Source: Acidobacterium sp. S8
GTDB lineage: Bacteria; Acidobacteriota; Terriglobia; Terriglobales; Acidobacteriaceae
Length of the DNA: 64,000 bases
Direction of reading: 5' to 3'
Assembly: GCF_009765985.1 (NCBI RefSeq)
Contig: NZ_LMUM01000037.1
Span: forward strand, 194,113-258,112
Below the pieces are notes generated by a model, which worked only from the letters and a program-made list of their open reading frames with translations, did not search any database and had not been told where the DNA came from. The position numbers and the translations under genes were made by a program. Shown here in pieces: positions 1 to 64,000 of the stretch. How positions within the stretch are numbered: the stretch's first letter is position 1; each line of letters opens with the position of its first letter.

Positions 1-801
1 GACGGCGTTATGCACACCGTGCAATCCCATCGCATGCGCGGCTACCGGATGATTCTGACGATGCGCCTCATCGACTATCGCTGTCAGCTCGTCGACCGTG
101 AACGTGGGAATATCATCGAGCACTCCATCCGGTCGAAGGAAATAACCGCGGTCGACGTAGACCTTAACCCAGTCGGCCCCATACGAAATCTGTTCGCGCA
201 CAGCCTTGCGGCATTCATCGGGGCCGTCGCAAAGCTGCACACCATGGGGCACGTCCACGCCATATGCGTAACCGAGCAGCGGATAAGCGCCGGTTACATC
301 GAGCGCGCGTGTGGCCACCTGCATGCGCGGGCCGGGAACCACTCCCTGTTCGATAAGGCGTTTGATATCGACATCGGCGTAAAGCGCACCTTCGGTTTCG
401 AGATCGCGAATCGTAGTGAATCCATAATTGAGAGCTTTGGTCGCTGTGGCAGCACCGACAATGGCGCGATACGCCAGAGACTGCTTCAGCAGTTGATCCG
501 CATAGGCGGAAGCGGTAGCGTCACCCTGCAACAGGACGTGCGTATGCGTGTCGATCAGTCCCGGAAGACAGGTTTCAGCGGAAAGATCGGTCACGCTCGC
601 ACCGCTCGGAACGTTCTTTCCCTCTTCGACGCTGATGATTTTGTTGTCTTGAATCTCGATCACAGCGTGCTGACGAAGTGTGCCGCTGTTGCTGTCAAAA
701 AGCGCGCCGCATTGAAGATAGTGTGTTGCATTCTGGGCAACGGCGAATGGGCAGAACAAAAACAGAGCTGCAGAGAGAGTTTGGCGAAACGTTGGAGTCA
801 T
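1..801 (-). CDS. Secreted amidohydrolase-family metal-dependent hydrolase, partial (C-terminus beyond left edge)
   Basis: The minus strand stays open from an ATG at 801 to the window edge, giving the first 267 residues. Residues 1-23 form a signal peptide ending in FAVAQ, so the product is exported. The fold is the amidohydrolase beta-sandwich plus TIM barrel: metal ligands DTHTH at 84-88, a likely carbamylated lysine in GADWVKVYV (K213), and AAHAMG with H256. This N-terminal layout is that of imidazolonepropionase-like and Xaa-Pro-dipeptidase-annotated amidohydrolases; the substrate cannot be read. It follows the GH42 gene by 51 nt on the same strand, so co-transcription is likely. The start codon sits inside a perfect hairpin (see 799-828). 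Any overlapping plus-strand reading frame here is an antisense shadow. Confidence 0.9.
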   Translation of the reverse strand, partial: MTPTFRQTLSAALFLFCPFAVAQNATHYLQCGALFDSNSGTLRQHAVIEIQDNKIISVEEGKNVPSGASVTDLSAETCLPGLIDTHTHVLLQGDATASAYADQLLKQSLAYRAIVGAATATKALNYGFTTIRDLETEGALYADVDIKRLIEQGVVPGPRMQVATRALDVTGAYPLLGYAYGVDVPHGVQLCDGPDECRKAVREQISYGADWVKVYVDRGYFLRPDGVLDDIPTFTVDELTAIVDEAHRQNHPVAAHAMGLHGVHNAV

Positions 802-828
802 TGCGGGGAAGATATCATCCCCGCAATG
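799..828 (-). promoter_or_regulatory. Hairpin enclosing the amidohydrolase start codon, with a six-codon upstream ORF
   Basis: Perfect 11-bp arms at 799-809 and 818-828 with an 8-nt spacer. In the mRNA the amidohydrolase ATG lies in the 3' arm. An upstream ATG in the spacer opens a six-codon frame (M-I-S-S-P-Q) whose TGA overlaps the amidohydrolase ATG. No T-run follows, so it is not an intrinsic terminator. Translational control is inference. Confidence 0.4.
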
Positions 829-852
829 CTAGAGCAAGATCACGCGTCTCCA

Positions 853-2928
853 CTACTTTTCGCTGAGAACATCCACCCCGTAGGCCGGTAAATCAACCGA
901 AGTACGCGAACCATCTCCGAGCAAATCGCGCATCTCGTGTGGAAGTTTCACATGCGCTTTCGCAGTGTTGTGATTGATAAGAATCAGCACTGAGTGGCCA
1001 TTTCCTTTACGCTGGCATACCTCTACTCCGTCTGGCGCGTCAGGGAGGATGGGCTTCACGCCATGTTGTTGGAGAAGGGAAGAAGTCAGCTTCGCCAGTA
1101 GATCATCATCGATCCACGCGCCAACATAAGTGATGGTCCCTTTGCCTACCTTGCGTGTAATGGCGGCAGGTTGGTTGTCGAGCCAGCCATTGCTCGCGCC
1201 GTAGCGCAGTAGCACCTGCGTATCTACGGCCTTGGCGCTAAGCTGCTCCGCCCAGAGCGATGCCGATCCCGATCCCGTATCGCCGCTGACCGGAACCTTG
1301 TCCTCGAGTGCATAAAATTGCTCAACACGGCCGCCGAGCGCGTCGACCAGGGGCCCCGGCTGGCGTTCGACATTCAGCGCGTCGTACTCGTCCTTCATCC
1401 CCGAGCGCGGACCAAGCACCAGGTTGCCACCCTGTTTCATATAAGCGAGCAGATGGTCTGCCGTTTCCTTCGACAGCACATTCAAGCCGGCTGCGACCAC
1501 CAGCTTGTATTTATCAAGTGAATCGTGCACGGAAATCACGTCGACCGACTGCGCCTGCTTGTAGAGCGGGCCGTAGAAGTTGACCATCTCGGCTACCGGG
1601 TCGAAGTTGCGATTATGCCGCTGGAAGTTGATTGCCCAGCGGCTGTCGTAATCATTGATGAGTGCGACTGAGGATTGTGGGGTTGTGCCCTCCAGAGCCT
1701 TGCCGGTTTTATCGAACTCCTCGCCAACCTGTTTGACTTCGTCATAGACAGGCACCGGCGTACCATCCGCGCCGACCAGGACACCGTGATATTGCTCCTG
1801 TCCATTCAGCGCGCTGCGCCACTGCCAATATGCCACAGCATCCGCTCCATGCCCAATGGCCTGCCATGCCATATCGCGTACCTGCCCGCGGGCAAGTGTC
1901 GAATTGACGGCATGCCAGTTCACGAAGGCCGGCTGTGTTTCCATCACCCAGAAGTTCTTGTCCTTAAATCCGCGAGTCATATCGTGGCGCGCGCCATTGT
2001 CCAGCCAGTCATAATGTTCGTCGCCGATGTAGTCGTCCCACGCGGCAATATCCAGGTTCGAATGAACAACGTATTCGTCGAAGCCATCAAACCAGCCCAT
2101 TGTGTTGGTCGTAATAAACTGCCGCTTGTCAGCATGTGGGCGGATAGCGCTGATCTGGTTGGCCGAATAACTCTTCCATGTATCGCTGACAAAATGTTTC
2201 CAGTCGAGCAGCAGGCCAGGATTCTCGCCTTTCTCCCGCACCGGAATCTCATCGAAGTTGTCGTACGTCTGGCTCCAGTAGCTCGTCGTCCAGCGGTTGT
2301 TCAGGTTGTCGATTGTTCCGTATTTGGCCTTAAGCCATGCATGGAACTGCGCCTTCGCTTCCGGATCGAAAGAGGGCGCGGCATATTCATTGTCAAGCTG
2401 CCATCCGACGACATTTGGATTGTGGCCGTAGCGCTCCGCCATCTTCTCTGTGATCTCATGAGCAAACTTGCGATACCTTTCGCTGGCAAATGAAAATTGC
2501 TGACGATTGCCATGCTCATCGCGCACGCCCTTTTCATCCATGCGCAGCGTGTCAGGATATTTTGTCGTCAGCCATGCAGGCGGAGCAGCGGTAGGTGTTC
2601 CCAACACGACGCAGATGTGATGCTTTGCGGCAAGCTCAATCGCACGATCGAGCCACGCGAAATCATATTTGTCTTCCGCTGGCTCCATTACACTCCAGGC
2701 AAATTCTCCAACGCGCACCAGATGAAGATGAGCCGCTTCCATCAACTCCAGATCAGCTTCCCACCGCGATTCGGGCCATTGCTCCGGATACCACGCTGCT
2801 CCAAGCAGGAGAGGCGGTTTCTCTGCATATTGCGTGGCCTGCGCTGAGGCAATGGACAGTGAAGCGAGCCCAACCGAAACAGAAGCTGTGCAAGCCATAA
2901 TAAGGTGAAGTGTTTTGCGGGCCAGCAT
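853..2928 (-). CDS. Secreted beta-galactosidase, glycoside hydrolase family 42
   Basis: 691 residues from the ATG at 2928, which has an AGGAGG ribosome site 11 nt upstream; an eight-residue upstream extension in frame lacks one. Residues 1-30 are a signal peptide (MLARKTLHLIMACTASV, ending SIASAQ). The GH42 catalytic TIM barrel is clear: the YPEQWP segment near 47-52, acid/base glutamate in DNEY (E181) and nucleophile in FWVMETQP (E330), followed by the trimerisation domain and a C-terminal beta domain. The family removes terminal beta-galactosyl residues from galactans, galacto-oligosaccharides or glycosides. An exported copy suggests periplasmic or surface work on plant or microbial polysaccharide. 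It lies 58 nt after the M24-fold gene; a perfect palindrome sits between its ribosome site and start. Confidence 0.95.
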   Translation of the reverse strand: MLARKTLHLIMACTASVSVGLASLSIASAQATQYAEKPPLLLGAAWYPEQWPESRWEADLELMEAAHLHLVRVGEFAWSVMEPAEDKYDFAWLDRAIELAAKHHICVVLGTPTAAPPAWLTTKYPDTLRMDEKGVRDEHGNRQQFSFASERYRKFAHEITEKMAERYGHNPNVVGWQLDNEYAAPSFDPEAKAQFHAWLKAKYGTIDNLNNRWTTSYWSQTYDNFDEIPVREKGENPGLLLDWKHFVSDTWKSYSANQISAIRPHADKRQFITTNTMGWFDGFDEYVVHSNLDIAAWDDYIGDEHYDWLDNGARHDMTRGFKDKNFWVMETQPAFVNWHAVNSTLARGQVRDMAWQAIGHGADAVAYWQWRSALNGQEQYHGVLVGADGTPVPVYDEVKQVGEEFDKTGKALEGTTPQSSVALINDYDSRWAINFQRHNRNFDPVAEMVNFYGPLYKQAQSVDVISVHDSLDKYKLVVAAGLNVLSKETADHLLAYMKQGGNLVLGPRSGMKDEYDALNVERQPGPLVDALGGRVEQFYALEDKVPVSGDTGSGSASLWAEQLSAKAVDTQVLLRYGASNGWLDNQPAAITRKVGKGTITYVGAWIDDDLLAKLTSSLLQQHGVKPILPDAPDGVEVCQRKGNGHSVLILINHNTAKAHVKLPHEMRDLLGDGSRTSVDLPAYGVDVLSEK

Positions 2929-2940
2929 GTAATCGATTAC
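2929..2940. promoter_or_regulatory. Perfect 12-bp palindrome GTAATCGATTAC at the GH42 start
   Basis: Directly abuts the GH42 start codon and overlaps its ribosome site. With flanking bases it reads TGTAATCGATTACC, close to the CG-centred operators of LacI-family regulators (family knowledge). It shares the core AATCGATT with the palindrome at 4171-4180. Operator function is inferred. Confidence 0.45.
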
Positions 2941-2986
2941 CTCCTGTGACACCCGATCCGGATCGGACCGACGTATAGATCGGAAA

Positions 2987-4156
2987 TCAACGAATCAAAA
3001 CGTTCGCTGCTGGATAGATCACTCCCTCGATTGCGATCTGCATCTCCGGCAAGGATGGCGTCTTCGTCAACACGTCAATGGAGCCATTCTGAAGGAGCGC
3101 CGTATCTTCGACCTTGGCTCCGCGAATACTCGGGTTCCACGCCAGTGCTTCACTTGCAGTGAGCGTTTGATTACCTGCAGGTGTGGCAACCCACTCGCGC
3201 TCTATGTAGCCTATAGGTCCTCCCTGGTGATGTAGTTCTTCCTCGCCGGCAAAGCCTGTATCACGATAAGCCTCTTTAGCTACTGTGAAGAGTTCTGAGG
3301 CGGTGGCGCCGGCACGGCTCGCATGCAGGAGTCGAGCGTTGACCACAGCACACGCGGCAAAGGCATCTACAAGCTGCTGAGGAGGAGGCCCAAAGTGCAC
3401 AAAGCGGGTGATCGAAACAGCCAGCCCCCATTTGCGCGCGCAGAGATTCAGCATTCCATAGCGATCCAGCACTGCACCGCGTGATACTGCATGCTTGTAT
3501 TTGTAAATGCGGTTGTCCGCCGCCATCAGCAGCACGGTCGGCAGAATGCCTTGCGCTATCAATGGCGCAGCCACTGCAGCAGACATTTCAAATTCGGTCA
3601 TACCGGGCTTTAATTCTGTCAATGCTGTAATCGTAGCGTCGGCAGTATGTTGCGCCAGCCAGTGAAGCCGCGCTATCTCTCCCGCCGTCAGCGGTGTTCG
3701 CAACGGCGCGAGATTGATCGATATCAGCCCCTCGGCCGTACTGTCTGTGCCGATTGCGCCATCGCTCACGATGCGGCGAACGGCATTGAGATCATTTTCA
3801 TACCACGATGCAATGACCGGTTCATATCCCAGCCCTGCAAACTCTTCGTCCGCCAAGCGGGCTGCTTCATTGTTTGGAGCCAGGTAATACTTCCGCCCAT
3901 CTCGTAACAGCAGCAGCGAGGTCACCGCCGTCTCTGAAGGAATGGCGACACGCGCCTCCACAGCTCCAGCCGTTGCCCACGCGATATTCTCGTGCCGCCG
4001 TAGCAGGATTCCAGAAAGTTGTCTGCGGTCGAGCAGCTCTGCGATGCGTGGCCATTTCTCATCGATTTCCGCAATGCGAGACTCAGTCCCGAGGGCGGTG
4101 AATTCCGCGATCTCACGATCGTTGTCAGAAACAGTTTGCTCTGTGTGGCTGCTCAT
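2987..4156 (-). CDS. M24-fold (aminopeptidase P/creatinase-like) protein with degenerate metal site
   Basis: 389 residues; the start at 4156 has AGGAG five bases upstream. Residues about 30-155 look like the creatinase N-terminal domain and 160-389 like the pita-bread M24 domain. The histidine block HHQGGPIGY (309-317) and a terminal glutamate in WNPSIRGAKVEDT (340-352) are present. The strand that normally supplies two metal-binding aspartates reads LNLCARKWGLAVSITR (236-251) with neither, and the first glutamate position is Asn. No signal peptide, so probably cytoplasmic. It may resemble creatinase, which works without metal, or be non-enzymatic; the usual Xaa-Pro aminopeptidase label is doubtful. 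First gene of a run with GH42 and the amidohydrolase, with a palindrome just upstream. Confidence 0.85.
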   Translation of the reverse strand: MSSHTEQTVSDNDREIAEFTALGTESRIAEIDEKWPRIAELLDRRQLSGILLRRHENIAWATAGAVEARVAIPSETAVTSLLLLRDGRKYYLAPNNEAARLADEEFAGLGYEPVIASWYENDLNAVRRIVSDGAIGTDSTAEGLISINLAPLRTPLTAGEIARLHWLAQHTADATITALTELKPGMTEFEMSAAVAAPLIAQGILPTVLLMAADNRIYKYKHAVSRGAVLDRYGMLNLCARKWGLAVSITRFVHFGPPPQQLVDAFAACAVVNARLLHASRAGATASELFTVAKEAYRDTGFAGEEELHHQGGPIGYIEREWVATPAGNQTLTASEALAWNPSIRGAKVEDTALLQNGSIDVLTKTPSLPEMQIAIEGVIYPAANVLIR

Positions 4157-4170
4157 GCATCTCCTAAAAT

Positions 4171-4180
4171 AAATCGATTT
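4171..4180. promoter_or_regulatory. Perfect 10-bp palindrome AAATCGATTT upstream of the M24-fold gene
   Basis: Lies 15 nt before the start codon, just upstream of the ribosome site. It shares AATCGATT with the palindrome at the GH42 start (2929-2940), so the two look like sites for one regulator, LacI-type by symmetry and the central CG. Inference only. Confidence 0.4.
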
Positions 4181-4422
4181 TCTATGCTGCTTCTCGTTGA
4201 TTAATCTATACGCATAGGCTTGTCATGCGCAAAGAATGTTAAGGTTGGCCCGGCAACAGCAGAATCCCTTCCCCTTATGTAGGAAGCTGTGGCACTCTGA
4301 TTAATACTGGCGGAGCAGCGGATGCACAACCGCAATAACGTGTACTATCGCTCCTATTATCAGGAATGGCGCTGGCTTATCAGGTTGTCACCCATCCGTA
4401 CGATCTCGAATGAGTATTCCAA
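4181..4422. other. Intergenic stretch between the M24-fold gene and the lipoprotein terminator
   Basis: No credible coding frame. It must hold the promoter of the M24-GH42-amidohydrolase run (minus strand), but I cannot place -35 and -10 boxes with confidence. Confidence 0.4.
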
Positions 4423-4456
4423 ATGAAAACAGCCGCCCCAAGGCGGCTGTTTTCAT
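4423..4456 (-). terminator. Perfect 15-bp-stem intrinsic terminator after the lipoprotein gene
   Basis: Arms 4423-4437 and 4442-4456 pair perfectly around a CCAA loop. The GC-rich part (AGCCGCC/GGCGGCT) is flanked by an A-run on one side and TTTT on the other, so it could work in both directions. It begins 15 nt after the lipoprotein stop codon. Confidence 0.85.
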
Positions 4457-4471
4457 GTCGATTGAATGAGA

Positions 4472-5227
4472 TTATTCGTGCGGAGGTAAAGTCAGTGAGT
4501 GCGCCAGTTTGAAGCTGAGCACAGTTTCCGGTTCAAGCGAAATGTCCCGGTTGTTGCCTGTCAGGCCAGCACCCGCGGTACCTGCGCCAGCACCCGCAAG
4601 AGCGCCTATAGCCGCGCCTTTGCCACCGCCGGCAAGGCCGCCAATCAGAGCGCCGGCGCCGGCGCCCCCGCCGATAAAGCCGGCAGTACGTTTGCCTTTG
4701 CCGGTTGTCTGCTGGCTGTAAACGCTGGTGGTGATCGGATAGTTGTTGCCGTGTACCGTAATCGACTGCAGAGTAACACCCAGGGCCGCCGCACCCTTGA
4801 ATTTCCCGGCGGATTTTGCGTCGGTTACCGTGCCGCTGACTGATGCGCCCGCTGGGACCGCCCTGACCCCGCCAACCGTGATGGAGTTAGTCAGCGTCCC
4901 AGTGAAGCCCTCTCCCGCGGCGCTCGTCTTCGAACTTAAAGGGCTGCCGAGTCGGACAGACAAAGTGGTTCCCGCCGGAATCACGATCGGTTGCGGTGGT
5001 GGCGGCGGAGGCGCTGCCTCAGCCGCCGGAGCCGTCGCCGTCGGGGCGGGTTGGCCTGCTGCCGGAGCCGCCGCAGGCTGTCCCGGAGCCGGAGCCGCTG
5101 CCGGCTCACCCGCCGGCGCCGCAGGTTGTGACGTTGCCTGCTCCTGATCCGAAGACTTCTTGCATCCAGAAATCAACAATCCTGTCGAAAGCAGCGCGGT
5201 GAGTATATAAAGATTTGGCCGGTTCAT
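4472..5227 (-). CDS. Glycine-zipper lipoprotein with Ala/Pro-rich linker
   Basis: 251 residues from an ATG at 5227 with AAAGG upstream; a longer frame to 5413 has no such support. Residues 1-21 are a lipoprotein signal with lipobox LISGC (C22), so the protein is membrane-anchored and periplasm- or surface-facing. Residues about 25-75 are a low-complexity Ala/Pro/Gln linker. A small beta domain follows (PAGTTLSVRL...), then a Gly/Ala block GGGAGAGALIGGLAGGGKG with the spacing of glycine-zipper membrane segments, and a final short beta strand. This architecture recurs in Acidobacteriota envelope proteins without assigned function. Monocistronic, ending at a strong terminator. Base use in the linker is strongly GC-biased. 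Confidence 0.85.
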   Translation of the reverse strand: MNRPNLYILTALLSTGLLISGCKKSSDQEQATSQPAAPAGEPAAAPAPGQPAAAPAAGQPAPTATAPAAEAAPPPPPPQPIVIPAGTTLSVRLGSPLSSKTSAAGEGFTGTLTNSITVGGVRAVPAGASVSGTVTDAKSAGKFKGAAALGVTLQSITVHGNNYPITTSVYSQQTTGKGKRTAGFIGGGAGAGALIGGLAGGGKGAAIGALAGAGAGTAGAGLTGNNRDISLEPETVLSFKLAHSLTLPPHE

Positions 5228-5607
5228 GATTAACCTTTCTACCTGAGGTGACAACCTACGACTTAGCACGAAGATTACCACCCTCGGGTAGCGTCTGCAT
5301 ACAAAGGGAAAAGCTGAAGATGGCGGCCTTTTCCCTCCATCTCCTCGCGTCTGATCGATGTTCATCTGGCCACTTTTGGGGCCGTCACGCTGCCAGATAA
5401 GTCCGTCATTCAAGTCAATGGCTAATAGAAAAGCAGGTAGTTAGACTGATGTACGCGGAAACTCCGCCTCCTGTGAATCGCGGCCAGCAGTCGTCTTTCC
5501 TGTGCCGGAAAGATGGATGAAAGTGGAATACTTGAGGAAGCAAGAATTGTGGAGTCTAATTGCAGTTGTGCGATAACGAATGACTGATACAACGCCTTGA
5601 GGTGTGT
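5228..5607. other. Divergent intergenic region
   Basis: Separates the minus-strand lipoprotein from the plus-strand small-protein genes and must carry promoters for both. The part to 5413 stays open in the lipoprotein frame by composition only. I see no RNA gene or clear operator. Confidence 0.4.
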
Positions 5608-6054
5608 ATGAGGGTTGAATCCACCGTATCGGATCCGGCGGTTCTAAGCTGTTGGAAGGATATTGCCCGCTACCTGGGCAAGGGAGTTCGCACTGTACAA
5701 CGATGGGAACAGGAGTTCGGTTTGCCGGTCAGAAGACCGAGCGGCGTGGATCATAAGAGTGCTGTCATCGCTCATGCCCGGGATCTGGATGCGTGGATTG
5801 CATCGCGTTGGTCTTTACGTGAAAAACTCACGAATAGTCCGCCAAGCAAACTGGCAAGGACAGAGTGGAAAGATACAATTCAACGGTCGCGTGCATTGCG
5901 GGAAGCCCATGGCGCTTTGGTTCATGAGATGTCCGATGCGCTCAGAATGCTGATTCAAAGTTGCAGCCAATTATCGAAATATCAGGCGATGATGGCATCT
6001 CAATCGCTGGTCCCGGCCTACAGGCGCCTAGTTGACGAGGAACCTGGAGGTTGA
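5608..6054 (+). CDS. Small protein with acidobacterial-type helix-turn-helix N-terminus
   Basis: 148 residues from ATG 5608, with GAGG 5 nt upstream (a GTG two codons earlier is less likely). Residues 10-68 read LSCWKDIARYLGKGVRTVQRWEQEFGLPVRR...DLDAWIASRW, an excisionase/MerR-like winged helix I recognise from the N-terminus of many acidobacterial signalling proteins. Here it stands alone, followed by about 75 residues of mostly helical, Arg-rich sequence. It probably binds DNA or mediates protein contacts; the target is unknown. First of three small co-directional genes (6134 and 6415 follow). Confidence 0.75.
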   Translation: MRVESTVSDPAVLSCWKDIARYLGKGVRTVQRWEQEFGLPVRRPSGVDHKSAVIAHARDLDAWIASRWSLREKLTNSPPSKLARTEWKDTIQRSRALREAHGALVHEMSDALRMLIQSCSQLSKYQAMMASQSLVPAYRRLVDEEPGG

Positions 6055-6133
6055 ATGCTGCCAGGTTGCGATCTCGCGATCGGCAAGAAATATTTGTTGA
6101 TTCAGGGAAAATCACCTAAGAGGGCTTACTCGC

Positions 6134-6358
6134 ATGGCTCAACAGAGCGATGTGCATGTAATTCTCCTGGAAACGAGAGAGACGAGAGCCAGAGCCTCTC
6201 TTGTCTTGCAGGAAGCTTCAAGATTACGACTCAGGCTCGCGGAATCATTGCAACGATTCCACGAATTACGAAACCAGCGGCTCCAGTTCATCACGCAGGC
6301 GAATGTCACAGCGCGAGAAATGACAGATTCTCCTATTTCTGCATCCAATAATCAGTAG
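6134..6358 (+). CDS. Small predicted coiled-coil protein of unknown function
   Basis: 74 residues from ATG 6134, with AAGAGGG 9 nt upstream. The sequence is almost entirely helical with regular Leu/Arg spacing (ETRETRARASLVLQEASRL, then RLRLAESLQRF). No known domain recognised. It starts 80 nt after the helix-turn-helix protein and precedes another small protein with a similar TR/ETR helical style. The open frame alone would not be convincing at this length; the ribosome site, helix-compatible composition and clustering support it. Confidence 0.55.
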   Translation: MAQQSDVHVILLETRETRARASLVLQEASRLRLRLAESLQRFHELRNQRLQFITQANVTAREMTDSPISASNNQ

Positions 6359-6414
6359 ATCAAGGGCCGTCTTAACCGAGTAATTCCGGCTGGCTCCTCT
6401 TGAGAGGTGCCAAT

Positions 6415-6636
6415 GTGGATTTGACGAGCGAGTATTGTGAAACGCGGAAGAGCCTTGAAGAACGCGGCTGGATTTTGACCAGCAGACTGTCCAGCTTGGC
6501 CTCCCGCCTATTTTTCTTAGCATCTAGGGATCATAAGTCTTTTGATGAAACCACGATCAAGTGCATAGAGACGCGAGGCGAATTAAAGAAGTCGCGGCTG
6601 CTCCTTCATGATCATCGCGCCAAGCATGGTTGTTAA
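6415..6636 (+). CDS. Small helical protein with C-terminal HGC, acidobacterial family of unknown function
   Basis: 73 residues from GTG 6415, with GAGAGG 7 nt upstream. The pattern is CETRKSLEERGWILTSRLSSL, then SRLFFLASRDHKSFDETT, then CIETRGELKKSRLLLHDHR and the terminal KHGC. From memory, Terriglobia genomes carry many proteins of this length with the same Cys-xx-Arg start, a central RL-x-x-L-x-x-RL helix, a second Cys and an HGC end; I cannot verify this here. The paired cysteines could be redox-active or bind a metal. Third member of the small-protein run. Confidence 0.65.
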   Translation: MDLTSEYCETRKSLEERGWILTSRLSSLASRLFFLASRDHKSFDETTIKCIETRGELKKSRLLLHDHRAKHGC

Positions 6637-6791
6637 TCCTTCAACTCTTTGGCATCCGTCCTAATAATGTCGCACAAAATCCGGTATATCCAGTTCGTAG
6701 TCTTCTCTTGAAGATGTGGGTTAGCAGCGCACTCTGATCGCGCGGATCGACAATTGCGCGCTCATGCAAGGAACCTCTGGCTTTCGATGAA

Positions 6792-7727
6792 CTACGATTC
6801 TCTGCCTCTGCATTCGGTCAATGCAGAATCATCTAATCCCTGTTGCTCGGAGAGCAACAAGCTGGTCTTTCTATTAAGCTTTTTCCTCTCTGAATCGAGG
6901 ATCCAGCCCCATTTTCCGAAGTACCGGAAACTGGAACGCAGGTGGTAGGCCAGGAGTTTCGGATTGCGATAAGATCCCTTAGCATATCCATGAGTTACAG
7001 ACACTTCAGGGTAATAGACTGTCTTGTATTTGGCGGCGATCCGACGACAAAGGTCGAAGTCTTCCATGTACATGAAATAGCGCTCGTCAAAACCGCCGAT
7101 CTCTCGCAGCGCCGATGACCGCAGGAGCATAAAGCATCCTGAGAGACAAGGCACCTCTCTTGGCTTGTCCATGTCAAGATGCCGCAACTCATACCGTGCG
7201 CGTTGCGCTTTAAAGAGCGAGCTACCCAGAAAACGGCGGACGAACAAATCCAGGGGCGACGGCAGTTGCTTACACAAGCGCTGTTCGCTTCCGTCAGGAT
7301 AAAGGATGCGGGGCATCACAAGCCCAACGTCAGGATGCTCTTCCATAAAGCGATAAAGCGAATCAAGGACCTCCGGATCGCAGCTGATGTCGGGATTGAC
7401 AACAAGATGATACTTAGCTGGTCTGCAATGCTTTTTTATGGCAAAGTTATGTCCTGCTCCGAAGCCAACATTTCGGTTCATGCGAATATATTCGGCGCCG
7501 TAACTTTCCACGCAGGAACGAAGGGATTCGCAGGATGAATTGTCAATCACCACGACCTGGCGCACAGATTCGCTCGCCCGCACTGACTGCAATAGGTCGC
7601 CGATCTCCTGCGGAGAATTACCATAGGTGACGAGAGAGGCTGTAATGCAATTGAGCTCAGGTTTTGCTTGTACCTCATTTTCGCAAGTCCGAGGTGATTC
7701 CTGCTTCAAGCTCCTTGTCTCCTTCAC
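6792..7727 (-). CDS. Glycosyltransferase family 2 (rhamnosyltransferase WbbL-like)
   Basis: 311 residues from a GTG at 7727 with GGGGAAA upstream. The GT-A fold starts near residue 27 (CITASLVTYGN), with VVIDNSS about 60, NVGFGAGHNFAIKKH about 85-100, VVNPDISCDPEVL (DxD-like) about 108-120, and the acceptor region FDERYFMYMEDFDLCRRI near 220. This layout adds a sugar, often rhamnose, to a lipid-linked surface-polysaccharide precursor on the cytoplasmic face. It is divergent from the GT4 gene at 7845 across a 117-bp region with repeated GCGATAA motifs. The start of the polysaccharide block; donor and acceptor are unknown. Confidence 0.92.
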   Translation of the reverse strand: MKETRSLKQESPRTCENEVQAKPELNCITASLVTYGNSPQEIGDLLQSVRASESVRQVVVIDNSSCESLRSCVESYGAEYIRMNRNVGFGAGHNFAIKKHCRPAKYHLVVNPDISCDPEVLDSLYRFMEEHPDVGLVMPRILYPDGSEQRLCKQLPSPLDLFVRRFLGSSLFKAQRARYELRHLDMDKPREVPCLSGCFMLLRSSALREIGGFDERYFMYMEDFDLCRRIAAKYKTVYYPEVSVTHGYAKGSYRNPKLLAYHLRSSFRYFGKWGWILDSERKKLNRKTSLLLSEQQGLDDSALTECRGRES

Positions 7728-7780
7728 GATTTTCCCCGGCCCAGCTTAGACGTGGCTGCCATACAGTACGAATCTGACGG

Positions 7781-7823
7781 GCGATAAAATTACTTATCGC
7801 CTTGAGTATACTAATGCGATAAG
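7781..7823. promoter_or_regulatory. Three alternating GCGATAA motifs around a -10-like box in a divergent promoter region
   Basis: GCGATAA at 7781-7787, its reverse complement TTATCGC at 7794-7800 and GCGATAA again at 7816-7822. The last two extend to perfect 8-bp arms CTTATCGC/GCGATAAG. A -10-like TATACT lies at 7807-7812 between them, oriented toward the gene at 7845. This is consistent with an operator shared by two glycosyltransferase genes. The regulator is unknown. Confidence 0.45.
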
Positions 7824-7844
7824 CACGGCGATATCTGGCACGCG

Positions 7845-9047
7845 ATGAAAATATTGATTGACTTCACCCAGATCCCTGTTGTGCGCACCGGGGTAGGGGT
7901 CTACTCAGAGAATCTGATACGGGAACTCGTGCAGTTGATTCGCCCCGAGGACGTATTATTCCTATTAATTCAGGACGATGAGGTTGCACTGCGTGAAATT
8001 GGGGGAGTGCATCCCAATATTCAATTTGTTTCCATACCTTCCAGATATTTCCGAAAGCGCGCCCTGCTTTTTGCCTTCGAACAGTTCATTCTGCCGGTCA
8101 TGCTGCTTCGGAAGCGGATCGATGTACTTCATTCGCTCCATTACACGCATCCATTCATTTCACCTTCGAGACGGGTTGTGACGATTCATGACCTGACGTT
8201 TCTTCTTTATCCCGAACTGCACACGCTCGGTCGCCGCCTTATCATGCCGCTGTTTATACGGCATGCTGTCAGGCATGTTGAAGCGGTGATCTTCGTCTCA
8301 AATTCGGCTCGTGAGGATGCGAATCGTTTGGTGCCCGGGGGAAAAGCGCTCGAATCTGTCATTCCTCTTGGAGTGAATCGCAGCCTTTTCGAGGCTCCTG
8401 ATTGTGATGAAATTCAAAATGTCCTCCAAAAACTAAACATAGAGCGACCATTCTTGCTCTTCATCGGGACGATCGAGCCGCGAAAAAACATCATTCGCCT
8501 CGTTCAGGCGTTCGAGATGGTAGCGGACAAGCAATCGGGCATTGTTCTGGTGTTGGCCGGTAAGTTCGGCTGGGACTATGCGGAGGTTCTTGATGCAATC
8601 GAAAATTCGCGGCATCGGAATCGCATTCGGCTCGCGGGTTTCATCACTGACGTCGAAAAAAAGGCGCTCCTCAACTCCTGTGAGATTCTCGTCTACCCTT
8701 CTCTCTATGAAGGTTTCGGATTGCCGGTGCTTGAGGCCATGGCGGCAGGCGCGCCGGTCATCACCAGCAACTTAAGCTCTCTGCCAGAGGTGAGCGGAAA
8801 CGCAGGCATACTTATCAATCCGAAGGTTATTCCGCTCCTTGTTAGCGCGATTTTTGGAGTGCTGGCAAGTGCAGAAAAGAAGATCGCTATGCGAACGGAT
8901 GGAAAACAGCGCGCATCGCTATTTACTTGGAAAAATACAGCGCGACTCACGTACGAAACGTATTGTCAGGTCTTGGGGATACGCGAAAGACATGACCAGC
9001 CGTCTTTTTCGGCAACCGAAAAGGCAAATTCTGATTTCTTTTTGTAA
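7845..9047 (+). CDS. Glycosyltransferase family 4 (GT-B)
   Basis: 400 residues. The N-terminal GT-B domain has TGVGVYSENLIREL (15-28) and VVTIHDLTFLLYPE (about 108-121). The C-terminal donor domain has FIGTIEPRKNIIRLVQAFE (about 207-225) and the nucleotide-sugar loop PSLYEGFGLPVLEAMAAG (about 285-302). This is the retaining mannosyl/galactosyl-type GT4 family acting in exopolysaccharide or O-antigen assembly at the cytoplasmic membrane. It is convergent with the polymerase-like gene at 9077 and is the only plus-strand gene in the polysaccharide block. No clear ribosome site precedes the ATG. Confidence 0.93.
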   Translation: MKILIDFTQIPVVRTGVGVYSENLIRELVQLIRPEDVLFLLIQDDEVALREIGGVHPNIQFVSIPSRYFRKRALLFAFEQFILPVMLLRKRIDVLHSLHYTHPFISPSRRVVTIHDLTFLLYPELHTLGRRLIMPLFIRHAVRHVEAVIFVSNSAREDANRLVPGGKALESVIPLGVNRSLFEAPDCDEIQNVLQKLNIERPFLLFIGTIEPRKNIIRLVQAFEMVADKQSGIVLVLAGKFGWDYAEVLDAIENSRHRNRIRLAGFITDVEKKALLNSCEILVYPSLYEGFGLPVLEAMAAGAPVITSNLSSLPEVSGNAGILINPKVIPLLVSAIFGVLASAEKKIAMRTDGKQRASLFTWKNTARLTYETYCQVLGIRERHDQPSFSATEKANSDFFL

Positions 9048-9076
9048 AATCACTCCCTAACTCAGCATCTGCCTGC

Positions 9077-10204
9077 TTATCTGGAATGACGGAGCGTGTG
9101 ACCCTCCCCAAGCTCTCGAGGACGGGCTAAATCGATGCAGATCATAGTGTAAATTGCGTAGATGTAACGAGGCTGAGTGAAGGGAGGAGCAGCGCAAATG
9201 ATAAGCGTTAGCACACAAAATAAGCCTACCGGTCTGTTCAGTTTCATTCGCTTTGTGTATAGCGCCACTGTGAAGACGATCGTATACGCCAGGCAGCCAA
9301 GAGGCAGCAATAGCCAGTTCTGTGCATCGGAGATGAACTTATCCCACCATTTGTTCCAGTCATAGAATTGAGGCGAGTGCAATTGGCCTGTCAAAAGCAT
9401 AAAAATCTTTAGTATGACGACAAGCGGAAAACCGAAAGCCTGCTGAACGGTGTTGATCCATATGAGCGTCGGTGCATCCTCCATAAGCCAATCAAGCGCA
9501 TGCGGATCAATGCCCAATATGCGAAACGCGAAAGGGTAAATCAATGTGATAGCTGCGACTAATATAAGGACTCCCAGCCAAGGTCGTCTCCGGAAGAGGA
9601 AGCTGTCAAAAACCAGGAAAAGAATCAGAATGGCGACCTGCTCCCATCTGGCAACGGCGGAGACAAGGATGACGACCGCAAGCATGAGTTTGGATCGTTT
9701 TTCGGAGTAGAGATATTTCGCAGTGAGAACGCCGCCTAACAGGGCGAATATTTCCTTATTGAGAGTGGTGAGAGCAAGGAGAAGCTGCGCATTAGCGAGA
9801 AAGAGAAACCCGACGACTGCAATCTTAACCTTGGGAATGGATGCTGCGACCTTTAAGGAAATAGCGAAGAGTATAAGGTTGAAGCCCATTATGCAAAAGC
9901 CATTACGCAATATCCGAACCATGAGAACCGGACCCAGGAAATTGCCGGTGAGAGAAATTAATCGTGCATCACCAGAGTCCTGCGCCCATTTTGCATATTC
10001 CCAATACCGATCAGAATCTGCTCCTATACGAGTTTGGATCTCTCCAGCGATCCACGGCTCCACATATTGGAAATAAAAAAAGATGCAAAAGAGTATGTAC
10101 ACAATAAGAGTTGCAAAAAATAGCCATTCGCTTGCGCGCCGTTTTCTGAGTAACCAGATGCTCAGGCTTGGGCGATTCGGGGAATAGAATTGCGAGTTCA
10201 ACAA
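9077..10204 (-). CDS. Multi-pass membrane protein, polysaccharide polymerase-like
   Basis: 375 residues from a TTG at 10204, with GGAG 10 nt upstream supporting this unusual start. About nine or ten hydrophobic segments follow a basic N-terminus. Between the first and second is a hydrophilic loop (EIQTRIGADSDRYWEYAKWAQ), then TLNKEIFALLGG, a phrase I associate with EPS-cluster integral membrane proteins. A long loop near 270-300 is rich in Trp/Asp. No catalytic signature, but position next to glycosyltransferases and a flippase suggests a Wzy-type polymerase or related function. Family assignment is inference from context and topology. Confidence 0.75.
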   Translation of the reverse strand: MLNSQFYSPNRPSLSIWLLRKRRASEWLFFATLIVYILFCIFFYFQYVEPWIAGEIQTRIGADSDRYWEYAKWAQDSGDARLISLTGNFLGPVLMVRILRNGFCIMGFNLILFAISLKVAASIPKVKIAVVGFLFLANAQLLLALTTLNKEIFALLGGVLTAKYLYSEKRSKLMLAVVILVSAVARWEQVAILILFLVFDSFLFRRRPWLGVLILVAAITLIYPFAFRILGIDPHALDWLMEDAPTLIWINTVQQAFGFPLVVILKIFMLLTGQLHSPQFYDWNKWWDKFISDAQNWLLLPLGCLAYTIVFTVALYTKRMKLNRPVGLFCVLTLIICAAPPFTQPRYIYAIYTMICIDLARPRELGEGHTLRHSR

Positions 10205-10355
10205 GTCGTCGGCACTCCAAATTGTTGTTCAGCATATGCGTCAGGAGTCCTCATAAATCAAACACCTGAAAGCTGTCAGATGTAATCAGTCGACAAGTCA
10301 GAACTGGAAGCCGATGGCCCGACGAACACTTGGGAAAATAGCTTCGCCATTCACA

Positions 10356-11261
10356 TCATTTCCGGCCTGTGCTATTCGCCTGCCAGTTTGTGAGTCGCTG
10401 TCTTTTTGATGTCTTCACCCTATACAACCACTGTCGCCACGCAATTCGTGAAAATTCGGGGTTCTCATACTTAAATCGCTGTTTGATCGCTCTTGCAAAA
10501 AGCCGAAGCGTTTGCAGGGCGTTCTCGAAGCGGTCACGATAGAGATCGTGAAATGCAGTTTCTGCCATGGAGAAATTTGTGTAACGCCAGGGGGTCATGA
10601 GATGGTCGTAATCCATGATCGACATCTTATGTTCGATGGTCGCGTCCGCCGCCCGCCAGACTTTCAGATCGTGCCGAAAGAACATGTGAAAAACATACAT
10701 ATCGGAGTAATCCAGCCAGAATTCCGGGCTGAACCCTCCAATGGTCCGTAGAGCTTCGACCCGCAGCATACAACCGCTGTTGATGGCAATTGCTTCTCCA
10801 GCTGCGACACCGCATTCTCCTGCCGGGTAATTGCGATTCCGCATATATAGTTGCCGCTTTGGAGAAACAACAATATGTCCCACGCGCACAGTCGGCGCGA
10901 TTGCAGCGATTTCCTTGCGGGCCAGCAAATTGGTGCCATACCGAAGCATGGTAAAGAGCACTTCTCGGCTGATTTTCGTATCTTGGTCAAGCAGCAACAT
11001 CCACGGATAGCCCTGTTCGGTCGCGATTTGTTGAGCACTGTTGTAAGCTCCCGAAACACCGAGATTTTGCTCGGAATGACGATAAGTGAAAGGGACCGGT
11101 AGGCGAGGGCTTGAAAGTTGCTCTGGGCTGTTATCCCAGACGAGAAGTTTATAAGCCGCAGCCAACTCCGGCTCAGCGGCAAGAGCCTCACAGAGGCATT
11201 GCAACGTCTCCGATTCTTCGAAAAGCTTCTTGTAGCAGACTACAACAGCCAAAATCTGCAT
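10356..11261 (-). CDS. Glycosyltransferase family 2, second WbbL-like enzyme
   Basis: 301 residues from ATG 11261, with GGAG 9 nt upstream; the frame is open to 11342 but the extension lacks homologous character. Motifs: LAVVVCYKK at the start, LLVWDNSPEQL about 45-55, NLGVSGAYNSAQQIA about 70-85, and WMLLLDQDTKIS with the DxD-type metal site about 90-101. SGCMLRVEALRTIGGF marks the acceptor domain. It resembles rhamnosyltransferases of O-antigen synthesis. Same strand as the polymerase-like gene downstream and the flippase upstream, so likely one operon 12958 to 9077. Confidence 0.9.
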   Translation of the reverse strand: MQILAVVVCYKKLFEESETLQCLCEALAAEPELAAAYKLLVWDNSPEQLSSPRLPVPFTYRHSEQNLGVSGAYNSAQQIATEQGYPWMLLLDQDTKISREVLFTMLRYGTNLLARKEIAAIAPTVRVGHIVVSPKRQLYMRNRNYPAGECGVAAGEAIAINSGCMLRVEALRTIGGFSPEFWLDYSDMYVFHMFFRHDLKVWRAADATIEHKMSIMDYDHLMTPWRYTNFSMAETAFHDLYRDRFENALQTLRLFARAIKQRFKYENPEFSRIAWRQWLYRVKTSKRQRLTNWQANSTGRK

Positions 11262-11371
11262 TGCCCTATGCTCCATTAGCTGAAAGAGGATCCGAGTTTC
11301 GGAAGTTTCGATCCCGCTGTCCACTCTGCATTCTGCTTTCAAACAAGGGGCTCAGAGTCGCTAGAGAGCAT

Positions 11372-12958
11372 TCAGGCGACAGCCCTTGCTCGTTTGGACC
11401 ACCTACCAACAGCACGGATGACTAAATCGGTAAGCTCTTTGCGCTCCAGGTGGTTGAAATTCACTTTATAAGTGATCAGGATAGCAGAGATCTCGGCACC
11501 GGAAATCAGAATGCATTTTGTGGCCAGATGCATCTCTTGCCGCATCAGAACACCAACGAGAGCCGCTGAAGGCAGACAGCACAGAACAGGTGCAATGATA
11601 CCGTTTGTTAGCAGGCGTCTGCGGCTGAATTGCATCGCGTCAGTACGGGGCATACTGACGATGAAATGCAGAGCTACGCCAACAAATGCGCCAAGCAACG
11701 TGCCTAACGCCACCCCAACTGCTCCGAACAATTGAGCGCCGATCAGGCTGCACCCCAGATTTGCGACTCCTTCTCCGAGCGGAGAAATGAGCATCTGGTG
11801 CTGCTGACCGGCAGCAAAGCCAATGCTCGCGTAAGGCATGAGAGTTAAGCGGACAAATTGCGCGATGATCAGAATGACTGCAGAGAGTAATGCGTGGCGC
11901 GCATAATCTGGTCCCACCCATAGCGTCAGGAAACTATGGATTCCCAGGAGCAGAGGTAACGCGAGAATACAGAGGAGAGCAGTTGCGTAACGAGTTGTTC
12001 TGAGAACCGCCTCACCCATGCGAATGGGATCTTGGATGGCGCTCATTCCGGAGGCTATGGGAATGAGCGTACCGACGATGGCCCCTTGAGGCACTATGAG
12101 CATATTACTGACTGTTGCGGCTACTGCATAATAGGCCGCCGAGTGGAAGTCGAAAGCTGCGACGATCGGCAAATCTATGCCCGTAATCAGGATCGATCCG
12201 ATCTGAGTGGCAATGACTGCGTAGCAGAACGTCACGAACTCCTTGACCGCAGCCTTGTCGACATTTGCCCAGCGGAGAACGCCTTTCATTTTGAGGAAGC
12301 TCCAGGCCCATACATAAGCCGCGGCCTGGAGGAGATTGCCGAGCGCGATCCACGCCGCCATAATATAGAGGCGCTGATGATGATAGGCAGCCCACGCAGC
12401 ACCCACGGCACCGACGATCTTTCCCAGGCTCCCTGCCAATGCGTTGACTTCATTCTTCTGGAGGCCGAAGAACGTGCCGGCCAGCGTGGAAAAGGGAAGG
12501 CTGAAAACCAGTGACAAGCCGACGATGAGAAGCGCCTGGCGCGCGTCCGAACTGATGGAGGCCGGAATGTTCGGGAAAAGGTGTTCCAACTGCCACGAGC
12601 CCAAGACGATCAGGATCGCAGCAGACAGGCTCGCGAAAAGCATGAGAGCCGCAGCGCTACTCAACATTCGTCCCATGTAGCGACTGTCGTCAAGCCCCTC
12701 CGCGCGCGCGACAAATCGCCCGACCACAGACTGGATGCTGGCGTCGATAAGTCCGACATAGGCTCCAACCTGAAGAATGAGGACCCAGGTTGCGTAAACC
12801 GGCTTGTCAAGTACACGCACCAGAAGAGGTGGCAGGAATAATGCAAGCAGCCACGAAGTTCCCATCCTGCTCAGATTCGCAACGGAGTTCTTCGCGATAC
12901 TAGCAAGCGCCGGCATTCTATTCTGGACTCGTACACGTTTCTCAGTATTTTTCAGCAC
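11372..12958 (-). CDS. Polysaccharide flippase (Wzx/MATE-type oligosaccharide exporter)
   Basis: 528 residues read from GTG 12958; ATG 12916 is an alternative and neither has a convincing ribosome site. About 14 membrane helices; the first follows SIAKNSVANLSRMGTSWLLALFLPPLLVRVL, typical of the polysaccharide-synthesis (MVF superfamily) proteins. The role would be flipping lipid-linked repeat units across the inner membrane. First gene of the minus-strand polysaccharide run (flippase, GT2, polymerase-like). The region is visibly AT-richer than the flanks, common in transferred polysaccharide loci. Confidence 0.85.
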   Translation of the reverse strand: MLKNTEKRVRVQNRMPALASIAKNSVANLSRMGTSWLLALFLPPLLVRVLDKPVYATWVLILQVGAYVGLIDASIQSVVGRFVARAEGLDDSRYMGRMLSSAAALMLFASLSAAILIVLGSWQLEHLFPNIPASISSDARQALLIVGLSLVFSLPFSTLAGTFFGLQKNEVNALAGSLGKIVGAVGAAWAAYHHQRLYIMAAWIALGNLLQAAAYVWAWSFLKMKGVLRWANVDKAAVKEFVTFCYAVIATQIGSILITGIDLPIVAAFDFHSAAYYAVAATVSNMLIVPQGAIVGTLIPIASGMSAIQDPIRMGEAVLRTTRYATALLCILALPLLLGIHSFLTLWVGPDYARHALLSAVILIIAQFVRLTLMPYASIGFAAGQQHQMLISPLGEGVANLGCSLIGAQLFGAVGVALGTLLGAFVGVALHFIVSMPRTDAMQFSRRRLLTNGIIAPVLCCLPSAALVGVLMRQEMHLATKCILISGAEISAILITYKVNFNHLERKELTDLVIRAVGRWSKRARAVA

Positions 12959-13321
12959 GGCTTAAGCAGTCAATGACACGTGTGTAGGATATCGCACCAA
13001 CGCACAATTGATCTGTATTACCCAGGCACTGGATCCGCCCAGACATCGCGTTCCTGGCTCCGGAACCAGCGGATTGCGCGGCCAATCTTCGTTGTAAAAC
13101 CTACTGGACTCTCCACTGCCAATGAGACATTGAGTGCGATGAATCTGTTATCTAAAACAAAAGTAAGAATCGGTGACCCGCGAACGCGACAAGTAGATTT
13201 AGTACATCTATATCGGGCGGCAGTATAATGCCTTGTCGTGTCAATCGCGTCAGCGAGACGATCAGGGACTACTGATTCCAGCAGTCTGTCGGCTATCACA
13301 GAATCAAGCAGCTATAACAAA
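12959..13321 (+). promoter_or_regulatory. Divergent region with exact TATAAT at 13224-13229
   Basis: An exact -10 hexamer lies at 13224-13229; the 15-18 bp upstream offers no good -35. A transcript from it would begin near 13236, which makes the GTG at 13238 a poor start for the CheB/CheR gene and favours ATG 13322. No other gene or RNA is recognisable in the stretch. Confidence 0.35.
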
Positions 13322-16075
13322 ATGACAACTCCACAGCGACGCCACAAAGCTGACGAGACGAAATCCACTCACAATTCCAAAATTAAAGTTAAGAGTAAGA
13401 AAAATGCGAAAGCCATCAACAACGGATTTCCGGTCGTGGGAATTGGCGCATCCGCCGGTGGACTTGAAGCTTTCACCAGCCTGCTAAAGGCTCTGTCCCC
13501 TGATCTCGGCATGGCCTTTGTTTTCGTGCCACATCTTGATCCTTCCCGCGAAAGCGCATTTACGCAGATTTTACCCCGTTCCACGTCGATGCCCGTGCAG
13601 CAGGTAACGGATGGAATGCGAGTTAAGCGGAATCATCTCTATGTCATTCCACCGAACTGCAATCTTACGATCGCCAATGGAATACTGCATATTGCTGTTA
13701 GGGAAGAAGCGCGGTTAGTCAATACGACGATCGATATCTTCTTCCGCTCGCTGGCAGCTGACCAAGGCAACAATGCGATTGGAGTGGTTCTTTCCGGAAC
13801 CGCTTCTGATGGCACGCGAGGATTAGCAGCTATCAAGGACAAAGGCGGTATCACTTTTGCGCAGGATACCGCATCGGCCAAGTATGACGGCATGCCGGCG
13901 AGTGCCATTGCCGCGGAATGCGTGGACTTTGTTCTCTCGCCGCGAGAAATTGCTGCCGAGCTGGCGCGCATACGCAAGTATGCCTATGAGTCCGGTTACT
14001 ATCTTGAGCCAGCCGGTGAGAACACCAAAGAAAAGACCGTCCATCTAGCCGAGGTGTTTCGTCTGTTGCGACGTGTTACCAAAGTCGATTTTTCCGGATA
14101 CAAGCCGCCGACAATTGGCCGCCGAATTCAACGCAGAATGGCTCTGCACAAAATTGAAAAGATCGATGAATATGTGCGCCTGCTGCATCACGAAGGTGCG
14201 GAGATAAATGCGCTGTACCAGGATTTGCTGATCAATGTGACCAGCTTCTTTCGCAATCCGGATGCCTTTGAAGCGCTCAAGCAGATTGTGTATCCGGCTA
14301 TTCTGAAAGCGCGCACGTCTTCTTCTTCGCCAATCCGCATCTGGGTTCTCGGATGTTCCACCGGTGAAGAGACGTATTCTCATGCCATGTCGCTGGTGGA
14401 GTTTCTCGGTGAGCGGACAGAAGTGCCTATCCAGATTTTCGGAACAGACTTAAGCGAGACCGCGATACAACGCGCCCGCGCCGGCGTTTACAAGGACAGC
14501 ATTGAAGCGGATGTAAACCCACAGCGGCTGCGGCGCTTTTTTCATAAATCAGACGGCGGCTATCAGATCAGCAAGAAAATCCGTGATCTTTGCATTTTCT
14601 CGACGCAGAACGTTTTCCGCGATCCGGCATTTTCCCGCATGGACCTGGTGAGTTGCCGTAATGTGATGATCTATTTAGGTCAAACATTGCAAAAGAGGGT
14701 CATTCCCGTCTTTCACTATGCATTGAATCCCACTGGGTTCCTTATGATTGGAAGCACAGAGGGTCTGTTGGGAGCGGGTTCGGAGTTATTTGAGATGGCC
14801 GACAAGAAGCAGAAAATCTACCGTAAAAAACTGGTCTCTACGCCCATGACCTTCGGCGTTTCTCCGAGCGCGCCTGAAGAAGCTAAAGAAGGAATAGAAA
14901 TCCCACCGCCGCCACCACCGCCGGATAATCTGAGGACGCCGATCGAATTACAACGAGAGGCAGACCGCCTCCTGCTGGCACGATATACACCTCCTGCGGT
15001 GGTGATTAACGATCAGCTTGAGATTCTGCAGAACCGCGGCCGGACCGGCGCGTTTCTGGAGCTGCCAACAGGAAGAGCCACCCTGAATCTGCTGAAGATG
15101 GCGCGACCCGGATTGCTATTCGAATTGCAGAGCGCTATCAATGAAGCGCGTAAAAGCGGGGTCGAGGCAAAGCGCGAGAACATACAGGTGGAGGGGAACG
15201 GACACACAGCGCATGTTGTGGTTCGAGTAATCCCGTTCCGCACGCCCCTCCAGGCTCAACACAACTTCCTGATCGTGTTTGAGCTCGCTGCTCACGAGAC
15301 TGGTGATGGATCGAGGGCGAAGTTAACTCCGAAGCCGTCGGCGAAAATCGACCAATCCGAACGGGACAAGCAAATTGCGCAACTCAAGCAGGAGCTGGCG
15401 TCGACGAAGGACTATCTGCAATCGATTATTGAGACACAGGAGATAACGAACGAAGAGCTGCAGTCTGCGAATGAGGAAATTCAGTCGGGCAATGAGGAAC
15501 TGCAAAGCACAAATGAAGAACTGCAGACTTCGAAGGAGGAACTGGAATCAGCCAACGAAGAACTGCACACAGTGAACGAAGAGATGCAACATCGCAATGA
15601 GTTACTGACACAGTTGAACAATGACCTGACGAATCTTCTCCATAGCGTGAACCTGCCTATGGTAATGATGGGGGCTGACCTCAGCGTGCGTCGCTTCACT
15701 CCGCAGGCGGCGTCGGTGCTGGGTCTGATGGCAAGTGATGTGGGCAGGCCCATACCGAGATTGAAACTGAAGATCGACGTATCTAACCTGGAGCCGATGA
15801 TGCTGGACGTGATTCAGAAGGGGCAGGCGAAGCAGTATCCGGTACAGGACCGCGAAGGCAATTGGTGCATGATTCGGATTACTCCCTATCTGACGCTTGA
15901 AAACCGCATCGATGGCGTTGTTCTCAGCATGGTCGACAAAAGCGCATTCGAGGACGCGACGGCAATCAAGGCTTCGAATGGAAAGAAGCGATCCTTAAAA
16001 AAGGGCGGATCCAGGGAGAAACCTGGATCGAATAAAAGTGATCGCGATGTCAATAGTGAGCATTACGGCGGCTGA
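13322..16075 (+). CDS. CheB-CheR-PAS fusion protein (orphan chemotaxis-type methylesterase/methyltransferase)
   Basis: 917 residues from ATG 13322. After a basic tail, the CheB catalytic domain starts at PVVGIGASAGGLEAF (active serine), with HLDPSRES and SGTASDGTRG supplying His and Asp; it lacks a receiver domain. CheR follows, with an N-terminal helical domain (GYKPPTIGRRIQRRMALHKI) and SAM domain (IRIWVLGCSTGEETYSHAM, FGTDLSETAIQRARAG, SCRNVMIY). A linker with seven prolines, then a PAS-like domain, a long Glu/Asn-rich coiled coil of repeated ELQS-NEE heptads, and a second PAS. Proteins of this architecture usually carry histidine-kinase ends; this one stops after PAS. No che, mcp or flagellar gene lies nearby, so it probably acts outside chemotaxis. 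Confidence 0.93.
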   Translation: MTTPQRRHKADETKSTHNSKIKVKSKKNAKAINNGFPVVGIGASAGGLEAFTSLLKALSPDLGMAFVFVPHLDPSRESAFTQILPRSTSMPVQQVTDGMRVKRNHLYVIPPNCNLTIANGILHIAVREEARLVNTTIDIFFRSLAADQGNNAIGVVLSGTASDGTRGLAAIKDKGGITFAQDTASAKYDGMPASAIAAECVDFVLSPREIAAELARIRKYAYESGYYLEPAGENTKEKTVHLAEVFRLLRRVTKVDFSGYKPPTIGRRIQRRMALHKIEKIDEYVRLLHHEGAEINALYQDLLINVTSFFRNPDAFEALKQIVYPAILKARTSSSSPIRIWVLGCSTGEETYSHAMSLVEFLGERTEVPIQIFGTDLSETAIQRARAGVYKDSIEADVNPQRLRRFFHKSDGGYQISKKIRDLCIFSTQNVFRDPAFSRMDLVSCRNVMIYLGQTLQKRVIPVFHYALNPTGFLMIGSTEGLLGAGSELFEMADKKQKIYRKKLVSTPMTFGVSPSAPEEAKEGIEIPPPPPPPDNLRTPIELQREADRLLLARYTPPAVVINDQLEILQNRGRTGAFLELPTGRATLNLLKMARPGLLFELQSAINEARKSGVEAKRENIQVEGNGHTAHVVVRVIPFRTPLQAQHNFLIVFELAAHETGDGSRAKLTPKPSAKIDQSERDKQIAQLKQELASTKDYLQSIIETQEITNEELQSANEEIQSGNEELQSTNEELQTSKEELESANEELHTVNEEMQHRNELLTQLNNDLTNLLHSVNLPMVMMGADLSVRRFTPQAASVLGLMASDVGRPIPRLKLKIDVSNLEPMMLDVIQKGQAKQYPVQDREGNWCMIRITPYLTLENRIDGVVLSMVDKSAFEDATAIKASNGKKRSLKKGGSREKPGSNKSDRDVNSEHYGG

Positions 16076-16377
16076 TAAATCTTTCCTGCCCGCGACGGTT
16101 GGCACATTCGGTGAATAAGAGAACACGGAACTCGTGGCGCGCATCATAGTTCGTCGTCTTTCCAAATCAACGTATATACGAGCCACAGAAACCATGCGCC
16201 AACCGCTTTCACAGTCGAAGATGATCTTCTAATCCACTCGATCATCGTCCCTCCGAAAAGGGCTAAGATTGCATCGGATCGCGCTCTGGAGTTCGAGACA
16301 GTCGTTGGCAGTTCCCACAGACTTCACCTCATCAAGGAGCGGCCAACAAGATATTTTGCCATAGGTATTTTAAAAGA
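16076..16377. other. Intergenic stretch between the CheB/CheR gene and tRNA-Lys
   Basis: No supported coding frame, RNA or repeat. A small antisense frame across 15995-16195 overlaps the CheB/CheR 3' end and is a composition shadow. Confidence 0.4.
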
Positions 16378-16453
16378 TGGTGGACGCGGTAGGAATCGAA
16401 CCTACAACCTGTCGATTAAGAGTCGAATGCTCTGCCAGTTGAGCTACGCGTCC
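16378..16453 (-). tRNA. tRNA-Lys (anticodon CTT), CCA encoded
   Basis: The minus strand reads a full cloverleaf. Acceptor 5' strand GGACGCG (16453-16447) pairs with CGCGTCC (16388-16382). The anticodon loop contains CTCTTAA with anticodon CTT, decoding AAG lysine. The T-loop reads GGTTCGATTCC. Discriminator A is at 16381, followed by an encoded CCA (16380-16378). Confidence 0.97.
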
Positions 16454-16575
16454 ATTTTTGCGCAGTAGAAAATTCTGCGGGACTGAGAAGGGAAGCATTC
16501 TTCAAGAGAATGCTCTTATAGAAATATAGCACAAAAATTTACTGGAAACAGCGACGCGGAAGGCGGTTTTGAAAT

Positions 16576-18282
16576 TTAGAAGGAGAAGGAAAGTCCGCCT
16601 TGAATACTGCGCTCCGCCTGCGCAAAATACAATGTGCTACCGTCCTGCGTCACAAAGGGCCGGTAGCCTTGCGCAAGCAAATTACGAACATCGATGAGGG
16701 CTTCCACTCGATAAGGAAGTATGTGGCACCGAATAGGCTGGCGCAGATAGAAGCTCAGGTAGGGATCGGACAGCTGGTTGTTGAAAGAATCGACTGGCGT
16801 GACTGTGTCGGTTGGTTGCCAGCGGTAAGAGGCGCGCCACTGCGTGCCTGCATGTTTTGATTTTCCATTGATGCTGGCCGTGACCATCGAAGCTCTGCGC
16901 GGGTGAAGGCTGCCGATGCCTTCTTCCAGCGTCACCGGCCCAGATAAGGACTCCATCGTCAGTGCATCGCCCATTGCATACGCGAGGCTCAACCAGGTGT
17001 CGTCGCCGATATGGTCGCGTATTTCGGCAAGCACACCGTTGCTGAAGAAATTCTGGCCAGTTGCTTTCAACAAGTCGGTATTGGGATCGTAAAGTAGATT
17101 GCCGCTATTCCAGTCGGCGAGCGAAAGAGTTCCACCACCGCTTACAACCGGATGATTGATGTGATCCTGGTATGCCGTCATCCGCCAGGTGACGCGGCCT
17201 TTATGGCGCTCGTAGGAAATCTCCTGATGCAATCCGTCTTCGAGAAGCAGCTTGCCATTTTGCTCAGTAAGAGCCGGAGCAAGCGTCTCTGCCCGGTCAA
17301 TCTCATCCGCATGCTGTGCGCCCGGTGAAGTGGACATATGGTAGGAGACGGTATTATCACCCGCATGTACGCTGACACCCGCAAAGGGATGATTGGCGAA
17401 TTGATTGTCCCCCAGGTGAATCGCCTCAATTTCATTGCCGAATTCGGCGGATATTACATCGGGCAAAAGATCCATTGTTTCCGAAGATCGCAACACCACG
17501 GCCTGTAATCCCTGATCCCGCACGCCGCCTTCGATATCGGGGCGGTCCTCAAAGGCTGCCACAGTCCTCATGGTGCGCCCCGGGCCAAGCTGCTTAGCGT
17601 AGCCGACCACCGTATTCAGCGACGCGCTCTCAGCCTGGCTCAAATCAGCACGCAGAATCAACTGCTGGCCATCGCCATTTGAGCGTTCCATTTCAAAATC
17701 ATGGTGCAGACCGCCATCGCCAAACTGGCTTGCGCCGCCGCGAATCGTGACCCGCGCCTTAAGCGCCGGAGTGCTGCCATCGCCATCCGAAACAACAACC
17801 AGGGGACCATCTTCAAGCATGCGGAGCAACGGGCGGTTTGCGGAGAGGCGCAGCGTCCAGGCCCAGTCATCCTGAGGTTCATCCACCTGCCGTGGTTTTG
17901 CGGGCAGCCAGCGGAACGCCTCGTATAGGGTGTCCAGCGTTAGATTGACCACCATCTTTGAATCGGCCGCTACGCGGATGTTTTGTCGAAGTGTAGGCAG
18001 GAAAAACGAGCCGGAGGCCTTGAGATTATAGGTGCCGGGAACTATCGTCTGCAGCGTATAACGGCCATGGTCGTCGGTAAAGGCATTGGCTAGGACGGCA
18101 AGATTTGGCCCCAGCAGTTCTACCAGGGCGCCCACCTGTGGCGCACCTTTGGCATCCCGGACCACGCCTGAGATCGCAGCAGCGGCAGGCCCCTCTGCAT
18201 ACGCAGGCAGCGCCAGCATGGCGATCAGCAGCGCAAAGGCTGGGCCGATCTTGATCCGCAGATTGAGAACCGTCATGCTCAC
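16576..18282 (-). CDS. Carboxypeptidase-regulatory domain plus small outer-membrane barrel, TonB-receptor-like without a plug
   Basis: 568 residues. Signal peptide 1-29 (ending ALPAYAEG). Residues about 36-115 are the Ig-like carboxypeptidase-regulatory domain (ISGVVRDAKGAPQVGALVEL, GRYTLQTIVPGTYNLKASG). The rest, about 450 residues, is amphipathic beta sequence with aromatic girdles (FEMERSNGDGQQLILRADLS, THSLAYAMG-type strands) ending in SFSF, the terminal phenylalanine of outer-membrane barrels. There is no recognisable plug or TonB box, and the barrel is shorter than a 22-strand receptor. It follows the GWxTD gene by 166 nt on the same strand, suggesting an envelope pair. Confidence 0.8.
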   Translation of the reverse strand: MSMTVLNLRIKIGPAFALLIAMLALPAYAEGPAAAAISGVVRDAKGAPQVGALVELLGPNLAVLANAFTDDHGRYTLQTIVPGTYNLKASGSFFLPTLRQNIRVAADSKMVVNLTLDTLYEAFRWLPAKPRQVDEPQDDWAWTLRLSANRPLLRMLEDGPLVVVSDGDGSTPALKARVTIRGGASQFGDGGLHHDFEMERSNGDGQQLILRADLSQAESASLNTVVGYAKQLGPGRTMRTVAAFEDRPDIEGGVRDQGLQAVVLRSSETMDLLPDVISAEFGNEIEAIHLGDNQFANHPFAGVSVHAGDNTVSYHMSTSPGAQHADEIDRAETLAPALTEQNGKLLLEDGLHQEISYERHKGRVTWRMTAYQDHINHPVVSGGGTLSLADWNSGNLLYDPNTDLLKATGQNFFSNGVLAEIRDHIGDDTWLSLAYAMGDALTMESLSGPVTLEEGIGSLHPRRASMVTASINGKSKHAGTQWRASYRWQPTDTVTPVDSFNNQLSDPYLSFYLRQPIRCHILPYRVEALIDVRNLLAQGYRPFVTQDGSTLYFAQAERSIQGGLSFSF

Positions 18283-18448
18283 CGATTTCGTTCGTCACCA
18301 GGATCGGTCGACAGCTTCCAGTTCTCCATCACCACCTGAACTGGAAAACGTCAAGCGACCCTCCATACTCCTGGCCGTTTGCCCCAAAATCGTTGTTGTC
18401 CAGGACTCGCTGCTCTAACGGCAGCTTCGTCCTCCGCACCTCTATTAC

Positions 18449-20206
18449 CTATTCCACCGTAAAAGGCGCTGATTGCGCAATTTTTTGGTTGGAAATACTG
18501 TCATTCACCTTGATCCAGATCTGGTATTTTCCGGGCTGAAGATTCGCGAGGGGGACGCTTTTCTCCAGCGTTACCTGATCAGAATTGGCGCCGAGCTTCT
18601 TCGAGTCTTCCTGCATATCGAAGATTGTCTTATTAGACGCCAGATCGACGATTTCGTACTGAATCGTCGCCGCATTCTGCTTACTCTTTTCGTCAATTCC
18701 CAGGTTATATACCTGCATCCAGAAATTCAGCTTCTGTGAGCGTTGGAATGCTGGCGGAATTGTAGGGTTTGACGTGACGGCTGGCAAGAGCTTTGTGTTG
18801 CTGATAATGAAGTTGCCGGCGCCAATTTCTTTCGATGGTACCAACTCCATACGATTGGCGAGAATCAGCGAAGAAGCTGACAGCTTGTCATCGTCATACC
18901 TCGGCACATTAATCGCCTGCGCCCACACACCCAGATGGTCCGGGTTGTTGACGTCCTTGATGCCGATATCCACGCGGTAGCGACCCGGACGAAGAGGCAG
19001 AGCCTTCCAGAAAAGCTGTTTGTTGTCCAGGGTCTTCGACAGCAATTCTGATGGAACCTCAACACCAACCGTTTCTTCAAAGCTCTGGATCACCTTGCCC
19101 GTAATCGAGGAGACGCGACCGATAATATGAACCTGGCCGCTGGAGACACCGTCCTTGCTGTTGAAGGTGATGTCACGATTCTTGATCTGCAGGGTCAGCG
19201 GTACCAGTACCGTGTCATCCGTCACTTTCACGTAGTCCGCACGCACATCGAAGGGAAAGAACGGACCATTCATGAGTTTGTGGTTCGTCATGAACGATTC
19301 AAGCTCAAGATCCTTGAACTTAATGACTGGCGGAGCTTCGAGCTTCGCATACTGCTCCAGGCGGTCGAATTGCTTGCTCTGTTGCATGCTCGACATCGGT
19401 CCGGTACCCAATGATTCCAGTCCGCCGTGAAAGCGATCCGCCTGCTTCGCCATGCCCATCTGTTCGTAAAGCGTCTGACCGGCGCCTGGAACGTGCAGAA
19501 GAGCATCCTTTTCGGAGCGGTCGATGGTCATGTGGTAGTCGCCGCACATGCAGGTATCGACAAATTCGATATCGATGTTTTCGCCGATGCCCTCGATGTA
19601 GCGATAATGCCAGACTTCAAACGGGTAGGTCGAGGTAGTGCCGCCGCCCTCATCCATCGGACGGTCATAGGTGCCGCCGCTGGGATGCGAATCGGTGCTG
19701 TCCGGCTTGCCATACTTGATATAGATCATGCCGCGATCTGTCTTCCAGCCCGGTTTTCCGGCAGCAAAATGCTCGTTGGAATACTCGATACGGCGATAAT
19801 TCTCGTCGCGGAACTCATTTTCCGGCGAATCCGGATTGGGATTGCGGCGCTGCCAGAAGGCTTCGATGAAGGCGTCGCGCTCTTCGTCGTTACTCAGGCT
19901 CTTGAACGCCCTTAATTCCTGATCAGTGATAATCCAGTGGACATCCTGGTCAACCCACTTTTTGTAGGGCCCTTTTAATTCCTGCTTCAGTTCCTTTTGT
20001 TGCTTAAAGCGTTCCTTATCAGAAAGCTGGCGCTTCAGCGGATCATCTGTGGAGGAATCCGTTGTGGAGGGACTCTGGCTATCGGCCTGCGCTTGAGCCG
20101 GTCGGCTCTTCAACTGTGGATCGGTTTGCGTTGTCGACTGCGCCTGAGAAATCGCGAAAGCTCCCAGGGAGATCGCGAGAAATGCTGGAATACGGCCCTT
20201 CAACAT
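18449..20206 (-). CDS. GWxTD-domain secreted protein
   Basis: 585 residues with signal peptide 1-23 (ending FAISQAQS), then a Gln/Ser/Asp-rich segment. The GWxTD domain, a Bacteroidota/Acidobacteriota family of unknown biochemical role, is marked by the WxxxVxWIITDxE segment (KKWVDQDVHWIITDQELRA), RDAFIEAFWQRRNPNPDSPENEFRDENYRRI, then GKPGWKTDRGMIYIKYGKPD near 152-171 and FEVWHYRY. The C-terminal half (about 290-585) is beta-rich, with repeats of the style LANRMELVPS and LQPGKYQIWIKVND. It lies directly upstream of the barrel protein at 16576. An extracytoplasmic structural or sensory role is inferred. Confidence 0.92.
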   Translation of the reverse strand: MLKGRIPAFLAISLGAFAISQAQSTTQTDPQLKSRPAQAQADSQSPSTTDSSTDDPLKRQLSDKERFKQQKELKQELKGPYKKWVDQDVHWIITDQELRAFKSLSNDEERDAFIEAFWQRRNPNPDSPENEFRDENYRRIEYSNEHFAAGKPGWKTDRGMIYIKYGKPDSTDSHPSGGTYDRPMDEGGGTTSTYPFEVWHYRYIEGIGENIDIEFVDTCMCGDYHMTIDRSEKDALLHVPGAGQTLYEQMGMAKQADRFHGGLESLGTGPMSSMQQSKQFDRLEQYAKLEAPPVIKFKDLELESFMTNHKLMNGPFFPFDVRADYVKVTDDTVLVPLTLQIKNRDITFNSKDGVSSGQVHIIGRVSSITGKVIQSFEETVGVEVPSELLSKTLDNKQLFWKALPLRPGRYRVDIGIKDVNNPDHLGVWAQAINVPRYDDDKLSASSLILANRMELVPSKEIGAGNFIISNTKLLPAVTSNPTIPPAFQRSQKLNFWMQVYNLGIDEKSKQNAATIQYEIVDLASNKTIFDMQEDSKKLGANSDQVTLEKSVPLANLQPGKYQIWIKVNDSISNQKIAQSAPFTVE

Positions 20207-20494
20207 ACTGTGTGTGTTTTACCCCTCTACCGCTTCCATCAATTTTACGGATTCATGAAGACGGAATACAAGCGCCTTCCGCATTCAGAACATAGTTTTA
20301 GACGTCTGAGCCTGTCTTTTAGCGCTATCGCGTCGAAATACGGGACTGCTATCATGGTTGCCACCTGAGCGGAAGACAATCGGGACGTAAGGAAAACTGC
20401 GTTTTTGCGGAACCCGGCCTGCCGGACTTTCGTATTTTCTGGAATCGAGTGCCGGGCAAGGCTTTGCAAATATGCAGATACAGGAAGACTGGCT

Positions 20495-21889
20495 TTGAAA
20501 AAAATTGTCATTATTGTTGTCGTCATTCTCGCCGTGGCGGGTATCGTTGCGCTCACTATTGTGCGTGCTCAATCGGGCTACACCAAGGTTTTGACCGGAA
20601 AAGTCGTGCGCGCCAACCTCGTGGCCGTCGTCAGCGGAACCGGCCAGATCAAGCCCAAAACCTATGTCAACGTAGGCGCGACGGCTTTTGGACGCATCAC
20701 GCACCTCTATGTGAAAGAGGGCGACCACGTAAAGAAGGGCCAGGTGCTAGCGACGGTCGAAAGCATCCAGCCTGAGGCCAATGTAGATGCCCAGAAGGCA
20801 GCGATTGATGCCGCGAAAACGGATATTTCGTCCTATATCGCTGCGGAAAAGACCGCCGAAGCAAATGTGGAGCATTCGAAGGCAGATCTCGAACAAAAAA
20901 AGCTTGATTACGATCGATATACGGCTCTTTATGCTGAAAAACTCGTCTCCAAGGCCGATTTTGACGCCAAAAAAGCAGCATATGACACCGATGTCGCGAC
21001 TCTGAACCAATCGAACGCCGCCTTGGTACAGGCAAAGGCGCAGACGGATTCTGCCCGCGGCCACCTGGGAACGCAGGTCGCGACACTGCGCTTTAACGAG
21101 GATGCGCTGAATAAGACGGTCAGTGTCGCACCATTTGACGCGCTCGTCACCAATCTGCCCGTCCGTGAAGGGGAAACAGTAGTCGTCGGCATTCAGAATG
21201 CCGAAGGCTCAACCCTTATGACTCTTGCCGACATGTCGATTATTACCGCCGAGGTCAAGGTGGACGAGACCGACATCGTAAATGTCTCCCTTGGGCAGGA
21301 AGCCGATGTAAGTGTCGATGCGCTGCCGGGAAAAGTTTTCAAGGGACATGTCACTGAGGTAGGCGACCAGGCTCTCCTCCGCTCCACAGGCGTAGCCACA
21401 AGCCAATCGACCAGCGGAACGGAAGAGGCGAAAGACTTCAAGGTTGTCGTCACCCTGGACCGTGCTTATGACGAGTTGAAGCCGGGTTTGTCGTCGACAG
21501 CGAAGATCACCACCGCCAGCAGGCCGAATACGCTTTCGATCCCGATTCAGGCGCTCACGATGCGCCCTCCTGAGCCCTCGACGGAAAAGGCGCATGTTCA
21601 GCCCGTTTCCGCCACCAAAGCGGCCGCACCAGATGCCGAGAAGGTGCAGGGTGTCTTCGTGATGCGTCCTGATAAGAACGGCAAACTGCGGGCGCATTTT
21701 GTTCCCATAACCACAGGAATCACCGGGTCCACCGATATCGAAGTAACCAGCGGCTTGAAAGAGGGAGATGAAATCGTCACGGGAACCTACCGTATCCTGC
21801 GAAATCTGAAGGACGACTCGCTGGTCAAACGGGATACGACTCCACCGACCGTCAACAAAGAGGATAGCGATTCTTCTTCGTCCTCGTAG
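20495..21889 (+). CDS. MacA/HlyD-type periplasmic adaptor of an efflux system
   Basis: 464 residues from TTG 20495, with AGGAA 8 nt upstream; the frame opens at 20405 but the extension has no ribosome site or fit. A single inner-membrane anchor [22 protein letters not shown] opens the protein. The first lipoyl half ([34 protein letters not shown]) leads to a helical hairpin (about 100-210), the second lipoyl half and beta-barrel domain ([22 protein letters not shown]). A low-complexity Ser tail ends it. It bridges an inner-membrane exporter to an outer-membrane channel. The ABC ATPase follows 23 nt later, but no permease or TolC-type gene is adjacent. Confidence 0.93.
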
Positions 21890-21912
21890 TGGGGAGAATC
21901 AGGAGCAGGCAT

Positions 21913-22719
21913 ATGATAACGACCCAGACACCCAGCGAAGCAGAAGCGCGAATTACCCCCGGAGTCTCGAATCCAAACGGACCCAGGCCCGGCGACATCA
22001 TCGTGGTGCACGATCTCTGGAAGACCTATGACATGGGTTCTGAGCAGCAGGTGCACGCCCTGCAGGGCGTGCACCTGCGTATGAAGCAGAATGAATATGT
22101 CGCCATCATGGGCCCGTCCGGCTCAGGCAAATCTACTTTGATGAACCTGATCGGCTGTCTCGATACCCCCAGCAAAGGCGAGTATTGGCTGAACGGGCAT
22201 CTCGTCAGCGACCTGAACGATGACGAGCTTGCACGCATCCGCAACAAGGAAATCGGCTTCGTCTTCCAGACATTCAATCTGTTGGCGCGCGCTACGGCAC
22301 TGCATAACGTGGAGTTGCCGCTTATCTACAACGGCACCCCGGCCGCAGAGCGGCTGGAGCGTGCCGAGAATGCACTGCGCGCAGTCAACCTTGGCGATCG
22401 CATGCACCACAAGCCGAACGAGCTTTCCGGCGGCCAGCGGCAGCGCGTCGCTATCGCCCGCGCGCTCATCAACAGGCCTTCGATCATCCTGGCCGACGAG
22501 CCAACAGGAAACCTGGACTCGAAAACCGGCGATGAAATCATGGCCCTCTTCGACGAATTGCAGGCCCGGGGCAATACCATCGTCCTCGTGACTCACGAGC
22601 CTGATATCGCCGAATATGCGCATCGCGTCGTGCACATCCGAGACGGCAAGATTTTCTCCGATCAGGCTTCGTCTCGCGTGCACAAGCCATTAGCAGACGA
22701 GGAAATAGAAAACCCGTAA
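21913..22719 (+). CDS. ABC transporter ATPase, MacB/LolD type
   Basis: 268 residues from ATG 21913 with AGGAG upstream. After a poorly conserved 30-residue N-terminus come Walker [10 protein letters not shown] (about 78-86), Q-loop FVFQTFNLL, signature [15 protein letters not shown] (about 175-189), Walker [14 protein letters not shown] and the H-loop VTHEP. The extra PTGNLDSKT and the gene order place it in the MacB/LolD/FtsE group serving lipoprotein release or macrolide/peptide efflux. It should energise an FtsX-fold permease, which is missing downstream because a strong terminator follows. A perfect 32-bp palindrome lies within the coding sequence (22047-22078). Confidence 0.95.
22047..22078. 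repeat. Perfect 32-bp palindrome inside the ABC ATPase gene
   Basis: The 16-base half GCAGGTGCACGCCCTG is followed immediately by its exact reverse complement. It encodes the [11 protein letters not shown] segment just before the first beta strand region, where relatives read approximately V-x-ALRGVSL. With no spacer it cannot make an ordinary mRNA hairpin, but it could form a DNA cruciform or bind a dimeric protein. Confidence 0.9.
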
Positions 22720-22740
22720 TCCCGGTCCGACAAATCGCCA

Positions 22741-22770
22741 AAAAAGAGCGCCCAATAAGGCGCTCTTTTT
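22741..22770 (+). terminator. Intrinsic terminator after the ABC ATPase
   Basis: Perfect 12-bp arms 22741-22752 and 22759-22770 around a CAATAA loop, with a GAGCGCC/GGCGCTC core and a five-T run. It starts 21 nt after the ATPase stop and closes the adaptor-ATPase operon. Confidence 0.9.
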
Positions 22771-22864
22771 GTGCTCATTGCTCTTCTTTTTTTTCATTCA
22801 GCCGATGAACCGTACAGGCTTGTCGTCCATGGCCAGATAGAGAATCACGACCCAGGGGAGTGGT

Positions 22865-23827
22865 GTGTCCGCGTTCATACAGTTGAGCAATGACTCGTTG
22901 AGGGCCGAGGAGCCCGGCAGAGCTCTGGCAGGCCTGGAGGGGATGATCGGGCAAAGCCTCGTCATGCAGAGGCTATTTGCGCGCCTACGACAGGCCGCAC
23001 CTCACCTCCGTGTGGCAGCGATCGAGGGAGAACCGGGGACAGGGAAGACGTTGGCTGCCCGGACGTTGCATACGCTCGGGCCGGCTTCTGGGGCCGCTTT
23101 TACCGCCTGCCCTGCGGCCCACTTTCTGTTGTCAGAGACGCAGGCGCTCCTCGAAGAGGTTCGCGGAGGAACGCTCTATCTTAGTCGTCTCGCGGATCTG
23201 ACTTCCGAGCAGCAGTCGCGGTTCATCGACTTTCTGGAGTGGTGGGAGCACCGCAGCGGGCGCGATATGAACGGCATCTTTCCGCGACAGTTATTCGTCG
23301 GCTCCTCGAAGCCACTGCGTCAGCTTTCCGTCAGCGGCGAACTGCGCACCGATCTCTGCTACCGTCTCACCGCTATTCGCTTTGAACTGCCTCCGCTCCG
23401 CGACCGACGTGACGATATTCCGGCGCTTGCCGAATCGTTTGCCATCCATCACGGTGCGGTGCACGGAAAAGCGATGCGCGGCCTCGGACCGGGATCGCTT
23501 GCAAGGCTGCTTACGCATAGCTGGCCGGGAAATGTGCGCGAGCTTGAGACGATCATGGCAAACGCCGTCATGGATTGCGCGGGGCAGTGGATCCGTCCCA
23601 TCGACACTCCACCCCTTATGCAGGCGGCAAGCGCGCTTCGTCCGCAAATCAGCACGGTCGCACCCAGTGAAGATGATCCAAATCTCGACCGCATGATTCT
23701 GCGCCACATCACTCACGTCCTTGCCCGGACACGCGGCAATAAGCTGCGAGCATCGCAGCTGCTCGGAATCAGCCGCTCTACGCTGTATCGATTGCTGGAG
23801 TCAGGAAGTCTCGCCTCGCATAAGTAA
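22865..23827 (+). CDS. Degenerate NtrC-type AAA+ protein with Fis DNA-binding domain
   Basis: 320 residues from GTG 22865 with GGGGAG upstream. Residues about 22-225 match the central AAA+ domain of sigma-54 activators: Walker A GEPGTGKT (about 54-61), arginine region ELRTDLCYRL, ELPPLRDRRDDIPAL and SWPGNVREL. A Fis-type helix-turn-helix closes it (GNKLRASQLLGISRSTLYRLLES). Walker B is GGTLYLSRL instead of GGTLFLDEI, so the catalytic Asp/Glu are gone. The ESELFGHEKGAFTGA section that touches sigma-54 is deleted: about 25 residues separate Walker A helix and Walker B instead of about 60. No receiver domain. Probably a DNA-binding regulator that no longer remodels sigma-54. Confidence 0.88.
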   Translation: MSAFIQLSNDSLRAEEPGRALAGLEGMIGQSLVMQRLFARLRQAAPHLRVAAIEGEPGTGKTLAARTLHTLGPASGAAFTACPAAHFLLSETQALLEEVRGGTLYLSRLADLTSEQQSRFIDFLEWWEHRSGRDMNGIFPRQLFVGSSKPLRQLSVSGELRTDLCYRLTAIRFELPPLRDRRDDIPALAESFAIHHGAVHGKAMRGLGPGSLARLLTHSWPGNVRELETIMANAVMDCAGQWIRPIDTPPLMQAASALRPQISTVAPSEDDPNLDRMILRHITHVLARTRGNKLRASQLLGISRSTLYRLLESGSLASHK

Positions 23828-23890
23828 GGGATGCACACAGAGCGAAGGGGGTGAATCCCCTGATACACTGCGCTTTAAGTCACCTTTGCT

Positions 23891-25663
23891 ATGAAGAAAC
23901 TTCTCTCCCTGACCCTCGCGTCATTCTTGCTCCTCGCTCCCGCACATTTCGCCTCTTATGCACAGAGTGTCGCGGAACGCAGTAAAGCGCTCAATACGCT
24001 TTTCTCCGACATGTGGGAAGACCGTCTGCAGCACTCGCCTGAATTTGCTTCCTCGATTGGCGATAAGCGCTGGAACGATCGCCTTACCGATTATTCCGTG
24101 GCCGCCTATAACGAGCGGTTGACGCGCGGACGCGACTATCTGATACGCCTCGGCTCTATCGATACCACCGGCCTCAGTGATCAGGAGCAACTGAGCAAGG
24201 ACCTGATGGCCCGACAATTGGCGGAGGAGCAGGAAGCAGCAAACTTCAAGCCGTGGGAGATGCCGGTAGATCAGTTCAACGGATTGCAGTCCGAACTGCC
24301 GCAGCTTGTCTCTGTGCTCAGCTTCGACTCGGTTAAGGACTATGACGATTACATCGCCAGGCTGAAAGAAATCCCCAATGCTTTTCAGCAGATCACCGAC
24401 AACATGATGACCGGCATCGACGATCATCGTGTGCCGCCAAAATATCTGCTTGAAAAAGTGCTGGTGCAGGTGAACACCATCGCACAGCAGAAGCCGGAAG
24501 AAACGCCCTTTGCGAGTCCCCTGAAAAAATTCCCTTCAAGCATCTCGGCTGCTGATCAGGACCGCATCAAGGCCTCGCTTCTGGATGTCATTCAGAAGCA
24601 GGTGCAGCCGGCATACACTCGCTTTGCGAAATTTCTGCAGGGCGTCTACATCCCTGCGGGACGCACGGAGCCGGGTGTATGGTCGCTGCCAGACGGCGAT
24701 AAATATTATGCCTTTCGCGTGCGCCAGAGCACAACGACCGATCTGACGCCGGATCAGATTCATCAGATTGGTCTTGATGAAGTGAAGCGCGACGAAGCTG
24801 AGATGCTCGTGATCGCGCAGAAGCTCGGGTTCAAAGATATTGCTTCGCTGCGCGCATCCATCGCGGCAAACCCAAAGCTGCACGCGCAATCAAGAGAGCA
24901 GCTGCTCGATTTATACCGTCATGACATTGACCAGATGAAGGCGAAGCTGCCAGATCTGGTCGGACGCTTGCCTAAAGCGCCGCTTGTCGTAGAAGCCGTG
25001 CCTTCTTTCATCGAAAAAGATCAGGCTCCTGCCTACTATGAGCATGCCTCGCCTGATGGCAAACGTCCCGGCACCGTCTATGTAAACACGTATGACTTCG
25101 CGCACCGCTCGCTGGCGAATGTCGAGTCGATTGCCTACCACGAAGGCCTGCCCGGACATCATCTGCAGGTCTCCATCGCGCAGGAGCTGACCGGCCTGCC
25201 TGAATTCCGCAAATACATGCATTACACGGCGTACGGCGAGGGCTGGGGACTCTATGCGGAACGATTGGGAAAAGACGTCGGTTTTTATCAGGATCCCTAT
25301 TCCGACTTTGGGCGTCTGGAGGCGGATATCTTCCGCGCCATCCGGCTTGTTGTTGATACCGGCGTGCACTCCAAGCATTGGACACGCGATCAGATGGTGG
25401 AGTTTTTCAAGGCTCATTCCGGACTGGATGATGCAACCGTAAACGCAGAAGTAGACCGTTATATTGCGTGGCCGGCGCAGGCTCTGGGTTACAAAATGGG
25501 CCAGCTCAAGCTTCTCGAACTGAGAGCGCGGGCGCAGAAAGAGCTTGGCAGCAAATTTGATCTGCGTTCTTTCCATGATGAGGTTCTCGACTCAGGAGCG
25601 CTGCCGCTGGATGTCCTCGATGAGCGTGTGACTGCATGGATTGCGCAGCAAAAAGGTAAGTAG
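23891..25663 (+). CDS. Secreted DUF885-family zinc-peptidase-like protein
   Basis: 590 residues. Signal peptide 1-24 (MKKLLSLTLASFLLLAP, ending SYAQ). The protein is helical throughout, and near 417-424 carries HEGLPGHH, the HExxGHH zinc motif of DUF885 proteins, with a following glutamate in YTAYGEGWGLYAERLGKDVG about 440-460. The family is annotated as putative carboxypeptidase-like peptidases in the gluzincin clan. Full length for the family. Likely periplasmic or outer-surface peptide breakdown. Followed after 24 nt by proC on the same strand, which may be read-through. Confidence 0.93.
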   Translation: MKKLLSLTLASFLLLAPAHFASYAQSVAERSKALNTLFSDMWEDRLQHSPEFASSIGDKRWNDRLTDYSVAAYNERLTRGRDYLIRLGSIDTTGLSDQEQLSKDLMARQLAEEQEAANFKPWEMPVDQFNGLQSELPQLVSVLSFDSVKDYDDYIARLKEIPNAFQQITDNMMTGIDDHRVPPKYLLEKVLVQVNTIAQQKPEETPFASPLKKFPSSISAADQDRIKASLLDVIQKQVQPAYTRFAKFLQGVYIPAGRTEPGVWSLPDGDKYYAFRVRQSTTTDLTPDQIHQIGLDEVKRDEAEMLVIAQKLGFKDIASLRASIAANPKLHAQSREQLLDLYRHDIDQMKAKLPDLVGRLPKAPLVVEAVPSFIEKDQAPAYYEHASPDGKRPGTVYVNTYDFAHRSLANVESIAYHEGLPGHHLQVSIAQELTGLPEFRKYMHYTAYGEGWGLYAERLGKDVGFYQDPYSDFGRLEADIFRAIRLVVDTGVHSKHWTRDQMVEFFKAHSGLDDATVNAEVDRYIAWPAQALGYKMGQLKLLELRARAQKELGSKFDLRSFHDEVLDSGALPLDVLDERVTAWIAQQKGK

Positions 25664-25687
25664 CGGCCGGTGTAGTCTAGGAGCACG

Positions 25688-26509
25688 ATGAACGAAGATA
25701 TTACTCAAATACGCGTAGCCATTCTCGGCGCGGGCAAAATGGGCGGCATTCTGCTGCAGGCGTTTTTGAAGCAGCAGCTCTTTACGCAGGATCAGCTGAC
25801 CGCGACTGTTGCGCATGAGGAACGGGCGCAGGTGCTCTCCGCACAGTGGGGCGTGGAAGTAACGACTGATAATGTTGAGGCGGCGCGCCGCGCCGACCTC
25901 ATTCTACTGGGTGTGAAGCCGTTTCAGGTCACAGAACTGGTCAGCCAACTCAGGCCGGTACTTACAGAGGAAAAGATGCTGATGTCCTTTGCGACAGGCG
26001 TGAAGACAAGCGCTATCGAAGAGGCAGCGGGGCTGTCCATTCCCGTAATCCGTTCCATGCCGAATACCCCGTCCATGCTGGGCGTGGGCATGACGGCTCT
26101 CTGTCGCGGTAGGTATGTCACCGATGCGCAGATGCTGATGGCCTCACGCATTTATGAGACGATTGGCCGCACTGTGATTGTGGACGAGAAGCATATGGAT
26201 GCCGTCACAGCGCTTTCCGCCTCGGGGCCGGCATACATCTACATCATTCTCGAATCGCTTGCCGAAGCCGGTGTAAAAGTCGGCCTACCGCGCGATATCG
26301 CGACGTTGCTCGCCGCGCAGATGACTTTCGGTGCGTCCAAGATGGTGCTGGATACGGGATATCATCCGGCGTTGCTCAAGGATGCCGTTACAACTCCGGC
26401 TGGCTGCACGATTGACGGCATCCTGGAACTCGAAGAAGGGGGTCTTCGCGTCACCTTGATTAAGGCTGTTATGCGGGCAGCGCAACGCGCTCGCGAGCTT
26501 GCTGGATAG
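25688..26509 (+). CDS. proC: Pyrroline-5-carboxylate reductase
   Basis: 273 residues, usual length. Makes L-proline from 1-pyrroline-5-carboxylate with NAD(P)H in the cytosol. The Rossmann motif AILGAGKMGGILLQAFL is at residues 9-25, VIRSMPNTPSMLGVGM around 118-133, and the substrate region VTALSASGPAYIYIILESLAEAGVKVGLPRD around 175-205, with TPAGCTIDGILELEEGGLR toward the end. AGGAG lies just upstream of the ATG. Its last 41 nt overlap, tail to tail, the 3' end of the glycosyltransferase at 26469. Confidence 0.96.
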   Translation: MNEDITQIRVAILGAGKMGGILLQAFLKQQLFTQDQLTATVAHEERAQVLSAQWGVEVTTDNVEAARRADLILLGVKPFQVTELVSQLRPVLTEEKMLMSFATGVKTSAIEEAAGLSIPVIRSMPNTPSMLGVGMTALCRGRYVTDAQMLMASRIYETIGRTVIVDEKHMDAVTALSASGPAYIYIILESLAEAGVKVGLPRDIATLLAAQMTFGASKMVLDTGYHPALLKDAVTTPAGCTIDGILELEEGGLRVTLIKAVMRAAQRARELAG

Positions 26510-27701
26510 CAGGAACGCCCTTTTCGAGCAGGTTGAGGAAATAGTCTGCGATTGGCACGATGTCGAAGTGTGATTCAGCGTAGGCTCTCGCCTGCTTTCC
26601 AAACCAAGTGCGTTGATCGTGACTGCTGATCAGTTTGCGACCGGCGGAAACAAAGTCCGCAGGAGAGTCGGGTGATACGACCCATCCTGCATTGGCGGCT
26701 CGAACCACTTTTGTCGCCTGATTCTCTTCGGGAGCCGCCATCAGCATGGCCCGTCCCGCGCAAAGATATGCAAGTGCCTTGGAGGGAACGGCAAACATCC
26801 CTGCATCGGAGTCGAGGAGCGTAATAAGCACGTCCGCCGCACCCAGGACTTCCGAGAGTCGGTCATATGGCTGAAATGGCTGCAGGCGAAACACGTCAGG
26901 ACTGAGGTCTTTCGTATGCTCGCGCAGCCAGTCAGCGCCTATTCCCGCGCCATTCACGATCAGAATGGCCTCCCGCATTTTCTCGAGGTGTTGAGCGAGG
27001 CTCAGCAGCAATTCCGGGCGATGCTTCATCCCCAGTGTTCCCGAGTACATGAAGCAGAACTTGTCCGCGACGTGATTCTCGCGCGCCCACGCATTATCTT
27101 TTGGCAAGGGGAGCACCTCATCCAACGGTGCCCAGTTTTCGATCATGTGAATTTTGCGTGGATCGATGCCCCATCGTTTCACATAATCGACAAAGCCATT
27201 GGAAATGCAGACAACATGATCAGATTGTTTTAATAGCGTTTTCTCGACGTGTTCATAATACGAGCCGCCGACCCTGGCTAACATTTTGGCTCGGCGTTCG
27301 AAGAAAAAGCGAACTGCAAGGCCATAAATGTCCTGCAACCAATATACAAATTGGGCGTCCTGCCTTTTGGACTCCTGAAGGAGGAGTTTTTGCCCATCGG
27401 GCGGCATGTTTGAAGAGAGAATGGCGTCGGGGTGAAATTGACGTACAGCCTCCGAGACTACTCGGCCATATTCTATGTCCGCCGCTCGGCGCTTGAGCGG
27501 CGAATGTTTCACGAATGCCGAACCGATATTCATGCCGGTGATGGTGATATTGGCTGATTCTTTTCCGCACACGGCACCTTTTGGCGTGGATATGTTGCCG
27601 GCAAAATAAACGTGCTGAACCTGGTGCCCGCGGCGCGCTAACTCACGGCTGAGCTGAATCTGAAACGGGTGCCCTGAGAATTCATTGACAAAAATCCGCA
27701 T
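26469..27701 (-). CDS. Glycosyltransferase family 4 (WcaI/WbuB-like)
   Basis: 410 residues. The N-terminal GT-B half begins MRIFVNEFSGHPFQIQLSRELARRGHQVQHVYF. The donor half has FMYSGTLGMKHRPELLLSLAQHLE (about 212-235) and the nucleotide-sugar loop LLDSDAGMFAVPSKALAYLCAGRAML (about 294-320), where a conserved glutamate of the E-x7-E motif is not obvious. The order and the phrases VPSKALAYLCAGR and NWAPLDEVLP match WcaI-type enzymes of colanic acid and capsule synthesis. Stands alone, away from the 7-13 kb polysaccharide block. Ends overlapping proC by 41 nt on opposite strands. Confidence 0.9.
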   Translation of the reverse strand: MRIFVNEFSGHPFQIQLSRELARRGHQVQHVYFAGNISTPKGAVCGKESANITITGMNIGSAFVKHSPLKRRAADIEYGRVVSEAVRQFHPDAILSSNMPPDGQKLLLQESKRQDAQFVYWLQDIYGLAVRFFFERRAKMLARVGGSYYEHVEKTLLKQSDHVVCISNGFVDYVKRWGIDPRKIHMIENWAPLDEVLPLPKDNAWARENHVADKFCFMYSGTLGMKHRPELLLSLAQHLEKMREAILIVNGAGIGADWLREHTKDLSPDVFRLQPFQPYDRLSEVLGAADVLITLLDSDAGMFAVPSKALAYLCAGRAMLMAAPEENQATKVVRAANAGWVVSPDSPADFVSAGRKLISSHDQRTWFGKQARAYAESHFDIVPIADYFLNLLEKGVPAIQQARERVALPA

Positions 27702-27995
27702 ACGTCTAACCCCGAATTTTGGACTTTGCGTGAAATTTAGAGACGTACCCCACCTAAAGTTACCATGGTAAGCTAAAGTTTTTCTTTTTTATGTCGATCC
27801 ATGAATGGCAGCGCGTCTACGTCCTGCCTTCAATCGCAAGCAAATCAGAGACCTTTGAGGGAATTCCTATGACAAACCTGTAAATCCTTGAAAAGGATAG
27901 CGATGCTGGGAGTTTAACTCAACCAGCATTCTGCTATAGGGATAAGTCAATCTCTCCCTTGCGAAGAAATTGCATTGTTTGGCGAAGAATCAACA

Positions 27996-28391
27996 CTACT
28001 GCGGGGTCGTAGAATCGTTGACCTTTTGTTTGGTTTCCTTGGACTTGTCGTGGGCTTTCTGATTAGTTTCCTTGGACTTGTCCTTGGCCTTGGTAGTCGG
28101 CTCCGCGTCCGGATTTACGACTTTCTCTGTGCCTTCCTTGGTCTTGTCATAAGCCTTGGTTGAGCCTTCCTTGGTCTTGTCGTAGCCGGTAGTCGTGCCT
28201 TCTTTGGTCTTGTTGTAGCCCTTTGTCGTGCCTTTCTTTACGCCGGTTCCGGTGTCTTTTGCGGCATTTTTGGTGTCTGTACCGGCCGTTTTCATGTCCT
28301 GCGAGGCAGTAGACTGCGCCCAGATTGCGGCACCCGGCGCGGCGAAAAGCGTGGAGGCGAGGAGCAGCGAAGCGAAACGATTGATTTTCAT
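27996..28391 (-). CDS. Exported LEA-like hydrophilic repeat protein
   Basis: 131 residues. Signal peptide 1-26 (ending AAIWAQS). The remainder is strongly hydrophilic and repetitive: three 11-residue units of the form GTTKGYNKTKE, GTTTGYDKTKE and GSTKAYDKTKE, then a second set AKDKSKETNQK and AHDKSKETKQK. Eleven-residue Lys/Glu/Thr-rich repeats are the hallmark of group 3 late-embryogenesis-abundant proteins, which fold on drying and protect membranes and proteins. A desiccation or osmotic role in the periplasm is inference by composition. It is divergent from heme A synthase with only 36 bp between start codons. Confidence 0.85.
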   Translation of the reverse strand: MKINRFASLLLASTLFAAPGAAIWAQSTASQDMKTAGTDTKNAAKDTGTGVKKGTTKGYNKTKEGTTTGYDKTKEGSTKAYDKTKEGTEKVVNPDAEPTTKAKDKSKETNQKAHDKSKETKQKVNDSTTPQ

Positions 28392-28427
28392 AGCATTCGA
28401 TTAGATTCAGCCGCCTTCTAAAGAGTT

Positions 28428-29471
28428 GTGACCGAAGAAACGATTAAAATATTAGCCAAAGCAGGTGACACTCCGTTGACCACCAGCGCTCTTCCATTTT
28501 CCGCCGCCCGCGAAGACCACTCCAGAGGGGTGCAACGCTTTGCATGGCTTGTACTTATCTACAATGTCGCCGTCATATTATGGGGATCGATCGTGCGTGC
28601 TACCGGTTCCGGAGCGGGCTGCGGTGAACACTGGCCGCTCTGTAATGGAACGGTCATGCAGCATTCGCCGCGCATTGAAACCATTATCGAACTGACACAC
28701 CGGGTAACCAGCGGGATCGCGTTGGTTGCGATGCTGGCTTTGCTGGCCTGGACGTTTGCATCAACTGCGAAGCGTCATCTGGCGCGATTTTTTGTGATCG
28801 CAGCGGCCGTTCTTACCTTCAATGAGGCGCTTTTGGGAGCGCTTCTTGTGTTGTTGGGGAAGGTCGCTCACGACCAATCGGCCTCGCGCGCCGTGTATCT
28901 CTCGCTGCACCTGGCGAATACGCTGCTTTTGCTGGCGGCCCTGGCGTTTACGGCTCACTTTTTGTCGCGGGAGCGCGGATTCATGCGCGGCAGCGTCGAG
29001 TATCGGGCTCAGGGCGTGGCGTCAATCGGTCTGTTGGCAACGCTTTTCGTGGGCGTAAGCGGTTCGCTGGCGGCATTAGGCGACACGCTTTTTCCGGCAA
29101 CTTCGCTTGGAGCGGCACTGGCCCAGGATTTCTCAGCTAAAAGTGGGTGGCTGCTGCGCATCCGCTGGCTGCACCCAAGCCTTGGGTTTCTGGCTGGAGC
29201 CTTCATCTGCTGGCTTATTTTTACCAGCGCGTGGAGAGGCCGAAATCGCAGTCTGGCCATGGGTGTAGTCGGGCTTCTCGCGTTGCAATATTTGCTGGGA
29301 TTTGCCGATGTGGCGCTGCTTGCCCCTACCTGGATGCAGATCGTTCACCTGCTGGGCGCTGATCTGCTCTGGATTGCGCTGGTTGTTCTGACGGCTCGCG
29401 TCTGCATTGTTCCCATCGGCTGTACGGAATCTATCTGCCACCTTCCCTTTGCCGGTCTTCGATCCAAATAG
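28428..29471 (+). CDS. ctaA: Heme A synthase (COX15/CtaA family)
   Basis: 347 residues from GTG 28428. Eight membrane helices in two four-helix halves; the first holds IVRATGSGAGCGEHWPLCNG (about 60-79, the paired-cysteine loop) and ELTHRVTSG with a heme-ligand histidine (about 89), followed by HDQSASRAVYLSLHLANT about 145-160. The second half carries the IRWLHPSLGFLAG (about 240-255) and MQIVHLLGADLLW histidines. Converts heme O to heme A in the inner membrane for aa3-type oxidases. No ctaB or oxidase subunit is adjacent. The 5' leader is just 36 bp shared with the LEA-like gene; a convergent terminator follows. Confidence 0.92.
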   Translation: MTEETIKILAKAGDTPLTTSALPFSAAREDHSRGVQRFAWLVLIYNVAVILWGSIVRATGSGAGCGEHWPLCNGTVMQHSPRIETIIELTHRVTSGIALVAMLALLAWTFASTAKRHLARFFVIAAAVLTFNEALLGALLVLLGKVAHDQSASRAVYLSLHLANTLLLLAALAFTAHFLSRERGFMRGSVEYRAQGVASIGLLATLFVGVSGSLAALGDTLFPATSLGAALAQDFSAKSGWLLRIRWLHPSLGFLAGAFICWLIFTSAWRGRNRSLAMGVVGLLALQYLLGFADVALLAPTWMQIVHLLGADLLWIALVVLTARVCIVPIGCTESICHLPFAGLRSK

Positions 29472-29473
29472 AA

Positions 29474-29499
29474 AACCGCCATTCCGAAGAACGGCGGTT
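29474..29499. terminator. Convergent hairpin between ctaA and the TonB receptor gene
   Basis: AACCGCC (29474-29480) pairs with GGCGGTT (29493-29499), extendable inward to 11 bp with one mismatch. AAAA and TTCTTA flanks allow use from both sides, fitting its place between two convergent genes. Confidence 0.7.
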
Positions 29500-29525
29500 C
29501 TTATACAGCGCTGGAGGTTTCAGCT

Positions 29526-32480
29526 CTAGAAGTTGAAGGCGGCCTCCAGGAAGATGCTACGGTTGCCTGCCGTCGGCGGACCGAAGAAGCCGCCGGCGAG
29601 CGATTGTGATTTACCGAAGAATGATTGCGGTTGATATACGCCTGACGCATCAGGGGTCGCAGACAGGACTGAGTTCGGCGTTCCCAGGTTCTGATGGTTG
29701 AGGACGTTCGCGGCAAAGGCTGTCAGCGTCAGGTTGTACTTGCGAGGCACTGCTGCATCCAGTCTGCCGGGACCGCCCTGATTACCGCTTAATCCACCGA
29801 AGCCGCGACCACCGCGGCCGCCTGGGCCACCACCGCTTGGGCCATTGCCTTCGACCTTTGGCCCGATGCCGATGACTTTAGCGACGCGCATGTTCAGGCT
29901 GACGTTGCTGGGACCGGTGCCGAAGCCATAGGGAACAATCTTTTCATTCGTTCCGAGCGGGTTGATGTTCATGCAGGGCAAGCCATATTGCGAAAGGTCT
30001 ACGGCATATTGCTCCGTGCAGCTGGCGGCAAAGGTAGGACGGGCGTTGAACTGGTTGTTCTCGGTGAGATCCTGGCCGATGGTGATGTTGTAGGGCGTTC
30101 CGGAGTTATAGACGAGGAACGGAGAGAGGGATGTGGCCCATGGCCCCTGAATATTGCCGAAGATCACGAAGCGGTTGTGAATGTCCTGCGCGGCGCGCCC
30201 GTAGTCGAGCTTGGTATCGTGTGCGTTCGACAGGAAGCTGTTGACTCCGCCGGTGTTGCTCAACATGTTGTTGTAGACGTAGAAGCCGAAGAGGCTGAAG
30301 CGGCGGTAGCGAGCATTCGCGCTGGCGATAAGCTCGCTCTGCCGATAGAAGCCTCCTGACTGGTAGGTGTAGAGGTTCTCGCTGGGCGTAGGCAGATTGA
30401 CCGCATTGGCGTAGGTGTCATCTGAAGAATCGAAGTAGGGCGCGGACAGGTTGTTGGTGAGGTATTGGTGCACGCCCTGGCTGTAGAGGTAGGTCACGTT
30501 GCTGGTGATGTGCTTGCTGAACTGACGATCGACGCCGATGGCAGCCTGCATATCATTTGCCGCGTGGAAATGCTGATCGACCTGGAAATAGGTAGGAGCA
30601 GGAGTTGGCTGCCCCGGACTCACAATGACGATCTGCTGATTGGATTCGCCCCCTGGCACGGGCACGTTGTGGTGGATGGAATTGACGAAGAAGGGCGTGC
30701 TGCCACCGCCGCCAAAGCTATTGGCGATGCCGAAGCGCTGGAAGAACCAGCCGTATCCGGCGCGGAGGATGGTCTTGGCAGGCTTGCCGTGGCCGCCGTC
30801 AAGGGCATAGGCGATCGATATGCGCGGCGCCCAGTCATTCTTGTCATTGACGCGATTCTGCGCTTCCCAGCGGATGCCATAGCTGAAGGTGAAGCGCTGG
30901 CTGACCTTCAGATCATCCTGATAGAACATGCCGATATCAAAGAGGGTGACACGGGCGGTGTATTGATTATTGTTGACTACCGTGTGTTGGTATTTTCTGA
31001 AAAGCTGCGGCGTGGGATTGCCTTTGTCATTAATGAAATCAGCCAGGTCGTTATAGGTATATTGTCCGTTGGTGCCTGAGTCGGTGTAGTTGGCATCTCG
31101 CGTAGCACGCATTCTTACGCCGAAATTCAACGAGTGCTTTCCACCTGAGGCTGTGAAGTAATCCTGCAGCTCGTAGTAGTCCTGACTGTCGCGAGTTGTG
31201 CCGCTGTTGCTTCCGCCCGAAGTGAAGGAGCCCTGTACCGATACGGTGGGATCGGTCGAGAGCGGCGTCTGCTGATTGCGAGTGCGGGTGTATTCGAAGC
31301 GCATGTCATTGACGACGTGCGGATTCATGACCCAGCTGTTGCTGAGCTGGATTTCATTCTCGACATTGTGCGTGTCGTATCCAACGGAGGGCAGGGTGTA
31401 TTGACCGACTCCGGAATTGGATTGAGTATTGCGCGTGTAGCTGTAACGTGCAGTCAACGTATCGCTCGGGCTGAGGGCGAAGTCGAAGCGCGGGTTGATA
31501 TCGATGCGTGTGCTGGGATTGGCGACGGTCTGGTTCAGAAAGACGGGAGAGTTTGGATCAGTGGTAGCGACGGGATCTACAGCATCAACGACGCTGACAT
31601 TCTGAATATCGCGCCCGAAAGCACCCACGAAGAAGGAGATGTTCTTATTGATCGAGCCGCCGACATTGCCATTGAGGAAATAGGTGTAATAGTCGGGGAA
31701 GGGAATTTTCGGCTGGCCGGGCTGTAGGTTCGAGTTCAGGATAGGGTTCGCCGAGTTGAAAGCCGAATCAGTGCCGCGTGCATTGATGCTGCCGTGCAGC
31801 TTGTCGGTGCCGGGCTTGGTGAGAATCTCAATACGGCCGTATCCGAGGCGATCGTACTGCGCGGAAAAGGGATTCTGGTTGACGCGGATTTCGCGAATGG
31901 ACGATTTGGGCGGAAGCTGGCCGCCCGTGAAGCCGTCAATATAAATCTGGCCGCCGTTCGGACCTGCCGATGGACCGGCGAGGGCCTGCAGCTCATTCGA
32001 TAGCTCATCGGGATCGTCAGAGAGAGCATCAAGATCTTTGCCCTTGATGACGACGGCGTTTGCATTGCTGTCCGGGCTTGTGTCTACCGTGGTGCCCTCA
32101 GCTTCCACCTGTACCTGCTGCTGTTCGGTCTGGATGGCCAGCGATACATCGAAGAGCTTTGCCTGGCCTGCAGCAACAGAAATCGCCTTGGAGTTGGACG
32201 GGGCAAAGCCTTGCGCATTCGCAATGACAATGTAGGTGCCCGGCGTGAGGTTATTGACCTGATAGGAGCCGCTTCCGCTGGAAGTGACAGTAGCGACGGT
32301 GTGCCCGTCGGGCGTGGTGAGACTCACATTCGCATTCGGAATGACTGCGCCGGAAGGGTCGGTCACCTGTCCGTGTACGGAGCCCTTCGTGGCCTGCGCC
32401 TGGAGGCGCGATGCCGAGCCCAGGCTGAGAAGCAGAACCATCAGGATAGAAAAATAGCGTAGCAGGACTCTTTGATTCAC
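29526..32480 (-). CDS. Oar-like TonB-dependent receptor with carboxypeptidase-regulatory domain
   Basis: 984 residues with signal peptide 1-29 (ending SRLQAQA). Residues about 32-115 form the carboxypeptidase-regulatory Ig-like domain (GSVHGQVTDPSGAVIPNANVSL, GSYQVNNLTPGTYIVIANA). The plug domain follows, with QIYIDGFTGGQLPPKSSIREIRVNQNPFSAQYDRLGYGRIEI (about 180-222). A long barrel ends in LEAAFNF with terminal Phe. A Gly/Arg-rich insertion (GPSGGGPGGRGGRGFGG, about 900-925) is probably an exposed loop. Such receptors import or bind large glycans or peptides; the family is greatly expanded in Acidobacteriota. Follows the DUF5666 gene by 55 nt. Confidence 0.95.
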   Translation of the reverse strand: MNQRVLLRYFSILMVLLLSLGSASRLQAQATKGSVHGQVTDPSGAVIPNANVSLTTPDGHTVATVTSSGSGSYQVNNLTPGTYIVIANAQGFAPSNSKAISVAAGQAKLFDVSLAIQTEQQQVQVEAEGTTVDTSPDSNANAVVIKGKDLDALSDDPDELSNELQALAGPSAGPNGGQIYIDGFTGGQLPPKSSIREIRVNQNPFSAQYDRLGYGRIEILTKPGTDKLHGSINARGTDSAFNSANPILNSNLQPGQPKIPFPDYYTYFLNGNVGGSINKNISFFVGAFGRDIQNVSVVDAVDPVATTDPNSPVFLNQTVANPSTRIDINPRFDFALSPSDTLTARYSYTRNTQSNSGVGQYTLPSVGYDTHNVENEIQLSNSWVMNPHVVNDMRFEYTRTRNQQTPLSTDPTVSVQGSFTSGGSNSGTTRDSQDYYELQDYFTASGGKHSLNFGVRMRATRDANYTDSGTNGQYTYNDLADFINDKGNPTPQLFRKYQHTVVNNNQYTARVTLFDIGMFYQDDLKVSQRFTFSYGIRWEAQNRVNDKNDWAPRISIAYALDGGHGKPAKTILRAGYGWFFQRFGIANSFGGGGSTPFFVNSIHHNVPVPGGESNQQIVIVSPGQPTPAPTYFQVDQHFHAANDMQAAIGVDRQFSKHITSNVTYLYSQGVHQYLTNNLSAPYFDSSDDTYANAVNLPTPSENLYTYQSGGFYRQSELIASANARYRRFSLFGFYVYNNMLSNTGGVNSFLSNAHDTKLDYGRAAQDIHNRFVIFGNIQGPWATSLSPFLVYNSGTPYNITIGQDLTENNQFNARPTFAASCTEQYAVDLSQYGLPCMNINPLGTNEKIVPYGFGTGPSNVSLNMRVAKVIGIGPKVEGNGPSGGGPGGRGGRGFGGLSGNQGGPGRLDAAVPRKYNLTLTAFAANVLNHQNLGTPNSVLSATPDASGVYQPQSFFGKSQSLAGGFFGPPTAGNRSIFLEAAFNF

Positions 32481-32535
32481 AAAGTCTCCAAGGAATTAAA
32501 CGATCAAAAGATATTTGGGCTTACTTGTTCTGGGC

Positions 32536-33705
32536 TTACTGTTGCGCGGCTCCCCCGGCTTCGCTTCCGCCGCCGAGGCTCCAGGAAGAGGAAAATAAGC
32601 TCTGGCTTGCTGTGGTCGAAGCCTGGAGCATGGGTTCAACGCCGGCGAGCAAAGTAATAGCGGTTGCCGTTTCGCTGGAGCCCTGGGTTGAGACGATCAT
32701 GACTGCATCGCCCTGGTGCAGATCGCTGAGTTGCACGATCGGGGCGCGTTGCAGCATTTGTGAGAGATCACCGCCGCGAGCGCCGCCTTGACGGCCCATG
32801 CCAACGGTGCCTGCAGTGCCTGCGGGCGGCTGCGCATTCGCAGACGCGGGCTGCGCGCCAGCGGGAGCACCCTTCAGCCTGCCGGCAATGGCTTGCGCCA
32901 TCTCCGGCGCGAGTTTATGTAACTGTGAGTCAGACGTGAAACGCACGGTGATAGGTTTTTTCGTGGCAAGGTCCATCACGGTCAGAGTCTGTGCGCCTGC
33001 GTTGACCTGCTGAACCTGTCCAGCGATGTTGCGGAAGGAGCCGGCGACAATTTCATCCGCGGTGAGCTCGGTTCCGTCGGCGTTGCGGTCGCCGCGCGCG
33101 CGCAGCTGATCACCAGGCTTGATCTGATCAAGGGTGGCGACTTTGGCGTCGTCGAACTTCACCGAGTCCTGTGCGTAACGGCGGACGATGGTTTTAGGTG
33201 TGGTGTGGATGGTGATGGTTCTTGCGCCTGAGGCTACGACTACGGTGTTGCCAGCGGCATCGACCGATTTCACGATGCCTCCGCTGCCACGTTTCTGCCA
33301 GTCTTCGCGGTCCTGTTGCTGGCGTTGCGCGATATCGCTTTGTTTCATGGCGATGACGGCTTGCGCGGTGTAGGTATTTTCAGCCGAGCCAGGAGTGGCG
33401 CGGACCAATACTCGGTCGCCAATGGCGATGTCCTGCACGTGAATGGCGGCGGCGCTGCTGAGGTCTTTCTGGCCTGGCTCTGTGCGCACAATGCGAGTCG
33501 CATCGCCGACGGAAATTGTCTCCAGTACGCCCTTATCAGACTTGATGGTGATGCTGTCCCCGGTGGTCGCTGTCACGGTGCCGAGCAGCCGCGCTGTGGA
33601 GGCTGCAGGAGCCTGATAGGCAGCCGCCCAAACAGACTGCGAGGGGGCTGCGATGGTGGCAGCGGCGGCGAGCGTGAGAGCGAAGGATGTTTTTATAAAT
33701 GGCAT
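32536..33705 (-). CDS. Secreted DUF5666-domain protein
   Basis: 389 residues, signal peptide about 1-28 (ending SVWAAA). Three repeated OB-like beta modules follow: LLGTVTATTGDSITIKSDKGVLETISVGDAT (about 40-70), GGIVKSVDAAGNTVVVASGARTITIHTTPKT (about 140-170) and IAGQVQQVNAGAQTLTVMDLATKKPITVRF (about 225-255). They carry DUF5666-type phrases such as IKPGDQLRARGDRNADGTELTADEIVAG. The C-terminus is Ala/Gln/Gly-rich. Function unknown; extracytoplasmic. Immediately upstream of the Oar-like receptor in the same orientation, a pairing that suggests a surface complex. Confidence 0.85.
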   Translation of the reverse strand: MPFIKTSFALTLAAAATIAAPSQSVWAAAYQAPAASTARLLGTVTATTGDSITIKSDKGVLETISVGDATRIVRTEPGQKDLSSAAAIHVQDIAIGDRVLVRATPGSAENTYTAQAVIAMKQSDIAQRQQQDREDWQKRGSGGIVKSVDAAGNTVVVASGARTITIHTTPKTIVRRYAQDSVKFDDAKVATLDQIKPGDQLRARGDRNADGTELTADEIVAGSFRNIAGQVQQVNAGAQTLTVMDLATKKPITVRFTSDSQLHKLAPEMAQAIAGRLKGAPAGAQPASANAQPPAGTAGTVGMGRQGGARGGDLSQMLQRAPIVQLSDLHQGDAVMIVSTQGSSETATAITLLAGVEPMLQASTTASQSLFSSSWSLGGGSEAGGAAQQ

Positions 33706-33927
33706 AACGTGCTGTTTTTAAGGACGTTCCTGAAATCTATTTCCCTTTTGGGGCCTATCAAAAGGACGTGACCGGCCATGGGAAAGTTTCATCTCCTATT
33801 TTACGGGAAAACGGTTACAGAGGCAGGGAAGCCGGATTGGTGTCGTTTCCATGATTGAGTCTGCTGTACTTGTGGCGGTCAGCGTTTATCATCAGCGATG
33901 ACCGTCTTTCTGAGCAGTGGCAAGTCT

Positions 33928-33950
33928 CCTCAGATCGCGACCATCTGAGG
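33928..33950 (+). promoter_or_regulatory. Hairpin covering the ribosome-binding region of the fucose-type transporter
   Basis: CCTCAGAT (33928-33935) and ATCTGAGG (33943-33950) are perfect 8-bp arms around a 7-nt loop. The 3' arm contains GAGG, the best ribosome-site candidate, 12 nt before ATG 33963. It could hide the site in the mRNA. Regulation is inferred from geometry only. Confidence 0.4.
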
Positions 33951-33962
33951 ATTGGAAACTTC

Positions 33963-35252
33963 ATGGCCATCACAAATGTAAGCAGCGCTTCAGTTACAAC
34001 CAACGCCCCGGGCAGCACCAATCGAAGCGCCATGGCGATGGTTACGACATTATTCTTTGTCTGGGGTTTTCTTACCTCGCTCAACGACATTCTTATTCCG
34101 CACCTGAAATCGATCTTTTCACTGAATTACGCAGAGGCGATGCTGGTGCAGTTCGCGTTCTTCGGCGCGTACGCGGCTTTCGGTTTTCTGTCGGGGAAAG
34201 TAGTCGAATGGATCGGCTACCAGCGGACGATGGTTGCGGGCCTCTTTACGATGTGCGCCGGAGCGCTGCTGTTTATTCCGGCTGCGAGCGCGCCATCGTT
34301 CCCGCTGTTTCTGACGGCGCTGATTGTTCTCGCGGCCGGCATCACGGCGCTGCAGGTGGCTGCCAATCCTTATGTGTCGGTGCTTGGTCCGACGGAGACG
34401 GCGTCGAGCCGCCTGAATCTTACGCAGGCATTCAATTCGTTGGGAACGGTGATCGGTCCTCTGCTTGGCGGCTGGCTGATTCTGGGTGCGGCGGCGAAAA
34501 ATCTGCAGGATGTCACAAAGATGGATTCGGTGCAGCTGCATGCGTATCGCGTGCATGAGGCGGCGACGGTCAAGTTTCCTTATCTGGCGATTGCGCTGGC
34601 GCTGGTGGTGCTGGGCCTGGCGATTGCGATGTATAAATTTCCACGCCTCGATACGACCAAGGACTACCGCCCGATGGGCGAGAAGAAGGACAGCATCTGG
34701 CGGCATCCGCATGTGGTGCTGGGCGCGATTGGAATTTTTGTCTACGTCGGCGCAGAGGTTTCGATCGGCAGCTTTCTGATTAACTACTTCAACCGGCCTG
34801 AGATTGGCGGTCTGAGCGCATTGGCAGCATCGGCGCTGGTTCCTTTCTATTGGGGCGGCGCGATGGTGGGCCGCTTTATTGGCTCGGCCGTGCTGCAGAA
34901 GGTCAAGACCGGATCGCTGGTCGCCTTATGCGCGATGATTGCTGCCGTGCTGGTGATCATCTCGATGCTGACCTTCGGGCACGTTGCGATCTGGACCATT
35001 CTTGCGGTCGGACTCTTCAATTCCATCTTGTTCCCATGCATCTTTACCCTCGGCATTGCGGAGATGGGGCCGCTGACGGGTGAGGCGTCGGGACTGCTGG
35101 TAACGGCGATTGTCGGCGGCGCGCTGATTCCCGAGGTGCAGGGTGTTCTGGCGGACAGCATCGGTATCCATCACGCGTTCATTCTGCCGGTGCTCTGCTA
35201 TCTCTACATTGTTTACTACGGGCTGAAGGGCTCGAAGGTCGTCACTGCTTAG
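33963..35252 (+). CDS. FucP-like sugar:H+ symporter (major facilitator superfamily)
   Basis: 429 residues from ATG 33963; the frame extends to 33855 without a better site. Twelve membrane helices. Family landmarks: FFVWGFLTSLNDILIPHLKSIFSLNYAEAMLVQFAFFGAYA (about 28-68, with the N-terminal proton-coupling acid Asp in LNDIL), GYQRTMVAGLFTMCAGALLF, and LQVAANPYVSVLGPTETASSRLNLTQAFNSLGTVIGPLLGG (about 135-175). These are those of L-fucose, glucose and galactose permeases. A hydrophilic loop lies near 180-210. The inner-membrane uptake step for a deoxy- or hexose sugar. The next two genes encode Tat-exported sugar enzymes on the same strand. Confidence 0.92.
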   Translation: MAITNVSSASVTTNAPGSTNRSAMAMVTTLFFVWGFLTSLNDILIPHLKSIFSLNYAEAMLVQFAFFGAYAAFGFLSGKVVEWIGYQRTMVAGLFTMCAGALLFIPAASAPSFPLFLTALIVLAAGITALQVAANPYVSVLGPTETASSRLNLTQAFNSLGTVIGPLLGGWLILGAAAKNLQDVTKMDSVQLHAYRVHEAATVKFPYLAIALALVVLGLAIAMYKFPRLDTTKDYRPMGEKKDSIWRHPHVVLGAIGIFVYVGAEVSIGSFLINYFNRPEIGGLSALAASALVPFYWGGAMVGRFIGSAVLQKVKTGSLVALCAMIAAVLVIISMLTFGHVAIWTILAVGLFNSILFPCIFTLGIAEMGPLTGEASGLLVTAIVGGALIPEVQGVLADSIGIHHAFILPVLCYLYIVYYGLKGSKVVTA

Positions 35253-35380
35253 GCATTGAGCTTGCCCCGGTCTTTCTTTTGCGGAGCGGGGCATTTCCTT
35301 CGCGGAAGCTGAGTTCTCAAATCTGCACTTCGCCTGATAGGCTTGCCGGGTGGAATCGTTATCATTGGAGACACTTCCCT

Positions 35381-36343
35381 ATGCGTAGAAGGGATTTTCT
35401 GGGCGCGGCATTGGTACAGGCCGGCGCTCTCGCCACGGCTCATTCTGCTTCCCGATTTGGACTTGGAAATTTTGTACCCGCAGCGGCAGCACCCCTGAAG
35501 CCGATGGCTGTGGGCGTGCTCATCGTTCCGGCAAAAGGACCTGAAGCTACCATCTCGCGCGTGAAAGAGCTGGGCATGACGAACTGCTTTTTGTCGCTTG
35601 ATGCGTATATTGGCAAGTTCACGCCTGCGCTCGCCGACGAGCTTGGCGGCCTGCTGCAGAAGTATGGGGTTACGGCGACGACGGCCGAAGTAGTCGGGCC
35701 GGGGAAGCTGGTGTGGAATTTCGAGGATGGTCCATCGACGATCGGACTGGTTCCCCGTGACAGCCGCGCCGCCCGCATCGATGCGCTGAAGCAGACTTCC
35801 GATTTCGCCAAGCTTCTCGGCATTCCGCAAATTCAGACTCATTGCGGATTCATTCCTGAGAACCCGCGCGATCCGCTTTATGACGAAGCGGTGCTCGCGA
35901 TTCAGGAGGTCGCCAAGCACTGCGCCGCCAACGGGCAGCATTTTCTGATGGAGACCGGGCAGGAGACGCCGACGACGATGGCACGCGCGATCAAGGATGT
36001 GAACCAGCCGAATCTCGGCGTTGGTCTGGATACGGCGAACGTCATCCTTTATGGCAAGGCGAATCCGGTCGATGCGGTCGATATCATCGGACCGCACGTG
36101 CGAGCGGTGCATGCAAAGGATGGCAAGTGGCCGACCAATCCGATGAAGCTGGGTGACGAGGTGCTGATCGGCACCGGCATTGTCGATTTCGAAAAGGTCT
36201 TCACCAAGCTGCACAAGCTCGGCTATTCCGGAACGATTACCATCGAGCGCGAAACCGAAGGCCCGCAGCAGATGGAAGATGTGAAGAACGAGAAGGTCTA
36301 TCTCGAACGCATTATCGAAAAAATCCAAAAGAGTAACGCATAA
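35381..36343 (+). CDS. Tat-exported sugar phosphate isomerase/epimerase (xylose-isomerase-like TIM barrel)
   Basis: 320 residues from ATG 35381, with GGAG 10 nt upstream; the longer frame from 35279 is not used. The N-terminus MRRRDFLGAALVQAGALATAHS is a twin-arginine signal. The TIM barrel of the AP-endonuclease-2/xylose-isomerase-like family follows, with metal-site phrases IQTHCGFIPEN (about 152), FLMETGQETP (about 192), LGVGLDTANVI (about 217), VRAVHAKDGKW (about 246) and GYSGTITIERETEG (about 288). Probably isomerises or epimerises a free sugar or cyclic polyol in the periplasm. Followed 16 nt later by a Tat-exported oxidoreductase. Confidence 0.9.
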   Translation: MRRRDFLGAALVQAGALATAHSASRFGLGNFVPAAAAPLKPMAVGVLIVPAKGPEATISRVKELGMTNCFLSLDAYIGKFTPALADELGGLLQKYGVTATTAEVVGPGKLVWNFEDGPSTIGLVPRDSRAARIDALKQTSDFAKLLGIPQIQTHCGFIPENPRDPLYDEAVLAIQEVAKHCAANGQHFLMETGQETPTTMARAIKDVNQPNLGVGLDTANVILYGKANPVDAVDIIGPHVRAVHAKDGKWPTNPMKLGDEVLIGTGIVDFEKVFTKLHKLGYSGTITIERETEGPQQMEDVKNEKVYLERIIEKIQKSNA

Positions 36344-36359
36344 CGGAGCACGACAACAC

Positions 36360-37616
36360 ATGGATCGAAGAAAATTCCTTGCTGGTTCCGCTGCCGCTTC
36401 CGGCCTGATGTTTCTGAAACCTAAAACTGCTTTCGGCTATCAGGCCAACTCCGCGGTGCGATATGCGCTGCTGGGGTGCGGCAGTCGCGGCACCTCCGTC
36501 GCCACCTCGTTTGCGAAAAATACGAGCGCACGTATCGTCGCTCTCGCGGATCTGTTTCCCGATCAGCTGGAAAAGGGCAAAGCTCATTTTGACGAGGTGA
36601 ACCAATCGCTGGGATATGCGGGTCCGGAGCTGCAATTCCGCGGTTATAAAGCTTATGAGGAGCTGGCCGCGTCGCCGCATGTCGATGCAGTACAGATTTC
36701 GACGCCGCCCTATTTCCATGTGCAACATCTGGAAGCGATGGTGCATGGCGGCAAACACACATATTGTGAAAAGCCGGTCGGCATCGATATTGAGCAGACA
36801 AAGCAGGCTCTTGAAATCGCCAAGCATGTCGATGGCAAAGTCAGCGTGGATGTCGGTTTCCAGATTCGCAGCGCGCCGCCATTTATGGAGATCGTGCGCC
36901 GCATCCACAATGGCGACCTCGGAAAAATCGTGAGCGCCACTGCCTGGTACAACGCGCCGCCTGCCGTCGAGCATGATTATCCCAGCGCCTCCGCCGATGA
37001 GCAGCGCATTCGCAACTGGCTCTGGTATCGAAACCTGTCGGGCGACATTCTGCTTGAGCAGAATATCCACGTCATCGATATCTGCAACTGGGCTCTGCAA
37101 GGTCATCCCGTGAAAGCGGTAGCCACCGGCGGACGTAACGTGATCACGCATGCGGGCGACACCTGGGATAACTACCAGGTCGTCTTCACCTATCCAGAAG
37201 ATGTTCACGTCAGCTTCTCGTCCACGCAGTTCTGCCCCGGCAAATGGTTCGACGTCTCCGAGCGCATCTTCGGATCGAAGGGCATTGCTGAAGCGCCTTA
37301 TTCAGGCCCGCTGCGCATCATCGGCGACAATGCGTGGACGTGGTCTGAGAGCAACAGCCAGCCGACTGGCTCGTTCGCAGCTAACGGCGCATTCAGCGAC
37401 AATCTGGCGCAGGCCGATTCAGAAAAAGATAAGGGCTTTATCGAGAGCATCACCTCCGGCAAGTTCCACAACCAGATTGCGGCAGGCGTGGAAAGCGCAC
37501 GCAGCTGCATGCTGGGCCGCATGGCTGGCTATCAGAAGCGCGAAGTCACATGGGACGAGCTGCTTGCTCATGGCGAAACATACAAGCTCGATATCAACAT
37601 GAGCCAGTTCAGCTAA
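36360..37616 (+). CDS. Tat-exported Gfo/Idh/MocA-family sugar oxidoreductase
   Basis: 418 residues. The MDRRKFLAGSAAASGLMF start is a twin-arginine signal, so the enzyme goes to the periplasm already folded with NAD(P) bound, as for glucose-fructose oxidoreductase. The Rossmann domain has YALLGCGSRGTSVATSF (about 35-51), VQISTPPYFHVQHLEAMVHGGKHTYCEKPVG (about 110-140, with the EKP lysine) and the C-terminal substrate domain NLSGDILLEQNIHVIDICNWAL (about 220-241, catalytic-type His). Likely oxidises or rearranges the sugar processed by the preceding isomerase. Closes the transporter-isomerase-oxidoreductase run. Confidence 0.92.
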   Translation: MDRRKFLAGSAAASGLMFLKPKTAFGYQANSAVRYALLGCGSRGTSVATSFAKNTSARIVALADLFPDQLEKGKAHFDEVNQSLGYAGPELQFRGYKAYEELAASPHVDAVQISTPPYFHVQHLEAMVHGGKHTYCEKPVGIDIEQTKQALEIAKHVDGKVSVDVGFQIRSAPPFMEIVRRIHNGDLGKIVSATAWYNAPPAVEHDYPSASADEQRIRNWLWYRNLSGDILLEQNIHVIDICNWALQGHPVKAVATGGRNVITHAGDTWDNYQVVFTYPEDVHVSFSSTQFCPGKWFDVSERIFGSKGIAEAPYSGPLRIIGDNAWTWSESNSQPTGSFAANGAFSDNLAQADSEKDKGFIESITSGKFHNQIAAGVESARSCMLGRMAGYQKREVTWDELLAHGETYKLDINMSQFS

Positions 37617-37639
37617 AGTATTTCCTGGCTATCGAGTGC

Positions 37640-37717
37640 CGTCACTCTGATGAGCGAAGGGAGAAGAATCCCGAGCCTAGCTGGTTTGGGGTTCTTCGCC
37701 TATGGCTCAGAATGACG
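37640..37717. repeat. Imperfect long inverted repeat (REP-like) with GCTCAGAATGACG arm
   Basis: The left arm begins CGTCACTCTGATGAGCGAAG (37640) and continues with GAAGAATCCC. The right arm reads GGGTTCTTCGCC, then GGCTCAGAATGACG to 37717. The arms pair imperfectly. I recognise GTCATTCTGAGCGAAG...GAATC as the core of an abundant interspersed element in Acidobacteriota intergenic DNA. Part of a 318-bp gene-free stretch (37617-37934). Confidence 0.65.
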
Positions 37718-37774
37718 ACTTTGTGCTTGATATTTGAGTTGTAAATTGGAGAATCCTAATTTAAGCCTGATTTG

Positions 37775-37808
37775 AGATTCTTCCTCCCTCCGGTCGTCAG
37801 AATGACGG
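37775..37808. repeat. Second, half-length REP-like copy
   Basis: GAGATTCTTCCTCCCTCCGG followed by TCGTCAGAATGACGGC. It carries the GATTCTTC and AGAATGACG elements of the neighbouring inverted repeat in the same order but lacks the left arm. The rest of the 37617-37934 stretch is AT-rich and shows no gene. Confidence 0.5.
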
Positions 37809-37934
37809 CATTCTGTATTTTGTGACTCACCTGAAATGTTAGTTAGTCCTTCATGAAGACCTTATCGTCCGCAAATTCATCTTCCGCGATGTGAGTGCGG
37901 TATGATGCAGAATCTCCGCTCGTTGAGGCTATAG

Positions 37935-40028
37935 ATGCTTGCAAGCAAATTTCTTCTGGGCTGCTTTTGCCTTGTTGCACCACTTCTGTCCGCGCAGAGT
38001 TTTACTCTCGAGCAGGCTTTGAGCGCGCCATTCAGTTCGCAGTTAAAGGCTGCTCCTTCGTCGGACGCTTTCGCCTGGGTTACCAATCTAGAAGGTCGCC
38101 GCAATTTATGGATCGCACGGAAAACCGGCGATGGAAATGCCTATAGCGCGACGCAGCTGACGAAGTTCGACAAAGATGACGGCATTGAGATTGGAGATTT
38201 GGCGTGGACTCCGGATGCCGCTTCGATTGTGTATGCGCGCGGTGGAGATTTCGAGTTTCCTGAAAGTCCTGCTCCCGATCCGGCGCTCATTCCAGGCGGT
38301 GTGGAGCAGGAAATCTGGATTATTCCCACGCTGGGCGGAGAAGCGCGCAAACTCGCTTCCGGACGCGCACCGGCTGTCTCTCCTAAAGGAAACGATGTTG
38401 CATATCTGTCCAAAGGTCAGATATGGACGGTCTCGCTCAACAATGCAACCGCGAAGCCGGAGCAGCTGCTGCACACGCGAGGTACTGTGACAGCGATCTT
38501 CTGGTCACCGGATGGACGAGCGCTGGCTTTCGTCAGCGATCGCGGGGATCACAGCTTCATCGGCGTATATTCTTTCGATACAAAAACACTTCAATATCTC
38601 GATCCCGGCACCGATCACGATGATGATCCAATATGGTCGAGTGACAGCAAGCGTATAGCGTTTATTCGCGTGCCATACAGCAAGACCGCTGAAATCTTTG
38701 GCGCCAAGCGGAGCGGTCCGCCATGGTCGATTCGCGTAGCGGATGTGCAAAGCGGAAAAGGACAGGAGATCTGGCGAGCGCGTGAAGGACGTGGCAGCGT
38801 CTTTCACGAAGCGCAGGGACAGAGTCAGCTCCATTGGACGAAGCAGGGAGCCATCGTTTTTCCATGGGAAGCAGATGGCTGGCTTCACCTGTACTCGCTG
38901 GCAGAAGGCAGCAAAGAAGCAAAGCTGCTGACACATGGCGAGTTTGAAGTGGACAACGTAACAGCGAGTCGCGATGGCAGCGCCATCGTCTACTCCTCCA
39001 ATCAAGGTGATATTGATCGCAAACATATCTGGAGAATCGATACTGCCAGCGGACACGTTGCAGAATTGACGCGTGGTGAAGGCATTGAGACTTCTCCGGT
39101 GATCACAAGCGACGGCAAAGAGATTGCTATTCTTCATTCCGATGCGCGCGTGCCAATTCGTCCAGCAATGCTTAGCGAAAATGGAGAGCTGCGCGATCTA
39201 GCGCCGCAGGCTGAGCCTGCCGGATTTCCAGCAGGGAGTTTTGTTGTGCCGCAGCAGGTCATCTTCTCCGCAGCAGACGGTCTCCGAATTCACGGTCAGC
39301 TTTTTCTGCCAAAGAATGTCAACGACGGACATCGCCATCCGGCAGCCATCTTCTTTCATGGCGGTTCGCGGCGGCAAATGGTGCTCGGCTGGAACCCGAT
39401 GGAGTATTACTCGAACGCTTACGGGATGAACCAGTATCTGGCAAGTCAGGGCTACATTGTGCTCTCAGTGAACTATCGCAGTGGTATTGGTTATGGCGAG
39501 GAGTTTCGCGAGGCGTTGAATTACGGCGCTTCGGGCGCAAGCGAGTTTAATGATGTGCAGGGAGCAGGACTCTATCTGCAGAGCCGTGCCGATGTAGATG
39601 CTGCGCATATTGGAGTGTGGGGCGGAAGCTACGGTGGCTATCTCACCGCTCTGGCGCTGGCTCGAGCGTCGGATATGTTCGCAGCCGGAGTCGATATGCA
39701 TGGCGTTCATGATTGGAATGTCGAACGTGGGAGCGGACTTCCAGCCTATGATCCGGAAGCTGATCCTCAGCTTGCACGCACGGCATGGCTGTCGTCGCCG
39801 ATGTCTTCGGTCAACACCTGGCGTTCGCCTGTGCTGCTGATCCAGGGCGATGATGATCGTAACGTGGAATTTTTGCAGACGATACAGATGGCTGCCGCAC
39901 TGCGCAAACAAAAAGTAGACGTCGAAGAGCTTGTCTTCCCCGATGAGATTCATGACTTCCTGCTGCATCGCGACTGGCTGGCGGCTTATACCGCAGGCGC
40001 AGATTTCTTTGCGCGGCACCTGAAGTAG
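37935..40028 (+). CDS. Secreted S9-family prolyl oligopeptidase/dipeptidyl-peptidase-like serine peptidase
   Basis: 697 residues with signal peptide about 1-20 (MLASKFLLGCFCLVAPLLSAQ). Residues about 35-440 are a beta-propeller with WD40-like repeats (LAWTPDAASIVYARGG, IFWSPDGRALAFVSDRG, DDPIWSSDSKRIAFIR). The alpha/beta-hydrolase domain ends the protein: PAAIFFHGGSRRQMVLGW, nucleophile in GGSYGGYLT (Ser565), Asp within GDDDRNVEF about 640 and His673 in EIHDFLLHRDW. Cuts short peptides, often after proline, outside the cytoplasm. Stands alone on its strand after the REP-containing gap. Confidence 0.95.
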   Translation: MLASKFLLGCFCLVAPLLSAQSFTLEQALSAPFSSQLKAAPSSDAFAWVTNLEGRRNLWIARKTGDGNAYSATQLTKFDKDDGIEIGDLAWTPDAASIVYARGGDFEFPESPAPDPALIPGGVEQEIWIIPTLGGEARKLASGRAPAVSPKGNDVAYLSKGQIWTVSLNNATAKPEQLLHTRGTVTAIFWSPDGRALAFVSDRGDHSFIGVYSFDTKTLQYLDPGTDHDDDPIWSSDSKRIAFIRVPYSKTAEIFGAKRSGPPWSIRVADVQSGKGQEIWRAREGRGSVFHEAQGQSQLHWTKQGAIVFPWEADGWLHLYSLAEGSKEAKLLTHGEFEVDNVTASRDGSAIVYSSNQGDIDRKHIWRIDTASGHVAELTRGEGIETSPVITSDGKEIAILHSDARVPIRPAMLSENGELRDLAPQAEPAGFPAGSFVVPQQVIFSAADGLRIHGQLFLPKNVNDGHRHPAAIFFHGGSRRQMVLGWNPMEYYSNAYGMNQYLASQGYIVLSVNYRSGIGYGEEFREALNYGASGASEFNDVQGAGLYLQSRADVDAAHIGVWGGSYGGYLTALALARASDMFAAGVDMHGVHDWNVERGSGLPAYDPEADPQLARTAWLSSPMSSVNTWRSPVLLIQGDDDRNVEFLQTIQMAAALRKQKVDVEELVFPDEIHDFLLHRDWLAAYTAGADFFARHLK

Positions 40029-40047
40029 GTTGGGGTTGGTTCGTTCG

Positions 40048-40647
40048 TCAGTGGAGCAGCGCGAATGCGACAATCGTGCTGCCTTGCTGACCGGTCTGCG
40101 CTTCAGCCAGTGAATTCAGGGAGTCTTCGAGGTCCTCTGTATCCAGAAACATCTGGCACGCTGCAATCTCCTCTTCGCTGGCGCCGTGATAGCAGAGCTC
40201 GCAGACACCGAGGCCGTCTTCCGATCGCACCGGCGGACCAAAGACGCGGCAGGTCATCGGTCGAGATGCGTACAGATCGCACATGCCTGTTTCCGGATCG
40301 AGTACGGGACATGTTTCGTCGTTGGCAAAAGTTTCGAAGTGCTCCTGTGCTTCCGGCGAATCATCCAGAATGCCGGTGCGAATATCTCCAGGGAAATCGG
40401 CTGCGATGCGCGACACGGATTCGCGCACCCTTTCCATCACGCGGGAAGCGCGCGCCGGATCGTCTTTTGTGAGCTGATCGAATCCGGCCCGTAATCGCTC
40501 GGCGTCAAGCTGGCTGATGGCGAATGCTCCCACGCAACATTGCGTGCAGCCGGGACGGCATGCGAGCCATGCGCCGCTGCGCCGTGCAGCATCGGCAAGG
40601 GCTGCGTCTACGATCTGCACCAGCCGCTGATCCTCTGGGGGAAGCAT
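40048..40647 (-). CDS. YkgJ-family cysteine-cluster (zinc/iron-chelating) protein
   Basis: 199 residues from ATG 40647. The N-terminal CRPGCTQCCVGAFAISQLDAERL and later CPVLDPETGMCDLYASRPMTCRVFGPPV and CELCYHG give the CxxxCxxCC ... C ... C ... RPxxCRxF pattern of YkgJ proteins, thought to bind zinc or an Fe-S cluster. Function in the family is not settled. A longer open frame toward 40971 runs across the divergent sirtuin gene and is rejected. It is convergent with the S9 peptidase and divergent from the sirtuin gene, 63 bp apart. Confidence 0.88.
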   Translation of the reverse strand: MLPPEDQRLVQIVDAALADAARRSGAWLACRPGCTQCCVGAFAISQLDAERLRAGFDQLTKDDPARASRVMERVRESVSRIAADFPGDIRTGILDDSPEAQEHFETFANDETCPVLDPETGMCDLYASRPMTCRVFGPPVRSEDGLGVCELCYHGASEEEIAACQMFLDTEDLEDSLNSLAEAQTGQQGSTIVAFALLH

Positions 40648-40710
40648 GCTTTCAGCATATCGCTGTATCGGGGATTTCGGCTTTATGATGCTTTCCGTTA
40701 CGCTTGACGC

Positions 40711-41448
40711 GTGAACGCAACCATTCAGATCGGTCCGGCAGACCGCGTTTTCGTCCTCACAGGCGCAGGCATCAGCGCCGAGAGCGGTATTCCTACATTC
40801 CGTGATTCTGACGGGCTCTGGAGCGGCTATCGCATTGAGGAAGTTGCCACTCCTGAGGCATGGGAGGCCGATCATGAGCGTGTGTGGCAGTTCTATTCCA
40901 TGCGCCGGCACGATGCACAACTCTGTCAGCCGAATCCGGCCCACTACGCGCTGGCCGCGCTTGAATCGCAAATCGGAGACAGGCTATTTGTCTGCACGCA
41001 GAACGTCGATGATCTACAGGAGCGAGCTGGATCACTCAATCTGGTGCATATGCACGGAGAGCTATTCAAATCGCGCTGCGAAGCCGATTGTGGTGAGCTT
41101 GTCTTCGTGGATCGCAACTCTTACGAATCTGCCGCGCAAATTCCAACATGCGCCTGCGGAGCGCGTATTCGCCCGCACATTGTCTGGTTTGGTGAGTACC
41201 CGCTTGAAATGGATAGGGTGATGCGTGAGATCGACCGCTGCGATGTCATGATCGTCATCGGCACCTCCGGCAATGTCCATCCGGCAGCCAGTTTCGTGCA
41301 TTGGGCCAGCGGACGCAATCAGGCCGGGATGCAAAAGGTGAGAACCTACTACGTGGGTCCCGAGCGGCCATTGAACGCCGGGGCTTTTACCGAAGTGTTT
41401 CTGGGTAAGGCCGGGGAAATTCTGCCGGGCCTGATCGCCCTGGAATAA
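40711..41448 (+). CDS. cobB: NAD-dependent protein deacylase (class III sirtuin)
   Basis: 245 residues from GTG 40711. NAD site GAGISAESGIPTFRDSDGLW (about 18-37), TQNVDD (96-101), catalytic His115 in HMHGEL, zinc cysteines C123, C127, C147 and C149, and IGTSGNVHPAA. YSMR at 62-65 gives the Tyr-x-x-Arg pair that selects succinyl and other acidic acyl groups in SIRT5 and bacterial CobB, so desuccinylase activity is expected along with deacetylation. Cytosolic regulator of metabolic enzymes. Placed 87 nt upstream of the homogentisate operon on the same strand, which may or may not be functional. Confidence 0.95.
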   Translation: MNATIQIGPADRVFVLTGAGISAESGIPTFRDSDGLWSGYRIEEVATPEAWEADHERVWQFYSMRRHDAQLCQPNPAHYALAALESQIGDRLFVCTQNVDDLQERAGSLNLVHMHGELFKSRCEADCGELVFVDRNSYESAAQIPTCACGARIRPHIVWFGEYPLEMDRVMREIDRCDVMIVIGTSGNVHPAASFVHWASGRNQAGMQKVRTYYVGPERPLNAGAFTEVFLGKAGEILPGLIALE

Positions 41449-41535
41449 GAGATCGCAACGAAGCGTTTGCCAAAGCACCATGCCAGCAGATAACTTATAG
41501 AGTTTTGACCTTCCCTTCATGCCGAAGGGGACAGC

Positions 41536-42846
41536 ATGCCTGTTGCAGCATTGAAGTATCAGTCCGGATTTGCCAACGAATTCGCCACCGAAGCTGTGCC
41601 GGGAGGCTTGCCTGAGGGACAGAACGCTCCGCAGAAGCATTCTCTCGGTCTTTACACCGAGCAGTTCAGCGGAACATCGTTCACTTCGCCGCGTCACGTA
41701 AACCGGCGCACGTGGACCTATCGCATCAAACCTTCGGTGACGCACAAACCCTACGAAGAGTATTCTGCGCGGCTCGTCCGCAGCGGCCCGTTTACCGAAG
41801 TGCCCACGCCGCCGAATCAATTGCGCTGGGATCCGGTTCCCATCCCAAAAGAGCCAACGGATTTCGTCGATGGCATTGTTACGCTTGGCGGCAATGGAGA
41901 TCCGGCGATGCAGACCGGAGTCGCGATCCATGTCTACGCCATCAATCGCTCGATGGAAGATCGCTTCTTCTATAACGCCGACGGAGAGATGCTGATTGTG
42001 CCGCAGCAGGGAGCGCTTTGGATTCATACGGAACTCGGCATCCTCGGGATCGCGCCGGGAGAAATCTGTGTTCTGCCGCGAGGCTTGAAGTTTCGCGTAG
42101 TTCTCCAAGAGGCGTCGGCGCGCGGATATATCTGCGAAAACTATGGCCAGCAGTTCCGGCTGCCGGAGCTCGGTCCGATTGGCGCAAACGGATTAGCCAA
42201 CGCCCGCGACTTTCTTTATCCCGCAGCCGCGTATGAGGATCGCGAAGGCATCTTCCACATCGTCAGCAAATTCCTCGGCAACCTTTGGATCGCCGAGATT
42301 GATCACTCGCCGTTGGACGTCGTTGCCTGGCATGGCAATTATGCGCCTTACAAATACGATTTGAAGAACTTCAACTGTATCAACAGTGTTTCGTTCGATC
42401 ATCCCGATCCATCGATTTACACTGTGCTCACCGCCCCGAGCGCGATCGCCGGCACATCTAATGTAGATTTTGCAATCTTTCCGCCGCGCTGGATGGTAGC
42501 CGAACATACCTTCCGTCCGCCGTGGTTCCACCGCAACATGATGAATGAGTTCATGGGATTGGTCTTCGGTCAATACGACGCAAAGACAGAAGGTTTTGTG
42601 CCCGGCGGAGCGAGCCTGCACAATTGCATGGCGGGACACGGACCAGACGCGGAGACATTTGAGCGCGCCAGCGCGGCTGAACTTAAGCCGCAGTACCTGG
42701 GCAATACGCTGGCGTTCATGTTTGAAACGCAGCTTGCCGTACGTCCGACGAAGTTTGCGCTGGAGACGAAGATCCTGCAGCACGAATATTACGAGTGCTG
42801 GCAGGGATTGAAAAAACATTTCAAACCGGGCGCGGACCAGAAATGA
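41536..42846 (+). CDS. hmgA: Homogentisate 1,2-dioxygenase
   Basis: 436 residues, full family length. Opens the aromatic ring of homogentisate to maleylacetoacetate with a non-heme Fe(II), in the cytosol, as part of tyrosine and phenylalanine breakdown. Recognisable stretches are [23 protein letters not shown] (8-30), [42 protein letters not shown] and the iron-site region around [17 protein letters not shown] with [13 protein letters not shown] (about 330-375). Its TGA overlaps the ATG of the next gene (ATGA), so the two are translationally coupled. First gene of hmgA - unknown - fahA. Confidence 0.97.
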
Positions 42847-43715
42847 CGACTGCGATAGAGGCGATGCTGGAGGAACTCAACGACTACGCGGGCCTCTTTC
42901 CGCCTGCTGGCCTCGATATGAAGACCGCAGTCCGAAACTATTCCGAATATCTCAGCGGCGATGACGCGTGGATGCTTGGACGCTTCGTTGTTCCCGCTCA
43001 GCGGCTTGGAGAATTCGCTTCGGTCTTTACGGAAAACTGCTGCGATGAACAGGCTTCGCCCTGGCTCCTGAGTGTTGTTGCTTCCGGAAACGAGGAAGAT
43101 CTGCAGTACATCGCCGACTTTGTGGAGGGAGCGTCTTATCTCGACGCCATTGAGTTTAAAGCGGACAATATCGAACACGCTGAAAAAGTGCTTCTCTCCG
43201 TTCCATCGAGCATGGCTGCCTACGTAGAGTTCGCGCCGAATAAAAGTGAAGAGATGCTGCCTCTGCTGAAGAAGTATGACGCCCGGGCAAAGATACGGTG
43301 CGGCGGTGTTACGGCCGAGGCAATTCCGACTAAGCAATCCGTAGCGCATTTCATCGCCGCCTGCGCGAATGCAGGCGTCGCCTTCAAAGCGACTGCAGGT
43401 TTGCATCATCCGCTGCGTTCCATGCAGAAGCTGACCTACGAGCGGGCAAGCGCCTCTGCCCTCATGTTCGGTTTTGCAAATGTATTTGTAGCAGCAACAA
43501 TGGCATATAACGGCGCGTCCAAGAATGACATCATTCCGGTTCTCGGCGAAGAATCTCCGCAAGCCTTCACGTGGGAAAAGGACAAGGGGATCTGGCTTAA
43601 CTACTCTTATTCGGCAGCACAAATCGCAGAGGCGCGGGAGAAGTTTGCTGTCAGTTTCGGTTCCTGCTCTTTTACCGAGCCAGTGCAGGATCTGAAAACT
43701 CTCGGATGGCTGTAA
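42843..43715 (+). CDS. Conserved protein of unknown function coupled between hmgA and fahA
   Basis: 290 residues from ATG 42843, overlapping hmgA by 4 nt; fahA begins 10 nt before its own end. No named domain recognised. Blocks that look conserved: [22 protein letters not shown] (about 9-30), [19 protein letters not shown] (about 40-58), [22 protein letters not shown] (about 149-170), [16 protein letters not shown] (about 181-196) and [14 protein letters not shown]. Alternating hydrophobic strand and helix segments suggest a TIM-barrel-like fold; the Lys in [10 protein letters not shown] is a candidate catalytic residue. No membrane or export signal. It occupies the slot where maleylacetoacetate isomerase (maiA) usually sits, and no maiA is in the window. 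Role in the pathway is inference. Confidence 0.85.
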
Positions 43716-45004
43716 CTATGGGGACAAGCTGGGTCGAATCAGCCAATGATGGTGATACAGATTTTCCGCTTCAGAATCTTCCTCTCGGAATCTTTTCGAC
43801 AGCCGATCTTGATCGCCGCGTCGGCGTAGCAATTGGCGATTATGTCCTGGACCTGCATTCCTGTTTCGAGCAAGGTCTTCTCGGAAGCCCGAGTGCCTCC
43901 CTCCTAAAAGCCTATACATCGCATACCTTGAACATTCTGATGTCGGGCGGCCGCAAAGCTGTGAAGCCATTGCGTGCAAGGTTGAAAGAGATGCTTAGTG
44001 CTGAAGCTGCCTCCGAGCTTCGCGACGAGGTAGAAAAACTATTGCATTCTTCATCGGAAGTGACGATGCACCTTCCAGCGGAGATCGGCGACTACACAGA
44101 TTTCTATGCTTCGCTGTATCACGCAACCAACGTAGGCAGACTCTTTCGCCCCGATAACCCATTACTGCCGAATTACAAATACATTCCCATTGGTTACCAC
44201 GGTCGAGCATCCTCAATCGTCTTGAGTGGAGCGCAGATCAAACGTCCTCGCGGCCAGATGAAAGCTCCCGACGCGGAGCACCCGGTCTTTGCTACGAGTC
44301 GCCTCCTCGATTATGAGTTGGAGGCAGGTTTTTTCATCAGTGAAGGAAATCAGCTCGGAACCGACATCCCTCTCGATAAAGCGGAGGCTCATATCTTTGG
44401 ACTCTGCCTCGTCAACGACTGGTCAGCGCGCGACATGCAGGCGTGGGAATATCAACCGCTCGGGCCATTTCTGGCGAAGAATTTCGCGACGACCATATCG
44501 CCGTGGGTGGTGACTATGGAAGCTCTCGAACCATTTCGCGTTCCTGCATTTGAGCGCAGCGCATACGATCCGCAACCGCTGCCGTACCTGGACTCTACAA
44601 GTAACAGCCAGCAGGGCGGCATTGATCTCACGTTGGAAGTATGGCTCTCATCGCAGCGCATGCGTGAAGCAAAGCTGGAGCCGGTGCGTCTGAGCAAAGG
44701 GAATGCGCGCGATTTGTACTGGACACTAGCACAAATGCTCACGCATCACGCCAGTAATGGCTGTAATCTGCGTCCCGGTGATCTGCTTGCGAGTGGAACG
44801 GTATCAGGGCCGTCTAGAGAATCCGTTGGCTGTCTCCTGGAGATGACTCGGCGCGGCGCGGAGCCGATCGAGCTGCCGGGCGGCGAGCAGCGCCGGTTTC
44901 TTGAAGACGGCGACGAAATCATTCTCCGAGGGTATTGCCAGCGGGAAGGCTATCCGAGGATCGGTTTCGGCGAGTGTCGCGGAACGATCGTTCCAGCTTC
45001 CTGA
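43706..45004 (+). CDS. fahA: Fumarylacetoacetase
   Basis: 432 residues. Splits fumarylacetoacetate into fumarate and acetoacetate, the last step of tyrosine catabolism. After the SH3-like N-domain (NLPLGIFSTADLDRRVGVAIGDYVLDL), the metal and active-site segments are FYASLYHATNVGRLFRP (about 126-142, catalytic His), YHGRASSIVLSG (about 157-168), DYELEAGFFISEGNQLG (about 195-211), GLCLVNDWSARDMQAWEYQPLGPFLAKNFATTISPWVV (about 231-268) and GDLLASGTVSGP. The start may be ATG 43706, overlapping the previous gene by 10 nt, or ATG 43718; neither has a strong ribosome site, consistent with coupling. Confidence 0.97.
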   Translation: MAVTMGTSWVESANDGDTDFPLQNLPLGIFSTADLDRRVGVAIGDYVLDLHSCFEQGLLGSPSASLLKAYTSHTLNILMSGGRKAVKPLRARLKEMLSAEAASELRDEVEKLLHSSSEVTMHLPAEIGDYTDFYASLYHATNVGRLFRPDNPLLPNYKYIPIGYHGRASSIVLSGAQIKRPRGQMKAPDAEHPVFATSRLLDYELEAGFFISEGNQLGTDIPLDKAEAHIFGLCLVNDWSARDMQAWEYQPLGPFLAKNFATTISPWVVTMEALEPFRVPAFERSAYDPQPLPYLDSTSNSQQGGIDLTLEVWLSSQRMREAKLEPVRLSKGNARDLYWTLAQMLTHHASNGCNLRPGDLLASGTVSGPSRESVGCLLEMTRRGAEPIELPGGEQRRFLEDGDEIILRGYCQREGYPRIGFGECRGTIVPAS

Positions 45005-45058
45005 AGATTTGCAGTCCCATCCGTTGACCTGAACTGGGATATATCTTCCCGCAGATGA

Positions 45059-45802
45059 CTACTGCAAAATCTTCACCACATTGCGCACGGCATCTTCCGG
45101 CGTCACAAAGCGAAGATATTCTCGTCCTTCAACGCCGCCCATAGGAATCTCTGCTTTGCGGAAGTGCATGCCACTCTGCATCTCATCTTCGAGCGCGATA
45201 TGTACCTCCTGCGCGTCCGTAGCTTCAATGACAGAGAGAACATTCTCCGCTGTAATGCCGCAGCCGGGCATGATGATGATGCGGTCTCCGGCTTCTTCGA
45301 CCATCTTTGCCACCATGGCTGCCCCGTCGACTACCGAAGACGCACCACCCGACGTCAGCACGCGCACCACACCCGTCGAGATGACGGCCTCTAACGCCTC
45401 CAGCAGGTCGCGCGATACATCGATGGCGCGATGAAAGGTAACGGGTAGCGGATGTGCGATCTCAACCAGCTGCTTTGTGCGTTCCGCATCCACCGATCCA
45501 TCGGCGCGCAGTAAGCCGAGCACAATGCCGTCAGCGCCTAATTCCTTAGCGATGCGAATGTCATGCTGCATCGATAGAAACTCGGCGTCGGTGTAAAGAA
45601 AATCTCCACCTCGCGGGCGAATCATGACGTTGATTCCAAGCTTTGCGCTCTCACGCGCGGCCTGGATAGTTCCGGCACTGGGCGTAGTGCCACCCTCCAG
45701 AAGGTTCGCGCATAGTTCAACGCGCTGAGCACCTCCGAGATCAGCGGCGATCACTGAATCGACGGATTCAAGACAAAGTTCGAGTGTGACTGGCTTTTTC
45801 AT
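45059..45802 (-). CDS. cutC: CutC-family TIM-barrel protein
   Basis: 247 residues from the start at 45802; the frame opens earlier but MKKPVTLELCLESVDSVIAADLGGAQRVELCANLLEGGTTPS is the family N-terminus. Also IMIRPRGGDFLYTDAEF-type (about 60-75), DGIVLGLLRADGSVD (about 90), VTFHRAIDVSRD (about 125) and VLTSGGASSVVDG (about 155). CutC was named for copper tolerance in E. coli, later questioned; in many genomes it sits with sugar-metabolism genes, as here (xylulokinase and LacI). No ribosome site is visible, so translation may depend on the upstream gene 25 nt away. Confidence 0.92.
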   Translation of the reverse strand: MKKPVTLELCLESVDSVIAADLGGAQRVELCANLLEGGTTPSAGTIQAARESAKLGINVMIRPRGGDFLYTDAEFLSMQHDIRIAKELGADGIVLGLLRADGSVDAERTKQLVEIAHPLPVTFHRAIDVSRDLLEALEAVISTGVVRVLTSGGASSVVDGAAMVAKMVEEAGDRIIIMPGCGITAENVLSVIEATDAQEVHIALEDEMQSGMHFRKAEIPMGGVEGREYLRFVTPEDAVRNVVKILQ

Positions 45803-45827
45803 AAGGAAGAATGACCTGCTTGAATGA

Positions 45828-46349
45828 TTATTTCGCCTGCGCGAAGGAAACATAGTTGCGGCCGAAGTAAAGGCGATAGTGATCGCCGTCGGCATTGAGT
45901 TGGAGTGGACCAGGGCGCTTGATTTCGGCGTCGTGCTGCACAGGAGCGGTAATGAGATCGTTGGCGGCAATATCCATCACAAGGAAGTGGTCTCCGACGA
46001 TACCCACACCGTATGCACCCGGCTTGAGTGTTTGCCCGCTGAAGTCGAGTGCAACTTCAGTGATGAGATAAGCCTGGTATTTTTGCTGAACACCGCTCGA
46101 ATAGCCCGAGGTGTCTACGAGCGTAGCCAACATATACCTGTCGTTTGTGAAGTGGACACCTGCAGAATTACGCGCCTGAACGGAAGCCGACTGTCCGCGA
46201 AAAAATACCGCATCTGGCAAGAGTTTCGCCGCCTGCTGCGCCGTCACAATCGAAGGCGCCGACTGGCAGAAGCCAGTCAGCGAAGCCGCAAGTAATATCG
46301 CCGCTAAAACAACGGAAGAGGGAAGTGTTCGACTGCTAAAATTTCTCAC
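45828..46349 (-). CDS. Secreted protein of unknown function
   Basis: 173 residues. Signal peptide about 1-29 (LAAILLAASLTGFCQS). The mature part is beta-rich: QQAAKLLPDAVFFRGQSASVQARNSAGVHFTNDRYMLATLVDTSGYS, then YQAYLITEVALDF and LKPGAYGVGIVGDHFLVMDIAAND. I do not recognise a named domain, but the phrase order (AVFFRGQSA-VQ-RN-G, LKPGAYGVG) looks like a conserved acidobacterial exported family. Lies between the LacI regulator (55 nt upstream) and cutC (25 nt downstream) on one strand. Confidence 0.8.
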   Translation of the reverse strand: MRNFSSRTLPSSVVLAAILLAASLTGFCQSAPSIVTAQQAAKLLPDAVFFRGQSASVQARNSAGVHFTNDRYMLATLVDTSGYSSGVQQKYQAYLITEVALDFSGQTLKPGAYGVGIVGDHFLVMDIAANDLITAPVQHDAEIKRPGPLQLNADGDHYRLYFGRNYVSFAQAK

Positions 46350-46404
46350 GTGTTCACCGAAGAAGCCATCAGCGAAAGAGTATCATCCCGATGGTTTCGC
46401 TTGT

Positions 46405-47487
46405 TTAGTGTTTGCGCACAGGGTGCTTGGGATTCGGAGGGCAGGTGGATTCGCGAATGATCAGCTCAGGAACGATTGCAACATGCTCTGGAAAATCCTT
46501 GCTCCCACGAATCCTCTGCAGCAGAAGTCGCGCTGCATGCGTACCCATGCTATGCAGAGGCTGCCGGATCGTTGTAAGGCTTGGGTTGTGATAGGCCGCA
46601 CCCTGAATATCATCGAAGCCGACAATCGAGATATCTTCCGGTACGCGCAGCCCATGGTCACGGAATGCGCGAATGGCACCAATGGCTGCCACGTCGTTGA
46701 ACGAAACCAGCGCGGTGAATGGGCGGTTGTGCGCCAGCAACTGCTGCACGACCGGATAGCCGAGCTCCGGCGACGAGACATTCACCTCCAACTGCACTGT
46801 CAGCTCAGGATGCACCTCAAGTTCGAGCTTGCGCGCGACTGACATCAGACTCTTCCAGCGATCCTCTGAATCGGAGCTGAATGTTTGTCCTCGCATGAAC
46901 GCGATCTGCCTGTGTCCCAGCTGGTAGAGATGATGCAACGCCAGCTCTGCCGCTCTCTTATGATCGAGCGTGATGCTGGTCACGCCCTCGATCTTTCGGT
47001 GCCCTGCCACCGCCACGACTGGCAGCGGCAGGCTGTGCTGTAGTGCCGTGTCGATGGCGATGAAACCTTCAACAGATCGGTCCATCAGCAGCCGTGGATA
47101 CTCTTCAATCAAGTCGGCTTTGCGCCTGTGACTAGCCGTGAGGTAGAAATATCCCTCTTCGAGCAGCACTTCTTCAATGCCGTCCATCACCAGCACGGAG
47201 TAGCCATCGCTCAGCTCCGGCACCAGCACACCCACGGAAAAAGTCTGCTTCTTGCGGAGCGAACGGGCATAGAAGCTCGGGCGATAGTCAAACTTTTTCG
47301 CCGCCGCGAGCACCCGGTCCCGCGTCTCCTGCGGAATCGACCGCACACCAGGTGCATTGTTCAGCACGAGCGAAATAGTAGCGGGGGAAAGATCGAGATA
47401 ATCGCCGAGAATTTTAAGACTGATTGGTTTTCCGGGTAGGAACTCGGTGGGCTTCGTTTCCGTAACCGGAGACTTGCGTTTTGGCAT
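46405..47487 (-). CDS. LacI-family transcriptional regulator
   Basis: 360 residues. Following a basic 20-residue lead, the helix-turn-helix and hinge read ISLKILGDYLDLSPATISLVLNNAPGVRSIPQETRDRVLAAAKKFDYRPSFYARSL (about 22-77). The periplasmic-binding-like effector domain starts at QTFSVGVLVPELSDGYSVLVMDGIEEVL, with FDDIQGAAYHNPSLTTIRQPLHSMGTHAARLLL near the end. Binds a sugar or sugar phosphate and controls transport or catabolic genes. It lies 92 nt downstream of xylulokinase, a likely target. The AATCGATT palindromes near 2.9 and 4.2 kb are LacI-type in shape, but a link to this regulator is speculation. Confidence 0.94.
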   Translation of the reverse strand: MPKRKSPVTETKPTEFLPGKPISLKILGDYLDLSPATISLVLNNAPGVRSIPQETRDRVLAAAKKFDYRPSFYARSLRKKQTFSVGVLVPELSDGYSVLVMDGIEEVLLEEGYFYLTASHRRKADLIEEYPRLLMDRSVEGFIAIDTALQHSLPLPVVAVAGHRKIEGVTSITLDHKRAAELALHHLYQLGHRQIAFMRGQTFSSDSEDRWKSLMSVARKLELEVHPELTVQLEVNVSSPELGYPVVQQLLAHNRPFTALVSFNDVAAIGAIRAFRDHGLRVPEDISIVGFDDIQGAAYHNPSLTTIRQPLHSMGTHAARLLLQRIRGSKDFPEHVAIVPELIIRESTCPPNPKHPVRKH

Positions 47488-47579
47488 ACATGCCTTTGTA
47501 GATGTTCATAACGAAATGTTCAACTGAAATCACAGGGCTGCGCTGCTGGCGCGGGCAACAGGCGCAGTTCCCATGCAGT

Positions 47580-49064
47580 TTAAACACCTTCGCGAATGGC
47601 ACGCAGTGCGGGATAGAGCCGGCGATACATCTTGTAGCCGTCTGCGTAGCTGCGTTCTTCAGATGCTTCCGGCGCAATCTGTTCGGCTACGCGAATCGCC
47701 GTTGCGCATGCTGCATCGGTATCGGGCCACGCGCCAGCACCTACACCGGCCAGCAACGCCGCGCCGAAAGCCGCGCCTTCTTCCGCTTCGAGAATATCGG
47801 AGGGATATCCATAAACGCTGGCTTGAATCGACCGCCACAACGGTCCGCGCGCTCCTCCGCCACCTAGACGAACGCCTTTCACCGGTATGCCGAGTTCGGC
47901 AAAGAGTGTAAATGTATCTTTCAGCGAGTAGGCCACGCCTTCGAGCACCGAGCGTATCAAGTGTCCGCGAGTGTGTGAAGCGGTGATGCCGTAAAAGGCT
48001 GCTGTTGCCTGCGAATCGAGATGAGGGGTGCGCTCACCCAGCAAATAGGGAGCCCACAGCAGTCCGTCGCTGCCTGCTGGAACCTGCTCCGCTTCAGCTG
48101 TGAGTGCATCATAATTTGCTCCCGGAGCGATCACGTCTCGCAGCCAACGCAGCGAAAGCCCAGCCGCCTGGGTAACACCCATCACATGCCAGCGGCCCGG
48201 TACAGCATGGCAGAACGTGTGCAGCCGGCCCAGAGGATCTTTCGTCGGTGCAGCCGTGGCCGCAAAAACTACACCCGAAGTTCCGATCGTTGCAGAGACA
48301 GACCCCGGCTGCAGAATGCCCATGCCAACGGCACCCGCTCCCTGATCGCCAGCGCCGGCGACCACCGGCATGCCTGCAACAAGGCCGGTTGAAGCAGATG
48401 CCTCCGCAGAAATATGAGCGCAAACCTCCGGCGACTCGAAGAGTTGCGGCAGCCACGCTTCATCAATGCCCGCCACACGCGCCACTTCAGAAGACCAGCG
48501 ACGGTTCGTCACGTCCAGAAGCAATGTGCCTGACGCTTCCTGCACATCGATGGCATAGGTCCCGGTCATCCGGTAGCGAACATAATCCTTCGGGCAGAGA
48601 ATATGCGCGATACGCGAGAAGATGTCAGGTTCGTGCTCGCGAACCCACAGCAGCTTGGTGAGAGTAAAATTCGGCAGCGCAGGATTGCAGGTGAGCTCGA
48701 TAAGCCGCTCACGGCCAATCTGCTCGTGCAGCCAGTCGCATTGCGGACCGGTGCGTTGATCGCACCAGATCAGCGAAGGACGAAGCACTTTGCCTTCGGA
48801 GTCAAGCATCACCGCGCCGTGCATCTGTCCGGTCAGTCCGGCGGCGCCAATGTCTGATGCGGCAACGCCGCTTGCAGCCAGCACTTCGCGAATCGCTGTC
48901 TGCGCTGCGCGCCACCAGTCTTCGGGGTCCTGTTCGGCCCATCCGGGATAAGGCGTGCGGAAAGGCTCATGCTCGCTCGAGGCCGAAGCGACCACCTTTC
49001 CGTTTTCATCAATCAACACGGCACGGGTGCCGCCGGTGCCCACATCCAATCCCAGAAAATACAC
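47580..49064 (-). CDS. xylB: Xylulokinase
   Basis: 494 residues from GTG 49064, with AGGA 7-8 nt upstream. FGGY sugar-kinase fold: LGLDVGTGGTRAVLIDENG (4-22, phosphate loop), AGLTGQMHGAVMLDSEGKVLRPSLIWCDQRTG (about 74-105, the MHG motif typical of xylulokinase), GAGDQGAGAVGMGIL (about 240) and GVRLGGGGARGPLWRSIQASVYG (about 395-417). Phosphorylates D-xylulose in the cytosol for entry to the pentose phosphate pathway. No xylose isomerase in the window. Upstream of the LacI regulator on the same strand. Confidence 0.95.
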   Translation of the reverse strand: MYFLGLDVGTGGTRAVLIDENGKVVASASSEHEPFRTPYPGWAEQDPEDWWRAAQTAIREVLAASGVAASDIGAAGLTGQMHGAVMLDSEGKVLRPSLIWCDQRTGPQCDWLHEQIGRERLIELTCNPALPNFTLTKLLWVREHEPDIFSRIAHILCPKDYVRYRMTGTYAIDVQEASGTLLLDVTNRRWSSEVARVAGIDEAWLPQLFESPEVCAHISAEASASTGLVAGMPVVAGAGDQGAGAVGMGILQPGSVSATIGTSGVVFAATAAPTKDPLGRLHTFCHAVPGRWHVMGVTQAAGLSLRWLRDVIAPGANYDALTAEAEQVPAGSDGLLWAPYLLGERTPHLDSQATAAFYGITASHTRGHLIRSVLEGVAYSLKDTFTLFAELGIPVKGVRLGGGGARGPLWRSIQASVYGYPSDILEAEEGAAFGAALLAGVGAGAWPDTDAACATAIRVAEQIAPEASEERSYADGYKMYRRLYPALRAIREGV

Positions 49065-49140
49065 GCAAAAGTCCTTTGATAAACCGAATTAGCAGATCGA
49101 CTTACTCTATCACTAAGCCGGGACAGGAATCTCTAGAGTT

Positions 49141-51624
49141 TCATTCCGAACGCAGGGCTTTGAGCGGATCGACGTTAGCCGCCCTTTGCGCCGGGATGAC
49201 ACTGGCGACAAGTGCGACAAACGCCACGCCCAGCGCGGCAAGCAGGTAGCTCACCGCGTCATAGGACTTCACTCCATACAGCGCTGACGTCAATGCACTC
49301 GCCACCAGAATCGCCAAAGGTATGCCGATGGCGATTCCGCAAGCCGTCAGTATCAAACTATCGCGCATCACCATCCACACCACCTGCCCGCGCTGCGCGC
49401 CTACAGCCATCCGCACGCCAATCTCGATCATACGATTGTTCACCCGGTATGCGAGCGTTCCGTAAAGCCCGGTGGCTACCAGAACTACAGCCAGCAGGCC
49501 AAAGAAGCCCGCCAGTCGCGCAAAGAGCAGTTGTTGCGAAATCGATTCCTGATATTGCGCCAGCTGCGTCATCGGCTTCAGTAACGGCAGATTCGGGTCC
49601 ATCTCCTGCACGACCTTGCGTACTGCGGGAAGAATGGCCATCGGATTTCCGCGAACGCGCATCTCGATATGCATCTCTCCAATCCCCTCGGCCTGGGTAT
49701 AAACCTGCCAGGCCATCGGAATGGGCTCTTCTTCGATGCTTCTGTATTTGTGGTTTTTCACCACGCCGATAATCGTCTTCTGCGATTTTGGATCTTTACC
49801 GCCGATCTGATGACCAATCGGGTTTTCATTCGGCAAGAAGCGTTTCGCGAAAAGCTCATTGACCACAGCGACCTGCGGCGAGTTCGCAGTATCCGACTCA
49901 GCAAACTCGCGGCCCGACAGAACAGGCACTCCAAGCGTATGAAAAAAATCGGCGCCGACAGTATTACGGCGCACCAGACCCTGCTCGCCGTCGGAATTCG
50001 GTGGCTTGCGTCCATCGATCAGCACGGAGCCGTTACTCGACCAGCCCGACCCTATGCGTTCCTGCATAATCGTCACCGATCCAACGCTGGGAAGCATGCG
50101 AAGCTTATCCATGAGCTGCTGATAGAACAAGACCCTTTCCGCATCGGAGTGAGCCTTCTGCGGGTTCACTCCGAAGACGAGCAAACCTTCCACGCGCATG
50201 CCGAGGGAAATGTTTTCGAGATTGCGCAATGTGCGGATCAGCAGGCCTGCACCCACCAGCAGCACCATGCACAGCGACATTTGCAGGGCGACGACGATCC
50301 TGCCGCTGCGAGCTTTGCCTGCGTCGGTATTCGCCGTTGCCGAAGATGTTTTCAGCGCGAGTCCCGGACCACCGGCAAGCGCTACGCGCAGAGGCGCGAG
50401 GCCGAAGATCAGCGCAGCGCCGAGCAGGATCGCTAAAGTGAAGAGGAGCACCACATGATCAGGCACGAGACTGGTCTCAATCCGCGACCACACTGCCAGT
50501 GAATGTGTAGCGGCGATAGCAAATGTCCATGCCAACCCGCCTCCCAGCACAACCAGCAGCAGGCTTTCTGACAGAAGCTGGCGAAACAGCTCTTTGCGAT
50601 CCGCTCCCAGCGCCAGCCGCACGCTGAACTCGCGCTGTCGCGTGGCATTGCGCGCCATCAACAGCATCGCAACGTTGCTCAGCGCGATCAGCAGTACAAG
50701 GCCGACCATCGACAGCAGCGTTCTGAGCGGGCGTCCATAGTCGTCCTCGTAGCCGGGAAAACTCTTCGCGTCCTGAAAGCTCAGTACCGGAGGCTTCTCG
50801 CCAGCTTCCGGATTGCCGATGCCGATATAAGCAGCTCTTTGAAATATCGGCTGCAGCTGGGCAATTGCCTGGTTTTTGGAGACTCCGGGAGCCAACCGGC
50901 CCAGCAAGCGCAGTTCCCACCATTCGGGGTGTTGTAAATAATTCTTGCCATCGTTCTTCACCTCGCCCCAGGGATCGAGCTCCGACCGATCCTGAAATGG
51001 AATCCAGAAGTCGATGGAGTCTCCCGCCTCAGTCCCTTCGAAATTTTCAGCGCCGATACCGACAATCGTGAAAGGGAACCCTTTGACGTAAAGAGTCTGT
51101 CCCAACACGTCAGGACTGCGCGAGAAGCGTTGTGTCCAGTAGTTGTAGCTGATGACCGCAACGGGGGAGTGTTGCACCTCATCCTGCGAAGTGAAGCCAT
51201 GTCCGCGTGCCAATGCCACGCCAAGCCCGCTGAAGTAATTGCCGCTCACGACATCGCCTTGCGCTTCCTCCGGCTCAGTGCCATAGCGCACGGCAACCTT
51301 CCCAACCGCGAGCGGGGCATAGACCATTACCTGCGAAAAAGCGGTATGCTGCTGCCTCAGCGTGTCATAGACGGGGTAGGAAAATGATGTAGTCCAATCA
51401 CCGGTGTTATTGCCTTTGTGAGGCGCTCCCGATGTATTCAGGTACACAACGCGTTCCGGATCTTTTACAGGCAATGACTTCAACAACACAGAATTCATCA
51501 CACTGAAGACAGCCGTATTGGCGCCGATGCCGAGCGCCAGCGTGAGCACGCAGATGGTCGTGAATCCCAGCGACTTCCTCAGCTGGCGAATTCCGTATCG
51601 CAGGTCGTTCAGATATCGATTCAT
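49141..51624 (-). CDS. ABC permease of the large FtsX/MacB type (acidobacterial orphan permease), copy 1
   Basis: 827 residues from the ATG at 51624 (MNRYLNDLRYGIRQLRK); an in-frame start five codons earlier is less typical. Two MacB-like core domains and two FtsX membrane units: first helix FTTICVLTLALGIGANTAVFSVMNSVLL (about 20-47), three-helix block about 320-440 (VLLIALSNVAMLLMARNATRQREFSVRLALGA), then a second periplasmic domain and a final block LLAVVLVATGLYGTLAYRVNNRMIEIGVRMAVGAQRGQVV (about 705-745). No ATPase is adjacent. The family is expanded and orphan in Acidobacteriota. Tandem paralogue of the gene at 51667, 42 nt apart. Confidence 0.94.
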   Translation of the reverse strand: MNRYLNDLRYGIRQLRKSLGFTTICVLTLALGIGANTAVFSVMNSVLLKSLPVKDPERVVYLNTSGAPHKGNNTGDWTTSFSYPVYDTLRQQHTAFSQVMVYAPLAVGKVAVRYGTEPEEAQGDVVSGNYFSGLGVALARGHGFTSQDEVQHSPVAVISYNYWTQRFSRSPDVLGQTLYVKGFPFTIVGIGAENFEGTEAGDSIDFWIPFQDRSELDPWGEVKNDGKNYLQHPEWWELRLLGRLAPGVSKNQAIAQLQPIFQRAAYIGIGNPEAGEKPPVLSFQDAKSFPGYEDDYGRPLRTLLSMVGLVLLIALSNVAMLLMARNATRQREFSVRLALGADRKELFRQLLSESLLLVVLGGGLAWTFAIAATHSLAVWSRIETSLVPDHVVLLFTLAILLGAALIFGLAPLRVALAGGPGLALKTSSATANTDAGKARSGRIVVALQMSLCMVLLVGAGLLIRTLRNLENISLGMRVEGLLVFGVNPQKAHSDAERVLFYQQLMDKLRMLPSVGSVTIMQERIGSGWSSNGSVLIDGRKPPNSDGEQGLVRRNTVGADFFHTLGVPVLSGREFAESDTANSPQVAVVNELFAKRFLPNENPIGHQIGGKDPKSQKTIIGVVKNHKYRSIEEEPIPMAWQVYTQAEGIGEMHIEMRVRGNPMAILPAVRKVVQEMDPNLPLLKPMTQLAQYQESISQQLLFARLAGFFGLLAVVLVATGLYGTLAYRVNNRMIEIGVRMAVGAQRGQVVWMVMRDSLILTACGIAIGIPLAILVASALTSALYGVKSYDAVSYLLAALGVAFVALVASVIPAQRAANVDPLKALRSE

Positions 51625-51666
51625 AGCGCCCCATTCCAATCACTGCAAAACGATCTCGTGATTCTT

Positions 51667-54144
51667 TTACTCGGTCCGCAGCGCCGTCAGCGGGTCGACT
51701 TCCGCCGCACGGCGCGCAGGGATCAGGCTTGCGGCAATCGCCACCACCGAAACCCCTAGTACCGCCAACGCATAGCTCACAGCGTCCAAGGGTTTTACGC
51801 CATAGAGTGAAGACGCCAATGCTTTCGCTACGAGAGTCGATAGAGGAACTCCCACTGCAATACCGATGGCAGTCAGCACCAGGCTGTCCCGCAGCACCAT
51901 CCACACCACCTGGCCGCGCCGCGCGCCCACCGCCATGCGTACGCCGATCTCTACCGTGCGATTGTTGATGCGGTACGCCAGCGTTCCATAGAGCCCCGTG
52001 GCCACAAGCACTACCGCGAGCAGTCCGAAGAATCCAGCCAGTCGTGCAAAGAGCAGCTGCCGTGAAATAGTCTGCTCAAACTGCGCACGCTGCGTCATCG
52101 GTTGAATCAGCGGCAGGTTAGCGTCGATCTGTTCCATAACTTTGCGGACAGCAGGAAGAATCGCCAGCGGTTCACCATGCACGCGCAAATCAACATTCAT
52201 TCCGCCCACTCGCGGGATCTGCATATAGGGAACCCACGCCATAGGAATCGGTTCCTCGTCCATGCTGCGGTACTTGTGATTCTTCACCACACCCACCACA
52301 GTGAACTGGAATTTCCCATCGGGAGTTCCAATGCGATGCCCCAGAGGATTCTGATTTGGCAGGAACCGCTGCGCGAACAATTCATTGATAACGGCAACCG
52401 GCTGCGACGCCGCAGTGTCTGCGTCGCTGAAATCGCGGCCTTCCAGAACAGGCACTCCGAGCGTATGAAAGAAGTCCGGCCCAACGACATTGTTGCGCAC
52501 GGTCAGCGATTCGCCATTGGCAACGTGAGGCAGCTTACCATCCACGGACATGCTGAAGTTATCCGATGACCACGAGCCCAGCCGCTCCTCCATAATGGTT
52601 GCCGATTCGACCCCCGGCAGCACTCGCAACTTGTTTTGCAGATTCTGATAGAACGCGAATCCTTCGTCAGCATTGTGGATGGTCGGAGTGATACCGAAGA
52701 CCACCAGCCCATCCGTGCGCATGCCCAGCGGAATATTTTCGAGATTGCGCAGTGTGCGAATCAGCAGTCCTCCGCCGACAAGCAGTACCACGCATAACGC
52801 CATCTGCAGCGTAATAATGATCCTCCCCATGCGTGTCTTGCCGGCATCGGTATGCGAAGCCGCAGAAGAAGTCTTCAACACTAGCCCCGGTCCTGAAGAG
52901 AGCGCGATCCGCAAGGGAGCTAACCCAAAGAGGAGAGAGGCCACAGCCAGAATGCTCAAGGTGAAAAGCAGAACGGTGGTATCAGGAGCAAGGCTCGATT
53001 CAATGCGAGCCCAGGCTGCCAGTGCCCGTGTAGCCGATGCGGCAAAAAGCCACGCCAGCCCGCCGCCTAGCGCAACTAATAAAGCGCTCTCAGCCAACAG
53101 TTGCCGAAGCAACTCACCGCGCGCCGCTCCCAGCGCCAGCCGCAGAGAGAATTCACGCTGCCGCGTCGAGTTACGAGCCATCAGCAGCATTACCACATTG
53201 CTGAGCGCGATCAGCAGCACCAGTCCCACCATCGCCATCAGCATTCTGAGCGGCTTGCCATATTGCTGGTCATATCCGGGAAAGCTCTTCGCGTCCTGCA
53301 GACTCAATACCGGACGCTTTTCTCCCGGCTCAGGATTCCCCAAACCGATATAGGCAGCCGTCTGGAAAGCAGACTGCAGCCGCGCGACGGCCTGTGCCTT
53401 CGTCACTCCGGGAGCAAGGCGGCCAAGCATGCGCATGCACCACCATGTCGTATTAGCCTGATATGTCTTGCCATCTTCTGGCGGATTGCCCCAGGCATTC
53501 AATTCCTCGCGGTTCTGCAGCGGAATCCAGAAGTCAGTCGAATCGCCGGACTCGGTCCCTTCAAAACCTTCGACGGCAATCCCAACAATCGTTGTGGGAA
53601 TTCCATTCACGAACAGAGTTTTTCCAAGCACATCTGGACTGCGCGAAAACCGCTGTGTCCAGTAGTTGTAACTGATGACAGCAACAGGCGCATGGCTCGC
53701 TTCGTCTTGTGCCGTGAAGCCGTGACCGCGTATCAGCCGCACGCCCAGGCCGGAAAAATAATTGCCGCTCACCATATCACCGGCCGCTTCTTCGGACTGC
53801 GCGCCATAGCGAACTGCCACCTTGCTGCTGGAGAGCGGAACAAACGCCATCAGATCTGTAAAGGCGCCTGGCTGTCGGCGCAGCGCATCGTACACGGCAT
53901 AGGGAAACGTCTCATTCGAGTCGATCGTTCCTGTCCGGTTCGGTGCATTCGACGTACGCAGGTAAACCACGCTCTGCGGGTTTTCGACCGGCAGCGATTT
54001 CAGAAGCACCGCGTTCATCACGCTGAAGACGGCGGTATTCGCTCCAATGCCGAGCGCCAGCGTCAACACGCAGACCGCGGTAAATCCTGGCGACTTTCTT
54101 AATTGGCGAATTCCATAGCGCAGGTCGGTCCAAAACTTCCTCAT
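51667..54144 (-). CDS. ABC permease of the large FtsX/MacB type (acidobacterial orphan permease), copy 2
   Basis: 825 residues beginning MRKFWTDLRYGIRQLRKSPGF. It matches the neighbour nearly residue for residue in membrane parts (VCVLTLALGIGANTAVFSVMNAVLLKSLPVENP; LARLAGFFGLLAVVLVATGLYGTLAYRINNRTVEIGVRMAVGARRGQVVWMVLRDSLVLTAIGIAVGVPL) and diverges more in the two periplasmic domains. This looks like an older tandem duplication with diverged export or sensing surfaces. No ATPase nearby; the MacB-like ATPase at 21.9 kb lacks a permease, a possible but untested partner. First gene of the pair. Confidence 0.94.
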   Translation of the reverse strand: MRKFWTDLRYGIRQLRKSPGFTAVCVLTLALGIGANTAVFSVMNAVLLKSLPVENPQSVVYLRTSNAPNRTGTIDSNETFPYAVYDALRRQPGAFTDLMAFVPLSSSKVAVRYGAQSEEAAGDMVSGNYFSGLGVRLIRGHGFTAQDEASHAPVAVISYNYWTQRFSRSPDVLGKTLFVNGIPTTIVGIAVEGFEGTESGDSTDFWIPLQNREELNAWGNPPEDGKTYQANTTWWCMRMLGRLAPGVTKAQAVARLQSAFQTAAYIGLGNPEPGEKRPVLSLQDAKSFPGYDQQYGKPLRMLMAMVGLVLLIALSNVVMLLMARNSTRQREFSLRLALGAARGELLRQLLAESALLVALGGGLAWLFAASATRALAAWARIESSLAPDTTVLLFTLSILAVASLLFGLAPLRIALSSGPGLVLKTSSAASHTDAGKTRMGRIIITLQMALCVVLLVGGGLLIRTLRNLENIPLGMRTDGLVVFGITPTIHNADEGFAFYQNLQNKLRVLPGVESATIMEERLGSWSSDNFSMSVDGKLPHVANGESLTVRNNVVGPDFFHTLGVPVLEGRDFSDADTAASQPVAVINELFAQRFLPNQNPLGHRIGTPDGKFQFTVVGVVKNHKYRSMDEEPIPMAWVPYMQIPRVGGMNVDLRVHGEPLAILPAVRKVMEQIDANLPLIQPMTQRAQFEQTISRQLLFARLAGFFGLLAVVLVATGLYGTLAYRINNRTVEIGVRMAVGARRGQVVWMVLRDSLVLTAIGIAVGVPLSTLVAKALASSLYGVKPLDAVSYALAVLGVSVVAIAASLIPARRAAEVDPLTALRTE

Positions 54145-54336
54145 AGACGTCCTCCCCGGTGCTCAGTTCTTCAGTAGTGGAGCAGGCATGCGGCCTTCCA
54201 ATCTCGCAGCACACTAAACCGTTGATAAATAAACTGCCTGTAACGAAGGAGAATGCCTGGGGTGTTCAAATGTGGATGACGGGCGTCCGATATCGGACAT
54301 CTTCCACCCGTGGCAGAATACAAAGAGTCCCCTTTA

Positions 54337-54891
54337 ATGAGCATTAAGACACTCAGTAGCCGCGAAGTTTACCGCAACCCTTGGCTCCGCGTTCGCGAAG
54401 ATGCGATCGAGCGCGATAACGGCGCACAAGGCCTTTATGGCGTCGTCGATAAAGACGATTGCGCCATCATTATCCCCATCGATGGTGACCGCATTTACCT
54501 CGTCGAGCAATTCCGTTATCCCATTCAACAGCGCTGCCTTGAGCTTCCCCAGGGAGGCTGGGAGACTGCCGATATCGATCCCGAGACACTGGCGCGCGGC
54601 GAGTTGCGCGAGGAGACGGGCTTCGACGCCGCATCCATGATCCACCTCGGCATGATCTACATCGCTTACGGCTTTGCAAACCAGAAGCAGTACGTCTATC
54701 TTGCGACTGGACTCACTCACGTCGGCACCGATTTCGATGCCGAAGAGCACGATCTGACGCTCCACTCCTTTAGCATTGAGGAGTTCGAGCAAATGATGCT
54801 CGACGGCGTCATCCGCGACAGCTGTACGCTCGCTGCCTGGGGACTCTATCTTCTCTGGAAAAATAAAAAGAATGTTGAGGCCGGCGGCTAA
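54337..54891 (+). CDS. NUDIX hydrolase, ADP-ribose pyrophosphatase-like
   Basis: 184 residues from ATG 54337 (a GTG nine codons earlier is possible). N-terminal SSREVYRNPWLRVREDAIERDNG is the beta domain of the ADP-ribose/GDP-mannose NUDIX branch. The NUDIX box GGWETADIDPETLARGELREETGF (about 75-98) keeps its glutamates but has Gly where the first Arg of REUxEE is usual. VEQFRYPIQQRCLELPQG precedes it. Hydrolyses ADP-ribose or related nucleotide sugars in the cytosol. Starts a run of housekeeping genes; ispF follows 54 nt later. Confidence 0.92.
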   Translation: MSIKTLSSREVYRNPWLRVREDAIERDNGAQGLYGVVDKDDCAIIIPIDGDRIYLVEQFRYPIQQRCLELPQGGWETADIDPETLARGELREETGFDAASMIHLGMIYIAYGFANQKQYVYLATGLTHVGTDFDAEEHDLTLHSFSIEEFEQMMLDGVIRDSCTLAAWGLYLLWKNKKNVEAGG

Positions 54892-54945
54892 GCCGTGTGG
54901 GGCATAGCGATGCCAGCCGAGGCTGTAAAGTAGAAAGAGATAACC

Positions 54946-55557
54946 ATGAGCATGAGAATTGGACACGGCTGGGATTCACACGCCTTCAAAGCGGGAGTGC
55001 CGCTGAAAATTGGCGGTCTCGCCATCGATCACCCGGAAGGACTTGCCGGCCACTCTGACGGCGATGTGCTGCTCCACGCCATCACCGACGCGCTGCTTGG
55101 CGCCGTTTCCGCAGGTGATATTGGCAGCTTCTTCCCCCCGGGCGATCCGCGCTGGAAAGATGCCGATTCTGCCATTTTTCTGAACCTGGCGCTCGAAGAG
55201 ATTCAGAATGCCGGCTACCGCATCGTCAATATCGACACGACGCTGGTGCTCGCCGCTCCCAAAATAGGGCCAATCTCAGCTGAGTTGCGTGAGCATCTGG
55301 CTGATTTGCTGGGTGTGGAACCTAATGCTGTCGGCGTTAAGGCAAAGACGCCCGAGGGCCTCAACGTGGACCACGTAGCGCAGGCTCATGCTGTCGTGCT
55401 GTTGGAGCAGGTCGAAGATCCAACCGAGCTGAAGAGCATGACGGCCGTCATAGAAAGCCAGCGGCAGCTTGAAGACGTGGTGAAGGACCTGGTGAGCCAG
55501 GTCCACGGCACACCCGAACGCAAAATCACCATCTTCGATACCGAAGACATCACCTAA
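54946..55557 (+). CDS. ispF: 2-C-methyl-D-erythritol 2,4-cyclodiphosphate synthase with C-terminal extension
   Basis: 203 residues against about 160 for the family. Catalyses the fifth step of the non-mevalonate isoprenoid pathway as a zinc trimer. RIGHGWDSHAF (4-14) supplies the Asp and His metal ligands, GLAGHSDGDVLLHAITDALLGA (about 32-53) the third His, then GDIGSFFPPGDPRWKDADS. The region after the usual T-T-E motif reads VKAKTPEGLNVDHVAQAHAVVLLEQ, then a helical 45-residue tail (TELKSMTAVIESQRQLEDVVKDLVSQ) with no family counterpart that I know. No ispD adjacent; gltX follows 14 nt later. Confidence 0.94.
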   Translation: MSMRIGHGWDSHAFKAGVPLKIGGLAIDHPEGLAGHSDGDVLLHAITDALLGAVSAGDIGSFFPPGDPRWKDADSAIFLNLALEEIQNAGYRIVNIDTTLVLAAPKIGPISAELREHLADLLGVEPNAVGVKAKTPEGLNVDHVAQAHAVVLLEQVEDPTELKSMTAVIESQRQLEDVVKDLVSQVHGTPERKITIFDTEDIT

Positions 55558-55571
55558 AGTACATCGTCGAA

Positions 55572-57035
55572 ATGTCTGAATCAGTTTCTACTCCCCGCGT
55601 TCGTTTTGCGCCTTCCCCTACCGGATATCTGCACGTAGGCGGCGCCCGCACTGCGCTTTTCAACTGGCTCTATGCCCGCCACTTTGGCGGCACGCTCATC
55701 CTGCGTATTGAAGACACGGACTTCGAGCGCTCCTCGGAAGAGATGGTCGAAGGCATTCTGGAAGGCATGCGCTGGCTCGGCCTAAACTGGGATGAGGGCC
55801 CTTTCTATCAGTCGAAGCGGCTCGAATTGTATCGTCAGACTGCGGAAAAACTGCTCGCCAGCGGCCACGCCTATTACTGCTTCTGCACCAGAGAAGAACT
55901 GGAGCAGCGCCGCGCTGCCGCAGTTGCCGCAGGTCGGCCGCCCATGTACGACCGTCGCTGCCGCAGGATAGAAAAGGACATTGCCGCGCAGCGCAAAGCC
56001 GCAGGAGAAGCCTGCGCGCTCCGATTCGCCGTTCCGGAAGGCGGAGCTACCAGCTTTGAGGATGCCGTCTTCGGCAAAGTGGAATTTTCGAATGCTGAGA
56101 TTGAGGACTTCGTGCTGTTGCGCTCCGATGGCATCCCGACTTACCACCTCAGCGTAGTGGCCGATGACATCGACATGCGCCTGACGCACATTATCCGCGG
56201 CGCGGATCATATCTCAAACACTCCGAAGCAGGTACTGCAGTACAGGGCGCTGGGAGTACAGCTGCCGGTGTTTGCCCACGTGCCGCTGATCCTCGGCCCC
56301 GACAAGACCCGCCTCTCTAAGCGGCACGGCGCCACCAGCGTGATCGCTTACAAAGAATTTGGCATCGTTCCAGAAGCGTTTCGCAATTTTCTTTCGCTGC
56401 TCGGCTGGACGCCCGGCGCAGCAGGTAAAGATGCAGACGGAAAAGACCGCGAGATTTTTGGCTCTGATGAATTGATTCGCCTCTTCTCGCTCGATGGCAT
56501 TTCGAAATCGAATGCAGTCTTCGATAACGACAAGCTGGCATGGTTCAACACCGAATACATACGCGCTTACGACGCCCAAAAACTGCTTCCGCTGATCGAA
56601 GAGGAATGGGCCAAGGCTGGCTTTACACCCGACCGTTCCCAGGATGAAGTGCTGGCTGCTATCAATCTGGTAAAGCCCCGTGCGCGCAACCTGAAAGACT
56701 TCGCGATAGCTTTCCGCGCTTATTTCATCGATAGCTTCGAATATGATCCCGCTGCGGTTGCCAAGTTTTTGAAGGATGATTTCGTGCGTGCACTGCTGGT
56801 TGAACTGGCCGCACGTTACGAATCGACGGCTGAGTTTACTGAAGCTTCGACCGAGCAGGTCCTGCGAGAATTTGCGGAGGAAAAGGGCGTTAAGGCTGGG
56901 GCTCTCATCAACGGATCGCGCGTTGCGCTTACCGGACAGGCAGTTGCCCCAAGCCTGTTTGCCGTCATGGTGAATCTTGGCAAGAATCGCGTGGTGAAGC
57001 GATTGGCCGCTGCCAATAACGTCGGCACAGTCTGA
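55572..57035 (+). CDS. gltX: Glutamyl-tRNA synthetase
   Basis: 487 residues. Class I synthetase with the HIGH-type motif in RFAPSPTGYLHVGGARTALFNWLYAR (about 11-36) and the KMSKS-type motif in DKTRLSKRHGA (about 243-253). YCFCTREELEQRR and VADDIDMRLTHIIRGADH are typical of the discriminating or non-discriminating bacterial enzyme. The C-terminal anticodon-binding cage is complete (AEEKGVKAGALINGSRVALTG...). Charges tRNA-Glu. Fourteen nt after ispF on the same strand; a REP-like half-site lies just downstream. Confidence 0.97.
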   Translation: MSESVSTPRVRFAPSPTGYLHVGGARTALFNWLYARHFGGTLILRIEDTDFERSSEEMVEGILEGMRWLGLNWDEGPFYQSKRLELYRQTAEKLLASGHAYYCFCTREELEQRRAAAVAAGRPPMYDRRCRRIEKDIAAQRKAAGEACALRFAVPEGGATSFEDAVFGKVEFSNAEIEDFVLLRSDGIPTYHLSVVADDIDMRLTHIIRGADHISNTPKQVLQYRALGVQLPVFAHVPLILGPDKTRLSKRHGATSVIAYKEFGIVPEAFRNFLSLLGWTPGAAGKDADGKDREIFGSDELIRLFSLDGISKSNAVFDNDKLAWFNTEYIRAYDAQKLLPLIEEEWAKAGFTPDRSQDEVLAAINLVKPRARNLKDFAIAFRAYFIDSFEYDPAAVAKFLKDDFVRALLVELAARYESTAEFTEASTEQVLREFAEEKGVKAGALINGSRVALTGQAVAPSLFAVMVNLGKNRVVKRLAAANNVGTV

Positions 57036-57056
57036 CGATCGATGCGCGCATCATTA

Positions 57057-57070
57057 CGCTCAGAATGACG
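57057..57070. repeat. REP-like half-site CGCTCAGAATGACG
   Basis: Shares GCTCAGAATGACG with the right arm of the inverted repeat at 37640-37717. It lies in the 47-bp gap between convergent gltX and the DsbD-alpha gene. Confidence 0.5.
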
Positions 57071-57082
57071 TAAGTCTGTTTG

Positions 57083-57589
57083 CTATTTTGCGATGACGCT
57101 TACCGCGATGGAGGCCGTCTTCGGCGGATAGCAGGAATTTGCGTCACAAGCCTGATAGCGCAGAGCTGCCTGCACCAGGTGATCGCCCTTCTGTGCGGTT
57201 ACGTGCGCGCGCAGAACGAATTCGCCAGTGTAAACGCTCAATTTATCCTCAGGGCTGAAGGCTGGCGAATAGTCGGTCCCGGCAGGAAAATCCACGCTTG
57301 CAACGTTCACACCTTCGGGCTCTCCAACCATCAACTGGGTAGGGATGAGGCTCTTCGCGCGAGGCGTGTGCGAGTTGATGTGCAGGCCGTCATTCACTCG
57401 AAAATGCAGCTCCACAATGTCCGGTTTGCCGGCTGTCAGTGATACCTGTTCAGGGTAAAGAAACTTCACCAGCTGATGCTGATCGGCCTTGGACGCATCA
57501 CTCTGCCACGCAAGCTTTTGCGAATTGGCGCAGCGCAGACTCAGACAAAGAGCGCCCGCGAGCACAACATACAGCAGCCTGCGCATCAT
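57083..57589 (-). CDS. Stand-alone DsbD N-terminal (alpha) domain protein, exported
   Basis: 168 residues with signal peptide about 1-23 (LLYVVLAGALCLSLRCANSQ). The mature part is the Ig-like DsbD alpha domain: VSLTAGKPDIVELHFRVNDGLHINSHTP and the redox pair in RYQACDANSCYPPKTASI (Cys six apart, as in nDsbD). In complete DsbD this domain receives electrons from the membrane part and reduces DsbC or CcmG/TlpA. Here it stands alone. Its ATG overlaps the stop of the TlpA gene (57586-57589), so the two are co-translated and probably a periplasmic redox pair. Confidence 0.88.
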   Translation of the reverse strand: MMRRLLYVVLAGALCLSLRCANSQKLAWQSDASKADQHQLVKFLYPEQVSLTAGKPDIVELHFRVNDGLHINSHTPRAKSLIPTQLMVGEPEGVNVASVDFPAGTDYSPAFSPEDKLSVYTGEFVLRAHVTAQKGDHLVQAALRYQACDANSCYPPKTASIAVSVIAK

Positions 57590-58269
57590 GCTCCTCCGCT
57601 GGCGATGGCCTTCTTGATATTTGCCTCCAGCTCACTGCGATCGTGAAGGCCAACGGTATACGCCACCACTTTGCCTGTGCGATCCACAAAAAATGAGCTG
57701 GGCAGCGCATCTATTCCGCCGTAAGGATGCGAGATGGAATCGCCATCAATCAGCACCGGATAGTCGATGTGCATGTGGTTGACGAACTTGGCGATGTCCT
57801 CTTTGTCCTGGGCATTTTGTTTCTCGTCGTCTTTGTCCAGGTCATCGGTCGAGACGCCAAGAATTTCGAATCCCTGCGGCCCGTATTGTTTGCGCAACTC
57901 GATCAACCAGGGCGTCTCCACCTTGCACGGCGCGCACCAGGTCGCCATGAAGTTTACGAGCACGGCCTTGCCTTTGTAGTTGGCGAGCGAAACCTTCTGT
58001 CCTTGCAGGGTCTCCAGTGTGAAAGCGGGAGCGGGCTTGCCCTGCAATGGCGATTTGTCTTCTTCCGCTGCCTCGGCGGCAGCATCGGCAGGAGAAGCAG
58101 GTGTCGCGGGAGTAAGCACAGACTGCATGGCCTGAAGCTGTGCCTCCTCGGCCCTTCGGTGGCGGTAATTCACCACGCCCGACCAGATCATCAGCACCAA
58201 TGCGGCAATGAGCAGAATGAGAACCAGGTGATTGCGTTTCAAGTCAAACCCTTTCTTCGCTGATTTCAT
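57586..58269 (-). CDS. TlpA-family thiol:disulfide reductase, membrane-anchored
   Basis: 227 residues. N-terminal anchor NHLVLILLIAALVLMIWSGVVNY, an Ala/Glu linker (about 36-75), then the thioredoxin-like domain with FTLETLQGQKVSLANYKGKAVLVNFMATWCAPCKVETPWL (WCAPC about 120), YPVLIDGDS and the cis-proline in ALPSSFFVDRTGK. Likely acts in the periplasm to reduce cytochrome c apoproteins or other thiols. Overlaps the DsbD-alpha gene by 4 nt. No membrane DsbD or CcdA gene in the window. Divergent from kdsD. Confidence 0.93.
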   Translation of the reverse strand: MKSAKKGFDLKRNHLVLILLIAALVLMIWSGVVNYRHRRAEEAQLQAMQSVLTPATPASPADAAAEAAEEDKSPLQGKPAPAFTLETLQGQKVSLANYKGKAVLVNFMATWCAPCKVETPWLIELRKQYGPQGFEILGVSTDDLDKDDEKQNAQDKEDIAKFVNHMHIDYPVLIDGDSISHPYGGIDALPSSFFVDRTGKVVAYTVGLHDRSELEANIKKAIASGGA

Positions 58270-58361
58270 TTTAAGGGATGCCCGGGCATAAGCGATGGAT
58301 CCTGAATCTGAACACGGCAGGCGGCCCTAAGCTTTGATACCATCCAAAATGTTTGGACACT

Positions 58362-59339
58362 ATGGCGGATCATACCCCGGCACAACTCGTTCGCATTGAA
58401 GCAGAAGCCCTGCAGCGGCTCGCAGACCGGCTGGAAGGCCCGATGGCGGTGGACTTTGAGCGTGCCGTCGATCTTATTGTCCAGTGTGGGCTGTCTCGCG
58501 GACGCGTTGTCGTCACAGGCATGGGCAAGAGCGGCATTATCGCGCAAAAGATTGCGGCTACGCTCAGTTCCACCGGCAGCCCGGCGCTTTTCCTGCACCC
58601 GGCGGAAGCCGTTCACGGCGATCTTGGCATGGTGGCGCGCGGGGATGTGGTGATTGCGCTTTCCGCGAGCGGCGAGACTGAAGAAATTTTGCGCCTTCTG
58701 GCCACCATCAAGCGCATCGGCGACGCGCTCATCAGCTTTTGCTGCAATTTGAAATCGACACTCGCTCTGGCGAGCGATGTTGCCCTCGATTGTGGGGTCG
58801 AGCAGGAAGCCTGCGGCATGGGGCTTGCCCCGACTGCATCTACGACCGCAATGCTGGCGCTGGGCGACGCGCTTGCCATTGCTGTCTCGATTCGAAAAGG
58901 TTTCCGCGCAGAGAACTTTGCTGATCTGCATCCCGGAGGAAAGCTAGGCAAAAAGCTTTCGCGGGTGCATCACCTTATGCACGCCGGTGACGCCATTCCG
59001 CGGGTGCAGATGCAGACACCCATGAGCGAAGTCATATATGAAATGTCGCGTAAGGGGCTTGGCATCACTACGGTAGAGGACCACGGCAAGCTCGCGGGCA
59101 TCATCAGCGATGGAGACCTGCGACGTCTGCTTGAACACGACGGCTCAAAGGGATTGGAGAAGACCGCAGGCGAAGCGATGAACCGCTCCCCAAAGACAAT
59201 TGCTCCTGACGAGCTGGCTGTGCGCGCTCTCGACATCATGGAAGAGAAGAAAATTACTTCCCTGGTGGTCGTCGACGAAGCCGGAAACATTCAAGGGATC
59301 GTTCATCTGCACGATCTATGGGAGACGGAGCTGATTTAG
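58362..59339 (+). CDS. kdsD: Arabinose-5-phosphate isomerase (KpsF/GutQ family)
   Basis: 325 residues from ATG 58362. SIS domain (about 35-180) with VVVTGMGKSGIIAQKIAATLSSTGSPALFLHPAEAVHGDLGM and ALSASGETEEILRLL, then two CBS domains (about 205-260 and 270-325) with DGDLRRLLE and VVDEAGNIQGIVHLHDL. Converts ribulose-5-phosphate to arabinose-5-phosphate, the first step to KDO in LPS, so the organism makes Gram-negative-type lipid A core. Divergent from tlpA; def begins 5 nt after its stop. Confidence 0.95.
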   Translation: MADHTPAQLVRIEAEALQRLADRLEGPMAVDFERAVDLIVQCGLSRGRVVVTGMGKSGIIAQKIAATLSSTGSPALFLHPAEAVHGDLGMVARGDVVIALSASGETEEILRLLATIKRIGDALISFCCNLKSTLALASDVALDCGVEQEACGMGLAPTASTTAMLALGDALAIAVSIRKGFRAENFADLHPGGKLGKKLSRVHHLMHAGDAIPRVQMQTPMSEVIYEMSRKGLGITTVEDHGKLAGIISDGDLRRLLEHDGSKGLEKTAGEAMNRSPKTIAPDELAVRALDIMEEKKITSLVVVDEAGNIQGIVHLHDLWETELI

Positions 59340-59344
59340 CTGCT

Positions 59345-59896
59345 ATGGTCTTGAAAATCGTTCAGGTTGGCGACCCCGTTCTGCGCACAAAAGCACGCCC
59401 GCTTACAAAAGAAGAAATCCGCAGCGCATTGATTCGCGAGTTGATCGCGGATATGCGCGAGACCATGCACGCCGCACCGGGGGTAGGACTGGCGGCGCCG
59501 CAGGTCGGGCAATCGTTGCAGTTGGCCGTGATTGAAGATAAAGCCGAATATCACAAGAATCTAAACAAAGCGGATCTGAAAGCGCGGGAACGGGAACCGA
59601 TCCCTTTCCACGTCATCATAAATCCTGAAATTGAGCTGCTGACGCCACCGGAAATTGCCTTTCACGAAGGCTGCCTCAGCGTTCCCGGGTTCATGGCTGT
59701 CGTGTCGCGTGCGCAGAAGGTCCGCGTGACCTGCCTGGATGAGCGCGGCAAGCCAGGAGTCGTGGATGCCAGCGGCTGGCACGCACGTATCCTGCAGCAC
59801 GAAATCGATCATCTGAACTGTCGCATCTACATTGACCGCATGCGAAGCGAAACTTTTTCCACGCTCGAAAATTACCAGGCGCAGACGAAAGCGTGA
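59345..59896 (+). CDS. def: Peptide deformylase
   Basis: 183 residues from ATG 59345 (MVLKIVQVGDPVLR); an earlier in-frame start lies inside kdsD. Metalloprotease motifs: GVGLAAPQVG (46-55), EGCLSVPG with Cys110, and QHEIDHLNC with His152, Glu153 and His156 as metal ligands. Removes the formyl group from nascent chains. The insert KNLNKADLKAREREPIPF (about 71-88) is longer than in the E. coli enzyme. Downstream on the same strand is a predicted coiled-coil membrane protein. Confidence 0.97.
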   Translation: MVLKIVQVGDPVLRTKARPLTKEEIRSALIRELIADMRETMHAAPGVGLAAPQVGQSLQLAVIEDKAEYHKNLNKADLKAREREPIPFHVIINPEIELLTPPEIAFHEGCLSVPGFMAVVSRAQKVRVTCLDERGKPGVVDASGWHARILQHEIDHLNCRIYIDRMRSETFSTLENYQAQTKA

Positions 59897-59933
59897 ATTC
59901 CGGCGCCCGCTGCATCGTATGTGATAGAACAAC

Positions 59934-60506
59934 ATGGTGAAAGTGGCAGAAAAGAACGCAGCCGCCAAATCCTCGCATGAACTCGCCGGAGACCGCCTGA
60001 TGGAACTGGCGCAGCAAAAAGTGCCCATACCCGACCAGAAGCTTCTTCCCGAGAAAACATCTCCTCAGGACGAGAAGAAGTCCCGCGCTGGATTGCTGCA
60101 TGCCCTGGGCCGGCTTAAGCCTATGCTCCCGGTACTGGCCTCCGGGCTGCGCATGGTCGATCATGGCGCTGTGCAAGCGGTCGCCCAGCTGTTGAACTTC
60201 GTTGACGGTGGTGCCGGCGGGCAATCGGCCGCAAAAGAAGAGCTGCACCAAGGATTGGCCGAGATCGACGCCGGCCACCGTGAACTGCGGCTCCGGGTGC
60301 AGGACCAGACCGTGGAAATGAAGCGCATTGAGGAGCAAATCACGCTTCTTCGCCAAACATCCGAGCGCAACGCAATCGAACATGCCGAGCTGGTAAATGA
60401 AGTTAAGTCATTGAATTCGCTCGTTCGAACGATCGGCGCCGGGTTGGCAATTCTGCTGATTGTGCTTATTTCGCTGGTAGGACTGCTGCTGTCGCGGCAT
60501 TCCTAA
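59934..60506 (+). CDS. Tail-anchored coiled-coil protein of unknown function
   Basis: 190 residues. Basic, flexible N-terminus with KTSPQDEKKSRAG, a helical middle (LLHALGRLKPMLPVLASGLRMVDHGAVQAVAQLL), a coiled coil (HRELRLRVQDQTVEMKRIEEQITLLRQTSERN, about 115-147) and one C-terminal membrane segment LAILLIVLISLVGLLLS. No known domain. Topology suggests a cytoplasmic coiled coil tethered to the inner membrane by its tail. It lies 37 nt after def, so may be in the kdsD-def transcript. Confidence 0.78.
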   Translation: MVKVAEKNAAAKSSHELAGDRLMELAQQKVPIPDQKLLPEKTSPQDEKKSRAGLLHALGRLKPMLPVLASGLRMVDHGAVQAVAQLLNFVDGGAGGQSAAKEELHQGLAEIDAGHRELRLRVQDQTVEMKRIEEQITLLRQTSERNAIEHAELVNEVKSLNSLVRTIGAGLAILLIVLISLVGLLLSRHS

Positions 60507-60879
60507 TAGATTCGATAATCAATTTCGACCGTCATCTGATGCGAAATCGCTTTGCCCTTGATTTGGGGGCTCAAAGCAATAGTTCTGCATAGCCTTAAGT
60601 GCATTTTCATCAAGGGAACAAAGCCAAGTCAAAATCATCCTATTTCATATAAGCAAAATAAATTCTCATATTGCGAATTGAAATTTATCCTCGTTTTGCT
60701 AACTTTTCTTCACGGTTGCAGGAAAAATTTGCCAGTTGTTAGCCGGTAGGACTAGGATACGTTTCAGTTCGGAGTAGTTCGTGGTAAAACGGACGCGCCA
60801 GAACGCAAGATGCAGCTGATTCAAAAAGATGCCGATGTAATACATCATTCCAAATACCAGCGTACGGAGCGAATTCTCT
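60507..60879. other. AT-rich leader ahead of the GvpL/F-family gene
   Basis: 373 bp without a believable gene; a 65-codon frame at 60552-60749 has no ribosome site and poor composition. The central part, about 60590-60740, is strikingly AT-rich compared with the rest of the window. It may hold the promoter of the next gene, but I cannot assign boxes. Confidence 0.5.
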
Positions 60880-61656
60880 ATGGCATGGTATGCCTACTGC
60901 ATTGCCGAGAAACAAGCCTTCCCTGAGTTGCTCCGCCACCGTAAACCCATTCCAATGGAAGCGGTGTCGGGCATAGCCGGAAATCAGGTTTTTCTTTATC
61001 CCGCCAGTGATCTAGCCGTAATCGTCAGCGAACATTCCCCAGTAGAAAACTTAAGCGACCGGGCAGGCGTAGAACACGCTCGCGTAATAGCCGATTGCTT
61101 CAAAAGCTCCACCGTTCTTCCCTTCCGTTTTGGAACAGTTTTTTCCGATGACGAAAGCCTTCGCCGGTCAGTTCGTTCCAACCAGCGACAGTTCCTCACC
61201 AATATTGAACGCCTCCGCGGCAAGGCCGAAATGCATCTGAAAGTCGTACTCGATGACTGCTGCCGCGAACAGCTTCATGCCTATTCCGCCCAGGCAAACA
61301 CTGGGACCGGAAGAGAGTATCTTATGCAGCTTCGAGAAAACGCTACCCGGCAACGGGAGCGCCAGACCAAGGCAAGGGCCGTATCGGTGCAGATGCATCG
61401 GATGTTCGCTCCGCTTGCTGAGGAAGTCAGCTGCCGACGGACGGATTCGGGCAAAATGCTGCTGGATATCGCCCACCTGATCGACCACAAGTGCGTGGAA
61501 CGGTACCAGAACAAATATTCCAGCGCGAGCCAGATCATGAAGGATTGCCAGATGCAGCTCTCCGGGCCGTGGCCGCCCTATCACTTCGTGCATCGGCTTA
61601 CCACCAGGCACGGCAATGCACATCACAACGGCGTGCAGACCGTAGCCCAGGCATAA
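60880..61656 (+). CDS. Orphan GvpL/GvpF-family protein
   Basis: 258 residues. It opens AWYAYCIAEKQ, with a VEHARVIADCFKSSTVLPFRFGTVFSDDESLRRSV block (about 66-100), RLRGKAEMHLKVVLDD (about 110-125), GREYLMQLRE (about 144-153) and closes with LSGPWPPYHFVHRL (about 226-239). That order, above all SGPWPPYxF, is the signature of the gas-vesicle proteins GvpL and GvpF. No structural GvpA or any other gvp gene is in the window, so a gas vesicle is not implied. Possibly a repurposed encapsulation or sensor component. The upstream AT-rich stretch hints at separate acquisition; a terminator follows. Confidence 0.88.
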   Translation: MAWYAYCIAEKQAFPELLRHRKPIPMEAVSGIAGNQVFLYPASDLAVIVSEHSPVENLSDRAGVEHARVIADCFKSSTVLPFRFGTVFSDDESLRRSVRSNQRQFLTNIERLRGKAEMHLKVVLDDCCREQLHAYSAQANTGTGREYLMQLRENATRQRERQTKARAVSVQMHRMFAPLAEEVSCRRTDSGKMLLDIAHLIDHKCVERYQNKYSSASQIMKDCQMQLSGPWPPYHFVHRLTTRHGNAHHNGVQTVAQA

Positions 61657-61671
61657 GTTTCCAGAATTGTT

Positions 61672-61707
61672 AAAGCCCCGGCGGACCCACGAACCGCCGA
61701 GGCTTTT
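61672..61707 (+). terminator. Intrinsic terminator after the GvpL/F-family gene
   Basis: Arms AAAGCCCCGGCGG (61672-61684) and CCGCCGAGGCTTT (61694-61706) pair with one mismatch around a 9-nt loop and end in TTTT. It lies 15 nt after the stop codon. Confidence 0.85.
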
Positions 61708-61828
61708 CTCTTCTGGAGCAAGAGGTTGTGCGGACTCGTCTTGGCAGAAGATCTGCCCAGCCTCTTAGATAGAAAGACGCGTGAATTTCGGAATCGTTTA
61801 CACAGGGAGCTGAAAGGTCGGCCGATTT

Positions 61829-62479
61829 CTAGGCTGGAATATTTTTTTTCTTCCGGCTCAGCACGAAATCGTTATCCTGCTTGCGACGGCTGGCGGTAGC
61901 GCGGTCGATCTTGCGCCAGAATGCCCAGAAATAATCCACAGCGGAGATGGTGGAAACAAGCGCCATAAAGTAGACCGCCGTCACTGCGACCGAGCGTACC
62001 GGCATGATGAACCAGCCGAAATACCAGGCATCCCAACGATGCGCCAGAATGACAGCTACCACGGAAACAATCTGAATTACCGTCTTTAACTTGCCAACAT
62101 CGCTGGCTTCAATGGTAAATCCCTCAGTACTGGCAATACTGCGCAGCCCCGTGACCAGAAACTCCCGGCCAATGACCAGAACCGCGATCCATGGCTTCAC
62201 GATATCGGGGGAGTACTGCAGAAGGCAGATAAATGCTGCTGTAATCAACAGCTTATCGGCAAGAGGATCGAGCAGCATGCCGATGGTCGTGATCTGGCCG
62301 CGGCGCCTCGCCAGATAGCCGTCCACTCCATCGGAAATGGAAACAAGGATAAAGAAAATAGACGTGAATAATTCCTGTTCGCCGTTTGGCCCGTGGAGCG
62401 GGAAATGCGGCGACAGCATCCAGATCAGCAGCGGCACGCTGAAGATTCGGCCCATCGTAATGGAGTTGGGAAGATTCAC
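61829..62479 (-). CDS. pgsA: CDP-diacylglycerol-glycerol-3-phosphate 3-phosphatidyltransferase
   Basis: 216 residues read from GTG 62479 (VNLPNSITMGRI, the family start); a longer frame to 62497 adds six residues. The CDP-alcohol phosphotransferase motif is complete: DGVDGYLARRRGQITTIGMLLDPLADKLL (D-G-x2-A-R-x8-G-x3-D-x3-D, about 55-83). Several hydrophobic helices cross the inner membrane. Makes phosphatidylglycerol phosphate for anionic phospholipids. The C-terminus RKQDNDFVLSRKKKNIPA is basic and unusual. Monocistronic, between the GvpL/F gene and the PadR region. Confidence 0.95.
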   Translation of the reverse strand: MNLPNSITMGRIFSVPLLIWMLSPHFPLHGPNGEQELFTSIFFILVSISDGVDGYLARRRGQITTIGMLLDPLADKLLITAAFICLLQYSPDIVKPWIAVLVIGREFLVTGLRSIASTEGFTIEASDVGKLKTVIQIVSVVAVILAHRWDAWYFGWFIMPVRSVAVTAVYFMALVSTISAVDYFWAFWRKIDRATASRRKQDNDFVLSRKKKNIPA

Positions 62480-62791
62480 GGCACAACGACCTGGCAAGAA
62501 GACCCTTACCTAGCCATTATGCACCACCGCATGTCCGGTGAGATAGACACGGAAATGAAGGTGTCTTGAATTAAAAGGGGGATTATCAGCAACTCTACGG
62601 TTCCGGCGTCTCGTCCACCACCCGGTAGTGGGCTGGTACGGTAAAGAGGGAAGCATTCGGAGCGGCCCGGTTCACGTCCTTCACCGCGATAGCGAACCGC
62701 AACCCGGTTTTAGATATGAATTTTCTCTCGCAAGCGAAGCATACTGCGCTGCGCCCCTCGAGATTTAGCAGATGAGTGAAAATTTTATTTC

Positions 62792-62838
62792 CCATAGAAC
62801 TTCGAGTGGTATAGTTTCTTCCATAGATATTCGAGTGG
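62792..62838 (+). promoter_or_regulatory. Direct repeat in the PadR promoter
   Basis: CCATAGAACTTCGAGTGG at 62792-62809 and CCATAGATATTCGAGTGG at 62821-62838 match at 16 of 18 positions, 29 nt apart. A TATAGT -10-like box lies between them (62810-62815) and the second copy reaches into the ribosome site. PadR proteins commonly bind their own promoters, so these are candidate operators. Confidence 0.55.
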
Positions 62839-62850
62839 AGAGGCAATCAC

Positions 62851-63201
62851 TTGGGCAACACAAAGAAATCGACTGACGTTGACATGCTGAAAGGCACGCT
62901 CGACATGCTCGTTCTGCGCACGCTGATCATGGGCCCGGCGCATGGACACACCATCGCTCATGTGATTGAACACACATCGGAAAACGTGCTGGACGTGGAG
63001 CAGGGGTCTCTCTATCCCGCGCTTCATCGGCTTGAAGAGCGTGGCTGGGTTTCTTCCTACTGGGGTGTAAGCGAAAATAACCGCAAGGCCAAGTTCTACC
63101 AGCTCACGGCCATTGGCCGTAAACAGCTGGTGGCCGAGGCAGGCCGCTGGCGGCAGATCGTTGAGGCGATTGGCCGCGTCATGGGCGAAAGCCTTGATTA
63201 G
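62851..63201 (+). CDS. PadR-family transcriptional regulator
   Basis: 116 residues from TTG 62851, with GGAGAGG 7 nt upstream. The PadR winged helix reads LKGTLDMLVLRTLIMGPAHGHTIAHVIEHTSENVLDVEQGSLYPALHRLEERGWVSSYWGVSENNRKAKFYQLTAIGRKQL (about 13-92); the short C-terminal helix is the subfamily-1 type. In Acidobacteriota such regulators are often found before the giant orphan permeases; here the next gene is a different membrane protein. Likely autoregulated through the direct repeat at 62792-62838. Confidence 0.95.
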   Translation: MGNTKKSTDVDMLKGTLDMLVLRTLIMGPAHGHTIAHVIEHTSENVLDVEQGSLYPALHRLEERGWVSSYWGVSENNRKAKFYQLTAIGRKQLVAEAGRWRQIVEAIGRVMGESLD

Positions 63202-63315
63202 GCGGTATCTACATGCAGTTGAAGGCGTATCGGGGAACAATCCCGTGCGGGGATGCGTTTGATGTTCAGGTGCGTCCTTAAACAGGCGCTCATGTTCTGG
63301 GAAAGATGAGACCGC

Positions 63316-64000
63316 ATGACCAATTCCCCAGCGTCACGTATCAAATATCTTGTCCGTCAACCAAGCCTCTGGTTCGCTCTCGTAATCTGGTGCCTGCTCA
63401 GTGCGGCAGCCATCCTGCTCTGCCGGACCGGTGTGCCGCTCGACCGGCCCGAACTCGGCACCACGCCGCCCATAACCGATGTGCTCAACAACTCCATCGG
63501 TCTCTTTTCGATCATCCTGCTCATCGGCATCGTCTCCTTTCTGGCGCGGCATCGTCCGGCTCCGGAGCTTGCCGAACGCGCTCCGGAGCGGGGCATTGCC
63601 TTACGTGAAACGCTGGCGATGTGGATTTACGGCGCCGTCGTTCTGTTCGCGGGCCGCATCATTGGACAGCACTACTTCGGCGAAGGCATCGCGCTGCATC
63701 TCAATGGCTGCCTCTTCGGCGCGACGCACGTCCAGTCGCCGGCCGCGGTCTACACCTGGGCTGCGTACAACGGTATCCTCCTCGCGCTTCTTCCGTATCT
63801 CATCTTTCGCTGGCGTGGCTACTCGCTTCAGGCGCTCAATCTGCGGTCTGCCAACTGGAAGAATGACGCGCTCATCATCGCCGTTGTCATGCTCATCGGC
63901 TGTGCCTACGAGCTTGCCGGCCCCAACATCTTTCAGCTCACGCTGCATCAGCAGCTCGTCGGCGGAGCGCTCTCTCTGGTGCTGCATCTGTGCGGGACCG
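63316..64000 (+). CDS. Multi-pass membrane protein of unknown family, partial (runs off right edge)
   Basis: From ATG 63316 the frame is open for 228 codons to the end of the window. Hydrophobic segments include PSLWFALVIWCLLSAAAILLC (about 16-36), SIGLFSIILLIGIVSFLA (about 60-77), LAMWIYGAVVLFAGRIIG (about 98-115), YNGILLALLPYLIFRW (about 140-155), DALIIAVVMLIGCAYELAG (about 173-191) and LVGGALSLVLHL. Periplasmic or cytosolic loops hold PLDRPELGTTPPITD. It could be a CPBP-type intramembrane protease, but the diagnostic EExxxR would lie beyond the edge, so I do not claim it. Lies 114 nt after the PadR gene. Confidence 0.75.
   Translation, partial: MTNSPASRIKYLVRQPSLWFALVIWCLLSAAAILLCRTGVPLDRPELGTTPPITDVLNNSIGLFSIILLIGIVSFLARHRPAPELAERAPERGIALRETLAMWIYGAVVLFAGRIIGQHYFGEGIALHLNGCLFGATHVQSPAAVYTWAAYNGILLALLPYLIFRWRGYSLQALNLRSANWKNDALIIAVVMLIGCAYELAGPNIFQLTLHQQLVGGALSLVLHLCGT

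Follow-up and report, generated by a model that had tools for sequence, protein, structure and literature searches.

The window, a 64,000-nucleotide stretch of one contig of Acidobacterium sp. S8, carries a single gene of the GvpL/GvpF superfamily (hereafter the orphan) in a genome where searches for GvpA, GvpK and GvpN gave no match. The orphan is under purifying selection, was detected in almost all sampled genomes of the Acidobacteriaceae, a common soil family, and probably has a job other than gas vesicles. Our best reading, to which we give roughly even odds, is a long-separated GvpL/F member that acts independently of vesicles as a chaperone or adaptor for a client other than GvpA and is expressed from its own promoter. 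With respect to the open-licence literature, and as far as we are aware, four findings are new: how many genomes of the family carry the gene, its independence from GvpA, a lineage of its own with marker residues, and a promoter block that belongs to one gene. No description of a lone GvpL/F in Acidobacteria was found in open-licence PMC titles and abstract openings, and the text of PMC7074687 contains no gas-vesicle terms.

The orphan gene and its genome

The Pfam profile GvpL_GvpF (PF06386) matched the predicted protein with all of its 245 positions (1-245; E 5e-56; 190.9 bits against a cut-off of 23.6). By this match, which lies far above chance, the ORF is classed as a full-length member of the superfamily, and the complete domain reported in the initial annotation is confirmed. 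DUF3456 was also listed by Pfam (E 0.051), under its cut-off, and the same scan found no DNA-binding domain. The gene and its immediate signals are:

60880-61656, plus strand: CDS of the orphan, 258 aa; residues 237-258 form a short C-terminal tail that contains His (ORF, Pfam, model)
60866-60869, plus strand: conserved putative GGAG ribosome-binding site, 10 nt 5' of the ATG (upstream alignment)
61672-61712, plus strand: terminator-like hairpin with a T-rich tail, lying between the gene end and a convergent pgsA-like gene (shuffle test)

The hairpin proper (61672-61706) and the T-rich tail that follows it gave a z of -5.4 against shuffles of region 61657-61720, in line with the earlier proposal that the gene has a terminator of its own. 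The hairpin was missing from the consensus terminator scan because its loop measures 9 nt and the scan takes loops of 3-8 nt. The convergent 3' neighbour encodes a CDP-alcohol phosphatidyltransferase.

The whole assembly (5,437,681 bases in 38 contigs, 99.99% complete) was searched for four gvp families, GvpL/F, GvpA, GvpK and GvpN. The orphan was the only PF06386 match. Neither GvpA (PF00741) nor GvpK (PF05121) gave a match at E ≤ 1 anywhere in the genome, nor did GvpN (TIGR02640) at E ≤ 1e-10. The initial annotation had described an orphan from the window and had suggested a genome-wide check for gvpA, gvpN and gvpK; that check leaves the description standing.

Several other candidates were rejected. 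A search for RNA leaders (60450-61900) returned up to E 1 only His_leader, with 21.4 bits against a gathering threshold of 49; this match at 61620-61712 overlaps the gene end and the terminator and was read as chance. Two Cas1 models of PADLOC (E 0.02 over 40 residues), which would point to an anti-phage system, were likewise taken as chance. As to a viral or phage origin, there were no confirmed relatives in viral contigs, no matches to phage records and no hit of the promoter pattern in an exact scan of the viral contigs.

Distribution and lineage of the orphans

A profile was built from 17 orphans, 14 of the Acidobacteriaceae and 3 of a second family, f7. At E ≤ 6e-41 it matched 191 of 200 sampled Acidobacteriaceae genomes, the weakest of these matches coming from two fragmented genomes (G214 and G266). 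The orphan was present in 146 of the 151 genomes negative for GvpA and in 45 of the 49 positive ones (Fisher p 0.23), and we therefore regard it as independent of gas vesicles. A weak match was obtained in G321, G200, G256 and G359, all GvpA-positive, and none in G204, G233, G273, G283 and G312. G321, which is 59% complete, is the sole GvpA carrier of the window's own genus, and its want of a strong orphan match counts against our best reading. In total, a GvpL/F of any kind was found in 196 of the 200 family genomes and in 144 of the 146 good ones.

These numbers bear on the idea that the orphan is an auxiliary part of true gas vesicles, acting in trans and kept as clusters come and go. Its presence in 45 of the 49 GvpA-positive genomes fits such a role, but the 146 GvpA-negative carriers largely refute a backup or auxiliary function, and the orphans also form a lineage apart from the cluster copies (see below); we hold this explanation to be very improbable. 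The initial annotation stated that gas vesicles are not known from this type of host. This does not hold: GvpA was matched in 49 of the 200 family genomes, 42 of them with at least three copies, and PMC2963123 had already reported gas-vesicle genes from an acidobacterium. Given the 49 GvpA-positive genomes, gas vesicles may be commoner than expected in these soil bacteria.

Among 200 sampled genomes of the class, GvpL/F matched in 63, of which 41 were Acidobacteriaceae, and GvpA in 17, two of them Acidobacteriaceae; no Acidobacteriaceae genome without GvpL/F was among the rows listed. Outside the family, lone copies with 26-35% identity were present in six genomes of f7, and one genome of a third family, f2, carried a lone copy plus a gvp cluster elsewhere. 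The phylum sample (297 genomes) contained 16 matching genomes outside the class. Fourteen of these had three or four copies; of the other two, G629, which is 65% complete, had a single copy, and G417 a single weak match that contains stops. The 80 best relatives all belonged to the Acidobacteriota, including Acidipila rosea (Acidobacteriaceae, Terriglobia).

The maximum-likelihood tree comprised 61 rows, with the duplicate row L002 left out. The unrooted branch between 27 orphans (20 Acidobacteriaceae, 6 f7 and 1 f2) and 34 other sequences had a support of 100/100. The latter were 21 acidobacterial cluster copies, two second lone copies and 11 external copies from Halobacterium, Nostoc, Streptomyces, Methylocella and Spartinivicinus. 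This phylogeny, proposed in the initial annotation as a check, supports the orphans as a lineage apart from the sampled cluster GvpF/L copies. Within it the f7 and f2 orphans fell inside those of the Acidobacteriaceae, for which long branches are perhaps the cause. Two genomes without a GvpA match, G143 and G147, carried a second lone GvpL/F copy (L060 on G143:C14 and L061 on G147:C7) that was shorter and very divergent; in the tree both grouped, on long branches, with a cluster copy of G037.

The two cluster-bearing genomes of the family that were fetched, G047 and G078, had the gvp cluster and the orphan on separate contigs. Three GvpA-family and three GvpL/F genes lay inside about 9 kb in both clusters (G047:C61 and L062 on G078:C11). 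The cluster GvpF/L of G078 belong to the same superfamily as the window orphan, with 22-28% identity, and sit beside GvpA-family genes, whereas the orphan of that same genome branches apart from them.

Selection on the gene was evident. Of 13 comparisons with the window gene, 12 gave an omega of 0.06 to 0.15, most of them with dS above 1, and one was saturated; of 8 close orphan pairs, 7 gave 0.03 to 0.14 and one was identical. That a gvp cluster was lost and the lone gene is its decaying remnant, as the absence of its searched-for partners GvpA, GvpK and GvpN might suggest, is refuted by omega well below 1 as far as sequence can do so, and with the gene in 191 of 200 genomes and its upstream block and ribosome-binding site conserved the chance of it is close to nil.

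The orphan missed the cut-offs of the NCBI equivalog models for GvpL (NF045778, 50.2 of 200 bits) and cyanobacterial GvpF (NF052351, 28.4 of 350 bits). The models are narrow: GvpF of Halobacterium misses both as well (60.2 bits for NF052351), so that these misses show merely that the orphan is no close ortholog.

The conserved upstream block

Upstream of the gene three elements were recognized:

60729-60760, plus strand: promoter-like block TTGCCAG-N17-TAGGATAC with -35-like TTGCCA and -10-like TAGGAT, 119 nt 5' of the ATG (upstream alignments)
60698-60703, plus strand: GCTAAC element, 31 nt 5' of the start of TTGCCAG (upstream alignment)
60643-60686, plus strand: alternating T and A tracts in roughly 10-bp phase, 5' of the block (column profile)

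In its relaxed form, TTGCCA(A/G)-N17-TANNNT, the block was present in 77 of 81 upstream regions (the window and 80 loci), among which L085 contains N and L137 and L130 offer only 2 and 145 nt of upstream sequence, respectively. In the nearest relatives the sequence some 120 nt ahead of the start codon was TTGCCAG-N17-TAG(G/C)ATAC; other relatives had TAGTATTC or TACTATTC in its place. The gap measured 17 nt in all 65 sites that scored at least 13 of 15. A further 18 of 26 family loci had the block, some of which may repeat genomes among the 81 (G103 and L134 share the same match region), and it was present in none of seven f7 and f2 loci.

The information content of the block was about 49 bits over 42 columns, a figure inflated by the shared ancestry of the 72 distinct sites, which come from related genomes. 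We judge it to exceed what a -35 and a -10 element alone would give. A position weight matrix run over 3.5 million positions of the loci returned 16 further hits above 12 bits, all upstream of orphans. In the genome of the window, the fuller pattern had one exact site and none with a single mismatch; sites with two mismatches numbered three, as many as for the reversed control. A wider regulon in this genome was rejected, since beyond the one exact site there were no more matches than in the control. The block may be a sigma-70-type promoter with an overlapping operator that serves one gene, and the A/T tracts an UP-like element or curved DNA. Exact GCTAAC was found at offset -31 or -32 in 15 of 77 regions. 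In a few relatives, most clearly in L081, a near-perfect inverted repeat is located in the tract and GCTAAC region (60643-60703 in the window).

Residues, predicted fold and possible function

The C-terminal part of the orphans carries marker residues. C185, D196 and H199 occurred in all 20 orphans of the Acidobacteriaceae, in 5, 5 and 6 of the 7 from f7 and f2, respectively, and in none of the 34 other copies, where position 196 was N in 23 and position 199 F in 12 and C in 11. Y209 was invariant in the 20 family orphans and likewise absent from the 34, 28 of which have F. H235 was present in all 20 and all 7, and in only two of the others (N in 16, S in 8). All five residues were invariant in the window protein and 78 close orphans. 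LSGPWPPYHF, which the initial annotation took for a family signature, lies at residues 227-236 and is indeed present, but its H is a trait of the orphans, with N or S in 24 of 34 other copies. P81, G114, E117, L200, G229, P230 and F236 are common to most of the other copies and would keep the family fold.

GvpF-type proteins possess a C-terminal ferredoxin-like domain. For the overall fold and the C-terminal half we used an AlphaFold2 model built from 79 sequences (mean pLDDT 64.3; 42.2 for an earlier model), which was best at residues 111-130 and 151-230, in a ferredoxin-like arrangement. Its top fold matches were the solved GvpF structures of Microcystis aeruginosa (4QSG, E 2e-8, Z 11.7) and Anabaena (6L5D, E 9.3e-8, Z 11.3), and in this comparison with GvpF, which the initial annotation had suggested, the match over the full length was loose (4QSG, TM 0.48, rmsd 8.8; also rmsd 7.1 over 208 residues). 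The C-terminal match to 6L5D comprised 151 residues spanning 86-242 (Z 11.3, rmsd 6.2), and the model thus predicts a GvpF-type C-terminal ferredoxin-like domain; residues 1-88, where a GvpF-type N-terminal domain might lie, are mostly below pLDDT 50. The orphan profile found in the PDB the same two sequences and no others (2.4e-9 and 5e-7, respectively), whereas phmmer with the window protein alone found no GvpF there (best 5xv5, E 0.58).

GvpF binds the shell protein GvpA and is proposed to be its chaperone (PMC11445434), and GvpL is proposed as a platform for accessory Gvp proteins (PMC7688916). The orphan falls into the same Pfam family as the GvpFs of M. aeruginosa, Anabaena and Halobacterium, yet its genome gave no match to GvpA, GvpK or GvpN, and it has D196 for mostly N, H199 for F or C, Y209 for F, H235 for N or S, and additionally C185. 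Halobacterium GvpL is of the same superfamily and its model gave the better of the two NCBIfam matches; the orphan nevertheless stays under that cut-off, has no gvp cluster around it and belongs to the separate lineage.

Since the family fold appears to be kept and GvpA is absent, the simplest reading is a protein that binds or chaperones a different client. The orphan would be a soluble, cytoplasmic protein that retains the GvpF architecture and puts it to the use proposed for GvpF, that of an adaptor of the binding or chaperone type, a role carried over from GvpF by homology. Its client would be something other than GvpA, and the exchange of partner would show in the residues that differ around the C-terminal domain and the GPWPPYHF motif. 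In the window the gene would be transcribed alone, from a promoter used by no other gene of the genome. The repurposed role suggested by the initial annotation is supported by the lack of GvpA, GvpK and GvpN matches, by a presence not tied to GvpA and by the separate lineage; its argument from the single copy is weak, and conservation, phylogeny and the upstream block serve better.

A Pfam match alone would label the orphan a gas-vesicle protein. Yet GvpA went unmatched in 146 of the 191 carriers sampled, and annotation by family would imply buoyancy in bacteria that probably lack it. If the function were solved, it would reveal what the GvpF fold is capable of when GvpA is not involved, and hence its general activity. 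The conserved one-gene promoter block offers a direct handle on the condition and the regulator.

The orphan-specific Cys, His and Asp residues could instead form a binding site. The main rival to the chaperone or adaptor, which we consider most likely, is accordingly a regulator of the ligand-, metal- or redox-binding kind. In this reading the GvpF fold would have turned into a sensor that binds through the C-terminal domain and C185, D196, H199 and H235, perhaps also the tail, with the one-gene block as a feedback operator. It draws on the specificity of these residues, on the single occurrence of the fuller promoter pattern in the genome and on the tails after the motif, which are rich in His (9.1% vs 3.5% in the body), with at least three His in 44 of 80. 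The His-containing tail is, however, missing from part of the family (e.g. L032 and L036-L038), and the Pfam scan found no DNA-binding domain. The C-terminal domain also resembles ACT, PII and CutA folds; among the many ferredoxin-like rows returned by VIA-align, a Z of about 8 is a common level for this tool, and kinship with these proteins was not inferred. We regard such a regulator as a tentative option. Its boldest form, in which the GvpF fold of the Acidobacteriaceae would be a near-universal stand-alone cytoplasmic sensor that originated in gas-vesicle assembly, with its own Cys/Asp/His site and feedback on a one-gene operator, seems rather unlikely.

A protein shell might still be served if a strongly diverged, unseen GvpA-like protein were assembled with the help of the orphan. 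In favour of this, Y4, Y6, G31, H66, P81, G114, E117, G229, P230 and F236, common with the cluster copies, are kept. The same PF00741 search that gave at least three copies in 42 of 49 GvpA-positive genomes nonetheless gave no match at E ≤ 1 in the orphan's own genome, where matches to GvpK and GvpN are absent as well, and we consider such a shell quite unlikely.

For the chaperone or adaptor, the surroundings of the gene were compared in search of an operon partner, a candidate that was rejected as the neighbours differ between genera. The gene at 59934-60506 (plus strand), present in 50 of 81 loci, encodes a small protein that has no Pfam match and carries a hydrophobic segment at its C-terminal end. 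In 37 of 77 loci it is the next gene upstream of the orphan in the same orientation, which makes its product a conceivable partner. The recurrence of this gene in the region, like that of the pgsA-like gene, may be plain synteny.
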